A DNA stretch of 64,000 bases, taken from contig CANMIP010000030.1 of assembly GCA_947497945.1 (NCBI GenBank), forward strand, positions 1 to 64,000. The letters run 5' to 3'. How positions within the stretch are numbered: the stretch's first letter is position 1; each line of letters begins with the position of its first letter. The DNA is from an uncultured Tropicimonas sp. GTDB lineage: Bacteria > Pseudomonadota > Alphaproteobacteria > Rhodobacterales > Rhodobacteraceae. Position numbers and translations under genes: made by a program. This document shows positions 1 to 64,000 of this stretch, one piece after another. Under the pieces are notes generated by a model. It was not told the DNA's origin, made no database searches, and saw nothing but the letters and a program-made list of their open reading frames with translations.

Positions 1-869
1 TCCGGCTCGTAGACGCGGGTGCCGATGAGTTTCAGCTCGCGCCAGAAGAAGCGGAAGATGTCGACCGTCGGCTTGGAGGCGTGCACGGCCACCATGACGA
101 TGCGGCAGCGGGTGCAGGCGGCTTCGGTCATCAGGTCGACGCCCGGCTGGGTGCCGGAGACCTCGAAGATCACGTCCGCGCCCTTGTCGCCGGTCTTCTC
201 CATGATCGCGGCGGCGGCGTCGGTCTTGATCGGGTTGATCGTCTCGAAGCCGAGCTTGGCGGCATAGGCCAGGCGGTTCTCGTTGACCTCGGAGATGGTG
301 ACCTTGCCGCCGGCGGCGCGGGCGACCATGGCGACCAGCATGCCGATGGGGCCGCCACCGATGACGAGCACGTCTTCGCCTTCCGCGACTTCGGCCATGC
401 GCACGTCATGGCAGGCAACCGCGAGCGGCTCGATCAGCGAGGCGTCGCGCAGGCTGACATTCGCAGGGATGCGGTGCAGCGTGTGCGCGGGCACGTTCCA
501 GAGCTGCTGCATGGCGCCCTGGCTGTCGAGGCCGATGAAGGTCTGGTTGTGGCAGATATGGGAGTGGCCGCGCTTGCAGGCCGGGCAGTCGCCGCAGGGA
601 TCGAGCGGGCGGACCACGACGTTGTCGCCTTCCTTCCAGTCGGTCACGCCCTCGCCCACGGCCGAGATCGTGCCGGACATCTCGTGGCCGAGCGTACGGT
701 CGAAGCCGATGCGCGGGTCCATATGGCCGAGATAGGCGTGCAGGTCGGTGCCGCAGATGCCGCAGAACGCGACCTTGATCTGCACCTGCCCGGAACCGGG
801 CGCCTCCTCCTCGACCTGCTTCACTTCGAAGGTCTTGTCGCCTCGATAAAATGCTGCCGTGTAAGTCAT
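1..869 (-). CDS. Zinc-dependent medium-chain alcohol/polyol dehydrogenase (partial, C-terminus beyond window)
   Basis: The reading frame opens at an ATG at 869-867 and is still open at position 1, so 289 residues are visible and the C-terminus is missing. The N-terminal GroES-like domain has the catalytic-zinc pattern CGICGTDLH (about residues 36-44) followed by GHE. The structural-zinc cluster CGDCPACKRGHSHIC follows, and then the Rossmann motif VIGGGPIGM. This is the layout of sorbitol, L-idonate, threonine and butanediol dehydrogenases, which oxidise a secondary alcohol with NAD(P)+. The gene lies 46 nt downstream of kduI on the same strand and is probably cotranscribed with it. A sugar-acid or polyol substrate is therefore an inference from context. 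The exact substrate cannot be read from the sequence. Confidence 0.85.
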   Translation of the reverse strand, partial: MTYTAAFYRGDKTFEVKQVEEEAPGSGQVQIKVAFCGICGTDLHAYLGHMDPRIGFDRTLGHEMSGTISAVGEGVTDWKEGDNVVVRPLDPCGDCPACKRGHSHICHNQTFIGLDSQGAMQQLWNVPAHTLHRIPANVSLRDASLIEPLAVACHDVRMAEVAEGEDVLVIGGGPIGMLVAMVARAAGGKVTISEVNENRLAYAAKLGFETINPIKTDAAAAIMEKTGDKGADVIFEVSGTQPGVDLMTEAACTRCRIVMVAVHASKPTVDIFRFFWRELKLIGTRVYEP

Positions 870-915
870 GGCTCTTCCTTTCTGGCCGACGCCGCAGCGC
901 CGGCGAAGTTCCGGT

Positions 916-1752
916 TCAGCGGAGTTCCGGTATTGTGAGATGGTCCATGTCGTCGAAAACCTGGTTCTCGCCGATCATGCCCCAGACGAAGGCATAGGCC
1001 CTGGTCCCGACGCCGCAATGGATGGACCAGCTCGGAGAGATCACCGCCTGCTCATTCTGCATCAGCAGGTGGCGGGTCTGGGTCGGCTCGCCCATCATGT
1101 GAAAGACCGCATTGTCCGGCTCGATGTCGAAATACATGTACACTTCCATCCGCCGGTCATGCGTATGGGGCGGCATCGTGTTCCAGACGCTGCCGGACGC
1201 CAGCCGCGTGATGCCCATCGTGAGCTGGCAGGTCGGCAGCAGGTCGGGGACGATGTATTTGCGCAGCGTCCTTTCGTTGCAGCTGGTCTTGTCCCCCAAC
1301 TCCAGCGTCACCGCTTCCGCGCGGGTGACCTTGCGGTTCGGGTAGGTCTGATGCGCAGGCGCGCTGTTGTAGTAGAACTTCGCCGGATTGGACGGGTCGG
1401 CGCTCTCGAAACGCACGTCCCGCGCGCCCATGCCGACATAAAGCGCTTCCTCCGCGCCGAGGACACTGGGCGTGCCATCGACCGTGACCGTACCTTCGCC
1501 GCCGATATTGACGACGCCAAGCTCCCGGCGCTCGAGGAAGAAGGACACACCGATCCTCTTTCCATAATCATCCGACAGCGACAGCGGCGCGCCTGTGGGC
1601 ACAATGCCGCCGAAGATGATCCGGTCGATATGGCTATAGGTCATCGTGAGGTCGCCAGGGCGGAAGACATCCTCCACCATGAACTCCGCCCGGAGCTCTT
1701 CCGTGTCGAGCTTTTTGGCGTGAGCGCTGTGGATACTTTGCCGAACGTCCAT
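916..1752 (-). CDS. kduI: 5-dehydro-4-deoxy-D-glucuronate isomerase
   Basis: KduI converts 5-keto-4-deoxyuronate to 2,5-diketo-3-deoxygluconate in hexuronate and pectin-derived sugar breakdown in the cytoplasm. The protein begins [20 protein letters not shown], the usual KduI start, and is 278 aa, the usual family length. The cupin metal ligands are visible in the [16 protein letters not shown] segment. I place the start at 1752 rather than at the in-frame codon at 1776, because the family N-terminus begins there and a GAAGAGGA ribosome-binding site lies just upstream. The neighbour downstream is a zinc dehydrogenase. The KduD partner reaction could be supplied by the SDR at 5.6-6.4 kb, but that enzyme resembles E. 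coli YgcW more closely. Confidence 0.93.
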
Positions 1753-1983
1753 GTTTCTTGTCCTCTTCCAGGCCACGTCATCCCCTCGCCGCGCTTTCCC
1801 GGGCCAGGCAGCCGCCCGCGACTCGGGTCGTCTTACATCCAGTCATGACATCGAGACGTGCACCCGACGGGCAGGTTCTGCTTTGAAAGCAGCGGGTTGA
1901 CCTCCCCGAACGCCAACTTCCTGCGCAGTTTCACGACAGAAGCCACCTGTGGCAGAGCAGCTTCCGCCCCTGACCTACACGAT

Positions 1984-2025
1984 CAATTCACACTTGGTCA
2001 ATCGAATTTGTATATGAATTGGTCA
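1984..2025 (-). promoter_or_regulatory. Candidate operator/promoter region upstream of kduI
   Basis: An AT-rich island sits in otherwise GC-rich DNA about 230-270 nt upstream of kduI. It contains a direct repeat TTGGTCA (1994-2000 and 2019-2025) and an inverted repeat CAATTCA/TGAATTG (1984-1990 and 2015-2021). The half-site TTGGT resembles those bound by GntR/FadR-type hexuronate regulators (UxuR/ExuR), which is an inference only. No such regulator gene is visible in the window. Confidence 0.35.
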
Positions 2026-2498
2026 TTACGGCACCAAACCGCAGCCCGGACACCCCCAGCCATGCCCCTCCACGGTCGTTCTTGCATCCGCAAGAGCGTT
2101 TCCACGAGAAAGGGTGTGCTGACTGACGCCGGATGATCCCGCCGCGATCCGGCCGGACTCGCGGCGTCCGACCAAGGATTCCTCGCGAAGGAAAAATGGG
2201 GACGAGACCTGCCGAATGCTCGTTCGGGGCTGGTCCGAAGGGGGGGCCGCGCCATGTGATCCGCAGTCGCCGGCGGCGACCTCCGGACACCACCCTCAGC
2301 AAGACCGCCCGCGAAAGCGATTTCCGCAGAGCGCGTCGGCTGTGATCCAAAATCAGGCGCGGATGGCGACACCGCTGCGCCGCAATCCCGCCAGTCGGCT
2401 GCAGGCCAACCCGACAGGTCCCGCTCGAGCGGGATCGCTGCCATACCGGCGCAATACCACTGGCTGAAAGACGCGTCGGGGGCCGCCTCCGCCCTGCT
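2026..2498. other. Gene-free stretch between kduI and aminotransferase
   Basis: I see no credible coding frame here. The predicted frames lack ribosome-binding sites and family-like sequence. No strong terminator was found after the aminotransferase stop. Together with 1753-1983 this makes a gap of roughly 750 bp, unusually long for this genome. Confidence 0.5.
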
Positions 2499-3632
2499 TT
2501 AGCTGGAGAGGACCCTTTCCAGCGGCCCCTTCAACCGCGCCACGGTCGCGTCGACATCGGCAAGCTTGTCGAGGCCGAACAGGCCGATCCGGAAGGTCTG
2601 GAACCCGGTCCCCTCTCCGACCTGAAGCGGCACACCCGCCGCGATCTGCATCCCCTCGGCAAGGAATTTCCGCCCGCTCTGGATCTCCGGGTCGTCGGTG
2701 AAAGACACCACCACGCCCGGCGCTCCGAAGCCGGGTGCTGCGACGGAGGCCACGCCAAGCTCCGACAACATGTCCCGAACCGCGTTTCCAAGCCGCCACT
2801 GCGCCTCTTTCAAGGCCTCGAAGCCCTGTGCTTTGGACTCTGCCATGGCGTCCCGCAACCCGACGAGGGCATCGGTCGGCATGGTCGCATGATATGCATG
2901 CCCACCGGATTCATAGGCTTTCATGATGTCGCGCCACTTCTTCAGGTCCATCGCGAAGGAGGTCGAAGCGGTCTCCTCCAGCCGTGCCTCGGCCCGCTCC
3001 GACAACATCACCATGCCGGCCGAAGGCGATGCGGACCAGCCCTTCTGCGGCGCCGAGATGAGCACATCGACGCCCGTCTCCGCCATGTCCACCCAGACAC
3101 AGCCCGATGCGATGCAATCGAGGACCATCAGCGCGCCAACCTCATGCGCGGCCGCGGTCATCTCGCGGATATAGTCGTCGGGAAGGATGATGCCGGAGGA
3201 GGTCTCCACATGCGGCGCGAAGATGATCTCGGGCCGGGCCTCGCGAATGGCAGCGGTCACGTCCTCGATCGGCGGCGGCGCATAAGGCGATCCCGCGCTG
3301 TTCCCCGATGGCCGCGCCATGACAACCGTGGTCTCGGCCGCGAAACCGCCGGCGTCGAAAATCTGCGACCAGCGGAAGGAGAACCACCCGTTGCGGACGA
3401 TCAGCGCCTTGCGTCCGGTGGCGAACTGCCGGGCGACCGCCTCCATCGCGAATGTGCCGCCGCCCGGGACCAGGGCGACCGCTTGCGCGCCGTAGACCTC
3501 GCGCAGCATGGAAGAGATATCCTGCATGACCGTCTGGAATTTCTTCGACATATGGTTCAGCGAGCGGTCGGTGAAGACCACCGAGAACTCGCTCAGACCG
3601 TCAGGGTCGATATCGGGACGCAGACCGGGCAT
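2499..3632 (-). CDS. Class V PLP-dependent aminotransferase (alanine/serine-glyoxylate type)
   Basis: The protein is 377 aa and belongs to the fold-type I class V aminotransferases, which include alanine-glyoxylate and serine-pyruvate aminotransferases. Visible features are the glycine-rich PGGGTFAMEAV cofactor segment near the N-terminus, the PLP-contacting aspartate in LDCIASG, and the Schiff-base lysine in SAPQKGWSASP. The start at 3632 is preceded by AGGAG at a good distance. The longer open frame to 4103 has no family-like sequence and was discarded. The gene lies between the ygc-like operon and kduI. Its own upstream region suggests a separate transcript or weak read-through. The amino donor and acceptor cannot be assigned from sequence. 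Confidence 0.82.
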   Translation of the reverse strand: MPGLRPDIDPDGLSEFSVVFTDRSLNHMSKKFQTVMQDISSMLREVYGAQAVALVPGGGTFAMEAVARQFATGRKALIVRNGWFSFRWSQIFDAGGFAAETTVVMARPSGNSAGSPYAPPPIEDVTAAIREARPEIIFAPHVETSSGIILPDDYIREMTAAAHEVGALMVLDCIASGCVWVDMAETGVDVLISAPQKGWSASPSAGMVMLSERAEARLEETASTSFAMDLKKWRDIMKAYESGGHAYHATMPTDALVGLRDAMAESKAQGFEALKEAQWRLGNAVRDMLSELGVASVAAPGFGAPGVVVSFTDDPEIQSGRKFLAEGMQIAAGVPLQVGEGTGFQTFRIGLFGLDKLADVDATVARLKGPLERVLSS

Positions 3633-3748
3633 CGTTGAAACTCCTCTGTTTTTCGATCTCAGGCTAGGGCCGGGACCGCCCGTTCGCCAGCGGAAAAACC
3701 GGACCTTGCACGCAATTTTCCATGGCGCCTCGTAGGGTCGAAGACCTT

Positions 3749-3940
3749 TCACGCGAACAGGCTCCAAAGAATGGAGGCCAGCATCACGCTGGGTCCGGCG
3801 GAAAAGAACAGCAAGGACACATGGCGCAGAAGGTTGCCAGCCCCTTCGCCAAGCGGTTCGGGCACCTCCCCGGCGACGCATAGATAGACAAACAGCGGCT
3901 GCATCACGTCGCCCAAGGGCACCGGCGCGCAACACCAGAC
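3749..3940 (-). pseudogene. Remnant of a CidA/LrgA-family membrane protein
   Basis: A 63-codon frame with no proper start reads through a segment resembling the core of CidA/LrgA holin-like proteins: VPEPLGEGAG, then LLRHVSLLFFSAGPSVML. In intact members this stretch ends one helix and begins the SLLFVPAGVGVM signature. Here the frame is closed upstream by a TAG at 3943-3941 and terminates about ten residues after the signature, so both ends are missing. The next 200 bp (3941-4139) show no further recognisable homology in any frame. It is most likely a decayed gene between the FGGY kinase and the aminotransferase. The family assignment rests on motif similarity alone. Confidence 0.4.
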
Positions 3941-4139
3941 CTATGGCAACCACACGGAAACGATGTTGGTCGTGCGGTGGCTGGCAACCTTTCACCACGC
4001 CGCTGGCGGGCATCGCGCTGAGCTTGCCGAAGCTCGACCGGCACGGGACGATTATCCTGCGCGGCTGGGCCGGCAGCCCGCCGCCTGCAGGGCGACGGGC
4101 CAAAGGATATCGGGCGCTGGCCGGAACGGCGTCTCCGGC

Positions 4140-5591
4140 CTACCTGTTGCTGAAGACCTCGTGGGATGCCTTCAGGACCGCATCGGTCTGGGGCGCAAAA
4201 TGCTTGTAGACCCTCTCGTTGATGTCGCCGTAGAGGGCCACGTTCTCGGGGATCGGATGGAACACGTCCCGCAGCCGGACCATGTTGTCGATGGCCTCGA
4301 TCCAGTCCTTGTAGATCCCGAGCGCCAGGGCGGTGCAGATCGCCGCCCCCATGCTTGCGGACCCGTTCACCTCGTTGCGATAGGCCGGCACGCCGAACAC
4401 ATCGGCGAAGATCTGCATGAAGAGCTCGCCATTGGAGCCGCCGCCGCTGATGACGATCCGGGTGGGATCGACCTCGCGCTCGTCGCACATCGCCTGGACA
4501 TGGTTCTTCATGGTCATGGCGATGCCTTCGAGCGTCGAGCGGAACATGTGCATCCTGCCATGGGTCCCGTTGAACCCGATCATCATGCCGCGTTCATGCG
4601 GGCGGGTCGGCGGGGCCAGCCAGTTCAGGATCGTCATCAGGCCATCGCTGCCGGCGGTGGTCTCCTCTGCGGCGCGCTGGTTCAGCCAGGCCTCGCGCGA
4701 CATGCCGCGTTCGGCGGCTTCCCGGACGACATCATCGCCCATCACGTCCATCACCCAGGTGACCGTGGACATCCCGCGCCGAATGCCGCCGCTTTCATAA
4801 AGGAACTGTCCGGCCACGGCGCCGGGATTGCTGAAATAGGACGCCATGTCGAAGCGGTTCTCGTCCCCGACCATCATCGAAGCGATATAGGTGCCGAGCG
4901 AGACAAGGACGGAGCCGTCATTGACGATGCCCGCCCCGAGCCCCTCGACCGCCTTGTCATTCGCCGTCGCAACGACGGGGAGCCCCTCGGGGATGCCCGT
5001 GGCAGCACTCGCGGCGGCCGTGACCTGCCCCAGGATCGTGCAGGGATCGACAAGATCGAAGAGCATCTCCCGCGGGGTGGTGAAGGAGGCGAATGTCTCC
5101 GCATCCTCGTACCAGTCCAGCGTGACGGGATCGATGGGCCAGGGGCCAACGTAATTGGCCCGCGTGTCCTTCGTCTCGCCGGTCAGCCGGTGGGTGAGAT
5201 AACCGGTCGTTGTGGTCACCCAGCGGACCGCGTCATCCTCGTGTTCATAGGGGCGCGAGAGGCGCATATCCATCCAGTTCTGCACCGGCGATGCCAGGTT
5301 TCCGTCTTCCCGTATCAGCGCGCGGCAACAGCGGATCGAGCCCAGCCCGACCCCGACTATGTCACCCGCATCGCCGTCGAACATGCCGAGGGCCGCCTGG
5401 CAGGCAACCTTCAGGCTGTCCCACAGATCGTCGTCGGGATGCTCGGCGCGATTGTCGCCATAGAGATCCATCGGACGCAGCTTGACCGTATGCGAGCAGA
5501 TCTGGTGCCCTTCGAGATCGAACAGGGCGACCTTGGTGCTCTGTGTGCCGCCATCGATCGCAATGATGTATTTTGTCTGCACTGTACTCAT
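4140..5591 (-). CDS. ygcE: FGGY-family carbohydrate kinase, YgcE-like
   Basis: This 483-aa sugar kinase would phosphorylate a polyol or sugar acid with ATP in the cytoplasm. The N-terminus has the phosphate-binding motif IIAIDGGTQSTKVALFD. The GLGSIRCCRALI and SGYLTHRLTGE-type segments and the C-terminal GGGSNGELFMQIFADVF nucleotide-binding motif closely resemble E. coli YgcE as I remember it. The start at 5591 has an AGGAGG ribosome-binding site; an in-frame extension to 5723 does not. It is the last recognisable intact gene of the ygc-like operon, 20 nt after the SDR gene. Its substrate is unknown, also in E. coli. Confidence 0.88.
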   Translation of the reverse strand: MSTVQTKYIIAIDGGTQSTKVALFDLEGHQICSHTVKLRPMDLYGDNRAEHPDDDLWDSLKVACQAALGMFDGDAGDIVGVGLGSIRCCRALIREDGNLASPVQNWMDMRLSRPYEHEDDAVRWVTTTTGYLTHRLTGETKDTRANYVGPWPIDPVTLDWYEDAETFASFTTPREMLFDLVDPCTILGQVTAAASAATGIPEGLPVVATANDKAVEGLGAGIVNDGSVLVSLGTYIASMMVGDENRFDMASYFSNPGAVAGQFLYESGGIRRGMSTVTWVMDVMGDDVVREAAERGMSREAWLNQRAAEETTAGSDGLMTILNWLAPPTRPHERGMMIGFNGTHGRMHMFRSTLEGIAMTMKNHVQAMCDEREVDPTRIVISGGGSNGELFMQIFADVFGVPAYRNEVNGSASMGAAICTALALGIYKDWIEAIDNMVRLRDVFHPIPENVALYGDINERVYKHFAPQTDAVLKASHEVFSNR

Positions 5592-5611
5592 AACCTGCCT
5601 CCTCTCTGCGG

Positions 5612-6391
5612 TCAGCGCATCAGGTATCCGCCATCGACGGTCAGAACCGTGCCGTTCACGTAATCCGAAGCAGCACTGGCCAGGAAGACCGTCGCGCCCA
5701 TAAGGTCGGCCGTGTCGCCCCACCTGTTGGCCGGAATATGCGACAGGATCTCGGCGTTGCGCTTCTCGTCCTTGCGGGTCATCTCGGTCAGCGGGGTCGC
5801 GTAATAGCCCGGCGCGATGGCGTTCACCTGGATGTTGAACTGCGCCAGCTCATCGCACATCGCCTTTGTCAGGCCGACAACACCGTGCTTGGTCGAGGCA
5901 TAGGCCGGGGACCATTGCCCGCCAAGGAAAGAATAGAGCGAGCCGATATTGATGATCTTGCCGCTCTTCTGCGCGATCATGTGCGGGCAGACCTCGTGGA
6001 TCATCTCGAAGGCCGCGGTCAGGTTCACCGCAATCATCTTGTCCCACTGGGTGCGACAATACTTGGTGATGTCCTTCTCGTTGATGCTGATACCGGCGCA
6101 GTTGATCAGGATATCGACGCTGCCCCAGCTCGCCAAACACTCGTCGACAACCTGCTTGCAGACGCCCTCGGCGGTGATGTCGGCCTCCACGAACTTGTAG
6201 GCGGCCCCGCTGGATTCGACCAGCGCGCGGGTCGTGCCGTCATCATCCACGAGGCTCGGCACCAGGACATTGGCCCCCGCCTTGGCAAGCCCGGTCGAGA
6301 AGGCCTGCCCGAGGCCGCCATTCCCGCCGGTTACGATCGCGTTTTTTCCCTTCAGCGAGAAAAAGTCCAAACTGAAATCAGTCGGCTGCAT
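5612..6391 (-). CDS. ygcW: SDR-family dehydrogenase, YgcW/KduD-like
   Basis: A classical short-chain dehydrogenase of 259 aa. The NAD-binding TGGNGGLGQAF motif is near residue 20. The active site has Ser in NIGSLYSFLGG, and Tyr and Lys in YASTKH, so it is intact. The LDFFSLKGK N-terminus and the HIPANRWGDTADLMG segment match E. coli YgcW; KduD (2-deoxygluconate 3-dehydrogenase) is the nearest characterised relative. The start overlaps the end of the upstream ETF alpha gene by 14 nt, implying translational coupling. The gene probably interconverts a hydroxyl and keto group on the pathway substrate or on its oxidised product. Redox direction and substrate are not readable. Confidence 0.9.
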   Translation of the reverse strand: MQPTDFSLDFFSLKGKNAIVTGGNGGLGQAFSTGLAKAGANVLVPSLVDDDGTTRALVESSGAAYKFVEADITAEGVCKQVVDECLASWGSVDILINCAGISINEKDITKYCRTQWDKMIAVNLTAAFEMIHEVCPHMIAQKSGKIINIGSLYSFLGGQWSPAYASTKHGVVGLTKAMCDELAQFNIQVNAIAPGYYATPLTEMTRKDEKRNAEILSHIPANRWGDTADLMGATVFLASAASDYVNGTVLTVDGGYLMR

Positions 6392-7331
6392 TTTCCTGCT
6401 CCTCCTTGACTTTACAAAGCAGATCCCGAGCGAATGCGACCGCATCTCCAACCACCACGATATCCGCGAGACTGCAGATGGGGGCTTTCGCATTCGTGTT
6501 GACACAGATGATGGAGTCGGCGCCCTCGAGGGCGGCGACATGCTGGCTGGCGCCATGGATTCCCATGGCCATGTAGAGGCGCGGCGCGACCGTCTTGCCG
6601 GTTTGCCCGACCTGCAGGCTGCGCGGCGCGACGCCCCGGTTGACGAGGGCACGACTGGTCGAGAGCTGGCCGCCAAGCGCCTCGGCAAGCGGCCTAAGCG
6701 CGTCGATCCGCTCGCCCACGCCACCGCCGGCGGAAATCAGGATGTCGGCGTCCCGAATGTCGCGCTCGGCTCTCTCGGCGCGCCCAAGCAGGCGAACACC
6801 GCCGCGGCGCACGCCCTGCCCCGCGCCTTCGAGGATTTCGGTCGCCCTGCCGGGCCGGCCCGCGCCGTGGAAGACGCGCGGCTTCACCGTGACGACAGCG
6901 GGGACGCCCTTCGAGACCGCGATGACGGCCAGGTCTCCGCCGCGGGACAGCGGCCGCAGGAAGCGGATGCCCTCTTCGGCCGGCTCGATGCCGCAGATCT
7001 CCGGCACGAGCGCGGCGCCGAGCTTCGTTGCCAGCCTGGGCGCCAACATGCTGCCCCACTGGCTGCCCGGCGCAAGGATGCAGGCGAAACCGAACACCCG
7101 GTGCTCCGCCGCGGCAAGATCCGCGATTGCCCGGACCTCGCCTTCCCCGATCTCGGGCTCGGTCACCGAGACCACCCGGTCGACCCAGCCCGACAGCGCC
7201 GCGGGGTCGCCATTGACGACCAGCGCGAAAATCTCGCAGGGCGCGCCGCCGGCGACCTGCTGCGCCGCGGCAAGCAGGTCCGCCGCGACCCGGCCTTGGG
7301 CCTGTTCCGTGATGATGAGAACCCGGAGCAC
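6378..7331 (-). CDS. ygcQ: Electron transfer flavoprotein alpha subunit, YgcQ-like
   Basis: This 317-aa protein is an ETF alpha subunit. The C-terminal FAD domain shows ISAGGGVG, then VGQTGKTVAPRLYMAMGIHGASQH and NTNAKAPI, the conserved FAD-contact segments. With EtfB it carries electrons from the partner dehydrogenase. A GTG start at 7331 follows the EtfB stop by one nucleotide. The C-terminus overlaps the next gene by 14 nt. Being sandwiched in a sugar-type operon beside an FAD dehydrogenase, it is a dedicated ETF like E. coli YgcQ, not the housekeeping beta-oxidation ETF. No ETF:quinone oxidoreductase is encoded nearby, so electrons presumably go to the housekeeping one. Confidence 0.9.
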   Translation of the reverse strand: MLRVLIITEQAQGRVAADLLAAAQQVAGGAPCEIFALVVNGDPAALSGWVDRVVSVTEPEIGEGEVRAIADLAAAEHRVFGFACILAPGSQWGSMLAPRLATKLGAALVPEICGIEPAEEGIRFLRPLSRGGDLAVIAVSKGVPAVVTVKPRVFHGAGRPGRATEILEGAGQGVRRGGVRLLGRAERAERDIRDADILISAGGGVGERIDALRPLAEALGGQLSTSRALVNRGVAPRSLQVGQTGKTVAPRLYMAMGIHGASQHVAALEGADSIICVNTNAKAPICSLADIVVVGDAVAFARDLLCKVKEEQENAAD

Positions 7332-7332
7332 C

Positions 7333-8121
7333 TCAGAGGACCCCCATGTCTTTCAGGAAGTCATGGACCAGCGCGACGCCAGCGGCATCACCCTCGACGA
7401 CCCTGGTCGTCCGGTCCTTCCGGCCTCCGGCACGAAGCTCCACGACCCGGCTCAGGGCCGCCGCCGGCCCGACCTCGGTCGGAGCGAATTCCAGATCCCG
7501 GTTGTCCAGTTTGCACAGCTTGTCCGAGACATCCCGCGCCTGGTCCTTCAGCCGCGGATAGGGCAGCCGGTAACCGCTCCTTGCGGAGAGGCCGAGGATG
7601 GCGGGGAAATCGACCCCGTAACGGCGCGCGCAGGTCTCGTCGCGAAGCTCCACGATCGCGCCTGACGCGGTGAAGTCCGTTTCGTCGATCTCGCGGATGA
7701 AGGACAGGTGGTTGATCTCCAGCACTTCGGCGAGATGCGGCGGCAGGCAGGCCGCGCCGCCCTCGACGGTCTGGCTGCCCGCGAGGATGCAGTCATAGCC
7801 GACCGCGTCGAGCGATCTTCCGATGATCCTGGCTTCGGTCAAACTGTCGCTTCCTTGATAGAGCGGGTCCGAGATGACGGTGACGCGGTCGGCGCCGACC
7901 CTTGCGATATCCGCTGCAAGCGCGGTCGCAGGCATCTCCGCCAGAATGAATATCTCGACACGGATCTCCGAATTCCGGCGCTTCATGTCGAGGGCAAAGC
8001 CGATGGCGCAGGCATCGTCGGGATGCAGGCGCGCCTCGGGGGTGTCCCGGACGGGGACCAGGGGCTCCGTGTCGGAGCGGACGCCGTCCGGGACGGTTTT
8101 TGCGATGCAGACCAGCTTCAT
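7333..8121 (-). CDS. ygcR: Electron transfer flavoprotein beta subunit, YgcR-like
   Basis: The 262-aa protein starts MKLVCIAKTVPDGVRSD and continues with DACAIGFALDMKRR and the AGSQTVEGGAACLPPHLAEVL segment that binds AMP in EtfB proteins. I chose the ATG at 8121, preceded by GGAATAGG and lying 4 nt after the transporter stop. An upstream in-frame codon at 8136 would overlap the transporter and lacks family similarity. It forms a heterodimer with the following alpha subunit. The pairing with an FAD-linked dehydrogenase and MFS carrier reproduces the E. coli ygc cluster, whose physiological role is not established. Confidence 0.9.
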   Translation of the reverse strand: MKLVCIAKTVPDGVRSDTEPLVPVRDTPEARLHPDDACAIGFALDMKRRNSEIRVEIFILAEMPATALAADIARVGADRVTVISDPLYQGSDSLTEARIIGRSLDAVGYDCILAGSQTVEGGAACLPPHLAEVLEINHLSFIREIDETDFTASGAIVELRDETCARRYGVDFPAILGLSARSGYRLPYPRLKDQARDVSDKLCKLDNRDLEFAPTEVGPAAALSRVVELRAGGRKDRTTRVVEGDAAGVALVHDFLKDMGVL

Positions 8122-8125
8122 CAGC

Positions 8126-9430
8126 CTATTCCGCAATCACCTCGGCAGTGGCCGTGGCCTGCGCCTTCTCGGCGCTGTGCAGCCAGTTGAACACCAGCGC
8201 GAGGATCGCACCGACGACGCCGAGCATTGCACTGACCAGGAAGTAGGCCGTGTAGCCGCCGGTATCGCCATAGGTGTTCCACAGATAGGAATTGAGCTGC
8301 GGCAGGATGATATCCGGCAGGTAGCCGACCAGGGAGATCAGGCCGATGGCCGATCCCATCATCACCGCGTCGATTCCCGCCGAGCCCAGAAGCGACCAGT
8401 AGGTGCCACGGATCGCGTAGAGGAAGCCGCCGAGGAGGATGATCAGGATCGAGAACAGCATCGGCGACATGGTGATGGGCAGGATCGCGATCAGCACCAG
8501 GAAGGCAGACGCTCCCAGCGTGGCACCACAGATCGTGTAGGGCCGTCCGTAGCGATCCGCGAGGAAGCCGCCGATGAAACCGCCCACAGGGCGCATCCAC
8601 AGCACGATGGCCGTGACCGTGCCGACCGTGACCGCATCCATGCCGATATTGGTCTGCAAGAAGCCGCCAAGATAGTAGACGGTCCAGAACACGGCGTAGC
8701 CCATGAAGATGATGCTGCCCATCAGGTAGACATACTTGTTCTTCAGCAGCTTGCCGAGATCGGAGAAGCGGAACTTGCTGGCTTCATCCACCTGGGTGCC
8801 TTCCTCGGCATGTTCTGCCAGCTGCGTGTCGTTCTCGACAAAGAGCATGATGAGGATCGCGGCGGCGCCGACGATGGCGGAATAGAGGTTGATCACGGCA
8901 ACCAGCGCATCATGCTTGTCGGCCACCTCGACGCTCGAGCCGAGGATCGAGGCGAAGATCGCCAGGCCGATCGTGCCCATCAGCGCTTCGACCACGCCGC
9001 GTCCACCGTCGAGAATGCCGAAGAACCGGCCCTCCTCGGAGGCGCGCGAGAGCATCTTCACGAGCTTCAGGTGAGAGCTCCAGAAGGTGAAGACCGAGAA
9101 GAAGCCCCAGAGGAAGAAGATCGTGCGGACCGAGGATTCCCCCGGCACCGTGCCGAACCAGAAACCGCAGAGCGACACGCCCAGCAGCGAGATGCCGATC
9201 AGCCATTTGGCCGGGAGCTTGTCGCTGAGCAATCCGCTGGGCAGGTAGCCGATGATATAGGCGAGGCCCAGGACGGAATAGAAATTGTTCAGGCTGGTCA
9301 GTTCCAGGTTGAACACCTCAAGGATCGTCTCCTGGTAATTCGTCCTGAGATAGATCACCGGGTAGATCGCCCCGGCGGCTATCACCACAAGGAAGAACTG
9401 GAAGTAACGCCGATAGTTCCCTTTTGACAT
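8126..9430 (-). CDS. MFS transporter of the ygc-like cluster (YihN/YqcE type)
   Basis: This 434-aa integral membrane protein has about 12 hydrophobic segments with a charged central loop near residues 205-225. The MFS signature GLLSDKLPAKW follows helix 2 and GFLADRYGRPYTI follows helix 8. The N-terminal YFQFFLVVIAAGAIYPVIYLR helix resembles E. coli YihN/YqcE carriers, and YqcE is encoded within the E. coli ygc region. The AGGAGG site 7 nt before the start at 9430 is clear. It likely imports the substrate processed by the flanking dehydrogenase, ETF and kinase. It begins 192 nt downstream of the ygcU-like gene. Confidence 0.88.
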   Translation of the reverse strand: MSKGNYRRYFQFFLVVIAAGAIYPVIYLRTNYQETILEVFNLELTSLNNFYSVLGLAYIIGYLPSGLLSDKLPAKWLIGISLLGVSLCGFWFGTVPGESSVRTIFFLWGFFSVFTFWSSHLKLVKMLSRASEEGRFFGILDGGRGVVEALMGTIGLAIFASILGSSVEVADKHDALVAVINLYSAIVGAAAILIMLFVENDTQLAEHAEEGTQVDEASKFRFSDLGKLLKNKYVYLMGSIIFMGYAVFWTVYYLGGFLQTNIGMDAVTVGTVTAIVLWMRPVGGFIGGFLADRYGRPYTICGATLGASAFLVLIAILPITMSPMLFSILIILLGGFLYAIRGTYWSLLGSAGIDAVMMGSAIGLISLVGYLPDIILPQLNSYLWNTYGDTGGYTAYFLVSAMLGVVGAILALVFNWLHSAEKAQATATAEVIAE

Positions 9431-9596
9431 AGGTCTCCTCCTGACACGTATGTATAGCTGGACCAGCCGGCAAACCGGTTTTCGGCAGGATGGGCCGGCC
9501 AGGTTGGTGGGTGTGGATCGCGATGCCCCCGGGACTGTCCGGCAAACGCCCGGATGCATCTTTCTTGCCAGGGAGCGGCCTCCGGGAACGGTCCTC

Positions 9597-9622
9597 ACGT
9601 TCCGGAGAAACGCTCCGGACGT
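9597..9622 (-). terminator. Stem-loop directly after the ygcU-like gene
   Basis: The inverted repeat TCCGGAG (9601-9607) and CTCCGGA (9613-9619) is extended by ACG/CGT with one bulge and sits at the ygcU-like stop codon. No U-run follows on the minus strand. It is more likely a partial attenuator or processing or stability stem between the dehydrogenase and the transporter than a full terminator. Confidence 0.4.
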
Positions 9623-11104
9623 TCACTCTTCCTGGTAGATGTATTTGCGGATCTCATCCGTCGGGAAGATGGTGCCGTGATTCATGATGCCGTTCGGATC
9701 GAAGGCTTCCTTGAGTTTTTCGAGCATGTAGAAGGCCGTCCCATGCTCGTCCTTCGTCCATTCGCTGCGGAATTTGCCGATGCCGTGGTGGTGACACATG
9801 GAGCCGCCATGCTTCAGGGTCTCCTCCACGATGATCTTCTGGATCGGGTGATGATAGACGAGCAGCTCGTCTTCCGGCGCGCAGTGGATCTTGTAGTTGT
9901 AGACGAAGTACATGTTGGTGCCGTTGAGATAGCTGTGGGACGAGTGCCCTCCCAGCATGGTCAGGTCTTCGACCCGCCCGAACTCGGCCTTCACCCGCGC
10001 CATCACCGATGTGTAGATCGCCGGGATGGTCTCCCAGTCGGCGGAGATCTCGGTCGTGTAGCCGGCATGGGAATCGCTGGTCCGCATCTCCTCGAACTCG
10101 TCGTCGATATCCTGCTGCGACCAGTTGAGATTGTCGAACCAGTCGCTGATCAGCTGGCTGTCGACCTGGCTCAGGATCCCGTCCTGATGGGTCCTGACGG
10201 CTTCCTCGATCGCGTCCCCGGTTGCATCGGCGATGCCCTTCGGCCCCTCGGCCATGAACAGCAGCACGCATTTGCCATCATGGAAATGATAGAAATGCTG
10301 TGCCGCATCCTCTTCGGAATAGACGCGCGCGACAGAGGGCCGGAACCCGTTGACCATGACTTCCCGCAGCACCTTCAGGCCGCTTTCCACGTCCTTGACG
10401 AGGTAGCCGTAGAACTTGTTGTTCTCGGGGAAGTACTTGAAGATCTTCACCGTGACTTCGGTGATGTAGCAGAGCGCCCCTTCATTGCCGATCACGACAT
10501 GGCGGATATCCGGGCCGCCCGCGCGGCGCGACACATTCTTGATCCGCGAGACATACCCGTCCGGGAAGACGCACTCCAGCCCGACCACCATGTCCTCGAT
10601 GCCGCCATAGAGCGTCGAGAACTGGCCGATGCTGCGCGTCGCGACAAGGCCACCGAACTTGGCGACGGGCTTGGATTGCGGCGAGTGGCCGGTGGTGTAG
10701 CCGATCTTGCGCAGCTCGTCCTCGAGCACCTGCAGCGGCACACCGGCCTGCACCGTGGCCTGGCTGTTATAGGGGTCGATCTTGAGGATCTTGTCGAGCT
10801 TGAGCGTGTCGATGACGAGGGTCGTGTCCTTCCAGTTCTCCAGCCCGCCCTCGGTCGCGGTCATGCCGGCGCGGGGGATGACGTTGATCCGCTCCCGGTT
10901 GCAGAACTTCAGAAGCGCACTGACCTCCTGCACGCTGGCGGGATAGACAATTGCGACAGGCGCGGGAACATCCAGCGCCTTGCGGGTCTTTGCGTATTTC
11001 TTGTACCGGTCCGCGGATGCCTCGTAGAGATCCGCCTCATTCGTGTTGATCTGTTCAGGGGTGACGATGTCCGTCAGCTGATCCAGGACTGCCTTCGAGT
11101 TCAA
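9623..11104 (-). CDS. ygcU: FAD-linked dehydrogenase of the VAO/AGPS type, YgcU-like
   Basis: A 493-aa flavoprotein with an N-terminal PCMH-type FAD domain (RAGMTATEGGLEN; TTGHSPQSKP; GGLVATRSIGQFSTLYGG) and a C-terminal cap with GGHSSHSYLNGTNMYF and the histidine-rich HHHGIGKFR motif shared with alkyl-DHAP synthase-like oxidases. Conserved blocks match E. coli YgcU very closely. I choose a TTG start at 11104: it has an AGGAGG site at correct spacing and gives NSKAVLDQLTDIV, aligning with the YgcU N-terminus. The ATG at 11140 has no ribosome-binding site and lies on an operator palindrome. It probably oxidises a 2-hydroxy acid or alcohol and reduces the adjacent ETF. Confidence 0.9.
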   Translation of the reverse strand: MNSKAVLDQLTDIVTPEQINTNEADLYEASADRYKKYAKTRKALDVPAPVAIVYPASVQEVSALLKFCNRERINVIPRAGMTATEGGLENWKDTTLVIDTLKLDKILKIDPYNSQATVQAGVPLQVLEDELRKIGYTTGHSPQSKPVAKFGGLVATRSIGQFSTLYGGIEDMVVGLECVFPDGYVSRIKNVSRRAGGPDIRHVVIGNEGALCYITEVTVKIFKYFPENNKFYGYLVKDVESGLKVLREVMVNGFRPSVARVYSEEDAAQHFYHFHDGKCVLLFMAEGPKGIADATGDAIEEAVRTHQDGILSQVDSQLISDWFDNLNWSQQDIDDEFEEMRTSDSHAGYTTEISADWETIPAIYTSVMARVKAEFGRVEDLTMLGGHSSHSYLNGTNMYFVYNYKIHCAPEDELLVYHHPIQKIIVEETLKHGGSMCHHHGIGKFRSEWTKDEHGTAFYMLEKLKEAFDPNGIMNHGTIFPTDEIRKYIYQEE

Positions 11105-11125
11105 GATGAATCCTCCTGCAAGGCT

Positions 11126-11266
11126 TGGAAACTTTTCCATTATTTCAAGCGAGAATCTATGAGATAGATACGATTCTGTCAAGAAAGCGCTTCGGTTTTC
11201 CGCCATTTGCACGCAAAAAGGAACATTTTGGAAATATTTCCATTCTAAATATGGAAAATTTTCCAT
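11126..11266. promoter_or_regulatory. Three palindromic operators in the ygcU / rpiR divergent promoter
   Basis: Three sites share TGGAAA-NN-TTTCCA: 11126-11139 (TGGAAACTTTTCCA, one central mismatch pair), 11229-11242 (TGGAAATATTTCCA, perfect) and 11251-11266 (ATGGAAAATTTTCCAT, perfect 16-mer). They lie between the divergent ygcU-like gene and an RpiR-family regulator. RpiR-family proteins such as IolR are known to bind GGAA/TTCC-type palindromes, so these are the probable binding sites of the neighbouring regulator. Promoter elements were not resolved. Confidence 0.75.
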
Positions 11267-11329
11267 TTTGATTGCGCAACATCCCCTCTTCGCGCAATAT
11301 GGTGACCAGCAAGAAGGCAGAGACACCAA

Positions 11330-12037
11330 ATGATCCGCATCGATTTCGACGCCCTGAACCCGCTTGAGCAGAAAATCCATTCGACGCTGAAGGAACACAG
11401 CAAGACCACCGAGACAATCAGCATCATGCAGGCGGCCGAGATCTGCGGCTGCTCGGTTTCCAAGATCTCGAAATTCAGCAAGAAGCTCGGCTTCAACACC
11501 TACAGGCGGTATCTCGACTTCTTGTACGAACGCGAAGACCCGGAGCCGGCGCACTCCTCCGAACTGGAACGGCTATCGCGCTTCATCGAAGAGTTCGACA
11601 GCGCGAAGGTCGACGCCCTCGTGGACCTGATCGGCACGCGCGAAAAGCTCGTGATCCTCGGATACGGCCCGTCATTCTATTGCGCCCAGTATTTCGAGTA
11701 CAAACTCAAGACCTGCGCCGGCAAGATGGCCACGGCGGTCGCGGACGAGCTTCTCGCCACTTCCATGACCGATGAGAACACGCTCGTGCTGGCCTTGACC
11801 GTGACCGGCAGGTTCAAATCCTTCGACGGCGTGCTGCGCGACGCGAAGGAGAAGGGGGGCGACATGGCGATCATTGTCGAAGAGTACGACCCGTCCCTGA
11901 TCGAACGGTACCGCAAGGTGTTCTGCCTGACCGAACAGGCGCAGCCGGGCGACCTTCAGCCCTTCGAAAAGAGCCGGACCGTCATCTTCATCTTCCTCGA
12001 AGAGGTGGTCCGAAGATTGATGCGCAAGCCTCGGTGA
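11330..12037 (+). CDS. RpiR/MurR-family transcriptional regulator (HTH + SIS)
   Basis: This 235-aa protein has an N-terminal HTH_6 domain (residues about 1-70: ISIMQAAEICGCSVSKISKFSKKLGF) and a C-terminal SIS sugar-phosphate-binding domain (about 100-225: KLVILGYGPSFYCAQYFEYKL and LALTVTGRFKSFDG). SIS domains in this family sense a phosphosugar. The product of the FGGY kinase in the divergent operon is a reasonable candidate ligand, but this is inference. The gene is divergent from ygcU with three shared palindromes between them, so it likely controls both the operon and itself. The SIS domain is shorter than usual, since typical family members are about 280 aa. Confidence 0.88.
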   Translation: MIRIDFDALNPLEQKIHSTLKEHSKTTETISIMQAAEICGCSVSKISKFSKKLGFNTYRRYLDFLYEREDPEPAHSSELERLSRFIEEFDSAKVDALVDLIGTREKLVILGYGPSFYCAQYFEYKLKTCAGKMATAVADELLATSMTDENTLVLALTVTGRFKSFDGVLRDAKEKGGDMAIIVEEYDPSLIERYRKVFCLTEQAQPGDLQPFEKSRTVIFIFLEEVVRRLMRKPR

Positions 12038-12187
12038 CGGGCGGATCGCGGCAGTCTCTGCACTCAACACCCTGTATTTAAATCAAATACATGCCTGACC
12101 TGGCCCGGACCGGCCCTCCGGCCATTGCAAATGCTGCATAGCAGCATTGACCATTCCACCCGTTCTCATACCGGTTTGGAACTATAC

Positions 12188-12213
12188 CTTGATGTCAGAA
12201 GATAGCGCTAACA
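12188..12213 (+). promoter_or_regulatory. Candidate heat-shock (RpoH-type) promoter of the DUF1127 gene
   Basis: CTTGAT at 12188-12193 and CTAACA at 12208-12213 are 14 nt apart, the spacing of sigma-32 promoters, and lie about 80 nt before the DUF1127 start. The -10 match is weak. Related Rhodobacter DUF1127-CcsR units are RpoHI/RpoHII-dependent, which is the main reason to suggest it. Two small palindromes lie just upstream: TGTATTT/AAATACA at 12073-12091 and ATGCTGC/GCAGCAT at 12131-12147. Confidence 0.3.
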
Positions 12214-12294
12214 CGCACGATGCGGAAGGCGCTTGCAATTGCCCGGCGCGCCCGTCTCCCCCCGAGGCCGCCACACAGAACAGGATTGAAGACA

Positions 12295-12498
12295 ATGGAA
12301 ACGACGCTGAACACCAACGCCTCTGTAAGCTGGTTCTCCGCACCGGTCGCCGCCTACCGCGTCCGCACGGAACAGTACCGCACCTATCGCCGGACCATCC
12401 GGGAACTCTCGGACCTGTCCGACCGCGCGCTCGCCGATCTCGGCCTGAGCCGCTCGATGATCAAGTCGATCGCCCGCGAGGCCGCTTACGGCGCCTGA
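12295..12498 (+). CDS. DUF1127 (YjiS-like) small protein
   Basis: A 67-aa basic protein whose C-terminal half carries the DUF1127 signature: a helix ending in LSDLSDRALADLGLSRSMI. The start at 12295 is taken over an in-frame codon at 12220 because the family consists of about 50-75-aa proteins. In Rhodobacter a DUF1127 gene (RSP_6037, CcaF1) is cotranscribed with anti-Shine-Dalgarno CcsR small RNAs under stress sigma factors and acts in RNA metabolism. The same arrangement is seen here because a hairpin RNA with the CCUCCUCCC motif lies immediately 3'. Direct evidence for RNA binding by this protein is not available from sequence. Confidence 0.85.
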   Translation: METTLNTNASVSWFSAPVAAYRVRTEQYRTYRRTIRELSDLSDRALADLGLSRSMIKSIAREAAYGA

Positions 12499-12514
12499 GG
12501 AAGATTGACCGAAC

Positions 12515-12592
12515 TCGGAAGACCCCTCCTCCTCCCTGGGTCGATCCGATTGGGCGACGACACCATCTCCTCCCCGGTGTCGTCGCCCTTCT
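12515..12592 (+). ncRNA. CcsR/cuckoo-like anti-Shine-Dalgarno small RNA in the DUF1127 3' UTR
   Basis: Two stem-loops follow the DUF1127 stop. The first pairs TCGGA-GACCC (12515-12525) with GGGTC-TCCGA (12538-12549), exposing CTCCTCCTCCCT, which contains CCUCCUCCC. The second is a perfect 13-bp stem, GGGCGACGACACC (12552-12564) with GGTGTCGTCGCCC (12576-12588). Its loop is ATCTCCTCCCC, and TTCTTTT follows, so it doubles as the Rho-independent terminator. Paired loops with this motif downstream of DUF1127 match the CcsR arrangement described in Rhodobacter. Here there is a single copy rather than four. Confidence 0.75.
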
Positions 12593-12753
12593 TTTATCTG
12601 GCTGCAGGATTTCCACGCCTCCAGGAGAGGCCCGCGCGGCATCAACGGCCCGTGTCGCCAGAAGCGACGCCGGCGGCCGGCGCTTTTCGCCAAAGCTGCG
12701 GAGGCAACTCCCTCGCCGAGAACGCGCTGCGCGCCCGGCCGTGCGCTTCCCTG

Positions 12754-13395
12754 TCAGGGGGCCCAGCGCAGGAAGTTCGAGATCATCCGCAATCCCGCGC
12801 GCTGGCTTTTCTCCGGGTGAAACTGGGTGCCGATCATGTTGTCGCGCCCGATGATCGCCGTGACATCGCCGCCATAATCGGCATGCGCGAGGCGATCCGC
12901 GTCATTCTCGACCTTCACCTGGTAGGAATGGACGAAATACGCGTGATCGCCGGTCTCGATCCCGTCCAGAACAGGGTGTGTCCCGGTCACGATCAGGTCG
13001 TTCCAGCCCATATGTGGCACTTTCAGCGACCTGTCCGACGGCTCGATAGGAACCACCTCGCCGCCAATCCAGTCGAAGCCGGGCGTGTCCACGTATTCGC
13101 GCCCTACAGAGACCATCATCTGCATGCCGATGCAGATTCCCATGAAGGGCCGCCCCTTGACGCGCACGGCCTCCTCGATTGCCTCATGCAGACCGGAATG
13201 CCCGTCCAGGGCCGCCTTGCAGGCCGGGTAGGCGCCATCGCCAGGCAGCACAACCCGATCCGCGCGGGCCACGTCCTCGGGCCGGCCGGAAATGATCACC
13301 TCGCCGGCACCGGCTTCCGCCGCCATCCGCTGGAAGGCCTTCTCGGCCGAGTGCAGGTTGCCGCTTTCATAATCAACGACAATGGTCAGCGACAT
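12754..13395 (-). CDS. hisH: Imidazole glycerol phosphate synthase, glutamine amidotransferase subunit
   Basis: HisH hydrolyses glutamine and channels ammonia to HisF in histidine biosynthesis. The 213-aa protein begins TIVVDYESGNLHS. It has the nucleophile in GICIGMQ (Cys88; most homologs have GICLGMQ) and the catalytic His193/Glu195 in FHPEKS. Its ATG shares one base with the hisB stop codon (TGATG), so the pair is translationally coupled. In many Rhodobacterales hisA and hisF follow directly. Here the coding strand ends and the next feature is the terminator of the DUF1127 unit, so hisA and hisF must be elsewhere. Confidence 0.95.
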   Translation of the reverse strand: MSLTIVVDYESGNLHSAEKAFQRMAAEAGAGEVIISGRPEDVARADRVVLPGDGAYPACKAALDGHSGLHEAIEEAVRVKGRPFMGICIGMQMMVSVGREYVDTPGFDWIGGEVVPIEPSDRSLKVPHMGWNDLIVTGTHPVLDGIETGDHAYFVHSYQVKVENDADRLAHADYGGDVTAIIGRDNMIGTQFHPEKSQRAGLRMISNFLRWAP

Positions 13396-13982
13396 CAGAG
13401 CATCCCCTTGGTCGACGGGATCGCATCCCCCTTGCGCGGATCCGGCTCGACCGCCTCGCGCAGAGCGCGGGCGACGGATTTGAAGCCGGCCTCGGCGATA
13501 TGGTGGGAGTTGACCCCGTGCAGCGCATCGATATGGAGCGTGATGCCGCCATGGGTCGAGAGCGCCTGGAAGAACTCGCGCACCAGTTCGGTGTCGAAGC
13601 TGCCGATCTTCTGGGTCGGGAACTCCATGTTCATCACCAGGAAGGGGCGGGCCGAGAGATCGAGCGCGCAGCGCACCAGCGAATCGTCCATCGCCAGCAG
13701 GCAGGCCCCGTAACGGCGAATGCCGCGCTTGTCGCCAAGGGCGGCCACCAGCGCCTGTCCGATCGCGATCCCGGTATCCTCGACCGTGTGGTGATCATCG
13801 ATATGCAGATCGCCATCGGCGCGGATCGTCATGTCGATCAACGAATGCCGGGCGAGCTGCTCCAGCATATGGTCGAAGAATCCGACACCGGTCTTGCAGT
13901 CATACTGTCCGGTCCCATCGAGATCGATTTCGACAGAAATCTTCGTCTCGGTGGTCGCCCGTTCGATTTTCGCCTTGCGCAT
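13395..13982 (-). CDS. hisB: Imidazoleglycerol-phosphate dehydratase
   Basis: The 195-aa monofunctional IGPD catalyses the dehydration of imidazole glycerol phosphate in histidine biosynthesis. The manganese-binding motifs are intact: [15 protein letters not shown] near residue 40, [14 protein letters not shown] near residue 65, and the later [21 protein letters not shown] start at the ATG at 13982 ([13 protein letters not shown], the family N-terminus) rather than the longer open frame to 14105. It has no fused phosphatase domain, as expected outside enterobacteria. It overlaps hisH by one base. About 200 bp without recognisable features separates it from metK upstream. Confidence 0.95.
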
Positions 13983-14178
13983 GGCCTGAACTCCGTTTCG
14001 ACCCGCGTTGCATACAGGGGGCAGGGAGACGTTCCAAGAGGCAAGGAGAAGACAGTCGAAGGGCTGTGTCCCCCGGGTCCGGGTTGCGGCGTACCCCACC
14101 AGCAAGACGCGCCGACAGTCATCCTGCCGGCGCCCCGCATTTCACATCCCGGAAGCAGAACGCTCCCGGGTCAATCGA

Positions 14179-15348
14179 TCAGACGACCGCCTTCTTCAGC
14201 GCCTCGACGAGATCCGTCTTTTCCCAGCTGAAGCCACCATCGGCCTCGGGCGCACGCCCGAAATGGCCATAGGCGGCGGTGCGCTGGTAGATCGGCTTGT
14301 TGAGCTCGAGATGGTTGCGGATACCGAGCGGGGTAAGGTCCATCACCCTGGACACGGCCTGCTCGATCGCGGCTTCCTCGATCGCGCCGGTCCCGTAGGT
14401 ATCGACATAGATCGAGAGCGGCTTGGCAACGCCGATCGCATAGCTGAGCTGAAGCGCACACCGCTCTGCCATTCCGGCCGCGACGATGTTCTTGGCGAGA
14501 TAGCGCGCCGCATAGGCTGCGGAACGGTCGACCTTGGTCGGATCCTTGCCGGAGAAAGCGCCGCCGCCATGGGGCGCGGCACCGCCATAGGTGTCGACGA
14601 TGATCTTGCGCCCGGTCAGGCCCGCATCTCCATCCGGACCGCCGATGACAAAGGTGCCGGTCGGATTGACCCACCACTCGGTCTTGTCGGAGATCCATTC
14701 CGCCGGCAGCACCTCGCGGATATAGGGCTCGACGATGGCGCGGACATCGTCCGAGCTTTGCGACTCGTCGGCATGCTGGGTCGAGAGCACGATCGAGGTC
14801 ACCTCGACCGGCTTGCCATCCTCGTAGCGGATCGACAGCTGGGACTTGGCATCGGGCCGCAGGCTCGGCTCGGCTCCCGCCTTGCGCGCCTCCGAGAGCC
14901 GCCGCAGGATCGCATGCGCATACTGGATCGGCGCCGGCATCAGCTCGGGCGTCTCGTCCACCGCGTAGCCGAACATGATGCCCTGGTCGCCCGCGCCCTC
15001 GCGGTCCACGCCCTGGGCAATATGCGCCGATTGCTCATGCAGGAAATTCAGCACCCGGCAGGTGTTCCAGTGGAACTGCTCCTGCTCGTAGCCGATATCC
15101 TTGATGCAGTCGCGCGCGATCTGGCTGATGGAGCCCATGAAGGTCTTGAGGCGCTCCTGGTCGGACAGGCCGACCTCGCCTCCGATGACAACCATGCCCG
15201 AGGTCGCGAAAGTCTCGCATGCGACGCGCGCGGTCGGCTCCTCGGTGAGAAAGGAATCCAGCACGGCATCGGAAATGCGGTCGCAGACCTTGTCTGGGTG
15301 CCCCTCCGAAACGGATTCGGAGGTGAAGATATAGTTCTGTCGGGACAT
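14179..15348 (-). CDS. metK: S-adenosylmethionine synthase
   Basis: MetK makes SAM from methionine and ATP. The 389-aa protein has the signature [12 protein letters not shown] and the ATP/phosphate loop [16 protein letters not shown], with [15 protein letters not shown] near the N-terminus. All three MAT domains are present and the length is normal. The start at 15348 is set by the conserved [20 protein letters not shown]-terminus; an upstream extension to 15468 would translate the riboswitch. Expression is probably controlled by SAM/SAH binding to the leader RNA immediately upstream, which includes the ribosome-binding region. lnt lies directly upstream on the same strand. Confidence 0.97.
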
Positions 15349-15399
15349 GAATGCTCCATTGGTCCAGAATTGGCGCCACGCCAGGAAGCCGTTGTGACG
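15349..15399 (-). promoter_or_regulatory. SAM/SAH riboswitch in the metK leader
   Basis: The minus strand reads TCACAACGGCTTCCTGGCG, then TGGCGCC, then CCAATGGAGCATTC, directly before the metK ATG. The UCACAACGGCUUCCUG core, the GGCG hairpin and the AAUGGAGCA segment, which includes the Shine-Dalgarno, correspond to the compact SAM/SAH riboswitch class found upstream of metK in Rhodobacterales. Ligand binding is expected to sequester the ribosome-binding site. No separate terminator is visible, consistent with translational control. Confidence 0.88.
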
Positions 15400-15442
15400 A
15401 AGGGATAAGATTGAATATGCGCCCCTGCGGCCGCGGTCAACC

Positions 15443-16966
15443 TCAATGCGAAGAGCGCGTGCGCGCACCCAGCCCGAGGGCGAAAAAAACCAGCAGGATC
15501 AGGACCGTCCGCTCGCCGTGACGCGCATAGGGCGTCGGCGCGAGTGCAGCGGGAAGCGCCACGTCCAGCTTGCCCGAGACCCCGAGCGGCAAGGCAGCCT
15601 GAACCCGGCCATAGGGATCGATCGCGGCGGAGATCCCGGTATTGGCGGCCCGCATCACCGGCACGCCCTGTTCGATCGCCCGCAGCCGCGCCAGCGCCAG
15701 GTGCTGCATCGGCCCCGAGAGGTTGCCGAACCAGGCATCATTGGTCACATGGGCGATCCAGTCCGGCCGCCCCGGCGCGCGGGAAATGTCATTGGGAAAG
15801 ATCGCTTCATAGCAGATCAGCGGCAAGACCTGCCCCGCTGCGCCGAGATCGAGCAGCGCCGGTCCCGGCCCGGCCGTGTAGCCGCCCGTCTCGTTGGCGG
15901 CGAGGCCGAAGACCCCAAGACGCGCGAAGAGATGCATCAGCGGCATGTACTCGCCGAACGGCACCAGATGATGCTTGTCGTAGCGCGCCGCCACCTCGCC
16001 GGCCGGATCCAGCGCGACGAGGCTGTTGAACCAGGCGCCGTCCGGATCCCGATGCTGCAGCCCGACCAGGCTCTGCGCGCCCTGCCCCGCCTCGGCGATC
16101 TCGGCGAAAGCGGGCGCCGCATGTTGCAACAGCCACGGCACCGAGGTCTCCGGCCAGATCACGAGGTCCGGACCGGGCGTGCCGTCGGCGGGCACCTCTC
16201 CGGTCAGGGCGAGCTGGCGGCGATAGAAAACGGGAATCCAGTCCGGATCCCATTTCCGGTGTTGCGGCGCGTTGGGCTGGACGATGCGGATCTGGACAGG
16301 CGGCTCGGCCAGCGCGGCCGGGCCTTGGGGCAAGCGCATCTTTCCCCAGATCCCGGGCAAGGCGATCACCAGGATCCCGGCGATTGCTCCGAGCGCCAGT
16401 CGCCGCGGGCCGAACAGCGCCGGCAGTGCCGCGGCCGCAAGGGTCATCAGCGTCAGGCCATGGGCGCCCACGAGTGCCGCGGCCTGGGCTTGTGCTGCGT
16501 CGATCCAGATATGGCCGATCAGCGCCCAGGGAAAGCCGGTGAAAACATGCGCGCGCAGCAGCTCGGCCGCGCTGAGCCCGACGACGAGCCAGCCGCTGCG
16601 CAGCCACGGGTGCCGGCTCAGCCTCGCCGCGCCCCAGAACGCCGCGGCCCAGAACAGCGCCAGCCCGCCCGCCATGAAAAGCAACGCGAAAGGCGCCATC
16701 CAGCCATGCCGAAGCGGGTCCACGAAGAAAGGCTCGACGATCCAGAACAGCGCGCCCGCGAAATAGCCGCAGCCGAAGGCCCAGCCACGCCAGGCCACGA
16801 CACGTGCATCTTCGGGCAAGACCAGCAGCCCCATCGCCGCCGCAAGCGACGCAAGTGCGGGCCAGGCCCAGCCCAACGGCGCCTGTCCGGCGGCCAGCCC
16901 GAGCCCCAACGCGAAAGCCAGCGCCAATCCGCGCCAGCGCAACGCGACCCATTGCGGCACCGTCAA
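15443..16966 (-). CDS. lnt: Apolipoprotein N-acyltransferase
   Basis: Lnt adds the third acyl chain to periplasmic-facing lipoproteins in the inner membrane. The 507-aa protein has about six N-terminal membrane helices, a periplasmic carbon-nitrogen hydrolase domain (about residues 225-480) and one C-terminal helix. The triad is present: Glu in IWPETSVPW, Lys in [14 protein letters not shown] and Cys in LICYEAIFP. The frame begins with TTG at 16966, with an in-frame GTG two codons later, and neither has a strong ribosome-binding site. The start sits 8 nt after the CBS-protein stop, so the two genes are probably coupled. The order CBS protein, lnt, metK is common in this order. Confidence 0.95.
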
Positions 16967-16974
16967 GGCGCTGC

Positions 16975-17916
16975 CTATTCGGCCGCCGCGCGCAGCGGCC
17001 CCGGCATCGCGGCCACGGTCCCCGCCTGTACCGCTCCGGGCAGCTGCACGCGCAGCCGCTTGATCCGGCGCGGATCGGCGTCGATCACCTCGAACTGAGC
17101 GCCCGAGGAATGCGGGATCACCTCGCCGCGCACCGGCACGCGGCCGATTTCCATGAAGAGCAGCCCGCCCAGCGTGTCGACCTCCTCCTCGTCCTCGGCC
17201 TCGACGAGCTTCAGACCGATCTCGGCCTCGAACTCCTCAAGTGGTGCCCGCGCCAGGGCGAGATAGCTCCCGGGGCGCTCCTGGACCCAGAATTCCTCTT
17301 CCTCGATATCATGCTCGTCCTCGATCTCGCCGATGACCTGTTCGATCAGGTCCTCGATGGTCACGAGCCCGTCCACGCCGCCATATTCGTCGATCACCAG
17401 CGCCATGTGCCGCCGATCCGCCTGCATCTTCTGCAACAGCACGCCGATCGGCATCGACGGCGGCGCGAAGATCAGCGGGCGCAGCATCAGGCCGAGGTCG
17501 AAATCGTCCTCATGGCGTCCGTTGAAACCATGCCGCAGCGCGACATCCTTCAGGTGGACCAGCCCGAGCGGGTTGTCCAACGTGCCGTCAAAGACCGGAA
17601 GACGTGTGTTGCCACTCTCGCGAAAGGCCTGGATCAACTCCTCCAGCGCGATATCGACGGGGACCGACACGATCTCCACCCGCGGGATCGCGACATCCTC
17701 GACCCGCAGATGCCGCAGGTTGGCCATGCCACGTGGCGTGCCATCGGTTATCTCGGGATCGGGGTGATTATCCGGCATGTCGGATTGCTCGGAACTGGCG
17801 GTCTCCGTGCCGCCAAGAAACCCCGCCATCCGGCGGAGCACCCCCCTTTTCGGGGGTATCTGGTCGTCCTGCGCGCACTGCGCTGCGCTAGGAGAGCCGT
17901 CGTCTGAGTCGCCCAT
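16975..17916 (-). CDS. CorC/HlyC-family CBS-domain protein
   Basis: The 313-aa soluble protein lacks the DUF21 membrane domain. It has a short N-terminal tail, two CBS domains (about residues 75-200: EDVAIPRVEIVSV, then GLVHLKDVALRHG and VIDEYGGVDGLVTIEDLIEQVIGEI) and a C-terminal CorC_HlyC transporter-associated domain (about 215-300, with GRVPVRGEVI). This corresponds to E. coli YbeX/CorC, linked to Mg/Co homeostasis and ribosome maturation. It lies between ybeY and lnt, the same order as the E. coli ybeY-ybeX-lnt operon, which strongly supports the assignment. The acidic EIEDEHDIEEEEF stretch follows the second CBS domain. Confidence 0.9.
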   Translation of the reverse strand: MGDSDDGSPSAAQCAQDDQIPPKRGVLRRMAGFLGGTETASSEQSDMPDNHPDPEITDGTPRGMANLRHLRVEDVAIPRVEIVSVPVDIALEELIQAFRESGNTRLPVFDGTLDNPLGLVHLKDVALRHGFNGRHEDDFDLGLMLRPLIFAPPSMPIGVLLQKMQADRRHMALVIDEYGGVDGLVTIEDLIEQVIGEIEDEHDIEEEEFWVQERPGSYLALARAPLEEFEAEIGLKLVEAEDEEEVDTLGGLLFMEIGRVPVRGEVIPHSSGAQFEVIDADPRRIKRLRVQLPGAVQAGTVAAMPGPLRAAAE

Positions 17917-17954
17917 CTTACCTTTCCAAAAACCACCAGCCTGCGCCGGATGCC

Positions 17955-18479
17955 CTAATATGGGTCCGGTAGACCAAGTTTGCCAAGTATCTCAACCTCA
18001 AGCCGTTCCATCAAGAGGGCATCTTTTTCCCAAATGTGGTCATAGCCCAACAAATGCAACACTCCGTGAACGACAAGATGCGTCACATGAGCCTCCAACG
18101 GGCGCCCTGCCGCCTCTGCCTCACGGGCACAGGTCTCGTAGGCCAGGGCGATATCGCCAAGAAAGGCGGGTTCCCCGGGGAAATCGGCCTCTGGCGGCGC
18201 GGGCGCCCCGCCCGGCTCCTCCGCCGCGAGATCCCCGGCCGGCCAGGACAGCACGTTCGTCGCGGTCTCCTTGGCCCGGAAATCGGCATTCAGCACCGCG
18301 ATTCGCGCATCATCCGTCGCCAGGAGCGCAATCTCCGCCTCGTCGGGAAGACACAAATGACCCAGCGTGGCCCGCGCCGCCCGCTCGGACAGGGCCGCCA
18401 GGTCCAGCGCCTCCCAGGCCTCGGCCTCGATCACTGTATCGACGATCGGTTCCAACTCAGCCGCTCCGGTTTCCTGCAT
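17955..18479 (-). CDS. ybeY: Endoribonuclease YbeY
   Basis: YbeY is a zinc-dependent RNase for 16S rRNA 3'-end maturation and quality control. The 174-aa protein has the metal-binding motif HGVLHLLGYDH near residue 137 and the upstream NADFRAKETATNVLSWPAG segment. The ATG at 18479 is chosen over a TTG seven codons upstream. An insert rich in Pro and Glu (about residues 90-105, EEPGGAPAPPEADFPGE) is longer than in E. coli. Position before the CBS protein and lnt reproduces the conserved ybeY-ybeX-lnt operon. phoH, which often precedes ybeY, is replaced by a phosphatase gene. Confidence 0.93.
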   Translation of the reverse strand: MQETGAAELEPIVDTVIEAEAWEALDLAALSERAARATLGHLCLPDEAEIALLATDDARIAVLNADFRAKETATNVLSWPAGDLAAEEPGGAPAPPEADFPGEPAFLGDIALAYETCAREAEAAGRPLEAHVTHLVVHGVLHLLGYDHIWEKDALLMERLEVEILGKLGLPDPY

Positions 18480-18536
18480 CCTTGCGGCGCGCCATATCAA
18501 CCGGGCCAGCCGCGGTCCATGATGAAAGCCGCGCGG

Positions 18537-19091
18537 TCATGGCGCCAACATCCGCTCGCCCTGCCGGTCGCACAGCCAGACCACGCCCTGCCGGTCGTCC
18601 AGCGCGTCCATGCCGGCGATATCCAGCCCCAGAACCAGCCCGCGCAGGAGCTGCGCACTGACGCCATGGGTCACGACAATCGCATCCTCCGGCACCTCGG
18701 CCCGAAAACCCTTAAGCCGCAACAGCATCTCCTCCAGCCGCTCGCCCCCCGGCGCCGCGAATTTCCAATAGAAGGAGCCAGAATCGGCGGCCACGCCAGG
18801 GGTCGTCCGGCGGATCTCGTCGAAAGACAGCCCCTGCCAGTCGCCCATGCCGATCTCGCGCAGGCGCTGATCGAGGATCGGACCGGCACCGGGCATCGCC
18901 AGTCGCGCCGTCTCCACCGCGCGCCCCTGCGGGCTGGAATAGACCGGCAGCCCCTCCGCCCCCGCGCGACGCAGCAGCGCGCCCTGCTGGAGCGCCTGGG
19001 CGCGTCCGCGCTCCGTCAGGGGCGAATCGAGCCCGCCCTGCATGCGCCCCTCGACATTCCAGAGCGTTTCGCCATGGCGCAGAATGAACAT
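18537..19091 (-). CDS. Histidine phosphatase family protein
   Basis: The 184-aa protein starts MFILRHGETLWNVEG, carrying the catalytic RHG motif of phosphoglycerate mutase-like phosphatases. The partner motifs follow: SSPQGRAVETA, LREIGMGDWQGLS and the second histidine in VVTHGVSAQLLRG. It hydrolyses a phosphomonoester of unknown identity in the cytoplasm. The start at 19091 is fixed by the motif; the longer open frame would read through the ppk2 terminator hairpin. Spacing to ybeY is about 57 nt on the same strand, so cotranscription is possible. Confidence 0.87.
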   Translation of the reverse strand: MFILRHGETLWNVEGRMQGGLDSPLTERGRAQALQQGALLRRAGAEGLPVYSSPQGRAVETARLAMPGAGPILDQRLREIGMGDWQGLSFDEIRRTTPGVAADSGSFYWKFAAPGGERLEEMLLRLKGFRAEVPEDAIVVTHGVSAQLLRGLVLGLDIAGMDALDDRQGVVWLCDRQGERMLAP

Positions 19092-19104
19092 CGCTCCCTC
19101 CGAA

Positions 19105-19134
19105 TTGCAAAAGGCCGCCTGAGGCGGCCTTTTC
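19105..19134 (-). terminator. Rho-independent terminator of ppk2
   Basis: AAAAGGCCGCC-TGA-GGCGGCCTTTT (19109-19133) forms an 11-bp stem with a U-tract on the minus strand. It lies 50 nt downstream of the ppk2 stop and just before the histidine phosphatase start. Confidence 0.88.
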
Positions 19135-19182
19135 AACACGGTCGGATCGGTCCTGTCACCCCCCAATTCGGGCGCGCGGGCC

Positions 19183-20115
19183 TCAGTAGACCTTCGGAAC
19201 GTGAAGCTCGTCGGGCAGCGTGCGGCGCTCGTAATCCGGATTGTATTCCCGCTCCGGCAGCTCGACCTTCTCGCTCTCCACCGGCTCGTAAGGGATCTTG
19301 GTCAACACATGCTCCATGCAGTTGAGCCGCTCACGCTTCTTGTCATTGCCCTCGACGATATACCAAGGCGCTTCGGGGATATTCGTGCGGGCGAACATCT
19401 CCTCCTTGGCCTTTGTGTATTGTTCCCAGCGTATGCGGGATTCCAGGTCCATCGGGCTCAGCTTCCATTGCTTCATCGGGTCGTGGATACGGACCTGGAA
19501 GCGAAGCTGCTGCTCGGCATCGGTGATCGAGAACCAGTATTTCAGCAGGATGATCCCGTTGCGCACCAGCATCCGCTCAAACTCGGTCACGTCGCGGAAG
19601 AACATCTCCACCTGGTCCTCGCTGGCAAAGCCCATCACCCGCTCGACCCCGGCGCGGTTATACCAGGAGCGGTCGAAAAGCACGATCTCGCCGCCTGCGG
19701 GCAGATGCTCGACATAGCGCTGGAAATACCACTGGCTCTGCTGACGCCGGTTCGGCGCGGGCAGCGCAACGACCCGGCAGACGCGCGGGTTCAGACGCTG
19801 GGTGATGCGCTTGATCACCCCGCCCTTGCCGGCGGAATCGCGGCCCTCGAACAGGATACAGACCTTGGCGCCGGTCGCCTGGACCCAGTCCTGCACCTTG
19901 ATCATCTCGGATTGCAGCCGCAGCAGGTTGCGGAAATAGGTGTGACGGTCGAGCAGGTCCGGATGCGCCTTGCGATAGATCTTGCGGATCTCGCGGCTGA
20001 GCATCGGCTCGGAGAATTCCATCTCGAAAGTCTCGTCCAGCGTCTCCTCAAGCTCGGCTTCGAGCCAATCCTTGTGCATGTCGTCGAGCGGGGTGAGATC
20101 GTCCTGGTCGTTCAT
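19183..20115 (-). CDS. ppk2: Polyphosphate kinase 2
   Basis: PPK2 transfers phosphate between polyphosphate and nucleoside diphosphates or monophosphates. The 310-aa protein has the Walker A motif FEGRDSAGKGGVIKR near residue 90 and the Walker B/lid region FDRSWYNRAGVERVMGF near 148. The downstream WKLSPMDLESRIRWEQYT stretch is characteristic of single-domain PPK2. It is transcribed alone, ending at a clear terminator. A PPK1 gene is also present at 35.9-38.0 kb, so this organism carries both synthesis-type and utilisation-type enzymes. Subclass (I, II or III) is not certain from sequence alone. Confidence 0.95.
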   Translation of the reverse strand: MNDQDDLTPLDDMHKDWLEAELEETLDETFEMEFSEPMLSREIRKIYRKAHPDLLDRHTYFRNLLRLQSEMIKVQDWVQATGAKVCILFEGRDSAGKGGVIKRITQRLNPRVCRVVALPAPNRRQQSQWYFQRYVEHLPAGGEIVLFDRSWYNRAGVERVMGFASEDQVEMFFRDVTEFERMLVRNGIILLKYWFSITDAEQQLRFQVRIHDPMKQWKLSPMDLESRIRWEQYTKAKEEMFARTNIPEAPWYIVEGNDKKRERLNCMEHVLTKIPYEPVESEKVELPEREYNPDYERRTLPDELHVPKVY

Positions 20116-20242
20116 CGTCTTCCTTCCATCTTGTCATCGGGGCGAAACCGCCCGCTTGAATGGGGCGTTTGCCCGACCCTAGCACCAGAACGCGACAAGC
20201 TGTTTGCGCCAAGTCAAGCGAGGCAAACACTTGGGAAAGATA

Positions 20243-20560
20243 CTATTCCGACATCTCCAGGCTGCGGATCGGCGCCCCGCCGTCGGGGGCGAAGAAATAC
20301 ACCACCCCCTCCTGCCCGACCACGACCCAGAAATCCTTCGCACGGGTCACGGCTGCGGCCGTCTCGCCGGCCGGAAGCTCCAGCATGTCGGGAAGGGTCA
20401 ACGCCTCTGCCGGCGCCGCCTCGCGGCCGCTGAACCGGAGCCAGAACAACACGATCAGCAGCGCCATCCCGGCAATCATCGTCGCCGTCAGAACAAAAAC
20501 GAGAATGCGAAGGAAACGCAGCGTGCGCGCGTCTTCCGGGCTCAGTTCCTGCTCTTCCAT
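20243..20560 (-). CDS. Small single-pass membrane protein (DUF6476-like)
   Basis: A 105-aa protein with one strongly hydrophobic helix near residues 17-38 (LRILVFVLTATMIAGMALLIVLF). A soluble C-terminal part follows (TLPDMLELPAGETAAAVTRAKD and GQEGVVYFFAPDGG) and probably lies in the periplasm as a small beta domain. It looks like the conserved Rhodobacteraceae family DUF6476. I recognise the family only by resemblance and know no function. The ATG at 20560 follows a plausible site; the open frame to 20608 is less likely. It is divergent from the pseudouridine synthase gene. Confidence 0.7.
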   Translation of the reverse strand: MEEQELSPEDARTLRFLRILVFVLTATMIAGMALLIVLFWLRFSGREAAPAEALTLPDMLELPAGETAAAVTRAKDFWVVVGQEGVVYFFAPDGGAPIRSLEMSE

Positions 20561-20690
20561 GCGTGCCTCCGCGCTGCTTGCCCCCGGCTCATAGGACAGA
20601 GGCAGCACAGCGTCCAGCTTGCATCACTCTTGCCAGCGCCCCCGCCAAGGGCGTATGGCTCTCGCTCCGCCCCCGCCTGAAGGAGTTCGC

Positions 20691-21725
20691 ATGTCGCAAA
20701 CCCGCCTGATCCGCGTCGAGATCACCGACACCCCGCCGGGCCGGCTCGACAAGGCGCTTGCCCGCGATGTGCCCGAGGACGCGGCACTCTCGCGCTCCCG
20801 CCTCGCGCGGCTGATCTCCGACGGCCAGGTTGCGCGCGGCGGCGAAACGCTGCTCGACGTGAAGGCGAAGGTCGCGGCCGGCGATATCATCGAGATCACC
20901 CTACCCGAGGCCACGGAGGTCGAGACCGTCGCAGAAGCGATCCCGCTCGCGATCGCCTATGAGGACGACGAAATCATCGTGGTCGACAAGCCGGCCGGCA
21001 TGGTTGTCCACCCTGCCCCGGGCTCGCCGACCGGCACCCTGGTCAACGCGCTGCTGCATCATTGCGGCGACACGCTCTCCGGCATTGGCGGTGAGAAGCG
21101 CCCCGGCATCGTGCACCGGATCGACAAGGACACGTCCGGCCTGCTCGTCGTCGCCAAGTCCGACGCCGCCCATCACGGGCTGGCCGCACAGTTCGAGTCC
21201 CATAGCGCCGAGCGCCGCTACCTCGCGCTGACCCATGGCTGCCCCGATCCCGCCGACCCGCGCCTGCGCGGCACCAAGGGCACGCATTGGGAAAGTGGCG
21301 AGGTGCTTCGGATCACCACGCAGCTGGGACGCCACAAGCATGACCGGCAGAAACAGGCGGTCATGTGGTCTGGCGGGCGCCACGCGGTCACCCGTGCCCG
21401 TGTCCTCGAGCCGCTCGGAACGCCCCCCGTGGCGGCGCTGGTCGAATGCCGGCTCGAAACCGGCCGAACTCACCAGATCCGCGTCCACATGGCCCATGTC
21501 GGCCACGGATTGCTGGGCGACCCGGTCTATGGCGGCAAGCGCAAGCTCTCCGCCCGCGCGCTCGGGACGGAGGCGGCCGCGCTGGCACAATCCTTCCCGC
21601 GCCAGGCGCTGCATGCCGCCAGCCTCGGTTTCACCCACCCGGTGAGCGGAACGCCGCTGCATTTCGAAAGCCCCCTGCCGGAAGACATGGAAACGCTGCT
21701 GAGGGCCTTGCATTCCAGAATGTAA
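20691..21725 (+). CDS. RluA-family 23S rRNA pseudouridine synthase (RluD-like)
   Basis: This 344-aa enzyme has an N-terminal S4 RNA-binding domain (about residues 15-75: RLDKALARDVPEDAALSRSRLARLISDGQVARG) and a pseudouridine synthase domain. The catalytic aspartate lies in GIVHRIDKDTSGLLVVAKS. ECRLETGRTHQIRVHMAHVGHGLLGDPVYG is the C-terminal signature, read here in parts. In alphaproteobacteria such proteins are usually RluD-type, modifying 23S helix 69. The ATG at 20691 has an AAGGAG site. It directly precedes rpoH, separated by about 200 bp. Confidence 0.9.
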   Translation: MSQTRLIRVEITDTPPGRLDKALARDVPEDAALSRSRLARLISDGQVARGGETLLDVKAKVAAGDIIEITLPEATEVETVAEAIPLAIAYEDDEIIVVDKPAGMVVHPAPGSPTGTLVNALLHHCGDTLSGIGGEKRPGIVHRIDKDTSGLLVVAKSDAAHHGLAAQFESHSAERRYLALTHGCPDPADPRLRGTKGTHWESGEVLRITTQLGRHKHDRQKQAVMWSGGRHAVTRARVLEPLGTPPVAALVECRLETGRTHQIRVHMAHVGHGLLGDPVYGGKRKLSARALGTEAAALAQSFPRQALHAASLGFTHPVSGTPLHFESPLPEDMETLLRALHSRM

Positions 21726-21839
21726 ATCGGTATTACATTGACTGAACAGCGCGTGAGAAAGACTTCAAAGCGCTTCTGAACGCGACGGAATGAACCTATC
21801 TGCGCGTTACTGCAGAACAGATACCGCAAACATGGGGAC

Positions 21840-21867
21840 TTGAACCGAACGGTTCAGTTCTTAGATA
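21840..21867 (+). promoter_or_regulatory. Candidate promoter and palindrome upstream of rpoH
   Basis: TTGAAC (21840-21845) and TAGATA (21862-21867) with a 16-nt spacer form a plausible vegetative promoter. The near-palindrome TGAACCG-AA-CGGTTCA (21841-21856) overlaps the -35 element and could be an operator. Confidence 0.4.
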
Positions 21868-21922
21868 TTATCTCAAACGGGTGCGCTCTCGCCGCCCGAC
21901 CCAACAGTCAAGGAGGGACGAC

Positions 21923-22819
21923 ATGAGCAATTACGCGAATCTTCCCGCCCCCTCTCCGGAGCAGGGGCTGAACCGATATCTCCAGGAAACCCGCAAGTTC
22001 CCCATGCTGGAACCTGAAGAAGAATACATGCTGGCCAAACGCTGGGTGGACCACCAGGACACCGAAGCGGCCCACAAGATGGTGACCTCGCATCTGCGCC
22101 TCGCGGCCAAGATCGCGATGGGCTATCGCGGCTACGGGCTGCCGCAGGCCGAGGTTATCTCCGAGGCCAATGTCGGGCTCATGCAGGCCGTCAAGCGCTT
22201 CGACCCCGAGAGGGGCTTCCGGCTTGCGACCTATGCGATGTGGTGGATCCGCGCCTCGATCCAGGAATATATCCTGCGGTCCTGGAGCCTCGTGAAGCTC
22301 GGCACGACCTCGGCCCAGAAGAAACTCTTCTTCAACCTGCGCAAGGCCAAGTCGCGTATCGGCGCTCTGGAAGAAGGCGACCTGCGCCCCGAGAACGTCA
22401 AGCGGATCGCGACCGACCTCGGCGTGACCGAAGCTGAAGTGGTCTCCATGAACCGGCGGATGTCGGGCGGGGACGCCTCGCTCAACGCCACGGTCGGCAG
22501 CGACGGCGACACCACGACGCAATGGCAGGACTGGCTCGAGGACGAAGACGCCGACCAGGCCGAGCAATATGCCGAGAGCAACGAGATGTCGGTGCGCCGC
22601 GACCTGCTGCTGGAAGCGATGGACGCGCTCAACGACCGCGAGAAGGACATCCTCACGCAGCGCCGCCTGGCCGAACCGCCGGTGACGCTGGAGGAACTGT
22701 CCGGGCAATATGATGTGAGCCGCGAGCGGATCCGTCAGATCGAGGTCCGCGCCTTCGAGAAGCTTCAGAAGCGGATGAAGGAGCTTGCGCGCGAAAAGGG
22801 CCTGATGACGCCGGCATGA
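21923..22819 (+). CDS. rpoH: RNA polymerase heat-shock sigma factor RpoH
   Basis: The 298-aa sigma-70 family protein has region 2 (SHLRLAAKIAMGYRGYGLPQ, FDPERGFRLATYAMWWIRASIQEYI) and the RpoH box QKKLFFNLRKAK near residue 132 that separates RpoH from other group 3 sigmas. Region 4 carries the helix-turn-helix VTLEELSGQYDVSRERIRQIE. It directs transcription of chaperones and proteases, and the downstream lon gene is a classical target. The start at 21923 follows AGGAGGGACGAC. Many Rhodobacterales have two RpoH paralogs. This one has the length and features of the canonical RpoHI type, but the choice is not certain. Confidence 0.95.
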   Translation: MSNYANLPAPSPEQGLNRYLQETRKFPMLEPEEEYMLAKRWVDHQDTEAAHKMVTSHLRLAAKIAMGYRGYGLPQAEVISEANVGLMQAVKRFDPERGFRLATYAMWWIRASIQEYILRSWSLVKLGTTSAQKKLFFNLRKAKSRIGALEEGDLRPENVKRIATDLGVTEAEVVSMNRRMSGGDASLNATVGSDGDTTTQWQDWLEDEDADQAEQYAESNEMSVRRDLLLEAMDALNDREKDILTQRRLAEPPVTLEELSGQYDVSRERIRQIEVRAFEKLQKRMKELAREKGLMTPA

Positions 22820-22850
22820 CCCCGCCGCGCCGCAGGCGACCGGAACAGGA

Positions 22851-22876
22851 CACGCCGCCCCCACCCGGGCGGCGTG
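22851..22876 (+). terminator. GC-rich stem-loop after rpoH
   Basis: CACGCCGCCC (22851-22860) and GGGCGGCGTG (22867-22876) form a perfect 10-bp stem with a 6-nt loop, 32 nt after the rpoH stop. No U-tract follows, so termination efficiency is uncertain. Confidence 0.5.
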
Positions 22877-22977
22877 CGCCGTTCAGGCGGCCGGTGAGCG
22901 ACCCTTCCGTGCCATCCGGACATGGAAAGCGACAGACACGCATTGAAATTGGCGCGCCCTTCTGAGATGGGAAGCGG

Positions 22978-24108
22978 ATGTCTAAGAATTTTTCCTTCGA
23001 TTTGATCGCCCGCGACGGGCGGGCGCGCAACGGTGTCATTCGGACCCCGCGGGGCGAGATCCGGACCCCGGCCTTCATGCCGGTCGGCACCGCCGGAACC
23101 GTAAAGGCGATGCTGCCGGAGAACGTGCGGGCGACCGGCGCGGATATCCTTCTCGGCAACACCTATCATCTCATGCTCCGCCCCACCGCCGAGCGGATCG
23201 ACAGGCTGGGCGGGTTGCACCGGTTCATGAACTGGGACCGGCCGATCCTCACCGATTCCGGCGGCTTCCAGGTCATGAGCCTGAACGACCTTCGCAAGAT
23301 TTCGGAAGAAGGCGTGCAGTTTCGCTCCCATATCGACGGCTCGAAACATGAACTGACCCCGGAACGCTCGATGGAGATCCAACGGCTCCTGGGCAGCGAT
23401 ATCGTCATGTGTTTCGACGAGTGCACCCCCTTTCCCGCCGAGGAAGCCGTCGCGCTGAAGTCGATGCAGATGTCGATGCGATGGGCGCAGCGGTCGCGCG
23501 ATGCCTTCGGGGATCGCCCCGGACACGCGCTTTTCGGGATCCAGCAGGGCAGCATCTACCGGGACCAGCGCGCGGAAAGCGCCGAGGCCCTCAGGACCAT
23601 CGGCTTCGACGGCTATGCCGTCGGCGGGCTGGCCGTCGGCGAAGGCCAGGAGATGATGTTCGACGTGCTCGACTATGCGCCGGAAATGCTGCCGGAAGAC
23701 AAGCCGCGCTATCTCATGGGGGTGGGCAAGCCGGACGACATAGTCGGAGCGGTCAAGCGCGGCATCGACATGATGGACTGCGTGCTCCCCTCCCGATCCG
23801 GCAGAACCGGACAGGTCTTCACCCGGCGCGGCGTCGTCAATATCAAGAATGCCCGCCACCAGGATGACCCGCGTCCGATCGACGAACACTGCACCTGCCC
23901 GGCCTGCCGTTCCTACTCGCGCGCCTATCTCCACCACGTCTTCCGGGCCCAGGAAATCATCTCTTCCATGCTGCTGACCTGGCACAATCTCCACTATTTC
24001 CAGGTGCTGATGCAGGGCATGCGGGACGCGATCGCGGCAGGTGACTTCGCGGCCTGGGAAGCCGGGTTCCACGCCGAACGGGCCCAGGGCGATATCGAGC
24101 CCCTCTAG
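22978..24108 (+). CDS. tgt: Queuine tRNA-ribosyltransferase
   Basis: TGT exchanges guanine 34 for preQ1 in GUN-anticodon tRNAs. The 376-aa protein shows the catalytic [12 protein letters not shown] segment near residue 92, the second aspartate in [18 protein letters not shown] and the zinc site [16 protein letters not shown] near residue 305. [13 protein letters not shown] and [16 protein letters not shown] complete the family pattern. Length is normal. It sits alone between rpoH and lon, about 160 bp after the rpoH stop, and could be read through from rpoH given the weak stem-loop between them. Confidence 0.96.
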
Positions 24109-24280
24109 CGCGGCAGCGCGCGCCCGCTGTTGCGCCGATCCTTAACACTGCGCACGGTGAAATGAACGTCAGGTTTTCAGCACCTTAACCTTGCACGCCC
24201 TGCGTGTGGCAACCACGCCCGCATTGCCCGCTTGCCGACACCAATCGGGCCGGGCAGACTAAGCCGAATCGACGGGTCAG

Positions 24281-24308
24281 GTTGAAACGGGCGCGCTGAG
24301 AACCCAAT
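24281..24308 (+). promoter_or_regulatory. Candidate RpoH-dependent promoter of lon
   Basis: GTTGAA (24281-24286) and CCCAAT (24303-24308), 16 nt apart, resemble the CTTGAA/CCCCAT sigma-32 pattern and lie about 80 nt before the lon start. The match is imperfect. Heat-shock control of lon is known in relatives and elsewhere. Confidence 0.3.
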
Positions 24309-24389
24309 TGTAGAGACCGAGACCGGAGAAGGCCGGGCGTTGCCGCGAAGCGGGACCAGAGCCTTCTTGCCAAGAACAGGAAAACGAGC

Positions 24390-26810
24390 ATGCAAGAGCC
24401 CCTGAGCCAATCCTATCCCGTGCTGCCGCTGCGCGACATCGTGGTGTTCCCACACATGATCGTCCCGCTCTTCGTCGGCCGGGACAAGTCGGTCCGCGCC
24501 CTCGAGGAGGTGATGCAGGACGACAAGCAGATCCTTCTGGCCAGCCAGATCGATCCGGCCGAAGACGATCCCGAATCCGACGGCATCTACCGGGCCGGCG
24601 TGCTTGCCAACGTGCTGCAACTGCTGAAGCTTCCCGACGGCACGGTGAAGGTGCTCGTCGAGGGCATCCGCCGTGTGCGGATCGTCGAATATCTCGAGAA
24701 TGAGGATTTCTTCGAGGCCAATGCGGAATTCCTGTCGGAGATGCCGGGCGACCAGGAGACGGTTGAAGCCCTGATCCGTTCGGTCGGGGACGAGTTCGAA
24801 CGCTATTCGAAGATCAAGAAGAACATCCCCGAAGAGGCGCTGGCCGCAGTAGCCGAATCTCGCGAGGCGGCCAAGTTGGCCGATCTCGTGTCGGGCCATC
24901 TGGGCCTGGAAGTCGCGCAGAAGCAGGAGCTCCTGGAGACGCTCTCGGTCGCCGAGAGGCTGGAGAAGGTCTATGGCCTGATGCAGGGCGAGATGTCGGT
25001 CCTGCAGGTCGAGAAGAAGATCAAGACGCGCGTGAAGTCGCAAATGGAGCGGACGCAGCGCGAGTATTATCTCAACGAGCAGATGAAGGCGATCCAGAAG
25101 GAACTCGGCGACGGCGAAGAGGGTCAGAACGAGATTGCCGAGCTCGAGGCGAAGATCGCCGAAACCAAGCTCAGCAAGGAAGCTCGCGAGAAGGCCGAGG
25201 GCGAGCTGAAAAAGCTCAAGAACATGAGCCCCATGTCGGCCGAAGCCACCGTCGTGCGCAACTATCTCGACTGGATGCTGTCGATCCCCTGGGGCACGAA
25301 ATCCCGGATGAAGAAGGATCTGAACCGGGCCCAGAAGGTGCTCGACGACGACCATTACAGCCTCGAGAAGGTCAAGGAGCGGATTGTCGAGTATCTCGCG
25401 GTGCAGCAGCGCTCCGCAAAGCTCAAAGGGCCGATCCTGTGCCTTGTCGGCCCGCCGGGCGTCGGCAAGACGAGCCTCGGCAAGTCGGTTGCCAATGCCA
25501 CCGGGCGTGAGTTCATCCGTATCAGCCTTGGCGGCGTGCGCGACGAGAGCGAGATCCGTGGCCACCGTCGGACCTATATCGGCTCGATGCCGGGCAAGAT
25601 CATCCAGGCGCTGAAGAAGGCCAAGACCACCAATCCTCTCATCCTGCTCGATGAAATCGACAAGATGGGACAGGATTTCCGTGGCGATCCGTCCAGCGCC
25701 ATGCTCGAAGTGCTCGATCCGGAGCAGAACGCGACCTTTGTCGATCACTACATGGAGGTGGAATACGACCTCTCCAACGTGATGTTCCTGACCACGGCCA
25801 ACAGCTACAACATGCCGGGGCCGCTGCTCGACCGGATGGAGATCATCACGCTGGCCGGCTACACCGAGGACGAGAAGCGCGAAATTGCGCGGCGGCATCT
25901 CATCGCCAAGCAGATGAAAAACCACGGCCTCAAGGCCAAGGAGTTCGATCTGACCGACGAGGCGCTGACCGAGATCATCCGGACCTATACCCGGGAAGCC
26001 GGGGTACGGAACCTGGAGCGCGAGATCGCCAAGCTGGCCCGGAAGTCGATCACGAAGATCGTCAAGAAGGAGGCTGAGTCCGTCACCGTCAAGCCCGAGG
26101 ATCTGGAAGGCTTCCTCGGCGTGAAGCGGTTCCGCTACGGTCTGGCCGAGAAGGAAGACCAGGTGGGCGTCGTGACCGGCCTGGCCTGGACCTCTGTCGG
26201 CGGCGACCTGCTCTCCATCGAGGCGCTCAAGCTGCCCGGCAAGGGTCGGATGAAGACGACCGGCAAGCTGGGCGACGTGATGAAGGAATCGATCGACGCG
26301 GCCAACAGCTTCGTGCGGTCCATCGCGCCGGAGATCGGGGTGAAGCCACCGAATTTCGACCACCTGGACATCCATGTCCACGTGCCGGAAGGGGCGACGC
26401 CGAAAGATGGCCCGTCCGCGGGCGTGGCCATGGTGACGTCCATCGTCTCCGTGCTCACGCGAATTCCGGTGCGAAAGGACATCGCCATGACGGGCGAAGT
26501 GACCCTTCGTGGCAATGTGCTGGCGATTGGCGGCCTCAAGGAGAAGCTTCTCGCGGCGCTTCGGGGCGGTATCAAGACGGTCCTGATCCCGGAAGAGAAC
26601 GAAAAGGATCTCCCCGAGATTCCGGACAATGTGAAAGAAGGCCTTGAGATCATTCCGATGGCCCATGTTCGCGATGTTCTGAAGATCGCCCTGACCGAGG
26701 TGCCGGAACCCATCGAATGGGATGAGGCGGCGGAGGAGGCAGCCCTGGCAGCGGCCAAGGGTTCAAGCTCCTCCGAGGAATCGCTTTCCACGGCTCCGAC
26801 CGCGCATTGA
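24390..26810 (+). CDS. lon: ATP-dependent protease Lon
   Basis: Lon degrades misfolded and regulatory proteins as a soluble hexamer. The 806-aa LonA-type protein has the N-terminal LON substrate-recognition domain ([20 protein letters not shown]), a coiled-coil middle region and an AAA+ module. Walker A is [13 protein letters not shown] near residue 355 and Walker B is [20 protein letters not shown]. The protease domain has the catalytic Ser in [11 protein letters not shown] near residue 676 and Lys in [10 protein letters not shown] near 718. The C-terminal tail is Ala/Ser-rich. It is monocistronic, ending in a strong terminator. The histone-like hup gene that often follows lon is absent here. 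Confidence 0.97.
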
Positions 26811-26884
26811 TCGATCATGGCAGGTGAACAGACGGACACCTGAAGCGTGATACAGCCCGACAGCAGGGGCGCCAGAAACAAGAG

Positions 26885-26913
26885 CCTGCCGCGAATGTCG
26901 CGGCAGGTTTTTT
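26885..26913 (+). terminator. Rho-independent terminator of lon
   Basis: CCTGCCGCGA (26885-26894), loop ATG, TCGCGGCAGG (26898-26907) and TTTTTT (26908-26913) form a perfect 10-bp stem with a U-run, 75 nt after the lon stop. Confidence 0.93.
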
Positions 26914-27422
26914 GTAATTCGAGCCTGAAACAAGCTTCGACGACTCAGGCGGACTCTGGAATCGTCACCCGGCGGTTCTGGAATGCCATTGTGTTCTCCG
27001 TCTCGGACCTTGCGTGCGGGCCATTTCGGAGGCGCATCAGGACCGGCTCGGCCTGACGACACTCGTTCTTTCGGACGTGCAACCAAAGCGCCCGAGACGG
27101 AGCAATCCACCGTCAGAAAGCCGCGGTGCGGCCGGTTGACAAGCCTTTTGAGAAACTCCCGCGCGGTTTGCGCGCGCCCCTGCGACCTGCAACCGAGCCC
27201 ATATCCGGGCGCGCACTGGATCAGTTTCGATCACGATGCAACGCATCGCTGGTAGAAAACATACTTCGCATGGCGGCGCGTCGTCGATGCTGCGGATGCC
27301 AAAGTTCGCTCGGCAAAGCCATGGCATATGTTCCCCCTCGAAGGAGGAAACAAGGCAATCATCGATTAGCGCTACAGAGCCCCTTGCAGGCGCGGCCTCG
27401 GAACGGTAATAGGCGCTTCACC
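26914..27422. other. Gene-free stretch between lon terminator and tRNA-Val
   Basis: No convincing gene is visible over about 510 bp. A 14-codon minus-strand frame (26945-26989) has a GGAG-like site but no further support. The last 100 bp should contain the tRNA promoter. CCTCGAAGGAGG near 27336 is a small palindrome with a Shine-Dalgarno-like arm that no frame uses. Confidence 0.5.
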
Positions 27423-27497
27423 GGGTGATTAGCTCAGTGGTAGAGCGCTTCGTTCACATCGAAGATGTCGGGGGTTCAAATCCCTCATCACCCACCA
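27423..27497 (+). tRNA. tRNA-Val (anticodon CAC)
   Basis: A complete cloverleaf of 75 nt including encoded CCA: acceptor GGGTGAT/ATCACCC, D-arm with AGCTCAGTGGTAGAG, anticodon stem CTTCG/CGAAG enclosing TTCACAT (anticodon CAC at 27455-27457), T-arm GGGGGTTCAAATCCCTC and discriminator A. It reads GUG codons. No flanking direct repeat of the 3' end was seen, so there is no sign of an integrated element here. Confidence 0.96.
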
Positions 27498-27641
27498 TTC
27501 ACCTCTCCCACACGCCTGCGGTTCCACCCCTTTTCCCTTTCGGAACGGCGATAGCCGGAAATTGGCTCCTTGCTGACTTTCGCCAGGACTCGCTCCGGAG
27601 CTTACCCAAGCAGCGACAAGACCACTCTGCTCCGGGGCTCT

Positions 27642-29216
27642 TCAGGCGCTCGCGATCACTGCGTCTGAAAGATCGCCCAGGTCTCGCCCGTCAAGCCGCC
27701 CGGAGCGGAGCAACTCCGCAATCCGTTCTCCCGGTAGCGGACGCTCGAAAAGAAAACCTTGTCCAAGATCGCAATTGAGATTGGCCAGCATCTTGTAGGT
27801 GTCCTCGGTCTCGATGCCCTCCGCCGTCACACTCAGCTCAAGTGATTCCGCGAGCGAAATGATCCCGGCAACGATCTTGGCTTTCTGGGCATCCTCGGTG
27901 ACCTGGGTCACGAAACTCCGGTCAATCTTGAGTTTGTCAAAGGGCAGCCGGGAGAGCGTTGCCAGACTGGAAAAACCGGTGCCGAAATCATCAAGCGAAA
28001 TCCGGATGCCCAGCCATCTCAACCGCTCGATCGTTTCGCGCGCATAGTCGAGATCCTCGATGACCGCGGTCTCCGTGATCTCGATCTCCAGTCGCTCTGG
28101 CGGGAAAGCTGTTTCGCGCAGCACCGAAGAGATCGTCTCCGCCAACTCGCTGTCTCGGAACTGACGCGGCGACAGATTGAACGAAATCGACAGATGCGCC
28201 GGCCAGACCTTGGCTTGCTCACAAGCCTGGCGCAAGACGAGCCAGCTTATGGCGTTGATCTGGCCAGTGTCCTCGGCAAGCGCAATGAAACGTGTCGGCG
28301 GGATCTGACCAAGTTTTTCGTGGTGCCATCGCGCAAGGACTTCGAACCCGACCAGACGCCGATTGCCAATGTCCACGATTGGCTGGAAAAAGGGAACGAT
28401 CTGCTCCGCCTCGATTGCTTCGGTCAGCTCGACTTCAAGCTCCGCGGCTTCCCGAAGCTTCTCTCCCAGATCGTCGTCAAAGAAATTCAGCCGCCCTCGG
28501 CCCTCGCGCTTGGCCCGGTACATCGCCTGATCCGCGTGCCGAAAGAGCTGATCTTCATTCAACCCTTCGCTCCAGACCGCGATCCCGATACTCGTACCGA
28601 CGGCCAATTCGCCCTCGCCGACAGGAAACTTGATTTCCATCGCCGACATAATCCGGCGAGCGAGCCCGATCGCCTCGTCCAGCCCGTCATTCTCCCGGAC
28701 AACAATGGCAAACTCGTCGCCTCCGAGACGCACCGGAACCTGGTCGGTCTTGCATACGTTTTTCAGTCGACTCGCGACGTCCTGAAGAATGCGGTCGCCG
28801 ACATCATGCCCTCGCAGGTCATTGATCGGTTTGAAGCGGTCAAGATCCAGCAGGACGATTGCCAGCGAGCCACCCGTCTGCCGCGAAGCCTGGATGAATT
28901 TACGTACCACCTCGGCCATCACTCGACGATTGTTCAACCCTGTCAGCGCGTCGTGGCGCGAGATATGCTTGGCGCGCTCCTCGGCCGCGCCGCGAGCTTT
29001 GAGGCTCCGCGTCAGGCGTCGGTTCCTTTCGTACAGAAGCGCCGGCAGGATGCATCCGAGTATCATGAGAAAGCTGAAGACCTCGTCGAGATCCCAGTCC
29101 TCATGCTCCCGGCTAAACTCGTGGAGGCCCTCGAAAAGCTCGATCTCCGCAGCGACAAGCCAGATGCAGCCCAGAAAAGCCGGCCAAACAAGAATCCGCA
29201 GCACCCAAGGCGTCAC
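27642..29216 (-). CDS. Membrane-anchored GGDEF-EAL cyclic-di-GMP signalling protein
   Basis: This 524-aa protein has two N-terminal membrane helices (about residues 5-23 and 46-62) with a short periplasmic loop. A GGDEF domain (about 85-245) has an intact LGGDEFAIVV active site, and an EAL domain (about 262-510) follows. The EAL signature is EVLAR, which fits ExLxR. The metal and catalytic residues in SFNLSPRQF, ITETAVIED, LDDFGTGFSSL, KIDRSFV and AEGIETED are present, so both diguanylate cyclase and phosphodiesterase activities look possible. The start is GTG at 29216 with GGAGA upstream. No sensory domain is recognised in the short loop. Confidence 0.92.
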   Translation of the reverse strand: MTPWVLRILVWPAFLGCIWLVAAEIELFEGLHEFSREHEDWDLDEVFSFLMILGCILPALLYERNRRLTRSLKARGAAEERAKHISRHDALTGLNNRRVMAEVVRKFIQASRQTGGSLAIVLLDLDRFKPINDLRGHDVGDRILQDVASRLKNVCKTDQVPVRLGGDEFAIVVRENDGLDEAIGLARRIMSAMEIKFPVGEGELAVGTSIGIAVWSEGLNEDQLFRHADQAMYRAKREGRGRLNFFDDDLGEKLREAAELEVELTEAIEAEQIVPFFQPIVDIGNRRLVGFEVLARWHHEKLGQIPPTRFIALAEDTGQINAISWLVLRQACEQAKVWPAHLSISFNLSPRQFRDSELAETISSVLRETAFPPERLEIEITETAVIEDLDYARETIERLRWLGIRISLDDFGTGFSSLATLSRLPFDKLKIDRSFVTQVTEDAQKAKIVAGIISLAESLELSVTAEGIETEDTYKMLANLNCDLGQGFLFERPLPGERIAELLRSGRLDGRDLGDLSDAVIASA

Positions 29217-29415
29217 AATCCGATCTCCGAGATGTCATTCACCCCGACCTTGAGCAGCAAAACCTAACCAAAAGGCTAATTTTCTTGGGGAATTTGCCAA
29301 GAATTCCGCAGAGACCCTCGAGATGCCCCGCAAACGGACCGGGGCAAGCCTCTGGACCCAGCCCCATCCTTTCCTTATATAAACTCTCGACATTCTTATC
29401 AGAACCGGGCACCCG

Positions 29416-29775
29416 ATGAACTCCGACACACCCATGGAGGGCGAACCGCTTATCCGTCCCTCCTCCACCGAACACCCGCTTCACGACAGCATTGTCGAGG
29501 CCTGCCGCACGGTTTTCGACCCCGAGATCCCGGTCAATATCTATGATCTTGGCCTGATCTATACCATTGCGATCAATGAAGAATCCGAAGTCCGGGTCAT
29601 CATGACACTGACCGCTCCGGGCTGCCCTGTCGCCGGCGACATGCCGGGATGGGTCGCCGAGGCGATCGAGCCTCTGGCGGGCGTCAAGCAGGTGGATGTC
29701 GAGCTGACCTGGGAGCCGCCCTGGGGCATGGAGATGATGTCCGACGAAGCCCGGCTCGAACTGGGTTTCATGTGA
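29416..29775 (+). CDS. SufT/DUF59 Fe-S cluster assembly protein
   Basis: The 119-aa protein has a single DUF59 (MIP18-like) domain: the FDPEIPVNIYDLGLIY motif near residue 34 and the conserved cysteine in TLTAPGCPVAGDMP near residue 75. SufT proteins support Fe-S cluster maturation. The next gene, 61 nt downstream, is an A-type Fe-S carrier, so the pair probably works together. In Rhodobacterales these are often the tail of the suf operon, but here the upstream neighbour is a divergent signalling protein. The start at 29416 is the only one consistent with family length. Confidence 0.88.
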   Translation: MNSDTPMEGEPLIRPSSTEHPLHDSIVEACRTVFDPEIPVNIYDLGLIYTIAINEESEVRVIMTLTAPGCPVAGDMPGWVAEAIEPLAGVKQVDVELTWEPPWGMEMMSDEARLELGFM

Positions 29776-29836
29776 CATCTTGAGCGCGCGCCCCCGCGTC
29801 CCTAGGTTAACAGTGCACAGGACAAGGACCACGGAA

Positions 29837-30205
29837 ATGTTCTCCATTCCCGGCAAACAGGCCGTCACGCTGACGCCCCGCGCCGCCGCGCATATTGTCA
29901 AGCTGATGGCCCGCGAAGGCCATCAGGGGCTCAAGCTTGGCGTGAAAAAGGGCGGTTGCGCGGGTATGGAATACACGCTCGATTTCTCCGACCAGATCGA
30001 CCCGCATGACGAGGTCATCGAGCAGGACGGCGCGCGGGTGATGATCGCGCCGATGGCGCAGATGTTCCTCTTCGGAACCGAGATCGACTACGAGACCTCG
30101 CTGCTCGAAGCGGGCTTCAAGTTCCGCAATCCGAATGTCTCCGAAGCCTGTGGCTGCGGGGAATCGATCAAGTTCGACGAGAGCCTCGGCGCGCCGGAGA
30201 CCTGA
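29837..30205 (+). CDS. sufA: A-type iron-sulfur cluster carrier (SufA/IscA/HesB family)
   Basis: This 122-aa HesB-fold protein has the three cluster-binding cysteines: one in KKGGCAGMEY near residue 41 and two in EACGCGES near residue 109. It accepts or delivers Fe-S clusters in the cytoplasm. The ATG at 29837 with an upstream GGA fits the family; an extension to 29780 is unlikely. The gene follows the SufT-type protein and probably shares its transcript. SufA versus IscA cannot be separated by sequence alone, and the symbol reflects the SufT linkage. Its 3' end overlaps a minus-strand frame. Confidence 0.88.
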   Translation: MFSIPGKQAVTLTPRAAAHIVKLMAREGHQGLKLGVKKGGCAGMEYTLDFSDQIDPHDEVIEQDGARVMIAPMAQMFLFGTEIDYETSLLEAGFKFRNPNVSEACGCGESIKFDESLGAPET

Positions 30206-30435
30206 GCCCTGCGCCGTCCGAACAGCACTGCGCGCAGCCGCAAGCGCGCACGACGCCGTTCCCATTTCTTCCGACTCCGAATCCGCGCCTGGATCAACTC
30301 GGCCTCGCTGCGGCACGTTTCGCTCAGGTAGTTGAGGTTTTCGTCGAGTTCCTCGAAGCGCGCCAGCCTGATCCTGCGGCCGCCGATCAACGCGCGAAGA
30401 TTGCCGTCGCAATTGTGCAAGGGGGAATGTGCCAT
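30088..30435 (-). CDS. Hypothetical basic protein, antisense-overlapping sufA
   Basis: A 115-aa frame beginning MAHSPLHNCDGNLRALIGGR and rich in Arg (RSRKKWERRRARLRLRAVLFGRRR). The ATG at 30435 has an AAAGG site 6 nt upstream, better than the ATG at 30450. The middle looks protein-like: FEELDENLNYLSETCRSEAELIQ could be a helix. The last 118 bp overlap the sufA coding sequence on the other strand. Function is unknown. It is divergent from the LysR-type gene across a shared inverted repeat, which supports it being expressed, but the C-terminal third may be an artefact. Confidence 0.42.
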   Translation of the reverse strand: MAHSPLHNCDGNLRALIGGRRIRLARFEELDENLNYLSETCRSEAELIQARIRSRKKWERRRARLRLRAVLFGRRRAQVSGAPRLSSNLIDSPQPQASETFGLRNLKPASSSEVS

Positions 30436-30443
30436 GGGACACC

Positions 30444-30533
30444 TTTTCATTTTTGAGAAGCACGCCTAGGCTAGCCCGCAGAAACAGGCAATATCAGCCG
30501 CTATTCCCGCAATTCGGCTTTCAAAAATGAAAA
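30444..30533. promoter_or_regulatory. Mirror-image 13-bp repeat over the divergent LysR promoter
   Basis: TTTTCATTTTTGA (30444-30456) and its exact reverse complement TCAAAAATGAAAA (30521-30533) flank a 64-bp spacer. The right arm contains the LysR-gene ATG and the left arm the mirrored ATG of the opposite frame. A perfect repeat this AT-rich in GC-rich DNA suggests an operator pair or duplicated start region. Confidence 0.55.
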
Positions 30534-31375
30534 CAGAACTCCCGCTGGACGACCTCGCCCTCTTCCTGAAAGTGGCCGAAAGCGGCTCGCTCTCGGCGGC
30601 GGCCGCGCAGAGTGACGTCAGTGTTCCGACAATGGGCCGCAAGATGAGCCGCCTTGAGACCACGCTCGGACGCCGGCTGTTTCAACGCGGACCGAACGGC
30701 TACGCGCTCACCAGTGACGGCCGTGACCTGGCCGAACAGGCGCTGCCGCTGAAATCGGCGGCCGTCCGGATCGATCGCTGGCGGGAGAAGGGCAACAGCG
30801 TGGCGCGCGTGCGGATCACGGCCGGTGTCTGGACCTCGCGCTTCATTGCCCGCAACATCCGCCGCATCTGGTCGGAGGACGCCAACTGGGTGCCGGACCT
30901 GCTCGCCTCCAACTTGCCCGTAGACCTTGCCCGGCGCCAGGCGGATATCGGCATCCGCAACAAGCGCCCCACGCATGAATGGCTCGCAGGCCGCCGCACC
31001 AGCCGGATCGAGAGCGCCGAATATGGCCTGTCGGAGCAGGTGACGGGCTTCATTGCGCTGCCGCATGATGACCCCTCGACCCCCTCCGCGCGCTGGATTC
31101 GCGACAACCGCGCCGACCGGATCGTCATGCTCGCAAGCGACACGCGGCTGGCGATCGACCTGGCCTATGAAGGCATCGGCCGGGTCGTCCTCCCCTGTTT
31201 CGCCGGCGATGCCGAGCCGCGTCTCAAGCGCCTCTCGCCACCGATCGAGGGTCTGGGCCATGACCAGTGGCTTGTGGCGCATCACGATGCCCGGCACGAT
31301 CCGCCGGTCCGGGCCGCGCTCGACGCGCTGGCCAGCCTGTTCACCGACAGCTCGCTGCGGGCGGACACGCTCTGA
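30527..31375 (+). CDS. LysR-family transcriptional regulator
   Basis: This 282-aa protein has an N-terminal winged HTH (LALFLKVAESGSLSAAAAQSDVSVPTMGRKMSRLETTLGRRLFQR), the LysR pattern, read here in pieces. It also has a periplasmic-binding-like effector domain, where the usual LPPLLARF-type strand is replaced by ARNIRRIWSEDANWVPDLLASNLPVDLARRQADIGIRNKR. The regulated gene is probably the divergent hypothetical gene or its own. The start at 30527 lies inside an inverted repeat arm. tpiA follows about 105 bp downstream with its own ribosome-binding site. The effector is unknown. Confidence 0.88.
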   Translation: MKTELPLDDLALFLKVAESGSLSAAAAQSDVSVPTMGRKMSRLETTLGRRLFQRGPNGYALTSDGRDLAEQALPLKSAAVRIDRWREKGNSVARVRITAGVWTSRFIARNIRRIWSEDANWVPDLLASNLPVDLARRQADIGIRNKRPTHEWLAGRRTSRIESAEYGLSEQVTGFIALPHDDPSTPSARWIRDNRADRIVMLASDTRLAIDLAYEGIGRVVLPCFAGDAEPRLKRLSPPIEGLGHDQWLVAHHDARHDPPVRAALDALASLFTDSSLRADTL

Positions 31376-31480
31376 TCCAGGCCCAAAGGCATCAATCGGC
31401 CGCAACCCGCGCCCCTTGACGCGCCAGACCAGCGGCGTCAATCAGGCGCCAACCCGAATGCCCAATTGGAGGTATACCCC

Positions 31481-32230
31481 ATGGCGCAGAAACTTGCCGC
31501 CGGCAACTGGAAGATGAATGGCACCGAGGCCGCCCTGGCCGAGATCGACGCGATGCTCGCCGCCTATCCCGATCCGGGCTGCGGCGTTCTGATCTGCCCG
31601 CCCGCAACCCTGCTCGAGCGCATGAGCAAGCGCATCGGCACAGGCTCGATCGCCACCGGGTCGCAGGACTGCCACATGAACGAGAAAGGCGCCCATACCG
31701 GCGACATCTCCGCCGAGATGATCAAGGATGCCGGTGGTGCCTATGCGATCGTCGGCCACTCCGAGCGCCGCACCGACCATGGCGAGACCAACGAGATCGT
31801 CAACGCCAAGGCCTCTGCCGCCATCGGCGCCGGCCTCGTGGCCGTTGTCTGCATCGGCGAGACGCTGGAGCAGCGCGAAGCCGGCGAGACGCTGGCCCTC
31901 GTGAGCGACCAACTGGCCGGCTCGATCCCGGACAGCGCCACCGGCGAGAACCTCGTCGTCGCCTATGAGCCGGTCTGGGCGATCGGCACCGGCCTGATCC
32001 CGACCATGGAACAGATCATCGAGGTCCATGACTTCATGCGCGCCCGCCTCGTCGAGCGTTTTGGCGCCGAGATCGGCAATGCCGTGTCGCTCCTCTACGG
32101 TGGCTCGGTGAAGCCCTCCAACGCCTCCGAGATCTTTGCCGTCGAGAACGTCAACGGCGCGCTCGTCGGCGGTGCCTCCCTGAAGGCCGCCGATTTCGGC
32201 GCCATCATCGACGCGCTGCAGAACGCCTGA
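31481..32230 (+). CDS. tpiA: Triosephosphate isomerase
   Basis: TpiA interconverts glyceraldehyde-3-phosphate and dihydroxyacetone phosphate. The 249-aa protein has the active-site Lys in AAGNWKMNG (residue 11), His in AIVGHSERR near 92 and Glu in AYEPVWAIGTG near 162. The phosphate-binding YGGSVKPSNA loop is near 206. The ATG at 31481 has a GGAGG site; the ORF extends five codons further up without reason. Length is normal. It follows a LysR-type regulator gene but housekeeping expression is expected. A stem-loop follows the stop. Confidence 0.96.
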   Translation: MAQKLAAGNWKMNGTEAALAEIDAMLAAYPDPGCGVLICPPATLLERMSKRIGTGSIATGSQDCHMNEKGAHTGDISAEMIKDAGGAYAIVGHSERRTDHGETNEIVNAKASAAIGAGLVAVVCIGETLEQREAGETLALVSDQLAGSIPDSATGENLVVAYEPVWAIGTGLIPTMEQIIEVHDFMRARLVERFGAEIGNAVSLLYGGSVKPSNASEIFAVENVNGALVGGASLKAADFGAIIDALQNA

Positions 32231-32240
32231 TCCAGGCGCG

Positions 32241-32271
32241 GCGGCTTCGGGACATCACGGCTCGAAGCCGC
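32241..32271 (+). terminator. Stem-loop after tpiA
   Basis: GCGGCTTCG (32241-32249) pairs with CGAAGCCGC (32263-32271), a perfect 9-bp stem with a 13-nt loop, 10 nt after the tpiA stop. No U-tract follows. The remaining gap up to 32531 (about 260 bp) shows no other feature. Confidence 0.5.
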
Positions 32272-32531
32272 CCAACAGGCCACGCGAATGGCAGCACCCG
32301 TTGCCGCTCGCCCCGGCCGACAGGGCACCGGCTTCCGGCCCGGGACCAGCGGGCAAGGTCCCCCCTTGTGCCGGTTCCGACACGGTCCCTCCCCGCAAGC
32401 CGCCCATCAACGGCGCGACGACCGGCTGTGAAGAACCCCGAGCGGACGCTCCGTGTCCCAGACGCGTCACCTTTCCCGCATCCCGGGAACTCAACTTTCG
32501 CGCTTGCCGGAAAAGCACAGTGCGGACATAA

Positions 32532-33293
32532 ATGTGCTCCATGAAGTCAGTCATCGAAACCGCCAGGGGCCTCTCAGCCTACGCGACGTTGTTTCTCGGC
32601 ATCCCCTTCGCCAACGCCCGGGTCACAGTTGGGTCCAGCAGCAAGCAGGACGCGCGCGCGATCTATGTCCGCAAATGTCAACGGTTTCTCGACACCTGCC
32701 GCATCAAGGTAGAACTGGAAGGGGCACCGCCACCGTCGGGCCGCGGTTGCGTGATGTGCCACAACGAGTCCTCCTTTCCCGATCTGATGGCGTATATGGT
32801 GGGCGTTCTTGGCCATGCCGACCGGGTCACCGCCGCAGATCTGTACAAGTACCTCCCGTTTGCACGCGCGGCCTTCGCCCGGATTGATTTCGAGATGGTT
32901 CAGCGGGGAAACCGCGCCGCCACCGACAAGCTGATCGGCAAGGTGATCGAACGCATCCACGAAGGTGAGCGTGTCGCCTGGGCCGGAGAGGGCGGCCTTT
33001 CAGGCATCGACGGGATACGACGTTTCAAGGTTGGCGCCAGCCTGATTGCCATCCGCGCAGGTGTGCCGGTTGTGCCGATTGCCATTCATGGCGGTCATCA
33101 CACGATGCCACTGAAATCGGTTCGCGCCCGCCCGGGCACAATTCGGATTCGCTTTGGAAACCCGATCCCCACCACGGGCTTGAATGAGGAAGATGCCCGC
33201 GGCTTTGCCGATCGTCTCCAGACGTGTTTGTCGGCCATGTATTCGGAACTCGGGAAACAGGCATCCACATGCGTTCCTGGACCTGGTGACTAG
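32532..33293 (+). CDS. PlsC-like acyltransferase with atypical NESS active-site motif
   Basis: This protein of about 250 aa resembles 1-acylglycerol-3-phosphate acyltransferases in its second half: EGGLSGIDGIRRFKVGA corresponds to the EGTRS...FKxGA acceptor/phosphate motif, followed by LIAIRAGVPVVPIAIHGG. At the usual catalytic NHxxxxD position it reads MCHNESSFPD, placing Asn-Glu where His-x is expected, with the nearest His one position early (H-x6-D instead of H-x4-D). The typical membrane helices are also weak. It may be a divergent acyltransferase or a non-catalytic homolog. Starts at 32532 and 32541 are both possible, and neither has a strong ribosome-binding site. Confidence 0.7.
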   Translation: MCSMKSVIETARGLSAYATLFLGIPFANARVTVGSSSKQDARAIYVRKCQRFLDTCRIKVELEGAPPPSGRGCVMCHNESSFPDLMAYMVGVLGHADRVTAADLYKYLPFARAAFARIDFEMVQRGNRAATDKLIGKVIERIHEGERVAWAGEGGLSGIDGIRRFKVGASLIAIRAGVPVVPIAIHGGHHTMPLKSVRARPGTIRIRFGNPIPTTGLNEEDARGFADRLQTCLSAMYSELGKQASTCVPGPGD

Positions 33294-33417
33294 ATCGCGG
33301 ACCAGGCCGGGCAATGATTGGCTTCTGCGTCCGCTGACCTGACCTGACCTGCGAAGGACCATCGCCGAATGCCCTGTCCGCTTCCGCAATGTCGGCCGCC
33401 CGCTGCGCAAGCCGGCC

Positions 33418-33631
33418 TTTCGGTCGCGTCGGCGCTCATGCGAATGGGTCGTTCTTTCGGTCGAAACCCGGCACCGAAGCGACCGAAAAAGCGACCCGAA
33501 CGCCCGTTTCCGGCCGTTTCGACCGTCAACGCCGCCCAAACCGCTCCCCCAGGTACAAGAACGACCGAAATTTCGGTCGCTCCTGACCGGGATTTGTGCA
33601 AATCCGACCGGTTTTTCGGTCGAAAACCGGC
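33418..33631. repeat. Cluster of TTTCGGTCG repeats upstream of the ferric permease
   Basis: The 9-mer TTTCGGTCG or its complement CGACCGAAA occurs at 33418, 33455, 33480 (complement), 33562-33579 (back-to-back as the 18-bp palindrome CGACCGAAATTTCGGTCG) and 33614. The last copy lies in the hairpin CCGGTTTT/AAAACCGG (33609-33631). All lie within 214 bp of a gene-free 446-bp gap (33294-33739). The unit could be an operator array or a remnant of a small repeat element. Irregular spacing excludes a CRISPR. Confidence 0.65.
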
Positions 33632-33739
33632 CCGGACGCCTGTCCCGTCCCAACCGGCCCGCCCGGTTGCGGCCTCGTGCAGAACTGCCGCAGGATTTCC
33701 GATTTCCGCCCCGAACAAAATCCGATAAAAACGCTCATC

Positions 33740-35431
33740 ATGAGCTTGCGCCCCTCGATCCTGGCCGAGCGAACAGCGTCCGGCCTGCTGCGCGGGGGAG
33801 CGCTCTTCGTTGCGGCAATCTGTTTTCTGCCAATGGTTGCCGTGGCGGTTGCCGCGAGCCTTGGCTCGACCGAGACCCTGCGGCACCTGGCCGAGACCGT
33901 GCTCTGGACCTATACGACCACGACGGCGCAGCTCGTGGTGATCGTCGCCATCGGGACCGCCGCCATCGGAACCGGCGCGGCCTGGCTGGTCACCATGACC
34001 CGCTTCCCCGGCGCCCGCTTCTTCGAGATCGCCCTCGCCCTGCCCATGGCCTTCCCGGCCTATGTGATGGGCTATGCCTATACCGATTTCCTCGACCATC
34101 CCGGCGCCGTGCAGACCGCGCTGCGCGCCCTCACCGGCTGGGGTCCGCGCGATTACTGGTTCCCGGAAATCCGCTCCGTCGAGGGCGCAGCGCTGATGCT
34201 GATCCTCGTCCTCTACCCCTATGTCTACCTGCTCGCCCGCGCTGCCTTCCTGCAGCAAAGCGCCACCGCCTTCCTGGCCGCTCGCGCGCTTGGGCGCGGC
34301 CCATGGGCCGCCTTCCTCCGCGTGTCCCTGCCGATGGCGCGACCGGCCATTGCCGGCGGCGTGCTGCTGGCGGTGATGGAAACCATCGCCGATTACGGCA
34401 CTGTCTCCTATTTCTCGGTCCAGACCTTCGCCACCGGCATCTACACGAGCTGGTTCACCATGGCGGATCGCGCCGCCGCGGCCCAGCTTGCCCTCTGCCT
34501 GCTCGGCTTCGCCCTCCTGCTCGCCATCCTCGAACGCATCCAGCGCGGCGACGCCCGCCATCACGCCGCCGGCAAACGTTTCGAACGCCTGCCGCCGAGC
34601 AAGCTGACCGGTCTGCACAAATGGGGCGCCCTCGCGCTCTGCACCATTCCCGTCCTCTTCGGCTTCGTCCTGCCGGTTGTGCTTCTGGTCACGATGGGGC
34701 TGGAAAGCGAACAGTCGCTCTTCTCAAGTCGCTACGCACATTTCACCCGCAACACGATCCTGCTCGCCGGCACTGCAGCACTCCTGACGACGCTTGGCGC
34801 CATCCTGATCGCCTTCCGACAGCGCCTCTGGCCGTCCCGCACCTCGCGCATGGCCAACCACCTCGCCCGCATCGGCTATGCTGTGCCCGGCGGCGTGATC
34901 GCGGTCGGGCTGCTCGTCCCCTTCGCCGCCATCGATAACGGGCTCGACGCCTGGATGCGGGCCAGCTTCGGCATCTCGACCGGCCTGCTCTTCACCGGCT
35001 CGATCTGGCTGCTGGTCGCCGCCTACATGGCCCGCTTCATGGCCGCGGCCCTCAACGCCTATGACAGCGGACTCGGCACGATCCACCCCAATACCGACGC
35101 CGTCGCCCAGACGCTTGGCAAACAGCCGCTGGAGATGCTGCGCCGGGTCCACCTGCCGATCCTGCGCCCCTCGGTGCTGACCGCGCTGCTCATCGTCTTT
35201 GTCGACACGATGAAGGAGCTGCCCGCGACCCTCATCATGCGGCCCTTCAATTTCGACACGCTGGCGGTGCAGGCGCACCGGCTCGCCGCCGACGAGAGGC
35301 TCGATGGCGCGGCCGTGCCGAGCCTCGTCCTCGTCGCTGTCGGCCTGCTGCCGGTCATCCTTGTCTGCCGAGGCCTTGGAGCCCGCCCGAAATCGCGGGT
35401 CTTCGGACCGGCGCCATCGCCTGCGGAATAG
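33740..35431 (+). CDS. Fused ferric-iron ABC transporter permease (FbpB/AfuB type)
   Basis: The 563-aa inner-membrane protein has about 12 hydrophobic segments in two halves. Each half carries an ABC permease EAA loop: AARALGRGPWAAFLRVSLPMARPAIAGG in the first half and AQTLGKQPLEMLRRVHLPILRPSVLTA in the second, seen here in part. The end motif VDTMKELPATLIMRPFNFDTLA is typical of the FbpB/AfuB family that moves Fe3+ delivered by a periplasmic binding protein. No binding-protein or ATPase gene adjoins it. The ATG at 33740 is chosen; the open frame upstream runs through the TTTCGGTCG repeats. Iron as substrate is a family inference. Confidence 0.88.
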   Translation: MSLRPSILAERTASGLLRGGALFVAAICFLPMVAVAVAASLGSTETLRHLAETVLWTYTTTTAQLVVIVAIGTAAIGTGAAWLVTMTRFPGARFFEIALALPMAFPAYVMGYAYTDFLDHPGAVQTALRALTGWGPRDYWFPEIRSVEGAALMLILVLYPYVYLLARAAFLQQSATAFLAARALGRGPWAAFLRVSLPMARPAIAGGVLLAVMETIADYGTVSYFSVQTFATGIYTSWFTMADRAAAAQLALCLLGFALLLAILERIQRGDARHHAAGKRFERLPPSKLTGLHKWGALALCTIPVLFGFVLPVVLLVTMGLESEQSLFSSRYAHFTRNTILLAGTAALLTTLGAILIAFRQRLWPSRTSRMANHLARIGYAVPGGVIAVGLLVPFAAIDNGLDAWMRASFGISTGLLFTGSIWLLVAAYMARFMAAALNAYDSGLGTIHPNTDAVAQTLGKQPLEMLRRVHLPILRPSVLTALLIVFVDTMKELPATLIMRPFNFDTLAVQAHRLAADERLDGAAVPSLVLVAVGLLPVILVCRGLGARPKSRVFGPAPSPAE

Positions 35432-35868
35432 AAAGCCCCCCGCTGTCATCCGCCGTGGCCAGAAGCCCGCGGCAGGCTCTCCCTGCGCGGGACGACTGCT
35501 CCTCCCGCGCACGCAGCCGACATCTCGCGGAACCGGTCGGGTTTTCTCCGGACCGCCGCCATCCATCGCGGTCTTCGCCGGCTCGGCATGGCAGCAAGGC
35601 CCAGGAATGGCAGGATACGGGGCGCGGGCCGGGTCTTGCGCCTTTCGGCAATCCTTGCCGAGCCGGAACGTCGCGCTGAAAGTGCCTCGCCGCGTCAGCT
35701 TTTGTCTTTCTATAACAGCCTGTTGCGAGATTACATCCACCCCTTCCCGCCCTGTCGGATGCCGGACAGCCGCCCCTGCGCCTCTTGACTTTCCTGCGTG
35801 AAAGATGCCTGATCCGGGGCCGCATATTCCCCGCCAGACCGCTGTTCGAACGTTCAGGATCCGACGCC
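35432..35868. other. Gene-free stretch upstream of ppk1
   Basis: No coding frame here has support. A TATAAC hexamer (35711-35716) and a TTGACT hexamer (35785-35790) are isolated promoter-like elements without good partners. No convincing Pho box was found, although ppk1 is often phosphate-regulated. Confidence 0.4.
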
Positions 35869-38043
35869 ATGACCCAAGCCGATTTTCTCAAATCCCCCTT
35901 CCCCGCCCCTGTCGAGATCCCTGCGGCCCAGATCTCCGGCCCACGCCGCTTCTTCAACCGCGAGTTGAGCTGGCTGGCCTTCAACTGGCGCGTTCTCGAA
36001 GAAGCCACCAATCCGCGCGTGCCGCTGCTGGAGCGGGTCCGTTTCGTGTCGATCTCGGCGACCAATCTCGACGAGTTCTACACCGTCCGCGTCGCCGGCC
36101 TGCGCGAACTGGCGCGCGAAGGGCATATGAGCCCGGCCGCCGATGGGCTGACGCCGCTCGAACAGCTCGAACAGATCAACGAGAATGCCCGCCGGCTGCT
36201 TCAGGCCCAGCAAACCGCCTGGAACAAGCTCAAGAAGGAGATGGAGGCCGAAGGGATCGAGTTGCTCGCCCGCTCGCGCCTGACCCGCGCCGACAAGGCC
36301 CATTTGGAGGCCCATTTCCTGTCGCAGGTCTTCCCGGTGCTGTCACCGTTGGCGATCGACCCGGCGCACCCCTTCCCGTTCATCCCGAATGCAGGCTTCT
36401 GCCTTGCCCTGCAGCTCATCCGCGAAGCGGACGGGGTCTCCCGCCAGGCGCTGCTGCCGATCCCGGCGCAGGTTGACCGCTTCGTGCGCCTGCCCACGAC
36501 GGGCGCCGAAGACAGGTTCCTGCCGCTCGAAGACCTGCTGATCCTGCATCTGGGCTCGCTCTTCCCCGGCTACCGGCTGGAGGGACATTGCGCCTTCCGC
36601 GTGTTGCGCGACAGCGACCTCGAGGTCGAGGAGGAGGCCGAGGACCTGGTGCGCGAGTTCGAGGTCGCGCTGAAGCGGCGGCGGCGCGGCGACGTGATCC
36701 GGCTCAAGATGACCACCGGCGCGCCAGAAGCGCTGCGGGCGACGATCATGGAGGAGCTTGCCGTCTCGGGCGACGAGGTGGTCGAGGTCAAGGGCCTGCT
36801 GGGGCTGGCCGATCTCAAGGAACTGGTGCTCGATGCGCGCCCGGACCTGCTCTGGCCCAGCTTCACCCCGCGCGTGCCCGAGCGGGTCCAGGACCATGAC
36901 GGCGACATGTTCGAAGCGATCAAGCAGAAGGACATGCTGCTGCATCACCCATATGAGAGCTTCGACATGGTGGTCCGCTTCCTCGCGCAGGCGGCGCGCG
37001 ACCCCAATGTCCTGGCGATCAAGCAGACGCTCTACCGGACCTCGAAGAACAGCCCCATCGTCACCGCCCTCTGCGAAGCGGCGGAGGACGGCAAGTCGGT
37101 CACGGCGCTGGTCGAGCTGAAGGCGCGCTTCGACGAAGCCGCCAATATCCGCCAGTCGCGCAAGCTGGAGCGCGCTGGCGCCCATGTCGTCTACGGATTC
37201 ACCAACTACAAGACCCATGCCAAGATCAGCACCGTGGTCCGCCGCGAGGGCGACAAGCTGGTGACATACACCCATTACGGCACCGGAAATTACCACCCGA
37301 TCACCGCCAAGATCTATACCGACCTGAGCTTCTTTACCTGCGACGCGGCTCTCGGGCGGGACGCGACGAAGGTCTTCAACTATCTCTCCGGCTATGCCCA
37401 GCCGGAAGTGCTCGAGAACCTCTCGATTTCGCCGCATTCGCTCAAGCCGAGGCTCGTGGAAATGATCCGCCGGGAAGCGGAACTCGCCCGGGACGGCAAG
37501 CGGGCGGAGATCTGGGCCAAGATGAACTCGCTGATTGAAAGCGAGGTGATCGACGCGCTCTACGAAGCCAGCCAGGCCGGGGTGAAGATCAACCTCGTCA
37601 TCCGCGGCATCTGTGGCCTGCGGCCGGGGATCAAGGGGCTGTCGGAGAACATCCGGGTCAAGTCCATCGTCGGACGCTTTCTGGAGCATTCGCGGATCGT
37701 CTGTTTCGGCAGTGGCGCGGGCCTGCCCTCGAAACGCGCGAGGGTCTTTTTCTCCTCGGCCGACTGGATGGGGCGCAATCTCAACCGGCGAGTGGAGACA
37801 TTGGTCGAGGTCGAGAACGCGACGGTGAAGGCGCAGATCGTCAGCCAGATCATGGCCGCCAACATGGCCGACGAGGCGCAATCCTGGCTGCTGCGTCCCG
37901 ATGGCAGCTATGAGCGCATCGCCCCGCCAGAGGGCGAACAGGGGTTCGACTGCCACCGGTTCTTCATGGAGAACCCGTCGCTGTCCGGCCGGGGGTCAGC
38001 GGGCGCGGCGGATGTGCCGGAGCTTGCGCATTCGCGGGATTGA
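35869..38043 (+). CDS. ppk1: Polyphosphate kinase 1
   Basis: PPK1 polymerises the terminal phosphate of ATP into polyphosphate at the inner membrane. The 724-aa protein has the N domain ([20 protein letters not shown]), a head domain and the two PLD-like catalytic domains. The autophosphorylated His lies in [12 protein letters not shown] near residue 449 and the second conserved His in RFLEHSRIV near 606. [15 protein letters not shown] and [13 protein letters not shown] are ATP-site blocks. The ATG at 35869 has an AGGA site; an extension to 35785 is unlikely. The exopolyphosphatase gene ppx, frequently downstream, is not here. Confidence 0.97.
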
Positions 38044-38180
38044 GCCGGTCGCCGCCACCGCGCGTCCCGTCGGGACGCTCCGAATGCTTCGCCTAGAGAC
38101 GCGCAATCCGGGAACAGCCTCTCCGCGCTGTTCTCGGACATGCCGCCCCGGCTGAAGCGGTCCGCGGCATCGCAGCGGGC

Positions 38181-38546
38181 TCAGATATCGACCTCGTCGT
38201 CCTCTTCCGGCGTCTCGCCGGGCTCCAGCGGCACCTTTCGGCGCAGGATGATATCGCCATTGGGCAGGCGCTCAGGCGCATGATAAGCGTCGAGATCGTC
38301 GACCAGTGTATGGAATTTCTCCAGCATCGGCGCCATCTCCTCGGCGAAGGCACGCAGCTTCGGCTCCATCTCGGTCGCCAGATCCTCCATCATCGGCTGC
38401 ATTTCGTCGGCCAGCCCTTTCAGGAGCAGCTTCGCTCCCTCTTCGATCAGGCTAAAGCCCTCCCCGACTTCGCCCTCCTGGGCGGAAGCGGCAACAGGCA
38501 GGACGGCGAGGGCGGTGGCCAGAACGGCTGCAGGCAGGGTTTTCAT
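38181..38546 (-). CDS. Secreted or periplasmic helical hypothetical protein
   Basis: A 121-aa protein with a clear Sec signal peptide (MKTLPAAVLATALAVLPVAASAQ, cleavage after ASA). A helical, Met/Glu-rich stretch follows (KLLLKGLADEMQPMMEDLATEMEPKLRAFAEEMAPMLEKF), likely amphipathic. The C-terminus ends in an acidic tail EEDDEVDI after PNGDIILRRK. I do not recognise a characterised family, though similar short proteins recur in Rhodobacteraceae. It begins 7 nt after the stop of the nuclease/phosphatase gene, so the two are almost certainly cotranscribed. Confidence 0.75.
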   Translation of the reverse strand: MKTLPAAVLATALAVLPVAASAQEGEVGEGFSLIEEGAKLLLKGLADEMQPMMEDLATEMEPKLRAFAEEMAPMLEKFHTLVDDLDAYHAPERLPNGDIILRRKVPLEPGETPEEDDEVDI

Positions 38547-38553
38547 GGCCCGT

Positions 38554-39621
38554 TCATACGCCTGTTGCGAGATTCGCGGAAGCCTCCAGCTCGATATCCA
38601 GCGTCACAGGGAAGTGATCCGACGCCGCCAGCAATGCTTCGCGCAACTCCGGCACGGCATAGATCTCGGCATCGTCGAACGGGTGCCAGATCCGCCAGGC
38701 CGGGCGGCGCGACATCAGCCCCGGCGAGATCATGACAAAATCCAGCAGGGCCGAGAGATACCGCTTCTCGACATCATTGTAGAACCGCGCCGTGGCCGGC
38801 GGCCGGGCGGCGGAGCCGTGGACGGCCGGACCGACCTGTGCATGCGGGTCGAAGAGCCGCGCCTGCGCCGGCTGGCCCTGTCCGGCAATGATATCGAGCC
38901 CGGAGCGGCCGAAGAGCTCCTCATACTCGTCCAGCCCGGGACCATCGTTGAAATCTCCCAACACGATCAGCGGATCGCCCGCCTCCAGATGCGCCTCGAC
39001 CCGGCGCCGCAGCCAGATGCATTGCGCGAGCTGCTTGCGCCGGTTGGCAATCGAGATCCGCATGACATCGGCCTCGTTGCGCGCGCCGTGCGGCGCCTTG
39101 GACTTCACATGCACCCCGATCAGCCGAAACCGCGTGCCGGAGGCGCAGACCGCGTCCAGTTCCAGCGGTGGCTTGGAAAAGGTCACATGGTCGGGCGTGT
39201 CGTCAATGTCGAGATCGATCCGCAAGGTGCCGTCAAACCGCGGCGCCTCCCCGCCCCCCTTCTTGCCGGCGAAATCGCCGAGCGGATCGTGGCGGACCGT
39301 GAGCTTGTCCGGATCGTAGAGCAGCGCGATTTCCTGTTCGGTGTGATTGGCAAACCCGATCGCCGCGCGGCGCTGCCGCAGCTCAAAGGCCGCCGCGAAA
39401 CTCTCCAACGCGACCACCGTATCGCGATGCCGGCTTTGATCCGGCGCCTCGACGATCAGAACCGCATCCGCGTCCAGCGCCGTGAAGACCAATCCGAGCG
39501 CCTCCAACTGTTCGCGCCGAGTCACCTTGTAGCGCGCCGACCAGCGGTCGCTCATGTCCAGCCTGCCCTCGTCATCGAAGAGCAGGTTCATCCACTCGAC
39601 ATTATAGGTCGCAATCCGCAT
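38554..39621 (-). CDS. Endonuclease/exonuclease/phosphatase family protein
   Basis: The 355-aa protein starts MRIATYNVEWMNLLF, the first motif of the EEP (DNase I-like) fold. VLIVEAPD provides the metal-binding Glu region, and IGVHVKSKAP, VLGDFNDGPG and the C-terminal SDHFPVTLDIEL provide the catalytic Asp-Asn and His motifs. All active-site motifs are present, so it is probably an active metal-dependent phosphodiesterase or nuclease. No signal peptide is visible, so it acts in the cytoplasm. The start at 39621 is set by the motif; the longer frame to 39936 has no support. Substrate is unknown. Confidence 0.85.
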   Translation of the reverse strand: MRIATYNVEWMNLLFDDEGRLDMSDRWSARYKVTRREQLEALGLVFTALDADAVLIVEAPDQSRHRDTVVALESFAAAFELRQRRAAIGFANHTEQEIALLYDPDKLTVRHDPLGDFAGKKGGGEAPRFDGTLRIDLDIDDTPDHVTFSKPPLELDAVCASGTRFRLIGVHVKSKAPHGARNEADVMRISIANRRKQLAQCIWLRRRVEAHLEAGDPLIVLGDFNDGPGLDEYEELFGRSGLDIIAGQGQPAQARLFDPHAQVGPAVHGSAARPPATARFYNDVEKRYLSALLDFVMISPGLMSRRPAWRIWHPFDDAEIYAVPELREALLAASDHFPVTLDIELEASANLATGV

Positions 39622-39843
39622 CGGCCCCTCCGCGAAATCCGCCGGCCGCTGACGGCCCGCATATCGACGCTGCCTCGAATCCGGTCCGGGCGCAATCACG
39701 GCGCCCCTCCCGATCTCGGCCGCGCGCATTCGCCCGGTGCGGAGCAGGCATGTGCATTTGGCAAGGCCCGAACCGCCACAAAACTGATACGGTCTCACTG
39801 TCTCAAGAGTACGAATTCCAAAGGGTTTACCCGGGAGGAAGGC

Positions 39844-39877
39844 AAGGCGTCCGGGAATTTGACCGGACGCCTTTTCG
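39844..39877 (+). terminator. Orphan Rho-independent terminator
   Basis: AAGGCGTCCGG (39844-39854) and CCGGACGCCTT (39863-39873) form an 11-bp stem followed by TTCGTTT on the plus strand. No plus-strand gene lies upstream for more than 1.5 kb, so it either ends an unannotated small RNA or insulates the DUF1992 gene. The surrounding gap 39622-39999 is otherwise featureless. Confidence 0.75.
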
Positions 39878-39999
39878 TTTGCGCGTCTCCCGGAAGGCCA
39901 AGCCATGCACGGGACGGAACCCCGGCATGCCTGCACATGTTTTCCCTTGCCCCAGGGCGGGCGCGCTTCGAGGATGCGCCGACTAGGAGATGGGGTCCC

Positions 40000-40314
40000 A
40001 TGTCACATCCGCTGAGCTTTCTTGTCGACAATGCCATCCGCGCCGCGGAGGCCGACGGCGCCTTCGAGAACCTGCCCGGGGCCGGCAAGCCCCTGGCCAA
40101 TCTGGATGCGCCCGGCAATGCCGTGATCGACCGGATGCTGAAGGAGGCGAAGGCCAAGCCGCCGGTCGTCGTCTTCAAGGAAAAGATCATCGCCTGTCAG
40201 GAAAGATTGCGGGAGTTGCACGACCCCGACGCGCGCAAGGCGGAGATGCGCCGCCTCGCCGATCTTCAGACCCGGCTGGCCATTGAACAAGAAGCCCTGC
40301 GCCGCTTCGGCTGA
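40000..40314 (+). CDS. DUF1992 (DnaJ homolog subfamily C member 28-like) protein
   Basis: The 104-aa protein is the DUF1992 domain: FLVDNAIRAAEADGAFENLPGAGKPL at the N-terminus is the family signature, followed by DRMLKEAKAKPPVVVFKEK and a charged C-terminal helix. Eukaryotic relatives are annotated as DnaJ-C28-like, but no J domain (no HPD) is present. Function is unknown. AGGAG lies 10 nt before the ATG at 40000. It is convergent with the following J-domain chaperone gene, only 7 nt between stops. Confidence 0.85.
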   Translation: MSHPLSFLVDNAIRAAEADGAFENLPGAGKPLANLDAPGNAVIDRMLKEAKAKPPVVVFKEKIIACQERLRELHDPDARKAEMRRLADLQTRLAIEQEALRRFG

Positions 40315-40321
40315 GCAGGCT

Positions 40322-40993
40322 TCAGGCCGAGATCTCCTCCCAGGCCCGGTTGAGCGCGATAAGACGCTGTTCTGCCATGTGGATTGCTTCCTCTGGCACG
40401 CCGCGCGCCATCATCACATCCGGGTGGCTGTCCAGCACCTCCCGGCGCCAGACCTTGCGGATCTCCGTCAGAGGCATATCCGGGCTGACGCCCAGAACCT
40501 CGTAGGGATCGGGCGCGACATCGCTGACGCAGCGCGCCCGCAAGCTGCGGAACTCCCGCTCCGACAAGCCGAAAATCTTCGCCACCTCTTCAAGGACGAG
40601 GTTTTCCGCCTCGTGATAGTCGCCATCGGCCGTGGCGATATGAAAGAGTCCTTCCATGAGGTCGCGCAGGACGTCATGGCCATCCTCGAACAGCGTCGCA
40701 ATGCGTCGCGCATAAACGTCGAACCCCGCCACGTCCTGTCGTGCGAGATTGAAGACCCGGGCAGCATTGGCCTCGTCGGCCTCCGCGATGACGAAGACCT
40801 CGCGAAAGGCGCGCACCTCGTCCCGGGTCACCGAGCCATCGGCCTTGGCCAGCTTGGCTCCGAGCGCAATCACGGCAATGGTGAAGGCAACGCTCTTCTC
40901 CGGCGGCGTGCGCAGCCGGTCGAAGACGTCCGAAAGCGCTTCCCCCGAAGCCAACGCCGAAAGCGCGGCGGATATGCGTGACCAGATCGACAT
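40322..40993 (-). CDS. DjlA-like TerB + J-domain co-chaperone
   Basis: This 223-aa protein has an N-terminal TerB-like helical domain (SVAFTIAVIALGAKLAKADGSVTRDEV, FHIATADGDYHEAE) and a C-terminal J domain (DPYEVLGVSPDMPLTEIRKVWRREVLDSHPDV) with the HPD tripeptide needed to stimulate DnaK. It matches DjlA in domain order. No clear N-terminal membrane anchor is seen, unlike E. coli DjlA, so it may be cytosolic. The ATG at 40993 is chosen over the frame extending to 41131. It is divergent from the aldo/keto reductase gene. Confidence 0.88.
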   Translation of the reverse strand: MSIWSRISAALSALASGEALSDVFDRLRTPPEKSVAFTIAVIALGAKLAKADGSVTRDEVRAFREVFVIAEADEANAARVFNLARQDVAGFDVYARRIATLFEDGHDVLRDLMEGLFHIATADGDYHEAENLVLEEVAKIFGLSEREFRSLRARCVSDVAPDPYEVLGVSPDMPLTEIRKVWRREVLDSHPDVMMARGVPEEAIHMAEQRLIALNRAWEEISA

Positions 40994-41121
40994 GGCCCGC
41001 AGCCTATCTCGCCTGTGCGCAGGCCGACAGGGGGGATTGCTGCGGCATGAATGCCCGTGGCCGGGCGGGATCGGAGCGGCCATAAAAGCAGCGAAGCAGT
41101 ATGTGAAAAGGACCTGCAACG

Positions 41122-41952
41122 ATGCGGTCAATCCAGTTTCCCGACGGGACCAGTGTCCCCAGCCTCGGCCTCGGCACCTGGTATATCGGCGACTCCCACG
41201 CCCGGCGCGATGCCGAGATCGCCGCCCTGCGCCGGGGGATCGATCTGGGCATGAGCCTGATCGACAGCGCTGAAATGTATGGCAACGGCGCCTCGGAGAA
41301 GCTGGTGGGCGCGGCGATCGAGGGGCGGCGTGACGAAGTGTTCCTCGTCTCCAAGGTCTATCCGCACAATGCCTCGCGCGATGGCGTCGCGGCGGCCTGC
41401 GAACGCTCGCTTCAGCGCCTGGGCACGGACCGGCTCGACCTCTACCTGCTGCACTGGCGCGGCGGGGTGCCGCTGGACGAGACCATCGACGGGTTCGAGC
41501 GGCTGATCGCGGCGGGCAAGATCAACCGTTGGGGCGTGTCGAATTTCGATTCCTATGACATGGAGGATCTCGCTGCGGCAGGCGGTGCAGCCGTGGCCAC
41601 CAACCAGGTGCTCTACAATCTCTCGACCCGGGGCATCGAGTGGGACCTGCTGCCGGAGGCGCGCGAGGACGGGATCCCGATCATGGCCTATTCGCCGGTC
41701 GACCAGGCGCGGCTGCTGGTCGAGTCGGAGTTGATCGCACTAGCCCGCGAGATAGGGGCGAGTGCCGCGCAATTGGCGCTGGCCTGGGCAATCGATTGTG
41801 GCGGGGTGATCGCAATCCCGAAGGCGGGCCGCGCCGAGCATGTCGAGGAGAACGCGAAAGCCGCCGAGATCGTGCTGACCGACGAGATCCGGGCCCGGCT
41901 CGACGCGATCTTCCCGCCGCCGGACGGGCCGACACCGCTGGAAATTCTCTGA
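41122..41952 (+). CDS. Aldo/keto reductase
   Basis: The 276-aa NADPH-dependent carbonyl reductase has an AKR TIM-barrel fold. The catalytic tetrad is visible as Asp/Tyr in LIDSAEMYGNG, Lys in FLVSKVYP and His in YLLHWRGG. Cofactor-site residues lie in IAIPKAGRAEHVEENA near the C-terminus. It resembles the 2,5-diketogluconate reductase-like subgroup, for which physiological substrates are usually not known. It is transcribed alone and converges with the VOC protein gene, 3 nt between stops. Confidence 0.9.
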   Translation: MRSIQFPDGTSVPSLGLGTWYIGDSHARRDAEIAALRRGIDLGMSLIDSAEMYGNGASEKLVGAAIEGRRDEVFLVSKVYPHNASRDGVAAACERSLQRLGTDRLDLYLLHWRGGVPLDETIDGFERLIAAGKINRWGVSNFDSYDMEDLAAAGGAAVATNQVLYNLSTRGIEWDLLPEAREDGIPIMAYSPVDQARLLVESELIALAREIGASAAQLALAWAIDCGGVIAIPKAGRAEHVEENAKAAEIVLTDEIRARLDAIFPPPDGPTPLEIL

Positions 41953-41955
41953 AGC

Positions 41956-42561
41956 TCAGGCGAGCCGGCGCGGCCCGGTCGGCGTGTCGATGACGGCGGC
42001 AAGCCCGACCGGGCCGATTTCGAACCGAAAGCGTGGATCGGCGAGCTGGAGCCGGTCGCGCAACGCTCCGGCATCGGGGTGCCGAACGGTGAGTTCGCTG
42101 AGCCGGCATCCGCTCTCATCGAGCAGGGCCGCAGGGTGGTCGCTCTGCCACTGGATCACGGCGGGGTGGCAATTGTCGAAGGGCAAGCGCCCGTCCCCGG
42201 GCACGGCCATCTGCCAGCGATAGGCGCCACGGTTGAGGGCAATTGGCGCGCCGATCCCGGACCCGAGCGCTTCCTGCGCCGCCGCCATATCCGCGCATCG
42301 CAGGATCCAGTTCGTCAGGCGCGGAGCGCCCGAGAAGGAATCGAGATCAAACCAGCGCGGCCGCGCAGGCGGAGGGGCTGCCGGGTCCACGGCGATCACT
42401 TCAAGATATTCGGTTCCGCCGAGCGAGAGCAGCCGGTTATGGGTGCCGAAATGCGGGTGCTGCCCGCCCGGCCCCAACGCCACGCCCAGCGCCGCCTCGA
42501 CCGCTTGCACACCTTCGTCCAATGTCTCGCAGGACACCGCCAGATGATCGAATTCAAACAT
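41956..42561 (-). CDS. VOC-superfamily (glyoxalase-like) protein
   Basis: A 201-aa protein starting MFEFDHLAVSCETLDEGVQA, a VOC beta-alpha-beta-beta-beta start with a His ligand. GGQHPHFGTHNRLLSLGGTEYLEVIAVD provides more potential metal ligands. The pattern resembles the Glyoxalase_3-type proteins of proteobacteria, whose function is undefined. The start at 42561 fits the family; the longer frame would begin inside the scpA terminator. It follows that terminator, so it is probably transcribed separately from the mutase. Confidence 0.82.
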   Translation of the reverse strand: MFEFDHLAVSCETLDEGVQAVEAALGVALGPGGQHPHFGTHNRLLSLGGTEYLEVIAVDPAAPPPARPRWFDLDSFSGAPRLTNWILRCADMAAAQEALGSGIGAPIALNRGAYRWQMAVPGDGRLPFDNCHPAVIQWQSDHPAALLDESGCRLSELTVRHPDAGALRDRLQLADPRFRFEIGPVGLAAVIDTPTGPRRLA

Positions 42562-42573
42562 TGCCCCTCGCGC

Positions 42574-42608
42574 AAAAAAAGGGCGGACCGCAACCGGTCC
42601 GCCCCTTT
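42574..42608 (-). terminator. Rho-independent terminator of methylmalonyl-CoA mutase
   Basis: GGGCGGACCG (42581-42590), loop CAAC and CGGTCCGCCC (42595-42604) form a 10-bp stem. AAAAAAA at 42574-42580 gives a seven-base U-run on the minus strand, 56 nt after the mutase stop. Confidence 0.93.
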
Positions 42609-42660
42609 TCATTGCATCTTTCCAGACCGCGGAGAAGAGATCTCCGCCCTCTGCCCCAAA

Positions 42661-44805
42661 TCAGGCAGCGGTGTCTTTCTTCTTGCTGATGATATCCATG
42701 ATCTCCTGCGCGGAGGCCGGGATATTGGTGCCCGGGCCGAAGATCGCGGAGACGCCGGAATTGTAGAGGAACTCGTAATCCTGATGCGGGATGACCCCGC
42801 CGCAGATCACGATGATATCCTCGGCGCCCTGCTTCTTCAGCTCCTCGACGAGGCGCGGGGCCAGCGTCTTGTGGCCGGCGGCCAGCGAGGAAATGCCGAC
42901 GATATGGACATCGTTGTCGATGGCGTCCTGCGCCGCTTCTTCCGGAGTCTGGAAGAGCGGGCCCACATCGACGTCAAAGCCGATATCGGCGTAAGCCGTG
43001 GCGATCACCTTGGCGCCGCGGTCATGGCCGTCCTGGCCCATCTTGACCACGAGCATCCGCGGACGACGGCCTTCCTTCTCTGCAAAGGCCTCGACCGATT
43101 TCTGGATCGAGTTGAACTCGTCATCGCCTTCATAGGCCGCGCCATAGACACCGGACAGCGTCTTGATCTCCGCCTTGTGGCGGCCGAATTCCTTCTCCAT
43201 CGCCATGCTGATCTCTCCAACGGACGCCCGGGCGCGCGCTGCCTCGACCGCGCCTTCCAGCAGGTTGCCGCCTTCCCTGGCGCGACGCTCCAGCTCGGCG
43301 AGCGCGGCCTGGCAGGCAGCCTCGTCACGCTCGGCGCGCAGCTTCTCGAGCCGTTCAATCTGGCTCTTGCGCACGGCCATGTTGTCGACATCGAGGATTT
43401 CGAGCTCGGCTTCCTCGGCAAGCTTGTGCTTGTTGACACCGACGATGACTTCCGTGCCGCGGTCGATCATCGACTGGCGCCTGGCCGCCGATTCCTCAAT
43501 GCGCAGCTTGGGCATGCCCGAGTTCACGGCCGCGGTCATGCCGCCGAGTTCCTCGACCTCTTCCATCAGCGCCCAGGCTTTCTCGATCAGCTCGTTGGTC
43601 AGCGCCTCGACATAGTAGGAGCCGGCGAGCGGGTCGACCACCTTGGTCACCTGCGTCTCTTCCTGCAGGATGATCTGGGTGTTCCGGGCGATGCGGGCCG
43701 AGAAATCGGTCGGCAGCGCAATGGCTTCGTCGAGCGCGTTTGTGTGCAGCGACTGGGTGCCGCCAAGCGCGGCCGACATCGCTTCGTAGGCGGTCCGGAT
43801 CACGTTGTTATAGGGATCCTGCTCGGCCAGCGAGACGCCGGAGGTCTGGCAGTGGGTGCGGAGCATCTTCGAGCGCGGGTTCTTGGCGCCGAGATCGGTC
43901 ATGATGCGCGACCAGAGGGTCCGGGCGGCGCGCAGCTTGGCGATCTCCATGAAGAAGTTCATGCCCATGCAGAAGAAGAAGGACAGGCGGCCCGCAAACT
44001 TGTCGACTTCCATCCCGGCTTTCTGCGCGGCGCGGACATATTCGCGACCGTCGGCCAGCGTGAAGGCCAGCTCCTGCACGAGATCCGCGCCGGCTTCCTG
44101 CATGTGGTAGCCCGAGATCGAGATCGAGTTGAATTTCGGCATCTCGTTGGCGGTGAATTCGATGATGTCGCCGATGATCTTCATCGAGGGAACCGGCGGG
44201 TAGATATAGGTGTTGCGGACCATGAACTCCTTGAGGATGTCGTTCTGGATGGTCCCGGCGAGCACCGAGCGGTCATGGCCCTGCTCTTCGCCGACAACGA
44301 TGAAGTTGGCGAGAATGGGGATCACGGCGCCGTTCATGGTCATCGAAACCGAGACCTTGTCGAGCGGGATGCCGTCGAACAGGACCTTCATGTCCTCGAC
44401 GCTGTCGATCGCCACGCCGGCCTTGCCGACATCGCCTTCAACGCGCGGGTGGTCCGAATCGTAGCCGCGGTGCGTGGCCAGGTCGAAGGCCACGGAGACG
44501 CCCTGCTGGCCGGCGTCGAGCGCGCGGCGATAGAAGGCGTTGGATTCTTCGGCGGTGGAGAAACCGGCATATTGACGGATCGTCCAGGGGCGGCCGGCAT
44601 ACATCGTTGCCTTGGGGCCGCGCGTGAAGGGTTCGAAGCCCGGCAGCGAGTTCATATGCGGAAGATCGGCAGTGTCTTCGGCCGTGTAGAGCGGCTTGAC
44701 CTTGATGCCTTCGAGCGTTTCCCACGTCAGAGCATCAAGCGGTTTGCCGCGCAGCTCCTTCGTGGCCAGTTCAGCCCAGTCCTGGGGTGTTTTCTTGTCG
44801 GTCAT
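42661..44805 (-). CDS. scpA: Methylmalonyl-CoA mutase
   Basis: The adenosylcobalamin enzyme converts (R)-methylmalonyl-CoA to succinyl-CoA, the last step of propionyl-CoA assimilation. The 714-aa protein has the substrate-binding TIM barrel ([18 protein letters not shown], with RYDSDHPR-like [19 protein letters not shown]). The B12-binding C-terminal domain has the DxHxxG motif in [11 protein letters not shown] near residue 592. One polypeptide carries both domains, as in the E. coli Sbm/ScpA type. AGGAGG precedes the ATG at 44805. Its 5' end overlaps the sulfotransferase-like gene by 35 nt, so the two are coupled. PccA and PccB lie 3-8 kb away on the same strand. Confidence 0.97.
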
Positions 44806-45724
44806 CGGGGAAGGGTCCTCCTGTCATGTCCATGTTACGCAGATCTCCAGTGTCCGCGCGTTCTATCAGCATTGCGTGGCCATTCGCGCCGGCGCGAAGC
44901 CATGCCAGATCCTCAGCATATTGCGCTACGAGTGCCTCTCGCTGATCTCGGTCGAACAACAGCCATCGGTCGTCGCTGCTGATCGGAATCGGGGCGAGGT
45001 GGCCGCAATCCGCCATCACCTCGCATATATCTTCTGGCGTCGCTCCGCGCGCCTCCCAAGAGCGCACACCCGCCATGCGAGATGCGAAACCCGGGGAGAT
45101 CGAAAGCCCTGTCATTGTTGCAAATTGTCGCTCCGGACGGGCTGCGAAACGCTCACTGGGGCAAATAATCACCTGCGCGCGCGGAAATGCCGCGGCGATC
45201 TCCTCGATCACGCGGCGCCAGCGGCGGGGCTGGGTGACCAGCCTGTCCAGCGCCGCGCGGTCCGGTGCGGGGAAACCGTTGAGCACCTGCTGGGTCAGGA
45301 GCGAGGCCCAGAAGCGGTCATAGGCGCGGATCGACAGCACGATCCGGTCGCAGCGCTCGTGAAACGCCGGCACGATCCGGTCCAGGCGTTCGAAGGCCCA
45401 GGGGTAGAGCCGTTCGGATTTCAGGCAATTGGCCGCAGTTCCGAGCAGGTTCTGCTCCGCCACCAGCAAGCGCGAGATCCCGCGGCGTTCCAGCTGGTGC
45501 TGCCGCATGCGCAGGCGCCCGCAGGAATGCCGCCCCTGTCGCTCCAGTTGCAAGGTGATCTGATCCGGTTGCCGAACCAGACCGGCCAACAGCCCGCGCC
45601 GCGTCTGTGGCGGCAACCAGGCGGCAACGCCCTCTTCCGCCAGCAGATGCGCATTGCGGCCGAGAAAACGTTGCAGGGTCGTGGCTCCGGTCCGGTGGGC
45701 GCCGAGATGGAGGGTCACGTGCAT
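44771..45724 (-). CDS. Sulfotransferase-like P-loop protein
   Basis: The 317-aa protein starts [21 protein letters not shown]. This resembles the 5'-phosphosulfate-binding loop of bacterial sulfotransferase-like proteins (LHIGTHKTGTTxLQ). [14 protein letters not shown] is a plausible 3'-phosphate-binding segment (the SxR region). Beyond these, similarity is low, and both acceptor and activity are unknown. It is expressed from its own upstream region and overlaps the mutase gene by 35 nt. The start at 45724 was chosen because the long open frame upstream is antisense to the DUF4174 gene. Confidence 0.72.
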
Positions 45725-45911
45725 GAGGGTCTTGGCTCCGTTTGGCAGCTCCGCGCAGTTCTTGCGCGCAAGGGGTCTTGTCCCCTGCCATAGACCAAAG
45801 CCCCTTGCCGGGCCGTTAAGGATAATCGCCCTCAACGCAATTTCGCGCGATTTCCTCTTAGATTTCTGCCGCGGCTCGCCTATATCTTCGGTGACACGAG
45901 GAGAGCCAGAC

Positions 45912-46400
45912 TTGCCCCGCATCCCCCTGACGCTGTTGATTGTTTCGTCGCTGACGCTGTTCCTGCCGGCATTTGTCGAGGCCCAGCAGGCCGAAACCAC
46001 GCCGGAAAACGCGACCGAAGCGCCGAGAACACTGGAAATCCTGCCCGCGGCGGGAATCGATCTCGCTTCGTATCTCTGGGTGCAGCGGGTGCTTGTCGTC
46101 TTCGCCGATACCCCGGCCGATCCGCGCTTCATCAAGCAGATGGAGCTGTTCGGCGAGCGCCCGCGCGACCTGCTTGAGCGCGATGTCCTGGTGCTGACCG
46201 ATACCGATCCCGGGAACCAGACGGATGTGCGCAAGGAACTGCGCCCGCGCGGTTTCGCGCTGGTGCTGGTGGACAAGGACGGGGTGGTCAAGCTGCGCAA
46301 ACCGGCGCCCTGGTCGACCCGCGAAATCTCCCGCTCCATCGACAAGACCCCGCTTCGGCGCCAGGAGATTCGCGATCGGAGCGGTTCCATCGGGCAGTGA
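45912..46400 (+). CDS. DUF4174 domain-containing exported protein
   Basis: A 162-aa protein with an N-terminal signal sequence (PLTLLIVSSLTLFLPAFVEAQQ) and a C-terminal DUF4174 domain: RVLVVFADTPADPRFIKQMELF, then RDLLERDVLVLTDTDP, LVLVDKDGVVKLRK and the ISRSIDKTPLRRQEI end motif. The fold is thioredoxin-like, but no CxxC motif is present. I take a TTG start at 45912, preceded by GAGGAG, since no ATG fits the signal peptide. Function is unknown. It is divergent from the sulfotransferase-like gene and convergent with the GT-C gene. Confidence 0.8.
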   Translation: MPRIPLTLLIVSSLTLFLPAFVEAQQAETTPENATEAPRTLEILPAAGIDLASYLWVQRVLVVFADTPADPRFIKQMELFGERPRDLLERDVLVLTDTDPGNQTDVRKELRPRGFALVLVDKDGVVKLRKPAPWSTREISRSIDKTPLRRQEIRDRSGSIGQ

Positions 46401-46416
46401 CGCGAGGCAGGGACGG

Positions 46417-47955
46417 TCATTGCCGGGCGTCCTTCTCGAATACAAAGCTCGCGCCTTCGGGCAGGCCGGCTTCCCAGGCTTCCAGTTTCGCGCGCAGACC
46501 CGGCGCAAGCTCCGGCGCGGTGGCATAGAAGGCGACTTCGCCGAAGGCGGAGTAGCGGAACTGACCGGCAATCTTCAGTTCGCCGAGTCGGACCCAATCC
46601 TCACCGATCGTCGCTTCGAACCAGGGGTCGTAGATCATGGCGAAGGCGACACCGCGTTCGGCGGCAAGGCGACCGGCCCATCGCTGCTCGCTTCCGTTGC
46701 GCCGCAGCCGCAAGGCCTCGATGGAGCCCAGCCCCCAGATATCGAGCACGTAGTCGGGATTTTGCCAGGCAACCCAGCCCAGGTCGTTCACAGCCACCGG
46801 GCCGGCATGGAACTCCTTGGCGAAGCGCGCCATCTGCGCCTGCTGCAGATCGATGCTGCGCGTCGCGTTCGGATACGTGCCAAAGTAATGCGGAAGATAG
46901 ACATAGCTGGAGACCAGCACCGGAATGAGCGCCAGCCCACGGGCAAGCTTCCCGCCCTCCGCCGCCAGCGCAAGCAGACCCGCGAGCGAGGCGACAAGAA
47001 CATAGCCTTCATAGCGGTTCATCCAGCCAACCCGGCCGGCAACCAGATGCGCCAGCACCGCCAGCAACAGCAGCGGAACAAGCAGCCCGCGCGGATTGCT
47101 GCGAAGCGACGGGTTCACGATGCGCATGAGGGGAAGCGTCAGCAGCATGGCCAGGAGCGGCCAGGAGTTTTTCTGCATCAACACCGTTCGTCTGGTCTCG
47201 GAGACCTCATTGCCAAGCTTGGCCTGTACCGAGCTCGGCAACGGGTCCAGCCCCAGCGCCACCAATGTCCCCATGAAGGCCGCGATCACAGCGACGGCGC
47301 CGGCCGCGGCCAGCAGCCCCGCCGCCCAACGGCCGCGCAACACGAGCATCCCGGCGGCCAGCAATGACAACGCCATCGCCTCGAAGCGGAAAGCCGGCGC
47401 CAGCACGATCGCGACAATGAGCCAGGGCGAGAGCCTGTCCTCGTCCAGGAGTTGCAGCAGGCCGAGCACCACCGCCAGGCTCGCCGCCATGTGAAGGCTG
47501 TGCTCCATTCCGGTAAATGCGATGCCCGACATATTCACGAGCAGAGGCACCGCGATGGCGGCAAAAAGCCCATAATCGCGCGAGCGGCCCTGACCATATC
47601 CCGCCTGGACCAGGATCGCGCCCCAGAGCCAACCGCACAGCGCCAGCGCCGTGGTGTTCCACAAGAGCGGCAGGTATCGCTGCGCTTCGGTGCCGGCAAA
47701 CGGGGTCAGGAGCAGCGGATAAAGCGGCGAAGAGGCCGCCGCCGCCATCTCTCCCGCGTTGACACCATATCCCCCCGCCGCAATCTGCTCCGCGACGGAG
47801 AGGTGGATATAGACATCGTCCAGCGGGTATTCGAACACCCCCGCATGGAGATAGGCGACCGCCTGCAGCGCGGCAAAGCCGAGCAGCACGCTCGCCACCG
47901 CAAGAAGCGGCAGGGAGGCGGGCGGCGCATCCTCCATGGTCATGTCCAGGCTCAT
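46417..47955 (-). CDS. Polytopic GT-C-like membrane protein coupled to pccA
   Basis: The 512-aa protein has about 10-12 membrane helices. An early acidic motif YPLDDVYIHLSVAEQIAAGG resembles the catalytic DDxY/ExD loop of GT-C glycosyltransferases, and a C-terminal soluble region includes VNDLGWVAWQNPDYVLDIWGLGSIEALR. That soluble part is typical of mannosyl- or arabinosyltransferase-like proteins of unknown target. Its ATG overlaps the pccA stop by four bases (ATGA), so translation is coupled to the biotin carboxylase. It is not an obvious partner of that pathway. Activity and sugar donor are unassigned. Confidence 0.72.
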   Translation of the reverse strand: MSLDMTMEDAPPASLPLLAVASVLLGFAALQAVAYLHAGVFEYPLDDVYIHLSVAEQIAAGGYGVNAGEMAAAASSPLYPLLLTPFAGTEAQRYLPLLWNTTALALCGWLWGAILVQAGYGQGRSRDYGLFAAIAVPLLVNMSGIAFTGMEHSLHMAASLAVVLGLLQLLDEDRLSPWLIVAIVLAPAFRFEAMALSLLAAGMLVLRGRWAAGLLAAAGAVAVIAAFMGTLVALGLDPLPSSVQAKLGNEVSETRRTVLMQKNSWPLLAMLLTLPLMRIVNPSLRSNPRGLLVPLLLLAVLAHLVAGRVGWMNRYEGYVLVASLAGLLALAAEGGKLARGLALIPVLVSSYVYLPHYFGTYPNATRSIDLQQAQMARFAKEFHAGPVAVNDLGWVAWQNPDYVLDIWGLGSIEALRLRRNGSEQRWAGRLAAERGVAFAMIYDPWFEATIGEDWVRLGELKIAGQFRYSAFGEVAFYATAPELAPGLRAKLEAWEAGLPEGASFVFEKDARQ

Positions 47956-49949
47956 TCGAACTCCATGATGACATCATCGACCGCAAGACTGTCTCCCGGC
48001 CCTGCATTGATCCTGGTCACCACGGCGCCACGTTCGGCCCGCAGGATATTCTCCATCTTCATCGCCTCGACCGTGCAGAGCGTCTGCCCCTCCTGCACCA
48101 TGTCGCCGACCTCCACGTCGAGCGTCACGATCAGCCCCGGCATCGGGCAGAGCAGCATCTTCGAGGTATCGGGCGCGATCTTCTCAGGCATCAGCCGGGC
48201 CAACTCGCCCTGGCGCGGGGTGAAGACATTCACCTTCATGTCGGCGCCGCGATAGCGGATGCGGTAGCCGGAGGTGATCTTGTCCACCTTGAAGAAATGC
48301 CGCTTGCCGGCAATATTGACCTCCGCCAACGAGTCTCCCGGGGTCCATTTCGACTTCATCCCGATGCGGCGATCTTCGAACACGACCGTGGTGCCATGCT
48401 TGTTGGCTTCGATCTTGATCGGGAACTCCTCACCGTCGACAAAGACGATCCATTCGGTGCCGACCTTGCGCTTGTGGTTGTCCATCGTGCCGGTGATCCG
48501 GGTGCGACGGATCTCGGCGACCCGGAACATGCCGGCCGCGCAGGCCGCCACCTTCTTCTTGTTCTCCTCGCTGAGCTCCACCCCGCCGAACCCGTCGGGA
48601 TATTCCTCCTCGATGAAGGCGGTGGTGATATTGCCGTCGATGAAGCGCTGGTGGTCCATCACCGCCGAGAGGAAGGGAATGTTATGGCCGATCCCCTCGA
48701 CCTCGAACGCGTCCAGCGCGTCGCGCATATGGTCGATGGCCTTGGCGCGGGTCGGCCCCCAGGTGCAGAGCTTGGCGATCATCGGATCGTAGAACATCGA
48801 GATCTCGCCACCCTCGTAGACACCGGTATCGTTGCGCACCGCCTTCTCCTGCGTCGCCGCCTCTGTCGGCGGGCGGTAGGCGGTCAGCCGTCCGATCGAA
48901 GGCAGGAAACCGCGATAGGGATCCTCGGCGTAAAGCCGGCTCTCGACGGCCCAGCCCTTGATGCCGATATCGTCCTGCTCGATATCGAGCTCCTCGCCAT
49001 CGGCGATCCGGATCATCTGCTCGACCAGATCGACACCGGTGATCAATTCCGTCACCGGGTGTTCGACCTGCAGCCGGGTGTTCATTTCCAGGAAGTAGAA
49101 GTTCTTCTTGTCGTCGACGATGAACTCGACCGTGCCGGCCGACGCATAGCCCACCGCCTTGGCCAACGCGCAGGCCTGGTTGCCCATCGCAGCGCGGGTC
49201 TCGGGGTCGAGGAAGGGGCTCGGTGCCTCCTCGATGACCTTCTGGTTGCGCCGCTGGATCGAACATTCCCGCTCGTTGAGATAGATGCAGTTGCCATGTT
49301 TGTCGGCCAACACCTGGATCTCGATATGACGCGGCTGGGTCACGAACTTCTCGATGAAGATCCGGTCGTCGCCGAAAGACGCCGCCGCCTCGTTCTTCGA
49401 ACTCTGAAAGCCCTCGCGCGTCTGGTCGTCATTCCAGGCGATCCGCATCCCCTTGCCGCCGCCGCCGGCGGAGGCCTTGATCATGACCGGGTAGCCGACC
49501 TTGTTGGCAATCCTGACCGCTTCCTCGGCATCTTCGATCAGGCCCATATAGCCCGGCACCGTGGAGACCTTGGCATCAAGCGCGATCTTCTTGGAGGTGA
49601 TCTTGTCTCCCATCGCCTCGATCGCGGAGGCCGGCGGGCCGACAAAGGCCACGCCCTCGGCCTCCAGAGCCTCGGCGAACTTGCGGTTCTCGGACAGGAA
49701 GCCATAGCCCGGATGCACGGCCTCGGCGCCGGTCTTGCGGATCGCATCCATCACCTTGTCGATGACGATATAGGACTGGTTGGCCGGCGAGGGTCCGATA
49801 TGCACAGCTTCATCCGCCATCTGGACATGCAATGCGTGCCGGTCGGCATCCGAATAGATCGCGACGGTCTCGATCCCCATCTTCTGCGCCGACTTGATCA
49901 CCCGGCAAGCAATCTCTCCGCGGTTGGCGATCAGCAGTTTCTTGAACAT
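47952..49949 (-). CDS. pccA: Propionyl-CoA carboxylase alpha (biotin) subunit
   Basis: PccA carboxylates its biotin and passes CO2 to propionyl-CoA with PccB, giving methylmalonyl-CoA. The 665-aa protein begins MFKKLLIANRGEIACRVIK and has the ATP-grasp biotin carboxylase domain (KASAGGGGKGMRIAW, ECSIQRRNQK). A BT linker follows, and the C-terminal BCCP domain has the biotinyl-lysine in EAMKMEN near residue 627. The start at 49949 has GGGACGGAGC upstream and fits the family; the frame to 50015 does not. A strong terminator lies 70 nt upstream, after the lipoprotein gene. A PccR-like box lies beyond that gene. Confidence 0.97.
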   Translation of the reverse strand: MFKKLLIANRGEIACRVIKSAQKMGIETVAIYSDADRHALHVQMADEAVHIGPSPANQSYIVIDKVMDAIRKTGAEAVHPGYGFLSENRKFAEALEAEGVAFVGPPASAIEAMGDKITSKKIALDAKVSTVPGYMGLIEDAEEAVRIANKVGYPVMIKASAGGGGKGMRIAWNDDQTREGFQSSKNEAAASFGDDRIFIEKFVTQPRHIEIQVLADKHGNCIYLNERECSIQRRNQKVIEEAPSPFLDPETRAAMGNQACALAKAVGYASAGTVEFIVDDKKNFYFLEMNTRLQVEHPVTELITGVDLVEQMIRIADGEELDIEQDDIGIKGWAVESRLYAEDPYRGFLPSIGRLTAYRPPTEAATQEKAVRNDTGVYEGGEISMFYDPMIAKLCTWGPTRAKAIDHMRDALDAFEVEGIGHNIPFLSAVMDHQRFIDGNITTAFIEEEYPDGFGGVELSEENKKKVAACAAGMFRVAEIRRTRITGTMDNHKRKVGTEWIVFVDGEEFPIKIEANKHGTTVVFEDRRIGMKSKWTPGDSLAEVNIAGKRHFFKVDKITSGYRIRYRGADMKVNVFTPRQGELARLMPEKIAPDTSKMLLCPMPGLIVTLDVEVGDMVQEGQTLCTVEAMKMENILRAERGAVVTRINAGPGDSLAVDDVIMEFE

Positions 49950-50014
49950 GCTCCGTCCCTTCCCTCTTGTCCCGGTAGCGCCTCCCCAGCGCCCGTCCGT
50001 TCGCACAGACCACA

Positions 50015-50046
50015 AAAAAGACCATCGGAGAGAAACTCTCCGATGG
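50015..50046 (-). terminator. Strong terminator between lipoprotein gene and pccA
   Basis: CCATCGGAGAG (50022-50032), loop AAA and CTCTCCGATGG (50036-50046) form an 11-bp stem. CAAAAAAG on the plus strand gives a six-base U-run on the minus strand. It lies 45 nt after the lipoprotein stop and 66 nt before the pccA start. Confidence 0.93.
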
Positions 50047-50090
50047 CCGCATTTCTCATTTCGAGGCGATGCCTCGGAAATGTCCGTTCG

Positions 50091-50300
50091 TCAGTTGGCC
50101 ATTTTCTTGACTTCGTTGGTGACAGCACCGGCCGCTGCGCCAACGGCTGCGCCGGTGACAACGTCGCCACCCGTGACCGCCGCAACACCTGCGCCGGTGG
50201 CCGCACCAATCCCCGCATTCTGGACATTCGTGTTCTCGTCGCACGCGGCCAGCAATCCGGCGAACGCAACGATGGTCGTGATTTTGATGATCTTTCCCAT
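50091..50300 (-). CDS. Small glycine-zipper lipoprotein
   Basis: A 69-aa protein with signal peptide MGKIIKITTIVAFAGLLAAC, whose lipobox LLAAC gives the lipidated Cys. The mature part is a glycine/alanine zipper (GIGAATGAGVAAVTGGDVVTGAAVGAAAGAV), the YMGG/Gly-zipper type of envelope lipoprotein. Similar proteins precede pccA in other Rhodobacterales. Function is unknown. A PccR-like box about 230 nt upstream suggests it is coregulated with propionate genes. A terminator separates it from pccA. Confidence 0.85.
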   Translation of the reverse strand: MGKIIKITTIVAFAGLLAACDENTNVQNAGIGAATGAGVAAVTGGDVVTGAAVGAAAGAVTNEVKKMAN

Positions 50301-50528
50301 GGGTTTTCTGCTCCGTTTCGGGGTTGTCTCGCCGACACTATGGCGCAAGCAGCAAGCCGTGTGAATCCCTTGAAATACCTCGGCGAACATCCGCCAAGCG
50401 TATCGTTTCGAAGAAAAAATGGCGGCCGTGCGTTGGGGATGCGCGGCCGCCGAAAGTCGGAAGGGGTAGTAAAGATCCCGGAAACGACGATTGAGTTGGG
50501 ATGCGCCGTGTCCGTCACCTTGCTGACG

Positions 50529-50563
50529 TGCAATTTGCAAATCGCAAAGCCAAAGCTTGCGAA
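50529..50563 (-). promoter_or_regulatory. PccR-type box upstream of lipoprotein-pccA
   Basis: TTTGCAAA (50534-50541) is followed by TCGCAAAG and, further on, TTGCGAA (50557-50563). It resembles the TTTGCAAA repeats of ScfR-type regulators such as PccR and the boxes at 53470 and 54798. Most of the remaining gap (50301-50613) shows no other feature. Confidence 0.68.
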
Positions 50564-50613
50564 CCCCACAGAATAGGCCGTTTCCTGCCGTTCTTTCAGG
50601 GGGTTCGGCAAAA

Positions 50614-51003
50614 TCACGCCCAATCCTCCCCGTCATCCGGGCCTTCCACGACGTCGAACTTGTCCATCACGTCGGGAAAACTCCGCGCAATCGCCTTCAG
50701 ATCGACCACCAGCATCGCCTCGTAACTTGCCGGATCGAAACCTTCCTCCGCCGCCAGGATCTCCCGGCCGAACAGCCAGCTCAGACGCCCGGCGTCGAGA
50801 TTGCCGCGCTCAAAAGGCGCATCTCCGAAATGCTCAAGGATCGCCTCGAGGAAACCCGCATCCGCACGCCGGTCCGCGGGCTTGCGGTCGGCATAGCGCT
50901 CGCGTGCCTTGAGTGGCGTTGCCCCGGCCTTGTTCTCACGGCGCAGCGTGAACTGGTAATCCGTCCCGGTCAGCCGGCTGGGAAATCCACGATGCTTCAG
51001 CAT
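50614..51003 (-). CDS. Hypothetical protein in the pcc region
   Basis: The 129-aa soluble protein begins MLKHRGFPSRLTGTDYQFTLRRENK. It has a basic N-terminal third and an acidic C-terminal part (VVEGPDDGEDWA). ADAGFLEAILEHFGDAPFERGNLDAGRLSWLFG suggests helices; no known domain or catalytic motif is recognised. Similar small genes occupy the space between pccB and pccA in other Rhodobacterales. The ATG at 51003 lies 10 nt after the upstream stop, so it belongs to the pccB transcript if no terminator intervenes. Confidence 0.6.
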   Translation of the reverse strand: MLKHRGFPSRLTGTDYQFTLRRENKAGATPLKARERYADRKPADRRADAGFLEAILEHFGDAPFERGNLDAGRLSWLFGREILAAEEGFDPASYEAMLVVDLKAIARSFPDVMDKFDVVEGPDDGEDWA

Positions 51004-51013
51004 TCTCGATCCT

Positions 51014-51394
51014 TCACTGCCACACACACCCGTCATCGGTCGGCAGATACGCCCCGATGAACATGGTCGCCTCGGGGTCATGCACCCCGCGTTCAACGGC
51101 GCGGTCCATCAGCGCGATCATCACCTGATCCACGCCCCCGGCCTCCGCCGCCGCCTTCAATCCTTCCCGGTCGCAAAGATGGTCGATATCGGCCGCAACC
51201 GCTTCATATCCAAGCTCGCCCTCGTCGAAACCGATCTTCGGGCTGACATAGCGCAGGGTGAGCCAGACCTGCCCGCCGCTCTGCTCCTCGACAACCCGAT
51301 CCAGGAACTCCACGGCCAGCCCCGACGGCGTGACCACCCCTTCCGCCTGCACCATCCCGGCCCAGGCCGCAAAAGCCAGCAGTCCCCACCGCAT
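51014..51394 (-). CDS. Exported small protein (DUF6497-like)
   Basis: A 126-aa protein with a signal peptide (MRWGLLAFAAWAGMVQAEG, cleavage after QAE or VQA). The mature part includes VTPSGLAVEFLDRVVEEQSGGQVWLTLRYVSPKIGFDEG and ends DDGCVWQ. A pair of cysteines near DIDHLCDRE and GCVW could form a disulfide. It looks like DUF6497, a Rhodobacteraceae family of unknown role. The ATG shares a base with the upstream stop (TGATG), so translation is coupled. Confidence 0.68.
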   Translation of the reverse strand: MRWGLLAFAAWAGMVQAEGVVTPSGLAVEFLDRVVEEQSGGQVWLTLRYVSPKIGFDEGELGYEAVAADIDHLCDREGLKAAAEAGGVDQVMIALMDRAVERGVHDPEATMFIGAYLPTDDGCVWQ

Positions 51395-51741
51395 CAGCCC
51401 TGCCCCCCTGCCATACGCACCCAACGCCGGCGCCTCGACGGCGCCTCCAACATATCCGCAATCCGCGCCTCGATCCCGGCTCGATCATACTGCGCGGCAT
51501 CGACACGGCCGCCAGCCCGAACAATCAGCCCGTCCTCGACTGCCTCGACCTCGACCACTGGCGAGAAGCCGCGCTGCCTCTGAAGCGCCCGCCACAGATC
51601 CTGGCGCACCTGCTGCGCCACCCGCTCACGCCCCGCGCGCGGCAACCGCGTCTCGGCGAAAACATCGAACCGCACCGGAACAAGCCGCGCCACCGTCACC
51701 CGCGCACCCTCGCGCAGGACATGCCAGCCGCCACGCCTCAT
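51394..51741 (-). CDS. Hypothetical Arg-rich protein in the pcc region
   Basis: A 115-aa basic protein beginning MRRGGWHVLREGARVTVARLVPVRF. Segments RERVAQQVRQDLWRALQRQRGFSPVVEVEAVEDGLIVRAGGRVDAAQ and a C-terminal Arg patch (SRRRRWVRMAG) are visible. No signal peptide or catalytic motif is recognised. A start at 51741 is chosen over the open frame to 51864, which would run into the REP-like hairpin. It overlaps the next gene by one base. Confidence 0.6.
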   Translation of the reverse strand: MRRGGWHVLREGARVTVARLVPVRFDVFAETRLPRAGRERVAQQVRQDLWRALQRQRGFSPVVEVEAVEDGLIVRAGGRVDAAQYDRAGIEARIADMLEAPSRRRRWVRMAGGQG

Positions 51742-51807
51742 CGTTCCGCGATCTCCCGACAGTATTTCCAGCAACGCACGTCCGATCTTCCTTTTTCCAG
51801 AAATATC

Positions 51808-51838
51808 CCGGGGGGCTCCGGGGGGCAGCGCCCCCCGG
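51808..51838 (-). repeat. REP-like GC hairpin after pccB (terminator-type)
   Basis: CCGGGGGGC (51818-51826), loop AGC and GCCCCCCGG (51830-51838) form a perfect 9-bp stem, with an adjoining CCGGGGGGCTCC. The neighbouring AGAAATATCC on the plus strand is the sequence context commonly repeated between genes in Rhodobacteraceae. It lies 22 nt after the pccB stop and probably ends or stabilises the transcript. Confidence 0.65.
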
Positions 51839-51860
51839 CTTCCCCGCTCGAAACGGGATA

Positions 51861-53393
51861 TCACAGCGGGATATTGTTGTGCTTCTTCCAGGGCATCGCT
51901 CGTTTCTTGTTCCGCAAGCTCGCAAAGGCCCGCGCCACCCGCAGCCGGGTCCGCCGCGGCAGGATCACCTCGTCGATAAAGCCCCGCTCGGCGGCGACAA
52001 ACGGATTGGCAAACCTGTCCTCGTAATCCTGCGTCAGCTGCGCGATCTTCTCCGCATCGCCCAGATCGGCGCGATGCAGGATCTCCACCGCTCCCTTGGC
52101 CCCCATCACCGCGATCTCGGCCGTCGGCCAGGCGTAGTTGATGTCGCCTTTCAGATGCTTGGAGGACATCACGTCATAGGCGCCGCCATAAGCCTTGCGG
52201 GTAATCACCGTCACCTTCGGCACCGTCGCCTCGCCAAAGGCGAAGAGCAGCTTCGCCCCGTGCTTGATCACACCGCCATATTCCTGGTCCGTCCCCGGCA
52301 TGAAGCCCGGCACATCGACCAGCGTCAGGATCGGGATCTCGAAGGCGTCGCAGAAGCGCACGAACCGTGCCGCCTTCTTCGAGCTGTCGATATCGAGACA
52401 GCCCGCCAGCACCATCGGCTGGTTGGCCACCACGCCCATCGTCTGCCCTTCCAGCCGGATGAAACCGGTGATGATATTCTTCGCGTGCTCCTCCTGGATC
52501 TCGAAGAAATCGCCCTCATCCGCCACCTTCAGGATCAGCTCCTTCATGTCATAGGGCGTGTGGGCATTGTCCGGCACCAGCGTGTCGAGGCTCTCGTCGA
52601 TCCGGTTGGGATCGTCGAAGAAGGGCCGCACCGGCGCCTTCTGCTGGTTGTTCATCGGCAGGAAATCGAAGAGCCGCCGGATCTCGACCAGCGTCTCGAC
52701 ATCGTTCTCGAACGCCCCATCGGCCACGCTGGATTTCTTGGTATGGGTGGAGGCCCCGCCCAGCTCTTCGGCTGTCACGACCTCGTTGGTCACCGTCTTC
52801 ACTACATCCGGGCCGGTGACGAACATGTAGGAGGTATCCTTCACCATGAAGATAAAATCCGTCATCGCAGGTGAATAGACCGCGCCGCCCGCGCATGGGC
52901 CCATGATGACCGAGATCTGCGGGATGATCCCCGAAGCCTCGATATTGCGCTGGAACACTTCGGCATAGCCGGCAAGGCTGTCCACGCCCTCCTGGATCCG
53001 CGCGCCGCCAGAATCGTTGATCCCGATCACCGGCGCGCCGTTCTGCACCGCCATATCCATGATCTTGCAGATCTTCTGCGCGTGGCTTTCCGAGAGCGAA
53101 CCGCCAAAGACGGTGAAATCCTGGCTGAACACATAGACCAGCCGGCCGTTGATCGTGCCCCAGCCGGTCACCACCCCGTCGCCGGCGGGCCTCTCGGCCT
53201 CCATGCCGAACTCGTGGCAGCGATGGGTGACGAACATGTCGAACTCTTCGAAGCTCTCCTCGTCCAACAGCAGTTCGATCCGCTCCCGCGCTGTCAGCTT
53301 GCCCTTCTTGTGCTGGGTGTCGATCCTTCGCTGGCCACCGCCAAGCCGGGCCGATGCACGCCGTCCCTCGAGCTCTTCCAGAATATCCCGCAT
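51861..53393 (-). CDS. pccB: Propionyl-CoA carboxylase beta (carboxyltransferase) subunit
   Basis: PccB transfers CO2 from biotin to propionyl-CoA. The 510-aa protein begins [20 protein letters not shown] and has the two-crotonase-domain carboxyltransferase architecture: [20 protein letters not shown] and [14 protein letters not shown] in the first half, and [33 protein letters not shown] and [16 protein letters not shown] in the second, read here in parts. Length is normal. Upstream, TTTGCAAA-type boxes at 53470-53518 suggest PccR control. The MFS gene is divergent. The carboxylase pair is split by four small genes, as in other Rhodobacterales. Confidence 0.97.
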
Positions 53394-53469
53394 ATTCTTC
53401 TCCCCCAGGAATGTCCTTTCCAAACTCGTACCGCCCTCCGGGGGCACCCGAAAAGACCCTTTTGGAAAA

Positions 53470-53518
53470 TTTGCAAAAACTTGGCAATCAGGCGACTGCA
53501 AATTGCAAACAAGCAAAG
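53470..53518. promoter_or_regulatory. PccR-type boxes in the pccB / MFS divergent promoter
   Basis: TTTGCAAA (53470-53477) is followed by an imperfect TTGGCAA, then TGCAAATTGCAAA (53497-53509) and AGCAAAG (53512-53518). The repeats fit the TTTGCAAA-type direct-repeat sites reported for PccR upstream of pccB. They could also act on the divergent MFS-pccR side. Confidence 0.75.
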
Positions 53519-53576
53519 CGCCCGAAAGCCCTGCCCGCGATGGACTTCCCGCCCCCGAGGCCCTATCAGCGGCCCC

Positions 53577-54797
53577 ATGACAGCGCCTCGACAGGTCCAA
53601 TTTCTCGACCGCGCGACCCCGCCACATATCGTCACACTGGTCCTGCTCGCGGGGCTCTCGGCGATGAACATGTCCATCCTCCTGCCGTCGCTGCCGGCGA
53701 TGACAGAGGATTTCGGCACGGATTACGCGGTCATGCAACTCACGGTCTCGCTCTATCTCGCGACGACCGCCGTTGTGCAATTGTTCATCGGCCCGCTCTC
53801 GGACCGGTATGGCCGCCGACCCGTCGTGCTCTGGGCCATCGCGCTTTTCCTGCTGGCCACGCTCGGCTGCCTGCTCGCCCCGAACGCCACCACCTTTCTA
53901 GCCTTCCGCATGGCGCAGGCATCGGTCGCCGTCGGTCTCGTCCTGTCCCGCGCCATCGTCCGCGATGTCTATCCCCAGAACGAAGCCGCTTCCCGCATCG
54001 GCTATGTCACGATGGGCATGTCGCTCGTCCCGATGGTCGCCCCGATGATTGGCGGCGCGCTGGACGAGCTCTTCGGCTGGCACGCGATCTTCTACTTCCT
54101 CATCGCCTCCGGCCTCGCCCTCTTCTGGCTCTGCTGGCGCGACCAGGGCGAGACCGCACCCGACCTCGGCAGCAGCTTCTCGCAGCAATTTCGCGACTAT
54201 CCCGAGCTGCTGACCTCGCCGCGCTTCTGGGGCTACGCGCTCTGCGCCGCCTTCACCTCCGGCGCCTTCTTCGCCTTCCTCGGCGGCGCGCCCCTGACCG
54301 CAGATCATATCTTCCAGTTGACGCCGTTCTGGACCGGCATCTGCCTAGGCGCCCCGGCCATCGGCTACATGTTCGGCAATTTCCTCTCCGGTCGCCTCGC
54401 GGCGCGCACAGGGATCAACCCGCTGATCCTCTGGGGCACGGCGATCACCACCGTCGGCATGGCCGTCTCGCTCTGCCTTGGCCTCGCGGGGCTGCAAGGG
54501 CCGTTCCTCTTCTTCGGCCTCGTCACCACGCTCGGCATTGGCAACGGCCTCGTCATCCCCAACACCTCGGCCGGCCTGCTCTCGGTGCGGCCTCAGCTCG
54601 CGGGCACGGCAAGCGGCCTGGGCGGTTTCATCATGATCGGCGGCGGTGCGGCGCTTTCGGTTCTCGCCGGCCACATGCTCGAAGAGGCGACCACGCCCCT
54701 GCCCCTGCAATGGCTGATGTTCCTGTCATCCGCGCTCTCCCTTCTGGCCATGCTCATCGTGCTGCGGCGCGAGCAGCAATTGCGCCGCAGCACCTGA
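53577..54797 (+). CDS. Bcr/CflA-type MFS transporter
   Basis: The 406-aa protein has 12 predicted helices. It shows the MFS motif [16 protein letters not shown] near residue 79 and the antiporter-type motif in [19 protein letters not shown] near 125, typical of the Bcr/CflA drug-H+ antiporters. The N-terminal [32 protein letters not shown] is the family pattern. It is divergent from pccB and precedes pccR by 44 nt. Its substrate is unknown. The link to propionate metabolism is positional only. Confidence 0.87.
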
Positions 54798-54836
54798 TTT
54801 GCAAAGCTGCCAGCAGCAAAAGGCAAATCCGCAAAG
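54798..54836 (+). promoter_or_regulatory. PccR-type boxes directly upstream of pccR
   Basis: TTTGCAAA (54798-54805) abuts the MFS stop codon. It is followed by AGCAAAAGGCAAATCCGCAAAG (three GCAAA units) ending 5 nt before the pccR ATG. This position implies autoregulation. Confidence 0.72.
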
Positions 54837-54841
54837 CATCC

Positions 54842-56227
54842 ATGGCCCAGAAGAAGCTCTATGCCGGCGTCAAGCTGCGCGAAACCCGCACCCGGCTCGG
54901 CCTGACCCAAAAGGTTTTTGCCGCAAAGCTCGGGGTGTCCCTGCCCTATCTCAACCAGATGGAGAACAATCACCGGCCCGTCTCGACAACGGTCGTGCTG
55001 GCGCTGGCGCAGGAATTCGGCATGGATGTCACCGAGCTCAGTTCCGGCGACACCGAACGCCTCGTCTCCGACATGCGCGAAGCCCTCGCCGATCCGCTCT
55101 TCTCCGACACCCCGCCCCAGGCCGACCTGCGCCTGGCCGCCTCCAACGCCCCGGCCCTGACCCGCGCCTTCCTGGAACTGCATTCCGCCTATCGCCGGAC
55201 CCAGGAACGCATGGCCTCGCTCGACGCCGCTCTCGGCCAGCGGGCGGAATATGTGGCCGCCTCGCCCTGGGACGAGGTGCGCGACTTCTTTCACTATATC
55301 GACAATCACATCGACGCCGTCGATCGCGCGGCGGAGCATTTCGCTGGCAGCGATCCGATGGCGGCGGCGCATAAGGCACTTGAGGATCGGGGCATAACCC
55401 TGCGCGTCAGCGAGGAAACCGGCCTACGCAATTTCGACCCGGAGCGGCGCGTCCTGACCCTCGCCGCGCGCTCCGACACGGCCTCTCGCAATTTCCAGAT
55501 CCTGCACCAGCTTGCACTTATCACGCAAATGGACCTGCTGGAGGCCACGCTCGATCTGGCCCGGCTGCAAAGCGACGAATCCCGCGCCATTGCCCGGATC
55601 GGGCTGGCCAATTACTTCGCCGGCGCGGCCCTGCTGCCCTATAGTCGCTTCCGTGCCGCCGCGCAGGAGACCCGCCACGATATCGAGCGCCTCGCCTATC
55701 GCTTCGGCGCCTCGCTCGAACAGGTCATGCACCGGCTCTCGACATTGCAACGCATCGGCGACAAGGGCGTCCCCTTTTTCTTTGTCCGCGTCGACCAGGC
55801 CGGCAACATCACCAAGCGCCATTCGGCCACGCGGCTGCAATTCGCCCGGTTCGGCGGCGCCTGCCCGCTCTGGAACGTGCATCGCGCCTTCGAGACGCCG
55901 GGCCGTTTCCTGCGCCAGCTCGCACAGACGCCGGATGGCGAACGTTACCTGCTGCTGGCCCGGGATGTCTCCAAGCCGGCCCATGCCTGGCGCGCGCCCG
56001 ATCGCCGCTTCGCCATCGCGCTTGGCTGCGAGGTCAGCCACGCAGCCGGGCTCGTCTATGCGGACGGGCTGGATACCGGGAACGCGGACGCCTATGAGCC
56101 CATCGGCACCTCCTGCCGGATCTGCGAGCGGCGTGACTGCCACCAGCGCGCCATCCCGCCGCTGGAACGCAAGCTGCGTTTTCCGGTCAATCGCCGACAC
56201 CAACTGCCCTATGAGATCGACGAATGA
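54842..56227 (+). CDS. pccR: Short-chain fatty acyl-CoA regulator (XRE/ScfR family), PccR
   Basis: The 461-aa regulator has an N-terminal XRE HTH (about residues 8-65: VKLRETRTRLGLTQKVFAAKLGVSLPYLNQMENNHRP) and a long C-terminal region with the IrrE/ImmA-like and DUF2083 parts of ScfR proteins. Cysteine-rich C-terminal motif GTSCRICERRDCHQRA is conserved in the family and binds acyl-CoA-linked regulatory signals. Position beside pccB and TTTGCAAA boxes at pccB, pccA and its own promoter match the PccR system of Rhodobacter sphaeroides. Family members that control other acyl-CoA pathways (RamB-like, MccR-like) are alternatives, but context favours PccR. Confidence 0.9.
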   Translation: MAQKKLYAGVKLRETRTRLGLTQKVFAAKLGVSLPYLNQMENNHRPVSTTVVLALAQEFGMDVTELSSGDTERLVSDMREALADPLFSDTPPQADLRLAASNAPALTRAFLELHSAYRRTQERMASLDAALGQRAEYVAASPWDEVRDFFHYIDNHIDAVDRAAEHFAGSDPMAAAHKALEDRGITLRVSEETGLRNFDPERRVLTLAARSDTASRNFQILHQLALITQMDLLEATLDLARLQSDESRAIARIGLANYFAGAALLPYSRFRAAAQETRHDIERLAYRFGASLEQVMHRLSTLQRIGDKGVPFFFVRVDQAGNITKRHSATRLQFARFGGACPLWNVHRAFETPGRFLRQLAQTPDGERYLLLARDVSKPAHAWRAPDRRFAIALGCEVSHAAGLVYADGLDTGNADAYEPIGTSCRICERRDCHQRAIPPLERKLRFPVNRRHQLPYEIDE

Positions 56228-56233
56228 GGCGCC

Positions 56234-56896
56234 TCAGCGCCGCGCGGCGCGCCATCCCGCCGCCCGCGCCTCTGCCTCGCTGCAGAACCAGCGCTCGCCT
56301 TTTGCCTCGGTGATCCGGGTTGCGGCGTAATCGCGCTGACCGGGCATGTGATAGATGTGGCCGGACTTGGAGATATTGCCCTTGATCGCGCAGCCCGAGG
56401 CGGGCTTTGGCTGAGGCTGCGGTTGCGGCGCCTGCCCGGCGCGATAGGCTTCCGGCGGCAGGTGGTCGCCCTGCCAGAGCCCGCGAGCGGCAATAAAGGC
56501 GGCTTTCTCGGCATCCACATAATCGAGCGCGTATTTGCGATAGGCATGCGCGGCGCCACGCAAGACCATCTCCTCGCCGATATCCGCTCCGCGCAGATAG
56601 CATTTCGCCACCAGCCGGCCATAGCGATCCCGCTCGCGCCCCTCGCAGCGCAGCTCCGACCGACCGACGATATCGACAAGCTCTGCGCTCGCCCAGCGGC
56701 CACAGGCCCAACGCCCGCCACCCGCCGACTCGCAGCTCTGCTTGCTTTCGGGAGCGTCGATTCCATGCAGCCGCACAGTCTCCCCGGCGACCACCAGCGT
56801 GTCGCCGTCGATTACACGGGCCCGCCCCTCAAGGGCATGCACCATGACAGGCGCCGCCACGAGTAGCAGCGTCGCAATGCACCAGTTCCACCTCAT
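56234..56896 (-). CDS. Secreted thermonuclease (SNase-like) protein
   Basis: The 220-aa protein has a signal peptide (MRWNWCIATLLLVAAPVMVHA) and an SNase domain. The family motifs are VIDGDTLVVAGETVRLHGIDAPESKQ near residue 30, RCEGRERDRYGRLVAKCYL and EEMVLRGAAHAYRKYA, with conserved Asp, Arg and Glu residues. A Pro/Gln linker (PQPQPQPKPAS) leads to a C-terminal Cys-containing domain (CAIKGNISKSGHIYHMPG, then ERWFCSEAEARAAGW) that recurs at the end of many bacterial SNase proteins. The start at 56896 is set by the signal peptide. It is convergent with pccR, 6 nt apart. Confidence 0.88.
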   Translation of the reverse strand: MRWNWCIATLLLVAAPVMVHALEGRARVIDGDTLVVAGETVRLHGIDAPESKQSCESAGGGRWACGRWASAELVDIVGRSELRCEGRERDRYGRLVAKCYLRGADIGEEMVLRGAAHAYRKYALDYVDAEKAAFIAARGLWQGDHLPPEAYRAGQAPQPQPQPKPASGCAIKGNISKSGHIYHMPGQRDYAATRITEAKGERWFCSEAEARAAGWRAARR

Positions 56897-57171
56897 GCCG
56901 GCAAGCTCCCCCGCGCCAGTCCGCATGGCAAGCCGAAAGATCCGGCGTGGATAACAGGATGCCGCTGGGTCGGCGTTCTTTCGCGCACCGAAATCGAAGG
57001 AAAGCTACAAGGGCACTTCACCAGGTGGGCCAGTTGCGAATACTAGGACTGAACGCTGGCAGGCACGAAAACAAGGATGCTGGCCGGAGCGCGCCACGAC
57101 CTGCCCTTGCGTCCCGCCCCCCCTTCGCCTATGCCCTCGCGCGAACAACACGCAAAGGAGCGGGCGAAACA

Positions 57172-58410
57172 ATGCCTCTTCTGGTAATGAAATTCGGTGG
57201 CACCTCTGTCGCCACGCTGGACCGGATTCGCCGGGTCGCCAAGCGCGTCGGCCGTGAGGTCGCCAATGGCTATGATGTCATCGTCATCGTCTCCGCCATG
57301 GCCGGCAAGACCAACGAGCTGGTCGGCTGGGTCGAGGAAACCTCGCCGCTCTTCGACGCCCGCGAATATGATGCCGTCGTCAGCTCGGGCGAGAACGTGA
57401 CCGCCGGCCTGATGGCGCTGACGCTGCAGGAAATGGACGTGCCCGCGCGCTCCTGGCAGGGCTGGCAGGTGCCGCTCAAGACCTCTCCCGTCCATGCCGC
57501 GGCGCGGATCGAAGAGATCCCGACCGACAATATCAACGCCAAGTTCGCCGAGGGCATGAAAGTTGCCGTCGTCGCCGGATTCCAGGGCGTGACCGACGAA
57601 GGCCGCATCGCCACGCTGGGCCGCGGTGGCTCGGACACGACCGCCGTCGCCTTCGCCGCCGCCTTCGGCGCTGAGCGCTGCGATATCTATACCGATGTGG
57701 ACGGCGTCTACACGACCGACCCGCGCATCTCCTCGAAGGCCCGCAAGCTCGAGAAGATCGCCTTCGAGGAAATGCTGGAACTGGCATCGCTGGGCGCCAA
57801 GGTGCTCCAGACCCGCTCCGTCGAGCTCGCCATGCGCTACAAGGTGCCGCTGCGCGTGCTCTCGAGTTTCGAAGAATATGACCCCACCGCAGGCACGCTG
57901 GTCTGCGCCGAGGAGGAAATCATGGAAAGCAATGTCGTCTCTGGCGTCGCCTATAGCCGCGACGAAGCCAAGGTCACGCTGGTCTCGGTCGCCGACCGTC
58001 CCGGTGTCGCCTCCGCGATTTTCGGCACCCTCTCCGAGGCCGCCGTCAATGTGGACATGATCATCCAGAACATCTCCGAAGAAGGTCGCACCGACATGAC
58101 CTTCTCCTGCCCGACCAACCAGGTCGTCCGCGCCGACCGCGCCGTGCAGGAAGCCCGTGAAAAGGGGCTGATCAACTTCCACGACATCGTGGTCGACAAT
58201 GATGTCTGCAAGGTCTCGGTGGTCGGCATCGGCATGCGCTCCCACACGGGCGTCGCCGCGAAGATGTTCGATGCGCTCTCCGCCGAAGGAATCAACATTA
58301 AGGTCATCACGACATCAGAGATCAAGATCTCCGTCCTCGTGGACCGGAAATATCTGGAATTGGCGGTTCAGGCACTCCATGATGCCTTCGGGCTTGAAAA
58401 GGCGGGGTAG
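57172..58410 (+). CDS. lysC: Aspartate kinase
   Basis: LysC phosphorylates aspartate, the first step of the lysine, threonine and methionine pathway. The 412-aa protein has the KFGGTSVA motif at residues 7-14, VSSGENVTAGL, RGGSDTTAVAFAAA and TDVDGVYTTDPR in the kinase domain. Two C-terminal ACT domains (ADRPGVASAIFGTLSE and GIGMRSHTGVAAKMFDAL) provide allosteric feedback. Length is normal for the monofunctional class. AAAGGAG precedes the ATG at 57172. ptsP follows 32 nt downstream on the same strand, a common pairing in alphaproteobacteria. Confidence 0.96.
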   Translation: MPLLVMKFGGTSVATLDRIRRVAKRVGREVANGYDVIVIVSAMAGKTNELVGWVEETSPLFDAREYDAVVSSGENVTAGLMALTLQEMDVPARSWQGWQVPLKTSPVHAAARIEEIPTDNINAKFAEGMKVAVVAGFQGVTDEGRIATLGRGGSDTTAVAFAAAFGAERCDIYTDVDGVYTTDPRISSKARKLEKIAFEEMLELASLGAKVLQTRSVELAMRYKVPLRVLSSFEEYDPTAGTLVCAEEEIMESNVVSGVAYSRDEAKVTLVSVADRPGVASAIFGTLSEAAVNVDMIIQNISEEGRTDMTFSCPTNQVVRADRAVQEAREKGLINFHDIVVDNDVCKVSVVGIGMRSHTGVAAKMFDALSAEGINIKVITTSEIKISVLVDRKYLELAVQALHDAFGLEKAG

Positions 58411-58442
58411 TCACACCCCGTCGCCCCAAAGGGACGAGACAG

Positions 58443-60683
58443 GTGAGCGACACCCAGAGTGGCAGCAGGAGGCTGCTGGGCCGGCTTAAGCGGGCCCTTG
58501 CGGAGCCTGCCGAAGGGCAGGAACGGCTTGACCGCATCACCCGGCTGATCGCCGAGGAGATGGCGACCCCGGTCTGCTCGATCTACCTTTTCCGCGACGC
58601 CGAAACGCTGGAGCTCTGCGCCACCGAGGGCCTCAATCCCGAAGCCGTCCACAAGACCCGGATGCGCATGGGGGAAGGCCTCGTCGGCCGCGTCGCGCTC
58701 TCCACCAAGCCGATCAATACCGGCAATGCGCCCTCCGAGGCCGGTTTCCGCTACATGCCGGAAACCGGGGAGGAGCTGTTCTCCGCCTTCCTCGGCGTGC
58801 CGATCCAGCGCCTGGGCGAGAAGCTCGGCGTGCTGGTCGTGCAGTCGAAGGACACCAAGCCCTATAGCGAGGACGAGGTCTACGCGGCCGAGGTCGTCGC
58901 CATGGTGCTGGCCGAGATGACCGAGCTTGGCGCCTTCATCGGCGAAGGCGCGGCGATGTCGGCGCCGCACCAGAACCCGGTGATGCTGCGCGGGAGCGTC
59001 GGACAGGAAGGCGCCGCCGAGGGGCGGGTGCTGCTGCATGAAGCCCGGGTCGTCGTCACCAACCCCTTTGCCGATGACGCGGAATCGGAGCTTGCCCGCC
59101 TTCGCGAGGCGATCGAGAAGCTGCGCGGCGGCGTCGACGAGATGCTGACCGAGACGGATGTGGCCGACAAGGACCAGCGCGAGGTGCTGGAAGCCTACCG
59201 GATGCTCAGCAATTCCAAGGGCTGGATGCGGCGGATGCAGGCGGACATCTCGCGCGGCCTTTCCGCCGAAGCCGCGGTCGAGAAGGAACAGACCACCGCC
59301 CGCGCGCGCATGGAGCAGGTCCCCGACCCCTATCTGCGCGAGCGGCTGCACGATCTCGACGACCTGTCGAACCGCCTGCTGCGCATCCTGACCGGCCAGG
59401 GCACCGATACCGGCGTCGAGATGCCGGAGAACCCGGTGCTGGTGGCGCGCAATATCGGCCCGGGCGAGTTGCTGGCCTATGGGCGCGGCCTGCGCGGGAT
59501 CATCCTCGAAGAGGGATCTGTTGGCTCCCACGCCGCCATCGTCGCCCGCGCGCTGGCCATTCCGCTGGTGATCAATTGCGAACGCATCACCACCGAGGCG
59601 CTCAATGGCGACCACGTGCTGGTCGATGGCGAGCAGGGGATCGTGCACCTGCGCCCCGAGGAATCCGTCGCCACCGCCTTCCGCGACAAGATGGCGATGA
59701 TGACCAAGGCGCAGGAGCGCTACGCCTCCATCCGCCGCGTTCCCGCCACCACGGTCTACGGCCCCACGATCCGGCTCGAAATGAATGCCGGACTGATGGC
59801 CGACCTGCCCTCGCTGAAGAGTTCCGGCGCCGAGGGGGTCGGGCTTTTCCGCACCGAGCTGCAATTTCTCGTCCGCTCCAAGCTGCCCAGCCGGGGCGAT
59901 CTCGCGGCAACCTATGCCCGCGTGATCGACGCCTCCGGGGGCAAGCGCGTCGTCTTCCGCACACTCGATATCGGCTCCGACAAGGTGCTGCCCTACATGA
60001 AGCCGCAGGACGAGCCGAACCCGGCGCTCGGCTGGCGCGCCATCCGTGTCGGGCTCGACAAGCCGGGGGTCATGCGCATGCAACTCCAGGCGCTGATCCG
60101 CGGCGCAAACGGGCGGCCACTCTCGATCATGTTCCCCTTCGTGGCACAGTTCGAGGAGTTCCTGGCCGCGCGCCGGCATTTCCTCGACGAGTTGGACCGC
60201 GAGGAGCGGTTGGGCCATCCGCTGCCGTCGAAGATCGAGGTCGGCGCGATGCTGGAGACCCCCAGCCTTGCCTTCGCGCCCAAGCAGTTCTTCGAGATGG
60301 CCGATTTCATCTCGGTGGGCGGCAATGACCTGAAACAGTTCTTCTTCGCCGCCGACCGCGAGAACGAGCGCGTGCGCCGCCGCTATGACACGCTCAACGT
60401 TTCCTTCCTGACCTTCCTCGAATGGATTGTCATGCGTTGCAGCGAGACGAAGACGCCGCTGAGCTTCTGCGGCGAGGATGCCGGCCGGCCGGTCGAGGCG
60501 CTCTGCTTCGCCGCCATGGGATTCCGGACATTGTCGATGCGGCCGGCCTCCATCGGGCCGGTCAAGCACCTGCTGCGGCGCTCCAACCTGGCGGAGGTCC
60601 GCGAGATGATCGACGAGGCGCGGGCCTCGGGCGCGCAATCGGTGCGCCCGGCGGTGATGGACTGGTTGCGCCAGCAGGGCTGA
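58443..60683 (+). CDS. ptsP: PTS-Ntr enzyme I (phosphoenolpyruvate-protein phosphotransferase)
   Basis: PtsP transfers phosphate from PEP to NPr in the nitrogen-related PTS. The 746-aa protein has an N-terminal GAF domain (about residues 20-165), an NPr-binding helical domain, the phosphohistidine domain with the active His in GSVGSHAAIVARAL near residue 363, and the PEP-binding TIM barrel. That barrel shows EGVGLFRTELQFL, KRVVFRTLDIGSDK and DLKQFFFAADRENE. GTG at 58443 is the start, following GAGACAG-type sequence. The GAF domain senses small molecules such as glutamine or 2-oxoglutarate in relatives. It is probably cotranscribed with lysC. Confidence 0.95.
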   Translation: MSDTQSGSRRLLGRLKRALAEPAEGQERLDRITRLIAEEMATPVCSIYLFRDAETLELCATEGLNPEAVHKTRMRMGEGLVGRVALSTKPINTGNAPSEAGFRYMPETGEELFSAFLGVPIQRLGEKLGVLVVQSKDTKPYSEDEVYAAEVVAMVLAEMTELGAFIGEGAAMSAPHQNPVMLRGSVGQEGAAEGRVLLHEARVVVTNPFADDAESELARLREAIEKLRGGVDEMLTETDVADKDQREVLEAYRMLSNSKGWMRRMQADISRGLSAEAAVEKEQTTARARMEQVPDPYLRERLHDLDDLSNRLLRILTGQGTDTGVEMPENPVLVARNIGPGELLAYGRGLRGIILEEGSVGSHAAIVARALAIPLVINCERITTEALNGDHVLVDGEQGIVHLRPEESVATAFRDKMAMMTKAQERYASIRRVPATTVYGPTIRLEMNAGLMADLPSLKSSGAEGVGLFRTELQFLVRSKLPSRGDLAATYARVIDASGGKRVVFRTLDIGSDKVLPYMKPQDEPNPALGWRAIRVGLDKPGVMRMQLQALIRGANGRPLSIMFPFVAQFEEFLAARRHFLDELDREERLGHPLPSKIEVGAMLETPSLAFAPKQFFEMADFISVGGNDLKQFFFAADRENERVRRRYDTLNVSFLTFLEWIVMRCSETKTPLSFCGEDAGRPVEALCFAAMGFRTLSMRPASIGPVKHLLRRSNLAEVREMIDEARASGAQSVRPAVMDWLRQQG

Positions 60684-60952
60684 AACGCCGCGCGCCGCCT
60701 TGCCCGTCACGTGTTTGCGGGACCGCAGTTGCGCGATGTCCAAAAAGACAGTCCGCGAGGCTCCGTCCGCTGCTTGAGATTTCGGCCAGCGCAACTTAGC
60801 ATGGTGCGAAGACAGGGGCGCAGCCGTTTAGCGCGAGTGGCTGGCGCAGTAATCCCCAACCTGTCTTCGAAAGGTGACGAGGGCCCGTGACCGCGCGTCG
60901 GGCAGGTAACAAGTGCCCTGGCCGGCACACCGCGTTGGGGAGAGCTAAAGAC

Positions 60953-61261
60953 GTGAGCGATACTCTTATAGTCGAAATTCCAAGAACTCGAAGCGATACC
61001 GCGCGCCGTGTCCTGACCCGGATCGCCTGGCGCGGCTACATGCCGCCTGAATCCGGAGACTCTCCTGATGTGCAGTGGAAACTGCCTGCCGACCAGATCG
61101 ATCTGATCCGTTCCGTATTGCGGCGCAACCGGCGGCTTGCCGGCGATTCCGTCACCATCTGGGGCGCTGTCGACAGGGTCTGCGAGACCATTGCCAATGA
61201 ATCCGCGCGCCGCGGCGTGCGGCCGAATTACGGCTATGACTCCGGGCTGCCTCAGGGTTGA
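60953..61261 (+). CDS. Small conserved Rhodobacterales protein (DUF6280-like)
   Basis: A 102-aa soluble protein. I take GTG at 60953 as the start, giving VSDTLIVEIPRTRSDTARRVLTRI, with a GGGGAG stretch upstream. WRGYMPPESGDSPDVQWKLPADQIDLIRSVLRRNRRL and a GVRPNYGYDSGLPQG tail are visible. It resembles DUF6280, but I know no function. The upstream gap (60684-60952) has no other feature. It overlaps the convergent acetyltransferase gene by 10 nt. Confidence 0.68.
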   Translation: MSDTLIVEIPRTRSDTARRVLTRIAWRGYMPPESGDSPDVQWKLPADQIDLIRSVLRRNRRLAGDSVTIWGAVDRVCETIANESARRGVRPNYGYDSGLPQG

Positions 61262-61749
61262 TGCGCGGGCGGGTGGCCGGCTCCGGCCGCGCGCACGACC
61301 TTGCCGGAGATCCCCTCCCAGTCGCCGATGCCAAGCACGCGCTCGGGGTTTGTCGGCGGCGGCATGAGGACGCCGTCCAGCCGACGAAAACCGAAGCGCT
61401 GGTAATAGGGCGCATCCCCGACCAGAAGCATGCGCGACCAGCCGATCTCGCCGGCCCGCGCGGCCACGTCGCGAATCATCAGCCCGCCCAGGCCCTCGCC
61501 CTGCCGCGTGGGGTGAACCGCGACCGGCCCGATCAGCGCCGCGTTGCGGCCTGACACACGGACCGGCCAGACACGGATGGCGCCCGCAAGGATGCCGTCC
61601 TCGCGCGCCGTCAGGCACAGCCGGGCCACCCGGTCGACGCCCTCGCGCAACCGGTAGGATGACAGCGCCTCGCGACCGGGCGCGAAGCACAGGTCGAGAA
61701 GCGCCTCGACCTCCCACCAATCTTCCGCGGTTTCTTCGCTCAGTTGCAC
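61252..61749 (-). CDS. GNAT N-acetyltransferase
   Basis: The 165-aa protein has the GNAT motif A RQGEGLGGLMIRDVAARA near residue 82, preceded by ALIGPVAVHPT. LVGDAPYYQRFGFRRLDG is motif B. Acetyl-CoA is the donor and the substrate is unknown. The pattern YYQRFGF resembles YhbS-type acetyltransferases of housekeeping function. GTG at 61749 is the probable start. It converges with the DUF6280-like gene. Confidence 0.87.
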   Translation of the reverse strand: MQLSEETAEDWWEVEALLDLCFAPGREALSSYRLREGVDRVARLCLTAREDGILAGAIRVWPVRVSGRNAALIGPVAVHPTRQGEGLGGLMIRDVAARAGEIGWSRMLLVGDAPYYQRFGFRRLDGVLMPPPTNPERVLGIGDWEGISGKVVRAAGAGHPPAHQP

Positions 61750-62113
61750 GTTCTCGTCCCGTTGACCCGCTCGACGCCGGCCACCCCGGCCGGCCTCCCA
61801 GCGTTACCGCATTTCAGGCCGAGCTTGAATCGGAAAAGGCTTTCCGCGCAGGCTGTTCGGCCCCCGGGGCCGGAAAGCGGACAGACCGGCCGTTCGCCGT
61901 GGCGGCGCGAGATTCCCCGGCGCTGCACGGGCCCGACAGCGCCTGGCCCAGAGGTCAGGGGACCCGGCGCGCGAATGCCCGAAAACCGGGCGCCGACTGG
62001 CGTTATCTTGGCACATTTCGCCCCCTTTGCTCCGCTCCCCCTTGCCCCTCCGTTCCGGAGCCGTTTCAGTGGCGCCGCCGGACACGGCGCTGGTCAGTCA
62101 GGAAGGAAAGCGA
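61750..62113. other. Gene-free stretch upstream of apt
   Basis: About 360 bp without a believable coding frame. mtnP, a frequent upstream neighbour of apt in Rhodobacterales, is absent. GC-rich short inverted repeats such as GGCCGGCC/GGCCGGCC occur near 61782-61800, but no clear promoter was resolved. Confidence 0.45.
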
Positions 62114-62656
62114 GCCATGGCATCCCACAAGACCGTCAAGGATTACATCCGCACCATCGCCGATTTTCCCCATGAGGGAATCATGTTCCGGGACGTCACC
62201 ACGCTGTTCGCCGACCCGCGCGGCCTGCGGATCGCGGTCGACCAGCTCCTGCATCCCTATGCCGGCACGCCGATCGACTGTGTTGTCGGCCTGGAAGCGC
62301 GCGGCTTCATCCTCGGCGGCGCCGTCGCCCACCAGCTTTCCATCGGCTTCGTGCCGATCCGCAAGAAGGGCAAGCTGCCCGGTCCGGTGATCTCGGAAGC
62401 CTATACGCTGGAATATGGCGAGGCGGTCGTCGAGGTCCATGACGACGCCATCGAACCCGGCGCCCGCGTCCTCGTCGTCGACGACCTGCTCGCCACCGGC
62501 GGCACGGCCGAAGCCGGCATCAAGCTCATCGAACGGCTTGGCGGCGAAGTGGTCGGCTGCGCCTTCGTCATCGACCTGCCCGAACTCGGCGGGCGCGCCA
62601 AGCTCGAGGCGATGGGAATGGACGTGCACGCGCTCTGCGCCTTTGACGGCGCCTGA
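62114..62656 (+). CDS. apt: Adenine phosphoribosyltransferase
   Basis: Apt salvages adenine with PRPP to AMP. The 180-aa protein has the PRPP-binding motif [17 protein letters not shown] near residue 120, plus [18 protein letters not shown] and [17 protein letters not shown]. The start at 62114 follows AGGAAAG and matches the family N-terminus ([11 protein letters not shown]). Length is normal. The following gene is convergent, 29 nt away. Confidence 0.96.
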
Positions 62657-62685
62657 GCGACCACCCCGAGATCAGGCGGGCGGCG

Positions 62686-64000
62686 TCACGGCGCCCGCAG
62701 CACCGCGCCGGGGTTCAGGATTCCGAGAGGGTCCAGCGCGCCCTTGATCGCGCGCATGGCCGCCAGCCGCGCCGGATCGCCATAGCGCTCGAGATCCCCG
62801 ACCTTCAGCCGTCCGATCCCGTGTTCGGCACTGACCGAGCCGTCGAGCTCCGCCACGAGATCGTGGATCCGTCGACTGATCTCCTCCCGCCGCCCGGCAT
62901 AGGTCTCGCGGTCCTGCCCCTGCGGCGGATAGGTGTTGAAATGCAGGTTGCCGTCGCCTAGATGGCCGAAGCAGTTGATCCGGAACGGCCCCATCTCGCC
63001 CACAAGGGCCCGTGCCCGCGCGATGAATTCCGGGATCGTCTCGATGGGGACCGAGATGTCATGTGACGTGATCGCCCCGATCAACCGGTTCGCTTCCGGG
63101 ATCGACTCGCGCAGGGTCCAGAACGCGCCCCGCTGCGCTTCGCTGGAAGCGATCACGCCATCGCTGACCAGCCCGGCCTCCAGCGCCGCCTCGAACAGCG
63201 CGGCAAGGGCAGCATCCGCCTCCAACCCGCCGGGCAGGCCGAGATCGACCAGAACCGTCCATTCCGGGCGCGCTGCAAAAGGCTGCCGGACATTCGGCAT
63301 CTTCTGTTCGATGAAGTCGAGCCCCGTCCGGTGGATCAGCTCGAAGGCCGAAACGCCCTCGGCGAGACGCTCCTGCGCCAGCGCCAGCAGGGCCAGCGCC
63401 GCCTCCGGGTTCTCGACCACCATCATCGCCGCCCCCCGCGAGGCCGGGCGCGGCACCAGCCGCAGGCAGGCTGCCGTGATCACGCCAAGCGTGCCTTCGG
63501 AGCCGATCAGCAGGTTGCGCAGGTCATATCCCGTATTGTCCTTGCGCAGCCGCTTCAGCCCGCGCAGCACCGATCCATCGGCCAGCACCGCCTCGACCCC
63601 GAGGCAGAGGTCGCGCGCATTGCCGTAGCGCAGCACGTTGACCCCGCCGGCATTGGTCGCCAGCAAGCCGCCGATCTGGGCGGAACCCTCCGAGGCAAGT
63701 GAGATCGGGAACAACCGGCCGGCCGCCTCCGCCGCGTCTTGCACATTGGCAAGGATCGCCCCGGCTTCGACCACCATCAGGTTTTCCTCGGGATGGACGG
63801 ACCGGATCGCGTTCATCCGTTCCAGCGACAGCAGGATCGGGCGCGGCAGCCCCTCGCCGACCTGTCCGCCAACAAGCCCCGTGCCGCCGCCGAAGGGCAC
63901 GACCGGAACCCGCCGCGCATGCGCCTGGCGCAGGATCTCGGCGACCTCCTCGCTGGTTGCCGGGGTCAGAAGCAGCGCATCGGCACAGCGAAAGCGGCCG
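62686..64000 (-). CDS. GlcD/D-2-hydroxyacid FAD-linked oxidase (partial, N-terminus beyond window)
   Basis: The C-terminal 437 codons are visible and the frame is still open at 64000, so the start lies outside. It shows the PCMH FAD-domain start VPFGGGTGLVGGQVGEG and the DLRNLLIGSEGTLGVITAA segment. The C-terminal cap has FGHLGDGNLHFN and the SAEHGIGRLKVGDLERYG metal-ligand motif, typical of glycolate oxidase GlcD, D-lactate dehydrogenase and D-2-hydroxyglutarate dehydrogenase. The end motif ALDPLGILNPGAVL is present. Which 2-hydroxy acid it oxidises cannot be told. It is unrelated in detail to the YgcU-like enzyme at 9.6-11.1 kb. Confidence 0.9.
   Translation of the reverse strand, partial: GRFRCADALLLTPATSEEVAEILRQAHARRVPVVPFGGGTGLVGGQVGEGLPRPILLSLERMNAIRSVHPEENLMVVEAGAILANVQDAAEAAGRLFPISLASEGSAQIGGLLATNAGGVNVLRYGNARDLCLGVEAVLADGSVLRGLKRLRKDNTGYDLRNLLIGSEGTLGVITAACLRLVPRPASRGAAMMVVENPEAALALLALAQERLAEGVSAFELIHRTGLDFIEQKMPNVRQPFAARPEWTVLVDLGLPGGLEADAALAALFEAALEAGLVSDGVIASSEAQRGAFWTLRESIPEANRLIGAITSHDISVPIETIPEFIARARALVGEMGPFRINCFGHLGDGNLHFNTYPPQGQDRETYAGRREEISRRIHDLVAELDGSVSAEHGIGRLKVGDLERYGDPARLAAMRAIKGALDPLGILNPGAVLRAP

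Follow-up and report, generated by a model that had tools for sequence, protein, structure and literature searches.

A six-gene operon with its own divergent regulator gene, carried in a 64,000-nucleotide stretch of DNA from an uncultured Tropicimonas sp. (contig CANMIP010000030.1; the window below), has about an even chance of being a mobile catabolic cassette for a glycerol-based quaternary-ammonium compound, the likeliest being glyceryl-N,N,N-trimethylhomoserine, which is what deacylation leaves of DGTS, an ether-linked betaine lipid of the kind found in algae and fungi. As a class, quaternary-ammonium glycerol compounds are better supported as the substrate than sugar acids or polyols. A broader reading, in which a widespread mobile pathway opens the betaine-lipid ether bond with an alkyl-DHAP-synthase-like flavoenzyme working degradatively and coupled to an ETF, in some bacteria followed by an aspartase relative eliminating trimethylamine from N,N,N-trimethylaspartate, and which would explain the E. 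coli ygc genes, is advanced more tentatively, the balance tilting somewhat against it. The evidence was computed from gene content, orthology, co-occurrence, a shared operator, transporter and lyase linkage, and residue conservation.

Organisation of the operon

The operon was found at the positions given by the first-pass annotation, with six genes on the minus strand and an RpiR gene diverging on the plus strand. The former encode a YgcU-type, alkyl-DHAP-synthase-like FAD enzyme (FAD_binding_4/FAD-oxidase_C; 9623..11104, with a TTG start preceded by AGGAGG), a YqcE-type MFS carrier (8126..9430), ETF beta (7333..8121) and alpha (6378..7331) subunits, a YgcW-type SDR dehydrogenase that is KduD-like but below the KduD equivalog cut-offs (5612..6391), and a YgcE-type FGGY kinase (4140..5591); the latter encodes an RpiR/SIS transcriptional regulator (11330..12037), with both HTH_6 and SIS domains above gathering scores. 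Gaps from the FAD gene through the kinase measure 192, 4, 1, -14 and 20 bp, and the flanking genes are spaced more widely (kinase–aminotransferase, 507 bp; aminotransferase–kduI, 746 bp); kduI lies 46 bp from a Zn-dehydrogenase gene truncated by the contig start.

Comparison with E. coli K-12, covering ten ygc-region proteins, bore out the earlier proposal that the FAD enzyme, SDR and kinase are counterparts of YgcU (56% identity), YgcW (61%) and YgcE (49%), here within a single operon. The MFS carrier matches YqcE (26%) and, among the ten proteins, has no match to YgcS, which is thereby ruled out as the operon's carrier; YgcS-like carriers do adjoin the lyase set described below in Priestia and in one further genome (G892). 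The ETF pair appears only distantly YgcQ/R-like, ETF alpha matching YgcQ at 33% over only 82 aa and ETF beta giving no YgcR match at E 1e-3. The one further ETF pair of the genome sits on a different contig, supporting the earlier claim that the pair in the operon is a dedicated ETF.

Distribution and conserved core

Neighbours were counted by tblastn over 80 loci, or over the 53 loci of at least 20 kb; many of the 80 come from related hosts, such as Enterococcus, and the counts are not independent events. In all 53 longer loci, an SDR gene (at least 59%) and a kinase gene (at least 45%) are found no more than 6 kb from the FAD gene, a co-occurrence far beyond chance; its conservation in many genomes supports the earlier interpretation. 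The core comprises the SDR (53 of 53), the kinase (53), RpiR (50) and the ETF pair (41), with no aldolase or epimerase in it; the missing aldolase agrees with a C3 phosphate as product.

The cassette was absent from all 59 other near genomes, and in its gene tree the window sequence, together with those of Cohaesibacter and Pseudovibrio, falls within Bacillota and Spirochaetota. The cassette is rare and horizontally spread, and the earlier description of an alphaproteobacterial counterpart of the E. coli cluster is not supported.

Catabolism of a sugar acid or polyol has been considered as a rival function, in which the substrate taken up by the MFS carrier would be an aldonate, uronate or polyol. 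On this view the FAD enzyme would oxidise a hydroxyl and pass electrons to the ETF, the SDR would shift the redox state and the kinase would phosphorylate. The SDR is closest to KduD, although it falls below both equivalog cut-offs (TIGR01832, 272.8 of 338.85 bits; NF005390, 321.4 of 369 bits), and its closest solved relatives are 2-deoxy-D-gluconate dehydrogenases; the closest solved kinase is an AI-2 kinase, with xylulokinase and AI-2 kinase the nearest FGGY models. These relatives would fit sugars equally well, which counts against the betaine reading, and an RpiR/SIS-type regulator likewise favours sugars. The window also has kdu/kdg-type genes close to the cassette, as have two of four plasmids examined, one from Ilyobacter (kduI) and one from Vibrio pelagius (other kdu/kdg genes); their presence beside plasmid cassettes reads as that of neighbouring catabolic islands.

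The first-pass annotation had taken the flanking kduI, class V aminotransferase and Zn-dehydrogenase genes to narrow the substrate to a sugar acid or polyol. With kduI and the aminotransferase each in 0 of 80 loci, weak Zn-dehydrogenase matches (28–29%) in 4 of 80, separate spacing and no operator at any of the three, they are ruled out as members of the system and do not define its substrate. These absences, and a core devoid of aldolase or epimerase, weigh against the sugar reading, which is considered unlikely.

Regulation

Three predicted operators occupy the spacer between the RpiR and FAD genes: TGGAAAATTTTCCA (11252..11265), with 0 mismatches to TGGAAANNTTTCCA; TGGAAATATTTCCA (11229..11242); and TGGAAACTTTTCCA (11126..11139). 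The last closely follows, on its downstream side, a minus-strand sigma-70-like box (TTGACA-17-TAGATT, 11182 to 11154). One such box was found in the scan against 2.0 expected by chance, so the box alone is not evidence. Of the 58 divergent rpiR-FAD spacers, the window included, 57 contain the TGGAAANNTTTCCA operator (at most 2 mismatches). The sites number 92, where 200 mononucleotide shuffles give 1.08 on average; the cassette does possess its own RpiR regulator, as had been suggested. A search for exact operators in 10 genomes, with nine stretches around extra sites, gave nothing convincing as a regulon beyond the operon, the extra sites lying mostly within genes or beside unrelated genes.

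A GlpP-type glycerol-3-phosphate antiterminator, whose E. coli relative is YgcP, stands in for RpiR or accompanies it in 9 of 53 loci. It is seen in four of the five loci that Bacillota contribute to the E. coli-like subgroup (L107-L110), though not on the fifth, the short contig L150, and also in Streptomyces; this is counted in favour of the glycerol-based betaine reading.

Family and active site of the flavoenzyme

Among PDB families, the FAD enzyme is nearest to alkyl-DHAP synthase (AGPS/ADPS, PDB 4bby, 2uuu; E 6e-58), the best match, spanning the FAD domain and the C-terminal part; glycolate oxidase gives E 2e-32. Alkyl-DHAP synthase is a redox-neutral, ether-bond flavoenzyme, so a role for the ETF needs an extra assumption, namely FAD reduction by iminium hydrolysis. 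R260, Y399 and H438-H440 are conserved in the FAD enzyme family, and HHH is a defining motif of alkyl-DHAP synthase. In the Dictyostelium enzyme, R352, Y508 and R447 are named as important (PMC3509576). All 109 family members retain HHH and the equivalents of R352 and Y508; R447 has no conserved Arg counterpart in the family, its position falling beside an insertion near E336, and phosphate or substrate binding would thus differ from that of alkyl-DHAP synthase.

LctD, of the lactate dehydrogenase/EtfAB complex (PDB 7qh2_C), was matched at E 9.5e-22 and is an enzyme that partners with ETF; both it and glycolate oxidase are FAD_binding_4 dehydrogenases, as is the enzyme here. Oxidation of glycolate or lactate is not favoured, given a score of 135.4 bits against the GlcD model TIGR00387 (equivalog cut-off 567.9) and the EHG that glycolate oxidase (9qgz) has where the YgcU-type family has HHH, a difference that also speaks against the hydroxyl oxidation of the sugar reading.

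Linked transporters and lyase

Genes for carriers of the quaternary-ammonium type occur in 32 of the 53 loci, for BCCT in 17 and for OpuCB/OpuCC in 15, never together; neither is present in the other 21, and the window operon shows the MFS carrier only, which counts against the betaine reading. For the 33 of 80 loci whose genomes were used, BCCT genes were found in 12 loci against 0.5 expected (nominal P 9e-16, related genomes being counted as independent), and where a genome has a single BCCT gene, it sits in the cluster in six of nine cases.

In some Bacillaceae, and likewise on a Vibrio plasmid, the cassette has as neighbours a betaine-aldehyde-dehydrogenase-like enzyme and an aspartase-like lyase whose amine pocket is altered. 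In one Bacillota family of 193 genomes, 6 gave lyase matches at E <= 1e-140, and all six carry the FAD gene (five with both genes in one cluster, one with them about 15 kb apart). A Priestia plasmid, also of this clade, adds a further link; a separate instance is a plasmid of Vibrio pelagius, where lyase and ALDH but no Zn-ADH are annotated. The sugar reading leaves both the BCCT/OpuC excess and this linked amine lyase unaccounted for.

In AspB, N142 and H188 contact the amine (PMC11744663). All 11 cluster-type lyases have I, S/A and C at positions 101, 142 and 188 (AspB numbering), whereas all 10 aspartase-type sequences retain N142 and Q/H188, counts that leave out a mixed tandem lyase (L164) and one hit in G448. 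Four linked lyases scanned miss the TIGR00839 equivalog cut-off of 681.2 (L064, 442.1 bits; others 255.9, 425.6 and 337). The signature-type lyase was present in 3 of 32 cassette genomes checked, and the lyase search found none in the window genome, whose own lyase match carries the aspartase signature and is ruled out as cluster-type. An aspartase-type lyase gene adjoins OpuC-type genes in one genome (G441, L160); OpuC–lyase adjacency is thus not unique to the cluster type.

Co-location of the cassette with osmolyte or homoserine-betaine islands offers another explanation, whereby BCCT, OpuC and the lyase set would act on free betaines and YgcU-W-E on something else. Homoserine betaine, a marine osmolyte, occurs free in sea water (PMC13403184), several cassette hosts are halophiles, judged by name, and lyase and FAD gene lie on different contigs in two cassette genomes (G433, G451). 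Against this, the linkage recurs across unrelated hosts, varied gene orders and both YgcU subgroups, and the sole BCCT gene sits in the cassette in six anaerobe genomes; simple co-location is judged quite improbable.

Proposed pathway

The betaine-lipid route that we infer, in its every substrate, reaction and step order, would begin with uptake, by the YqcE-type MFS carrier in the window and BCCT or OpuC-type carriers in other hosts. The YgcW-type SDR may then oxidise the free secondary hydroxyl of the glycerol, and the YgcE-type kinase phosphorylate the end hydroxyl, giving a 1-O-alkyl-DHAP analogue. In the YgcU-type flavoenzyme, FAD N5 would attack C1, expelling the betaine alcohol. The C3 unit would then leave either as DHAP, with no net redox change, or, should the flavin iminium be hydrolysed by water, as an oxidised C3 aldehyde; in the latter case the FAD would be left reduced, and the dedicated ETF could reoxidise it. 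Net oxidation is suggested by the ygcN and ygcO genes that lie next to the E. coli set, which counts against the proposal. RpiR would repress until a phosphorylated intermediate appears.

Where present, the Zn-ADH and BADH-like ALDH may convert trimethylhomoserine to trimethylaspartate, and the aspartase-like lyase convert this to fumarate and trimethylamine; the lyase set is missing from most cassette genomes, and the pathway leaves the fate of the betaine alcohol there unexplained. No BtaA was found in the window genome, which is neutral for an external substrate.

The same chemistry might serve another quaternary-ammonium glycerol compound (DGTA or DGCC head groups, a choline- or carnitine-derived glycerol adduct, or trimethylammonio-propanediol), as neither the transporters nor the kinship with alkyl-DHAP synthase determines which group leaves. 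However, an ADH, a BADH-like ALDH and an aspartase-family lyase that keeps its carboxylate residues fit conversion of trimethylhomoserine to aspartate betaine, and on chemical reasoning most of the alternatives give no beta-carboxylate for elimination, making these compounds rather unlikely.

Betaine lipids replace phospholipids under phosphorus shortage. The betaine-lipid route, if correct, would represent a recycling path for these lipids, put the alkyl-DHAP-synthase fold to a new use and add a bacterial source of trimethylamine. On the broader, more tentative reading, lipids of algae, fungi or plants would by this previously undescribed path yield trimethylamine in sediments, in sea water and in the gut. 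No bacterial pathway for betaine-lipid head-group breakdown was found in the open-licence literature, seen mostly as titles and the starts of abstracts.

Comparison with known systems

Relative to alkyl-DHAP synthase, the flavoenzyme here belongs to a catabolic operon with an ETF, has no lipid setting and does not conserve R447. The linked lyase shares with aspartate ammonia-lyase (AspA/AspB) the fold family, catalytic serine loop and carboxylate-pocket residues, and differs at the amine-contact positions in 11 of 11 cases. The IolR-type repressor of S. meliloti, also of the RpiR family, recognises GGAA...TTCC-like palindromes, whereas the operator here is TGGAAANNTTTCCA and is tied to the cassette.

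Among the literature matches listed by gene name, none assigned the ygc genes of E. coli to a pathway; in EHEC, ygcU deletion did not relieve D-serine repression (PMC13012123). The ygcN-ygcE region of E. coli K-12 (ygcP, ygcQ, ygcR, ygcS, ygcU, ygcW, yqcE, ygcE) has orthologues of the FAD enzyme, SDR and FGGY kinase in common with the window, and likewise a YqcE-type MFS carrier and an ETF pair, although the ETF pairs are alike only distantly. The window differs in having RpiR in place of YgcP, no YgcS in the operon and another gene order, and the 80 close loci contain no YgcN, YgcO or YgcS matches. The comparative evidence yields a specific, testable substrate class.

Organisation and regulation of the operon

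In the Tropicimonas genome (5.79 Mb in 115 contigs, the window being the opening 64 kb of contig C30), the genes for the YgcU-type FAD enzyme, MFS carrier, ETF beta, ETF alpha, SDR and FGGY kinase form, in this order, one minus-strand operon (11104 to 4140) with intergenic gaps of 192, 4, 1, −14 and 20 bp, from which rpiR (11330–12037) diverges. An aminotransferase gene, kduI and a Zn-dehydrogenase gene truncated by the contig start follow downstream after gaps of 507, 746 and 46 bp, respectively, the last two forming a tight pair (46 bp between; window 3–1752). The only other ETF pair of this genome lies on contig C45.

A pattern scan of species genomes, from which the best 80 of 358 relatives were kept, returned mostly Bacillota, Spirochaetota and Desulfotignum, along with Cohaesibacter and two Pseudovibrio. 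Counted by tblastn (E ≤ 1e-10), SDR and kinase are present in all 53 loci that span 20 kb or more, at no less than 59% and 45% identity and always less than 6 kb from the FAD gene; RpiR is found in 50/53, each ETF subunit in 41/53 (the hosts of the 12 ETF-less loci all being Bacillaceae-type), and an MFS match in 36/53, some just ∼25% identical and 7 kb off. Neither kduI nor the aminotransferase was matched in any of the 80 loci, nor were YgcN, YgcO or YgcS, and the Zn-dehydrogenase gave only 28–29% matches, in 4/80. Two plasmids do have kdu or kdg genes near the cassette: kduI on pILYOP02 of Ilyobacter, and kduD/kdg genes on one of Vibrio pelagius. In 13/80 loci (L037, L042, L046, L047, L048, L051, L054, L057, L058, L060, L061, L066 and L072), the kinase gene has a SurE-type phosphatase gene in its vicinity.

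Three near-perfect palindromes occupy the spacer between rpiR and the FAD gene, with no further copy in the window at ≤3 mismatches. The motif TGGAAANNTTTCCA (≤2 mismatches) occurs in 57 of 58 divergent rpiR–FAD spacers, window included, giving 92 sites in the 58 spacers, whereas 200 mononucleotide shuffles averaged 1.08 and never exceeded 6; it was mostly not found in Bacillaceae loci with rpiR at the operon end. Because the palindromes are conserved in these spacers, RpiR is predicted to repress the cassette. GlpP-type glycerol-3-phosphate antiterminators replace or accompany RpiR in some loci, consistent with a glycerol-phosphate-like effector. Three of the four exact sites in the Tropicimonas genome are those of the operon spacer; the fourth (C11:72855–72868; L137:8856) has a ugp-like ABC transporter operon on one side and hydrogenase genes on the other, as judged by visual inspection of the translated sequences, and no gene clearly starts beside it.

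The FAD enzyme as a relative of alkyl-DHAP synthase

The closest solved relatives of the FAD enzyme are alkyl-DHAP synthases (E 6e-58), behind which come glycolate oxidase (2e-32), D-lactate and D-2-hydroxyglutarate dehydrogenases, and LctD. R260 and Y399 align with R352 and Y508 of the Dictyostelium enzyme (numbered as chain index plus 3) which, with R447, are described as important for catalysis in a review (PMC3509576). R260, Y399, H140, H387, H390 and an HHH motif are invariant in 109/109 family members, whereas R447 has no conserved counterpart in the YgcU-type family; the HHH motif is common also to five more distant alphaproteobacterial proteins, and therefore marks a wider group than YgcU.

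According to the same review, alkyl-DHAP synthase operates with oxidised FAD through a flavin–DHAP iminium and is redox-neutral (PMC3509576). Hydrolysis of an iminium of this type would leave FAD reduced, which would account for a dedicated ETF. SDR, kinase and the alkyl-DHAP-synthase-like enzyme would be just the three activities required to convert a glyceryl ether into a DHAP ether and split it, with no need for an aldolase.

Quaternary-ammonium carriers

The BCCT and OpuC-type carrier families transport quaternary ammonium compounds. BCCT carriers occur in 17/53 clusters and OpuC-type ABC carriers (OpuCB or OpuCC) in 15/53, never together, so that 32/53 hold one or the other and 21/53 hold neither. 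In one profile scan, the BCCT proteins matched BCCT models for glycine betaine, choline and carnitine without reaching any of the cut-offs, OpuCA exceeded the cut-off of the betaine/proline/choline ProV subfamily, and OpuCC matched OsmF below cut-off. Among the genomes of 33 of the 80 loci, hand-chosen and mostly named isolates, 24 carry a BCCT gene; in 12 of them it lies inside the cassette locus, where 0.5 would be expected, genomes being treated as independent. These carriers point to a quaternary ammonium substrate.

The linked lyase set

Genes for an aspartase-like lyase, a BADH-like ALDH and a Zn-ADH adjoin the cassette in Mesobacillus, Bacillus and Neobacillus. The lyase (E ≤ 1e-140) is found in 6/193 genomes of that family, and the FAD gene (E ≤ 1e-150) in 23/299 genomes of the corresponding order; all six lyase genomes have the FAD gene, in one cluster in five and ∼15 kb apart in one. 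The E. coli-like YgcU subgroup includes one of these six (L150), whose FAD enzyme is 65% identical to YgcU and 56% to that of the window. On a Priestia plasmid, whose FAD gene shares a clade with those of the Bacillaceae lyase genomes, the cassette is preceded by genes for ADH, ALDH, lyase, IclR and a carrier with 56% identity to YgcS of E. coli. The Vibrio pelagius plasmid carries BCCT, an RpiR-like gene, SDR, FAD enzyme, kinase, lyase and ALDH, followed by a second BCCT; the annotation of that stretch shows no Zn-ADH. Against this linkage, the cluster-signature lyase is found in just 3 of 32 further cassette genomes (Tropicimonas included), two of them with lyase and FAD gene on different contigs; 7/32, Tropicimonas among them, have aspartase-type matches only.

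A Bacillota genome that has the cassette twice retains C-terminal remnants of Zn-ADH next to rpiR (L152:6371–6523; L153:11717–11869), a hint that the lyase set formerly adjoined the cassette there. In Peribacillus (G433:C3:110978–116345; L155, L164), two lyase genes surround ALDH and ADH genes, the second having a mixed signature, and in another cassette genome (G441:C42:62387–63652; L160) an aspartase-type lyase gene adjoins OpuCA- and OpuCB-like genes.

Eleven cluster-type lyases have I at position 101, S (A in one) at 142 and C at 188, compared with N at 142 and Q or H at 188 in ten aspartase-type sequences including E. coli AspA, the second Peribacillus tandem lyase (V, N, C; mixed) being excluded from both counts. 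The catalytic serine loop is retained, as are K324, N326 and T187. Positions 187, 188 and 318–326 were assigned from motif spacing, and positions 101 and 142 are those we take to correspond, T101 presumably having a role in aspartase. This pocket pattern is the one expected of an enzyme acting on an N-substituted aspartate. A study of AspB (PMC11744663) assigns contact with the amine to H188 and N142, and the alpha-carboxylate pocket to T187, M321, K324 and N326.

Predicted substrate

ADH, ALDH and lyase point to an alcohol converted to an aspartate betaine. The glyceryl-ether, glycerol-phosphate-effector, carrier and ADH/ALDH/lyase clues are all satisfied by glyceryl-trimethylhomoserine, which DGTS carries as its ether-linked head group. 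Breakdown of glyceryl-trimethylhomoserine, as the explanation is stated here, is an evenly balanced call, and some quaternary-ammonium glycerol compound is probable as the substrate. DGTS increases under phosphorus shortage, for example in Phaeobacter (PMC10132767), and homoserine betaine itself is a free osmolyte (PMC13403184).

Distribution and probable horizontal gain

Six of 385 genomes of the class match the FAD enzyme at E ≤ 1e-60, Tropicimonas and five others whose proteins are 32–34% identical and fall outside the YgcU clade; among 60 near genomes (Tropicimonas included, eight others congeneric), Tropicimonas is the only match. A distinct HHH-type alkyl-DHAP-synthase-like protein, 32–34% identical to the window enzyme, is found in five alphaproteobacterial genomes (L007–L011). 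In a tree of 43 of the 114 collected FAD enzymes, the window joins Cohaesibacter and two Pseudovibrio (support 100/100), a clade nested in a group of 12 rows that also contains Bacillota, Spirochaetota and a Desulfobacteraceae bin (support 98/95). Plasmid-borne cassettes were found too, one on a plasmid typed conjugative (Ilyobacter). The hisH flanks (10–17 kb) of all eight congeners gave no match to the FAD enzyme, kinase, ETF, MFS, RpiR, kduI or aminotransferase, one congener having weak SDR (29%) and Zn-dehydrogenase (36%) matches beside hisH. Horizontal gain of the cassette is the simplest reading.

On the conjugative-typed plasmid of Ilyobacter polytropus, the cassette lies at L169:12001–18211 with the ETF pair terminal. 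The his operon of the Tropicimonas genome is split, its hisB–hisH end (window 12037–13395) adjoining the cassette and hisA–hisF lying at C14:37978–38739; hisA and hisF are near hisH in 7/8 congeners, and the closest congener (G387), also without them there, has other genes, not the cassette.

Relation to the E. coli ygc genes

In the part of the papers found in the open-licence literature, nothing was seen on the substrate class, operator or lyase link, on alkyl-DHAP-synthase resemblance as a clue to function, or on a pathway for the E. coli ygc genes. Those genes themselves are already known, and the window holds a further member, horizontally gained. The first-pass annotation had proposed a counterpart of the E. 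coli cluster, and BLASTP against ten proteins of the K-12 ygc region upholds this for the FAD enzyme (56% to YgcU), SDR (61% to YgcW) and kinase (49% to YgcE). The carrier in the window is of YqcE type (26% to YqcE), and the ETF is not closely related (alpha 33% to YgcQ over 82 residues; beta without a match among the ten). The cassette is almost certainly one conserved, self-regulated catabolic unit common to the window and E. coli.
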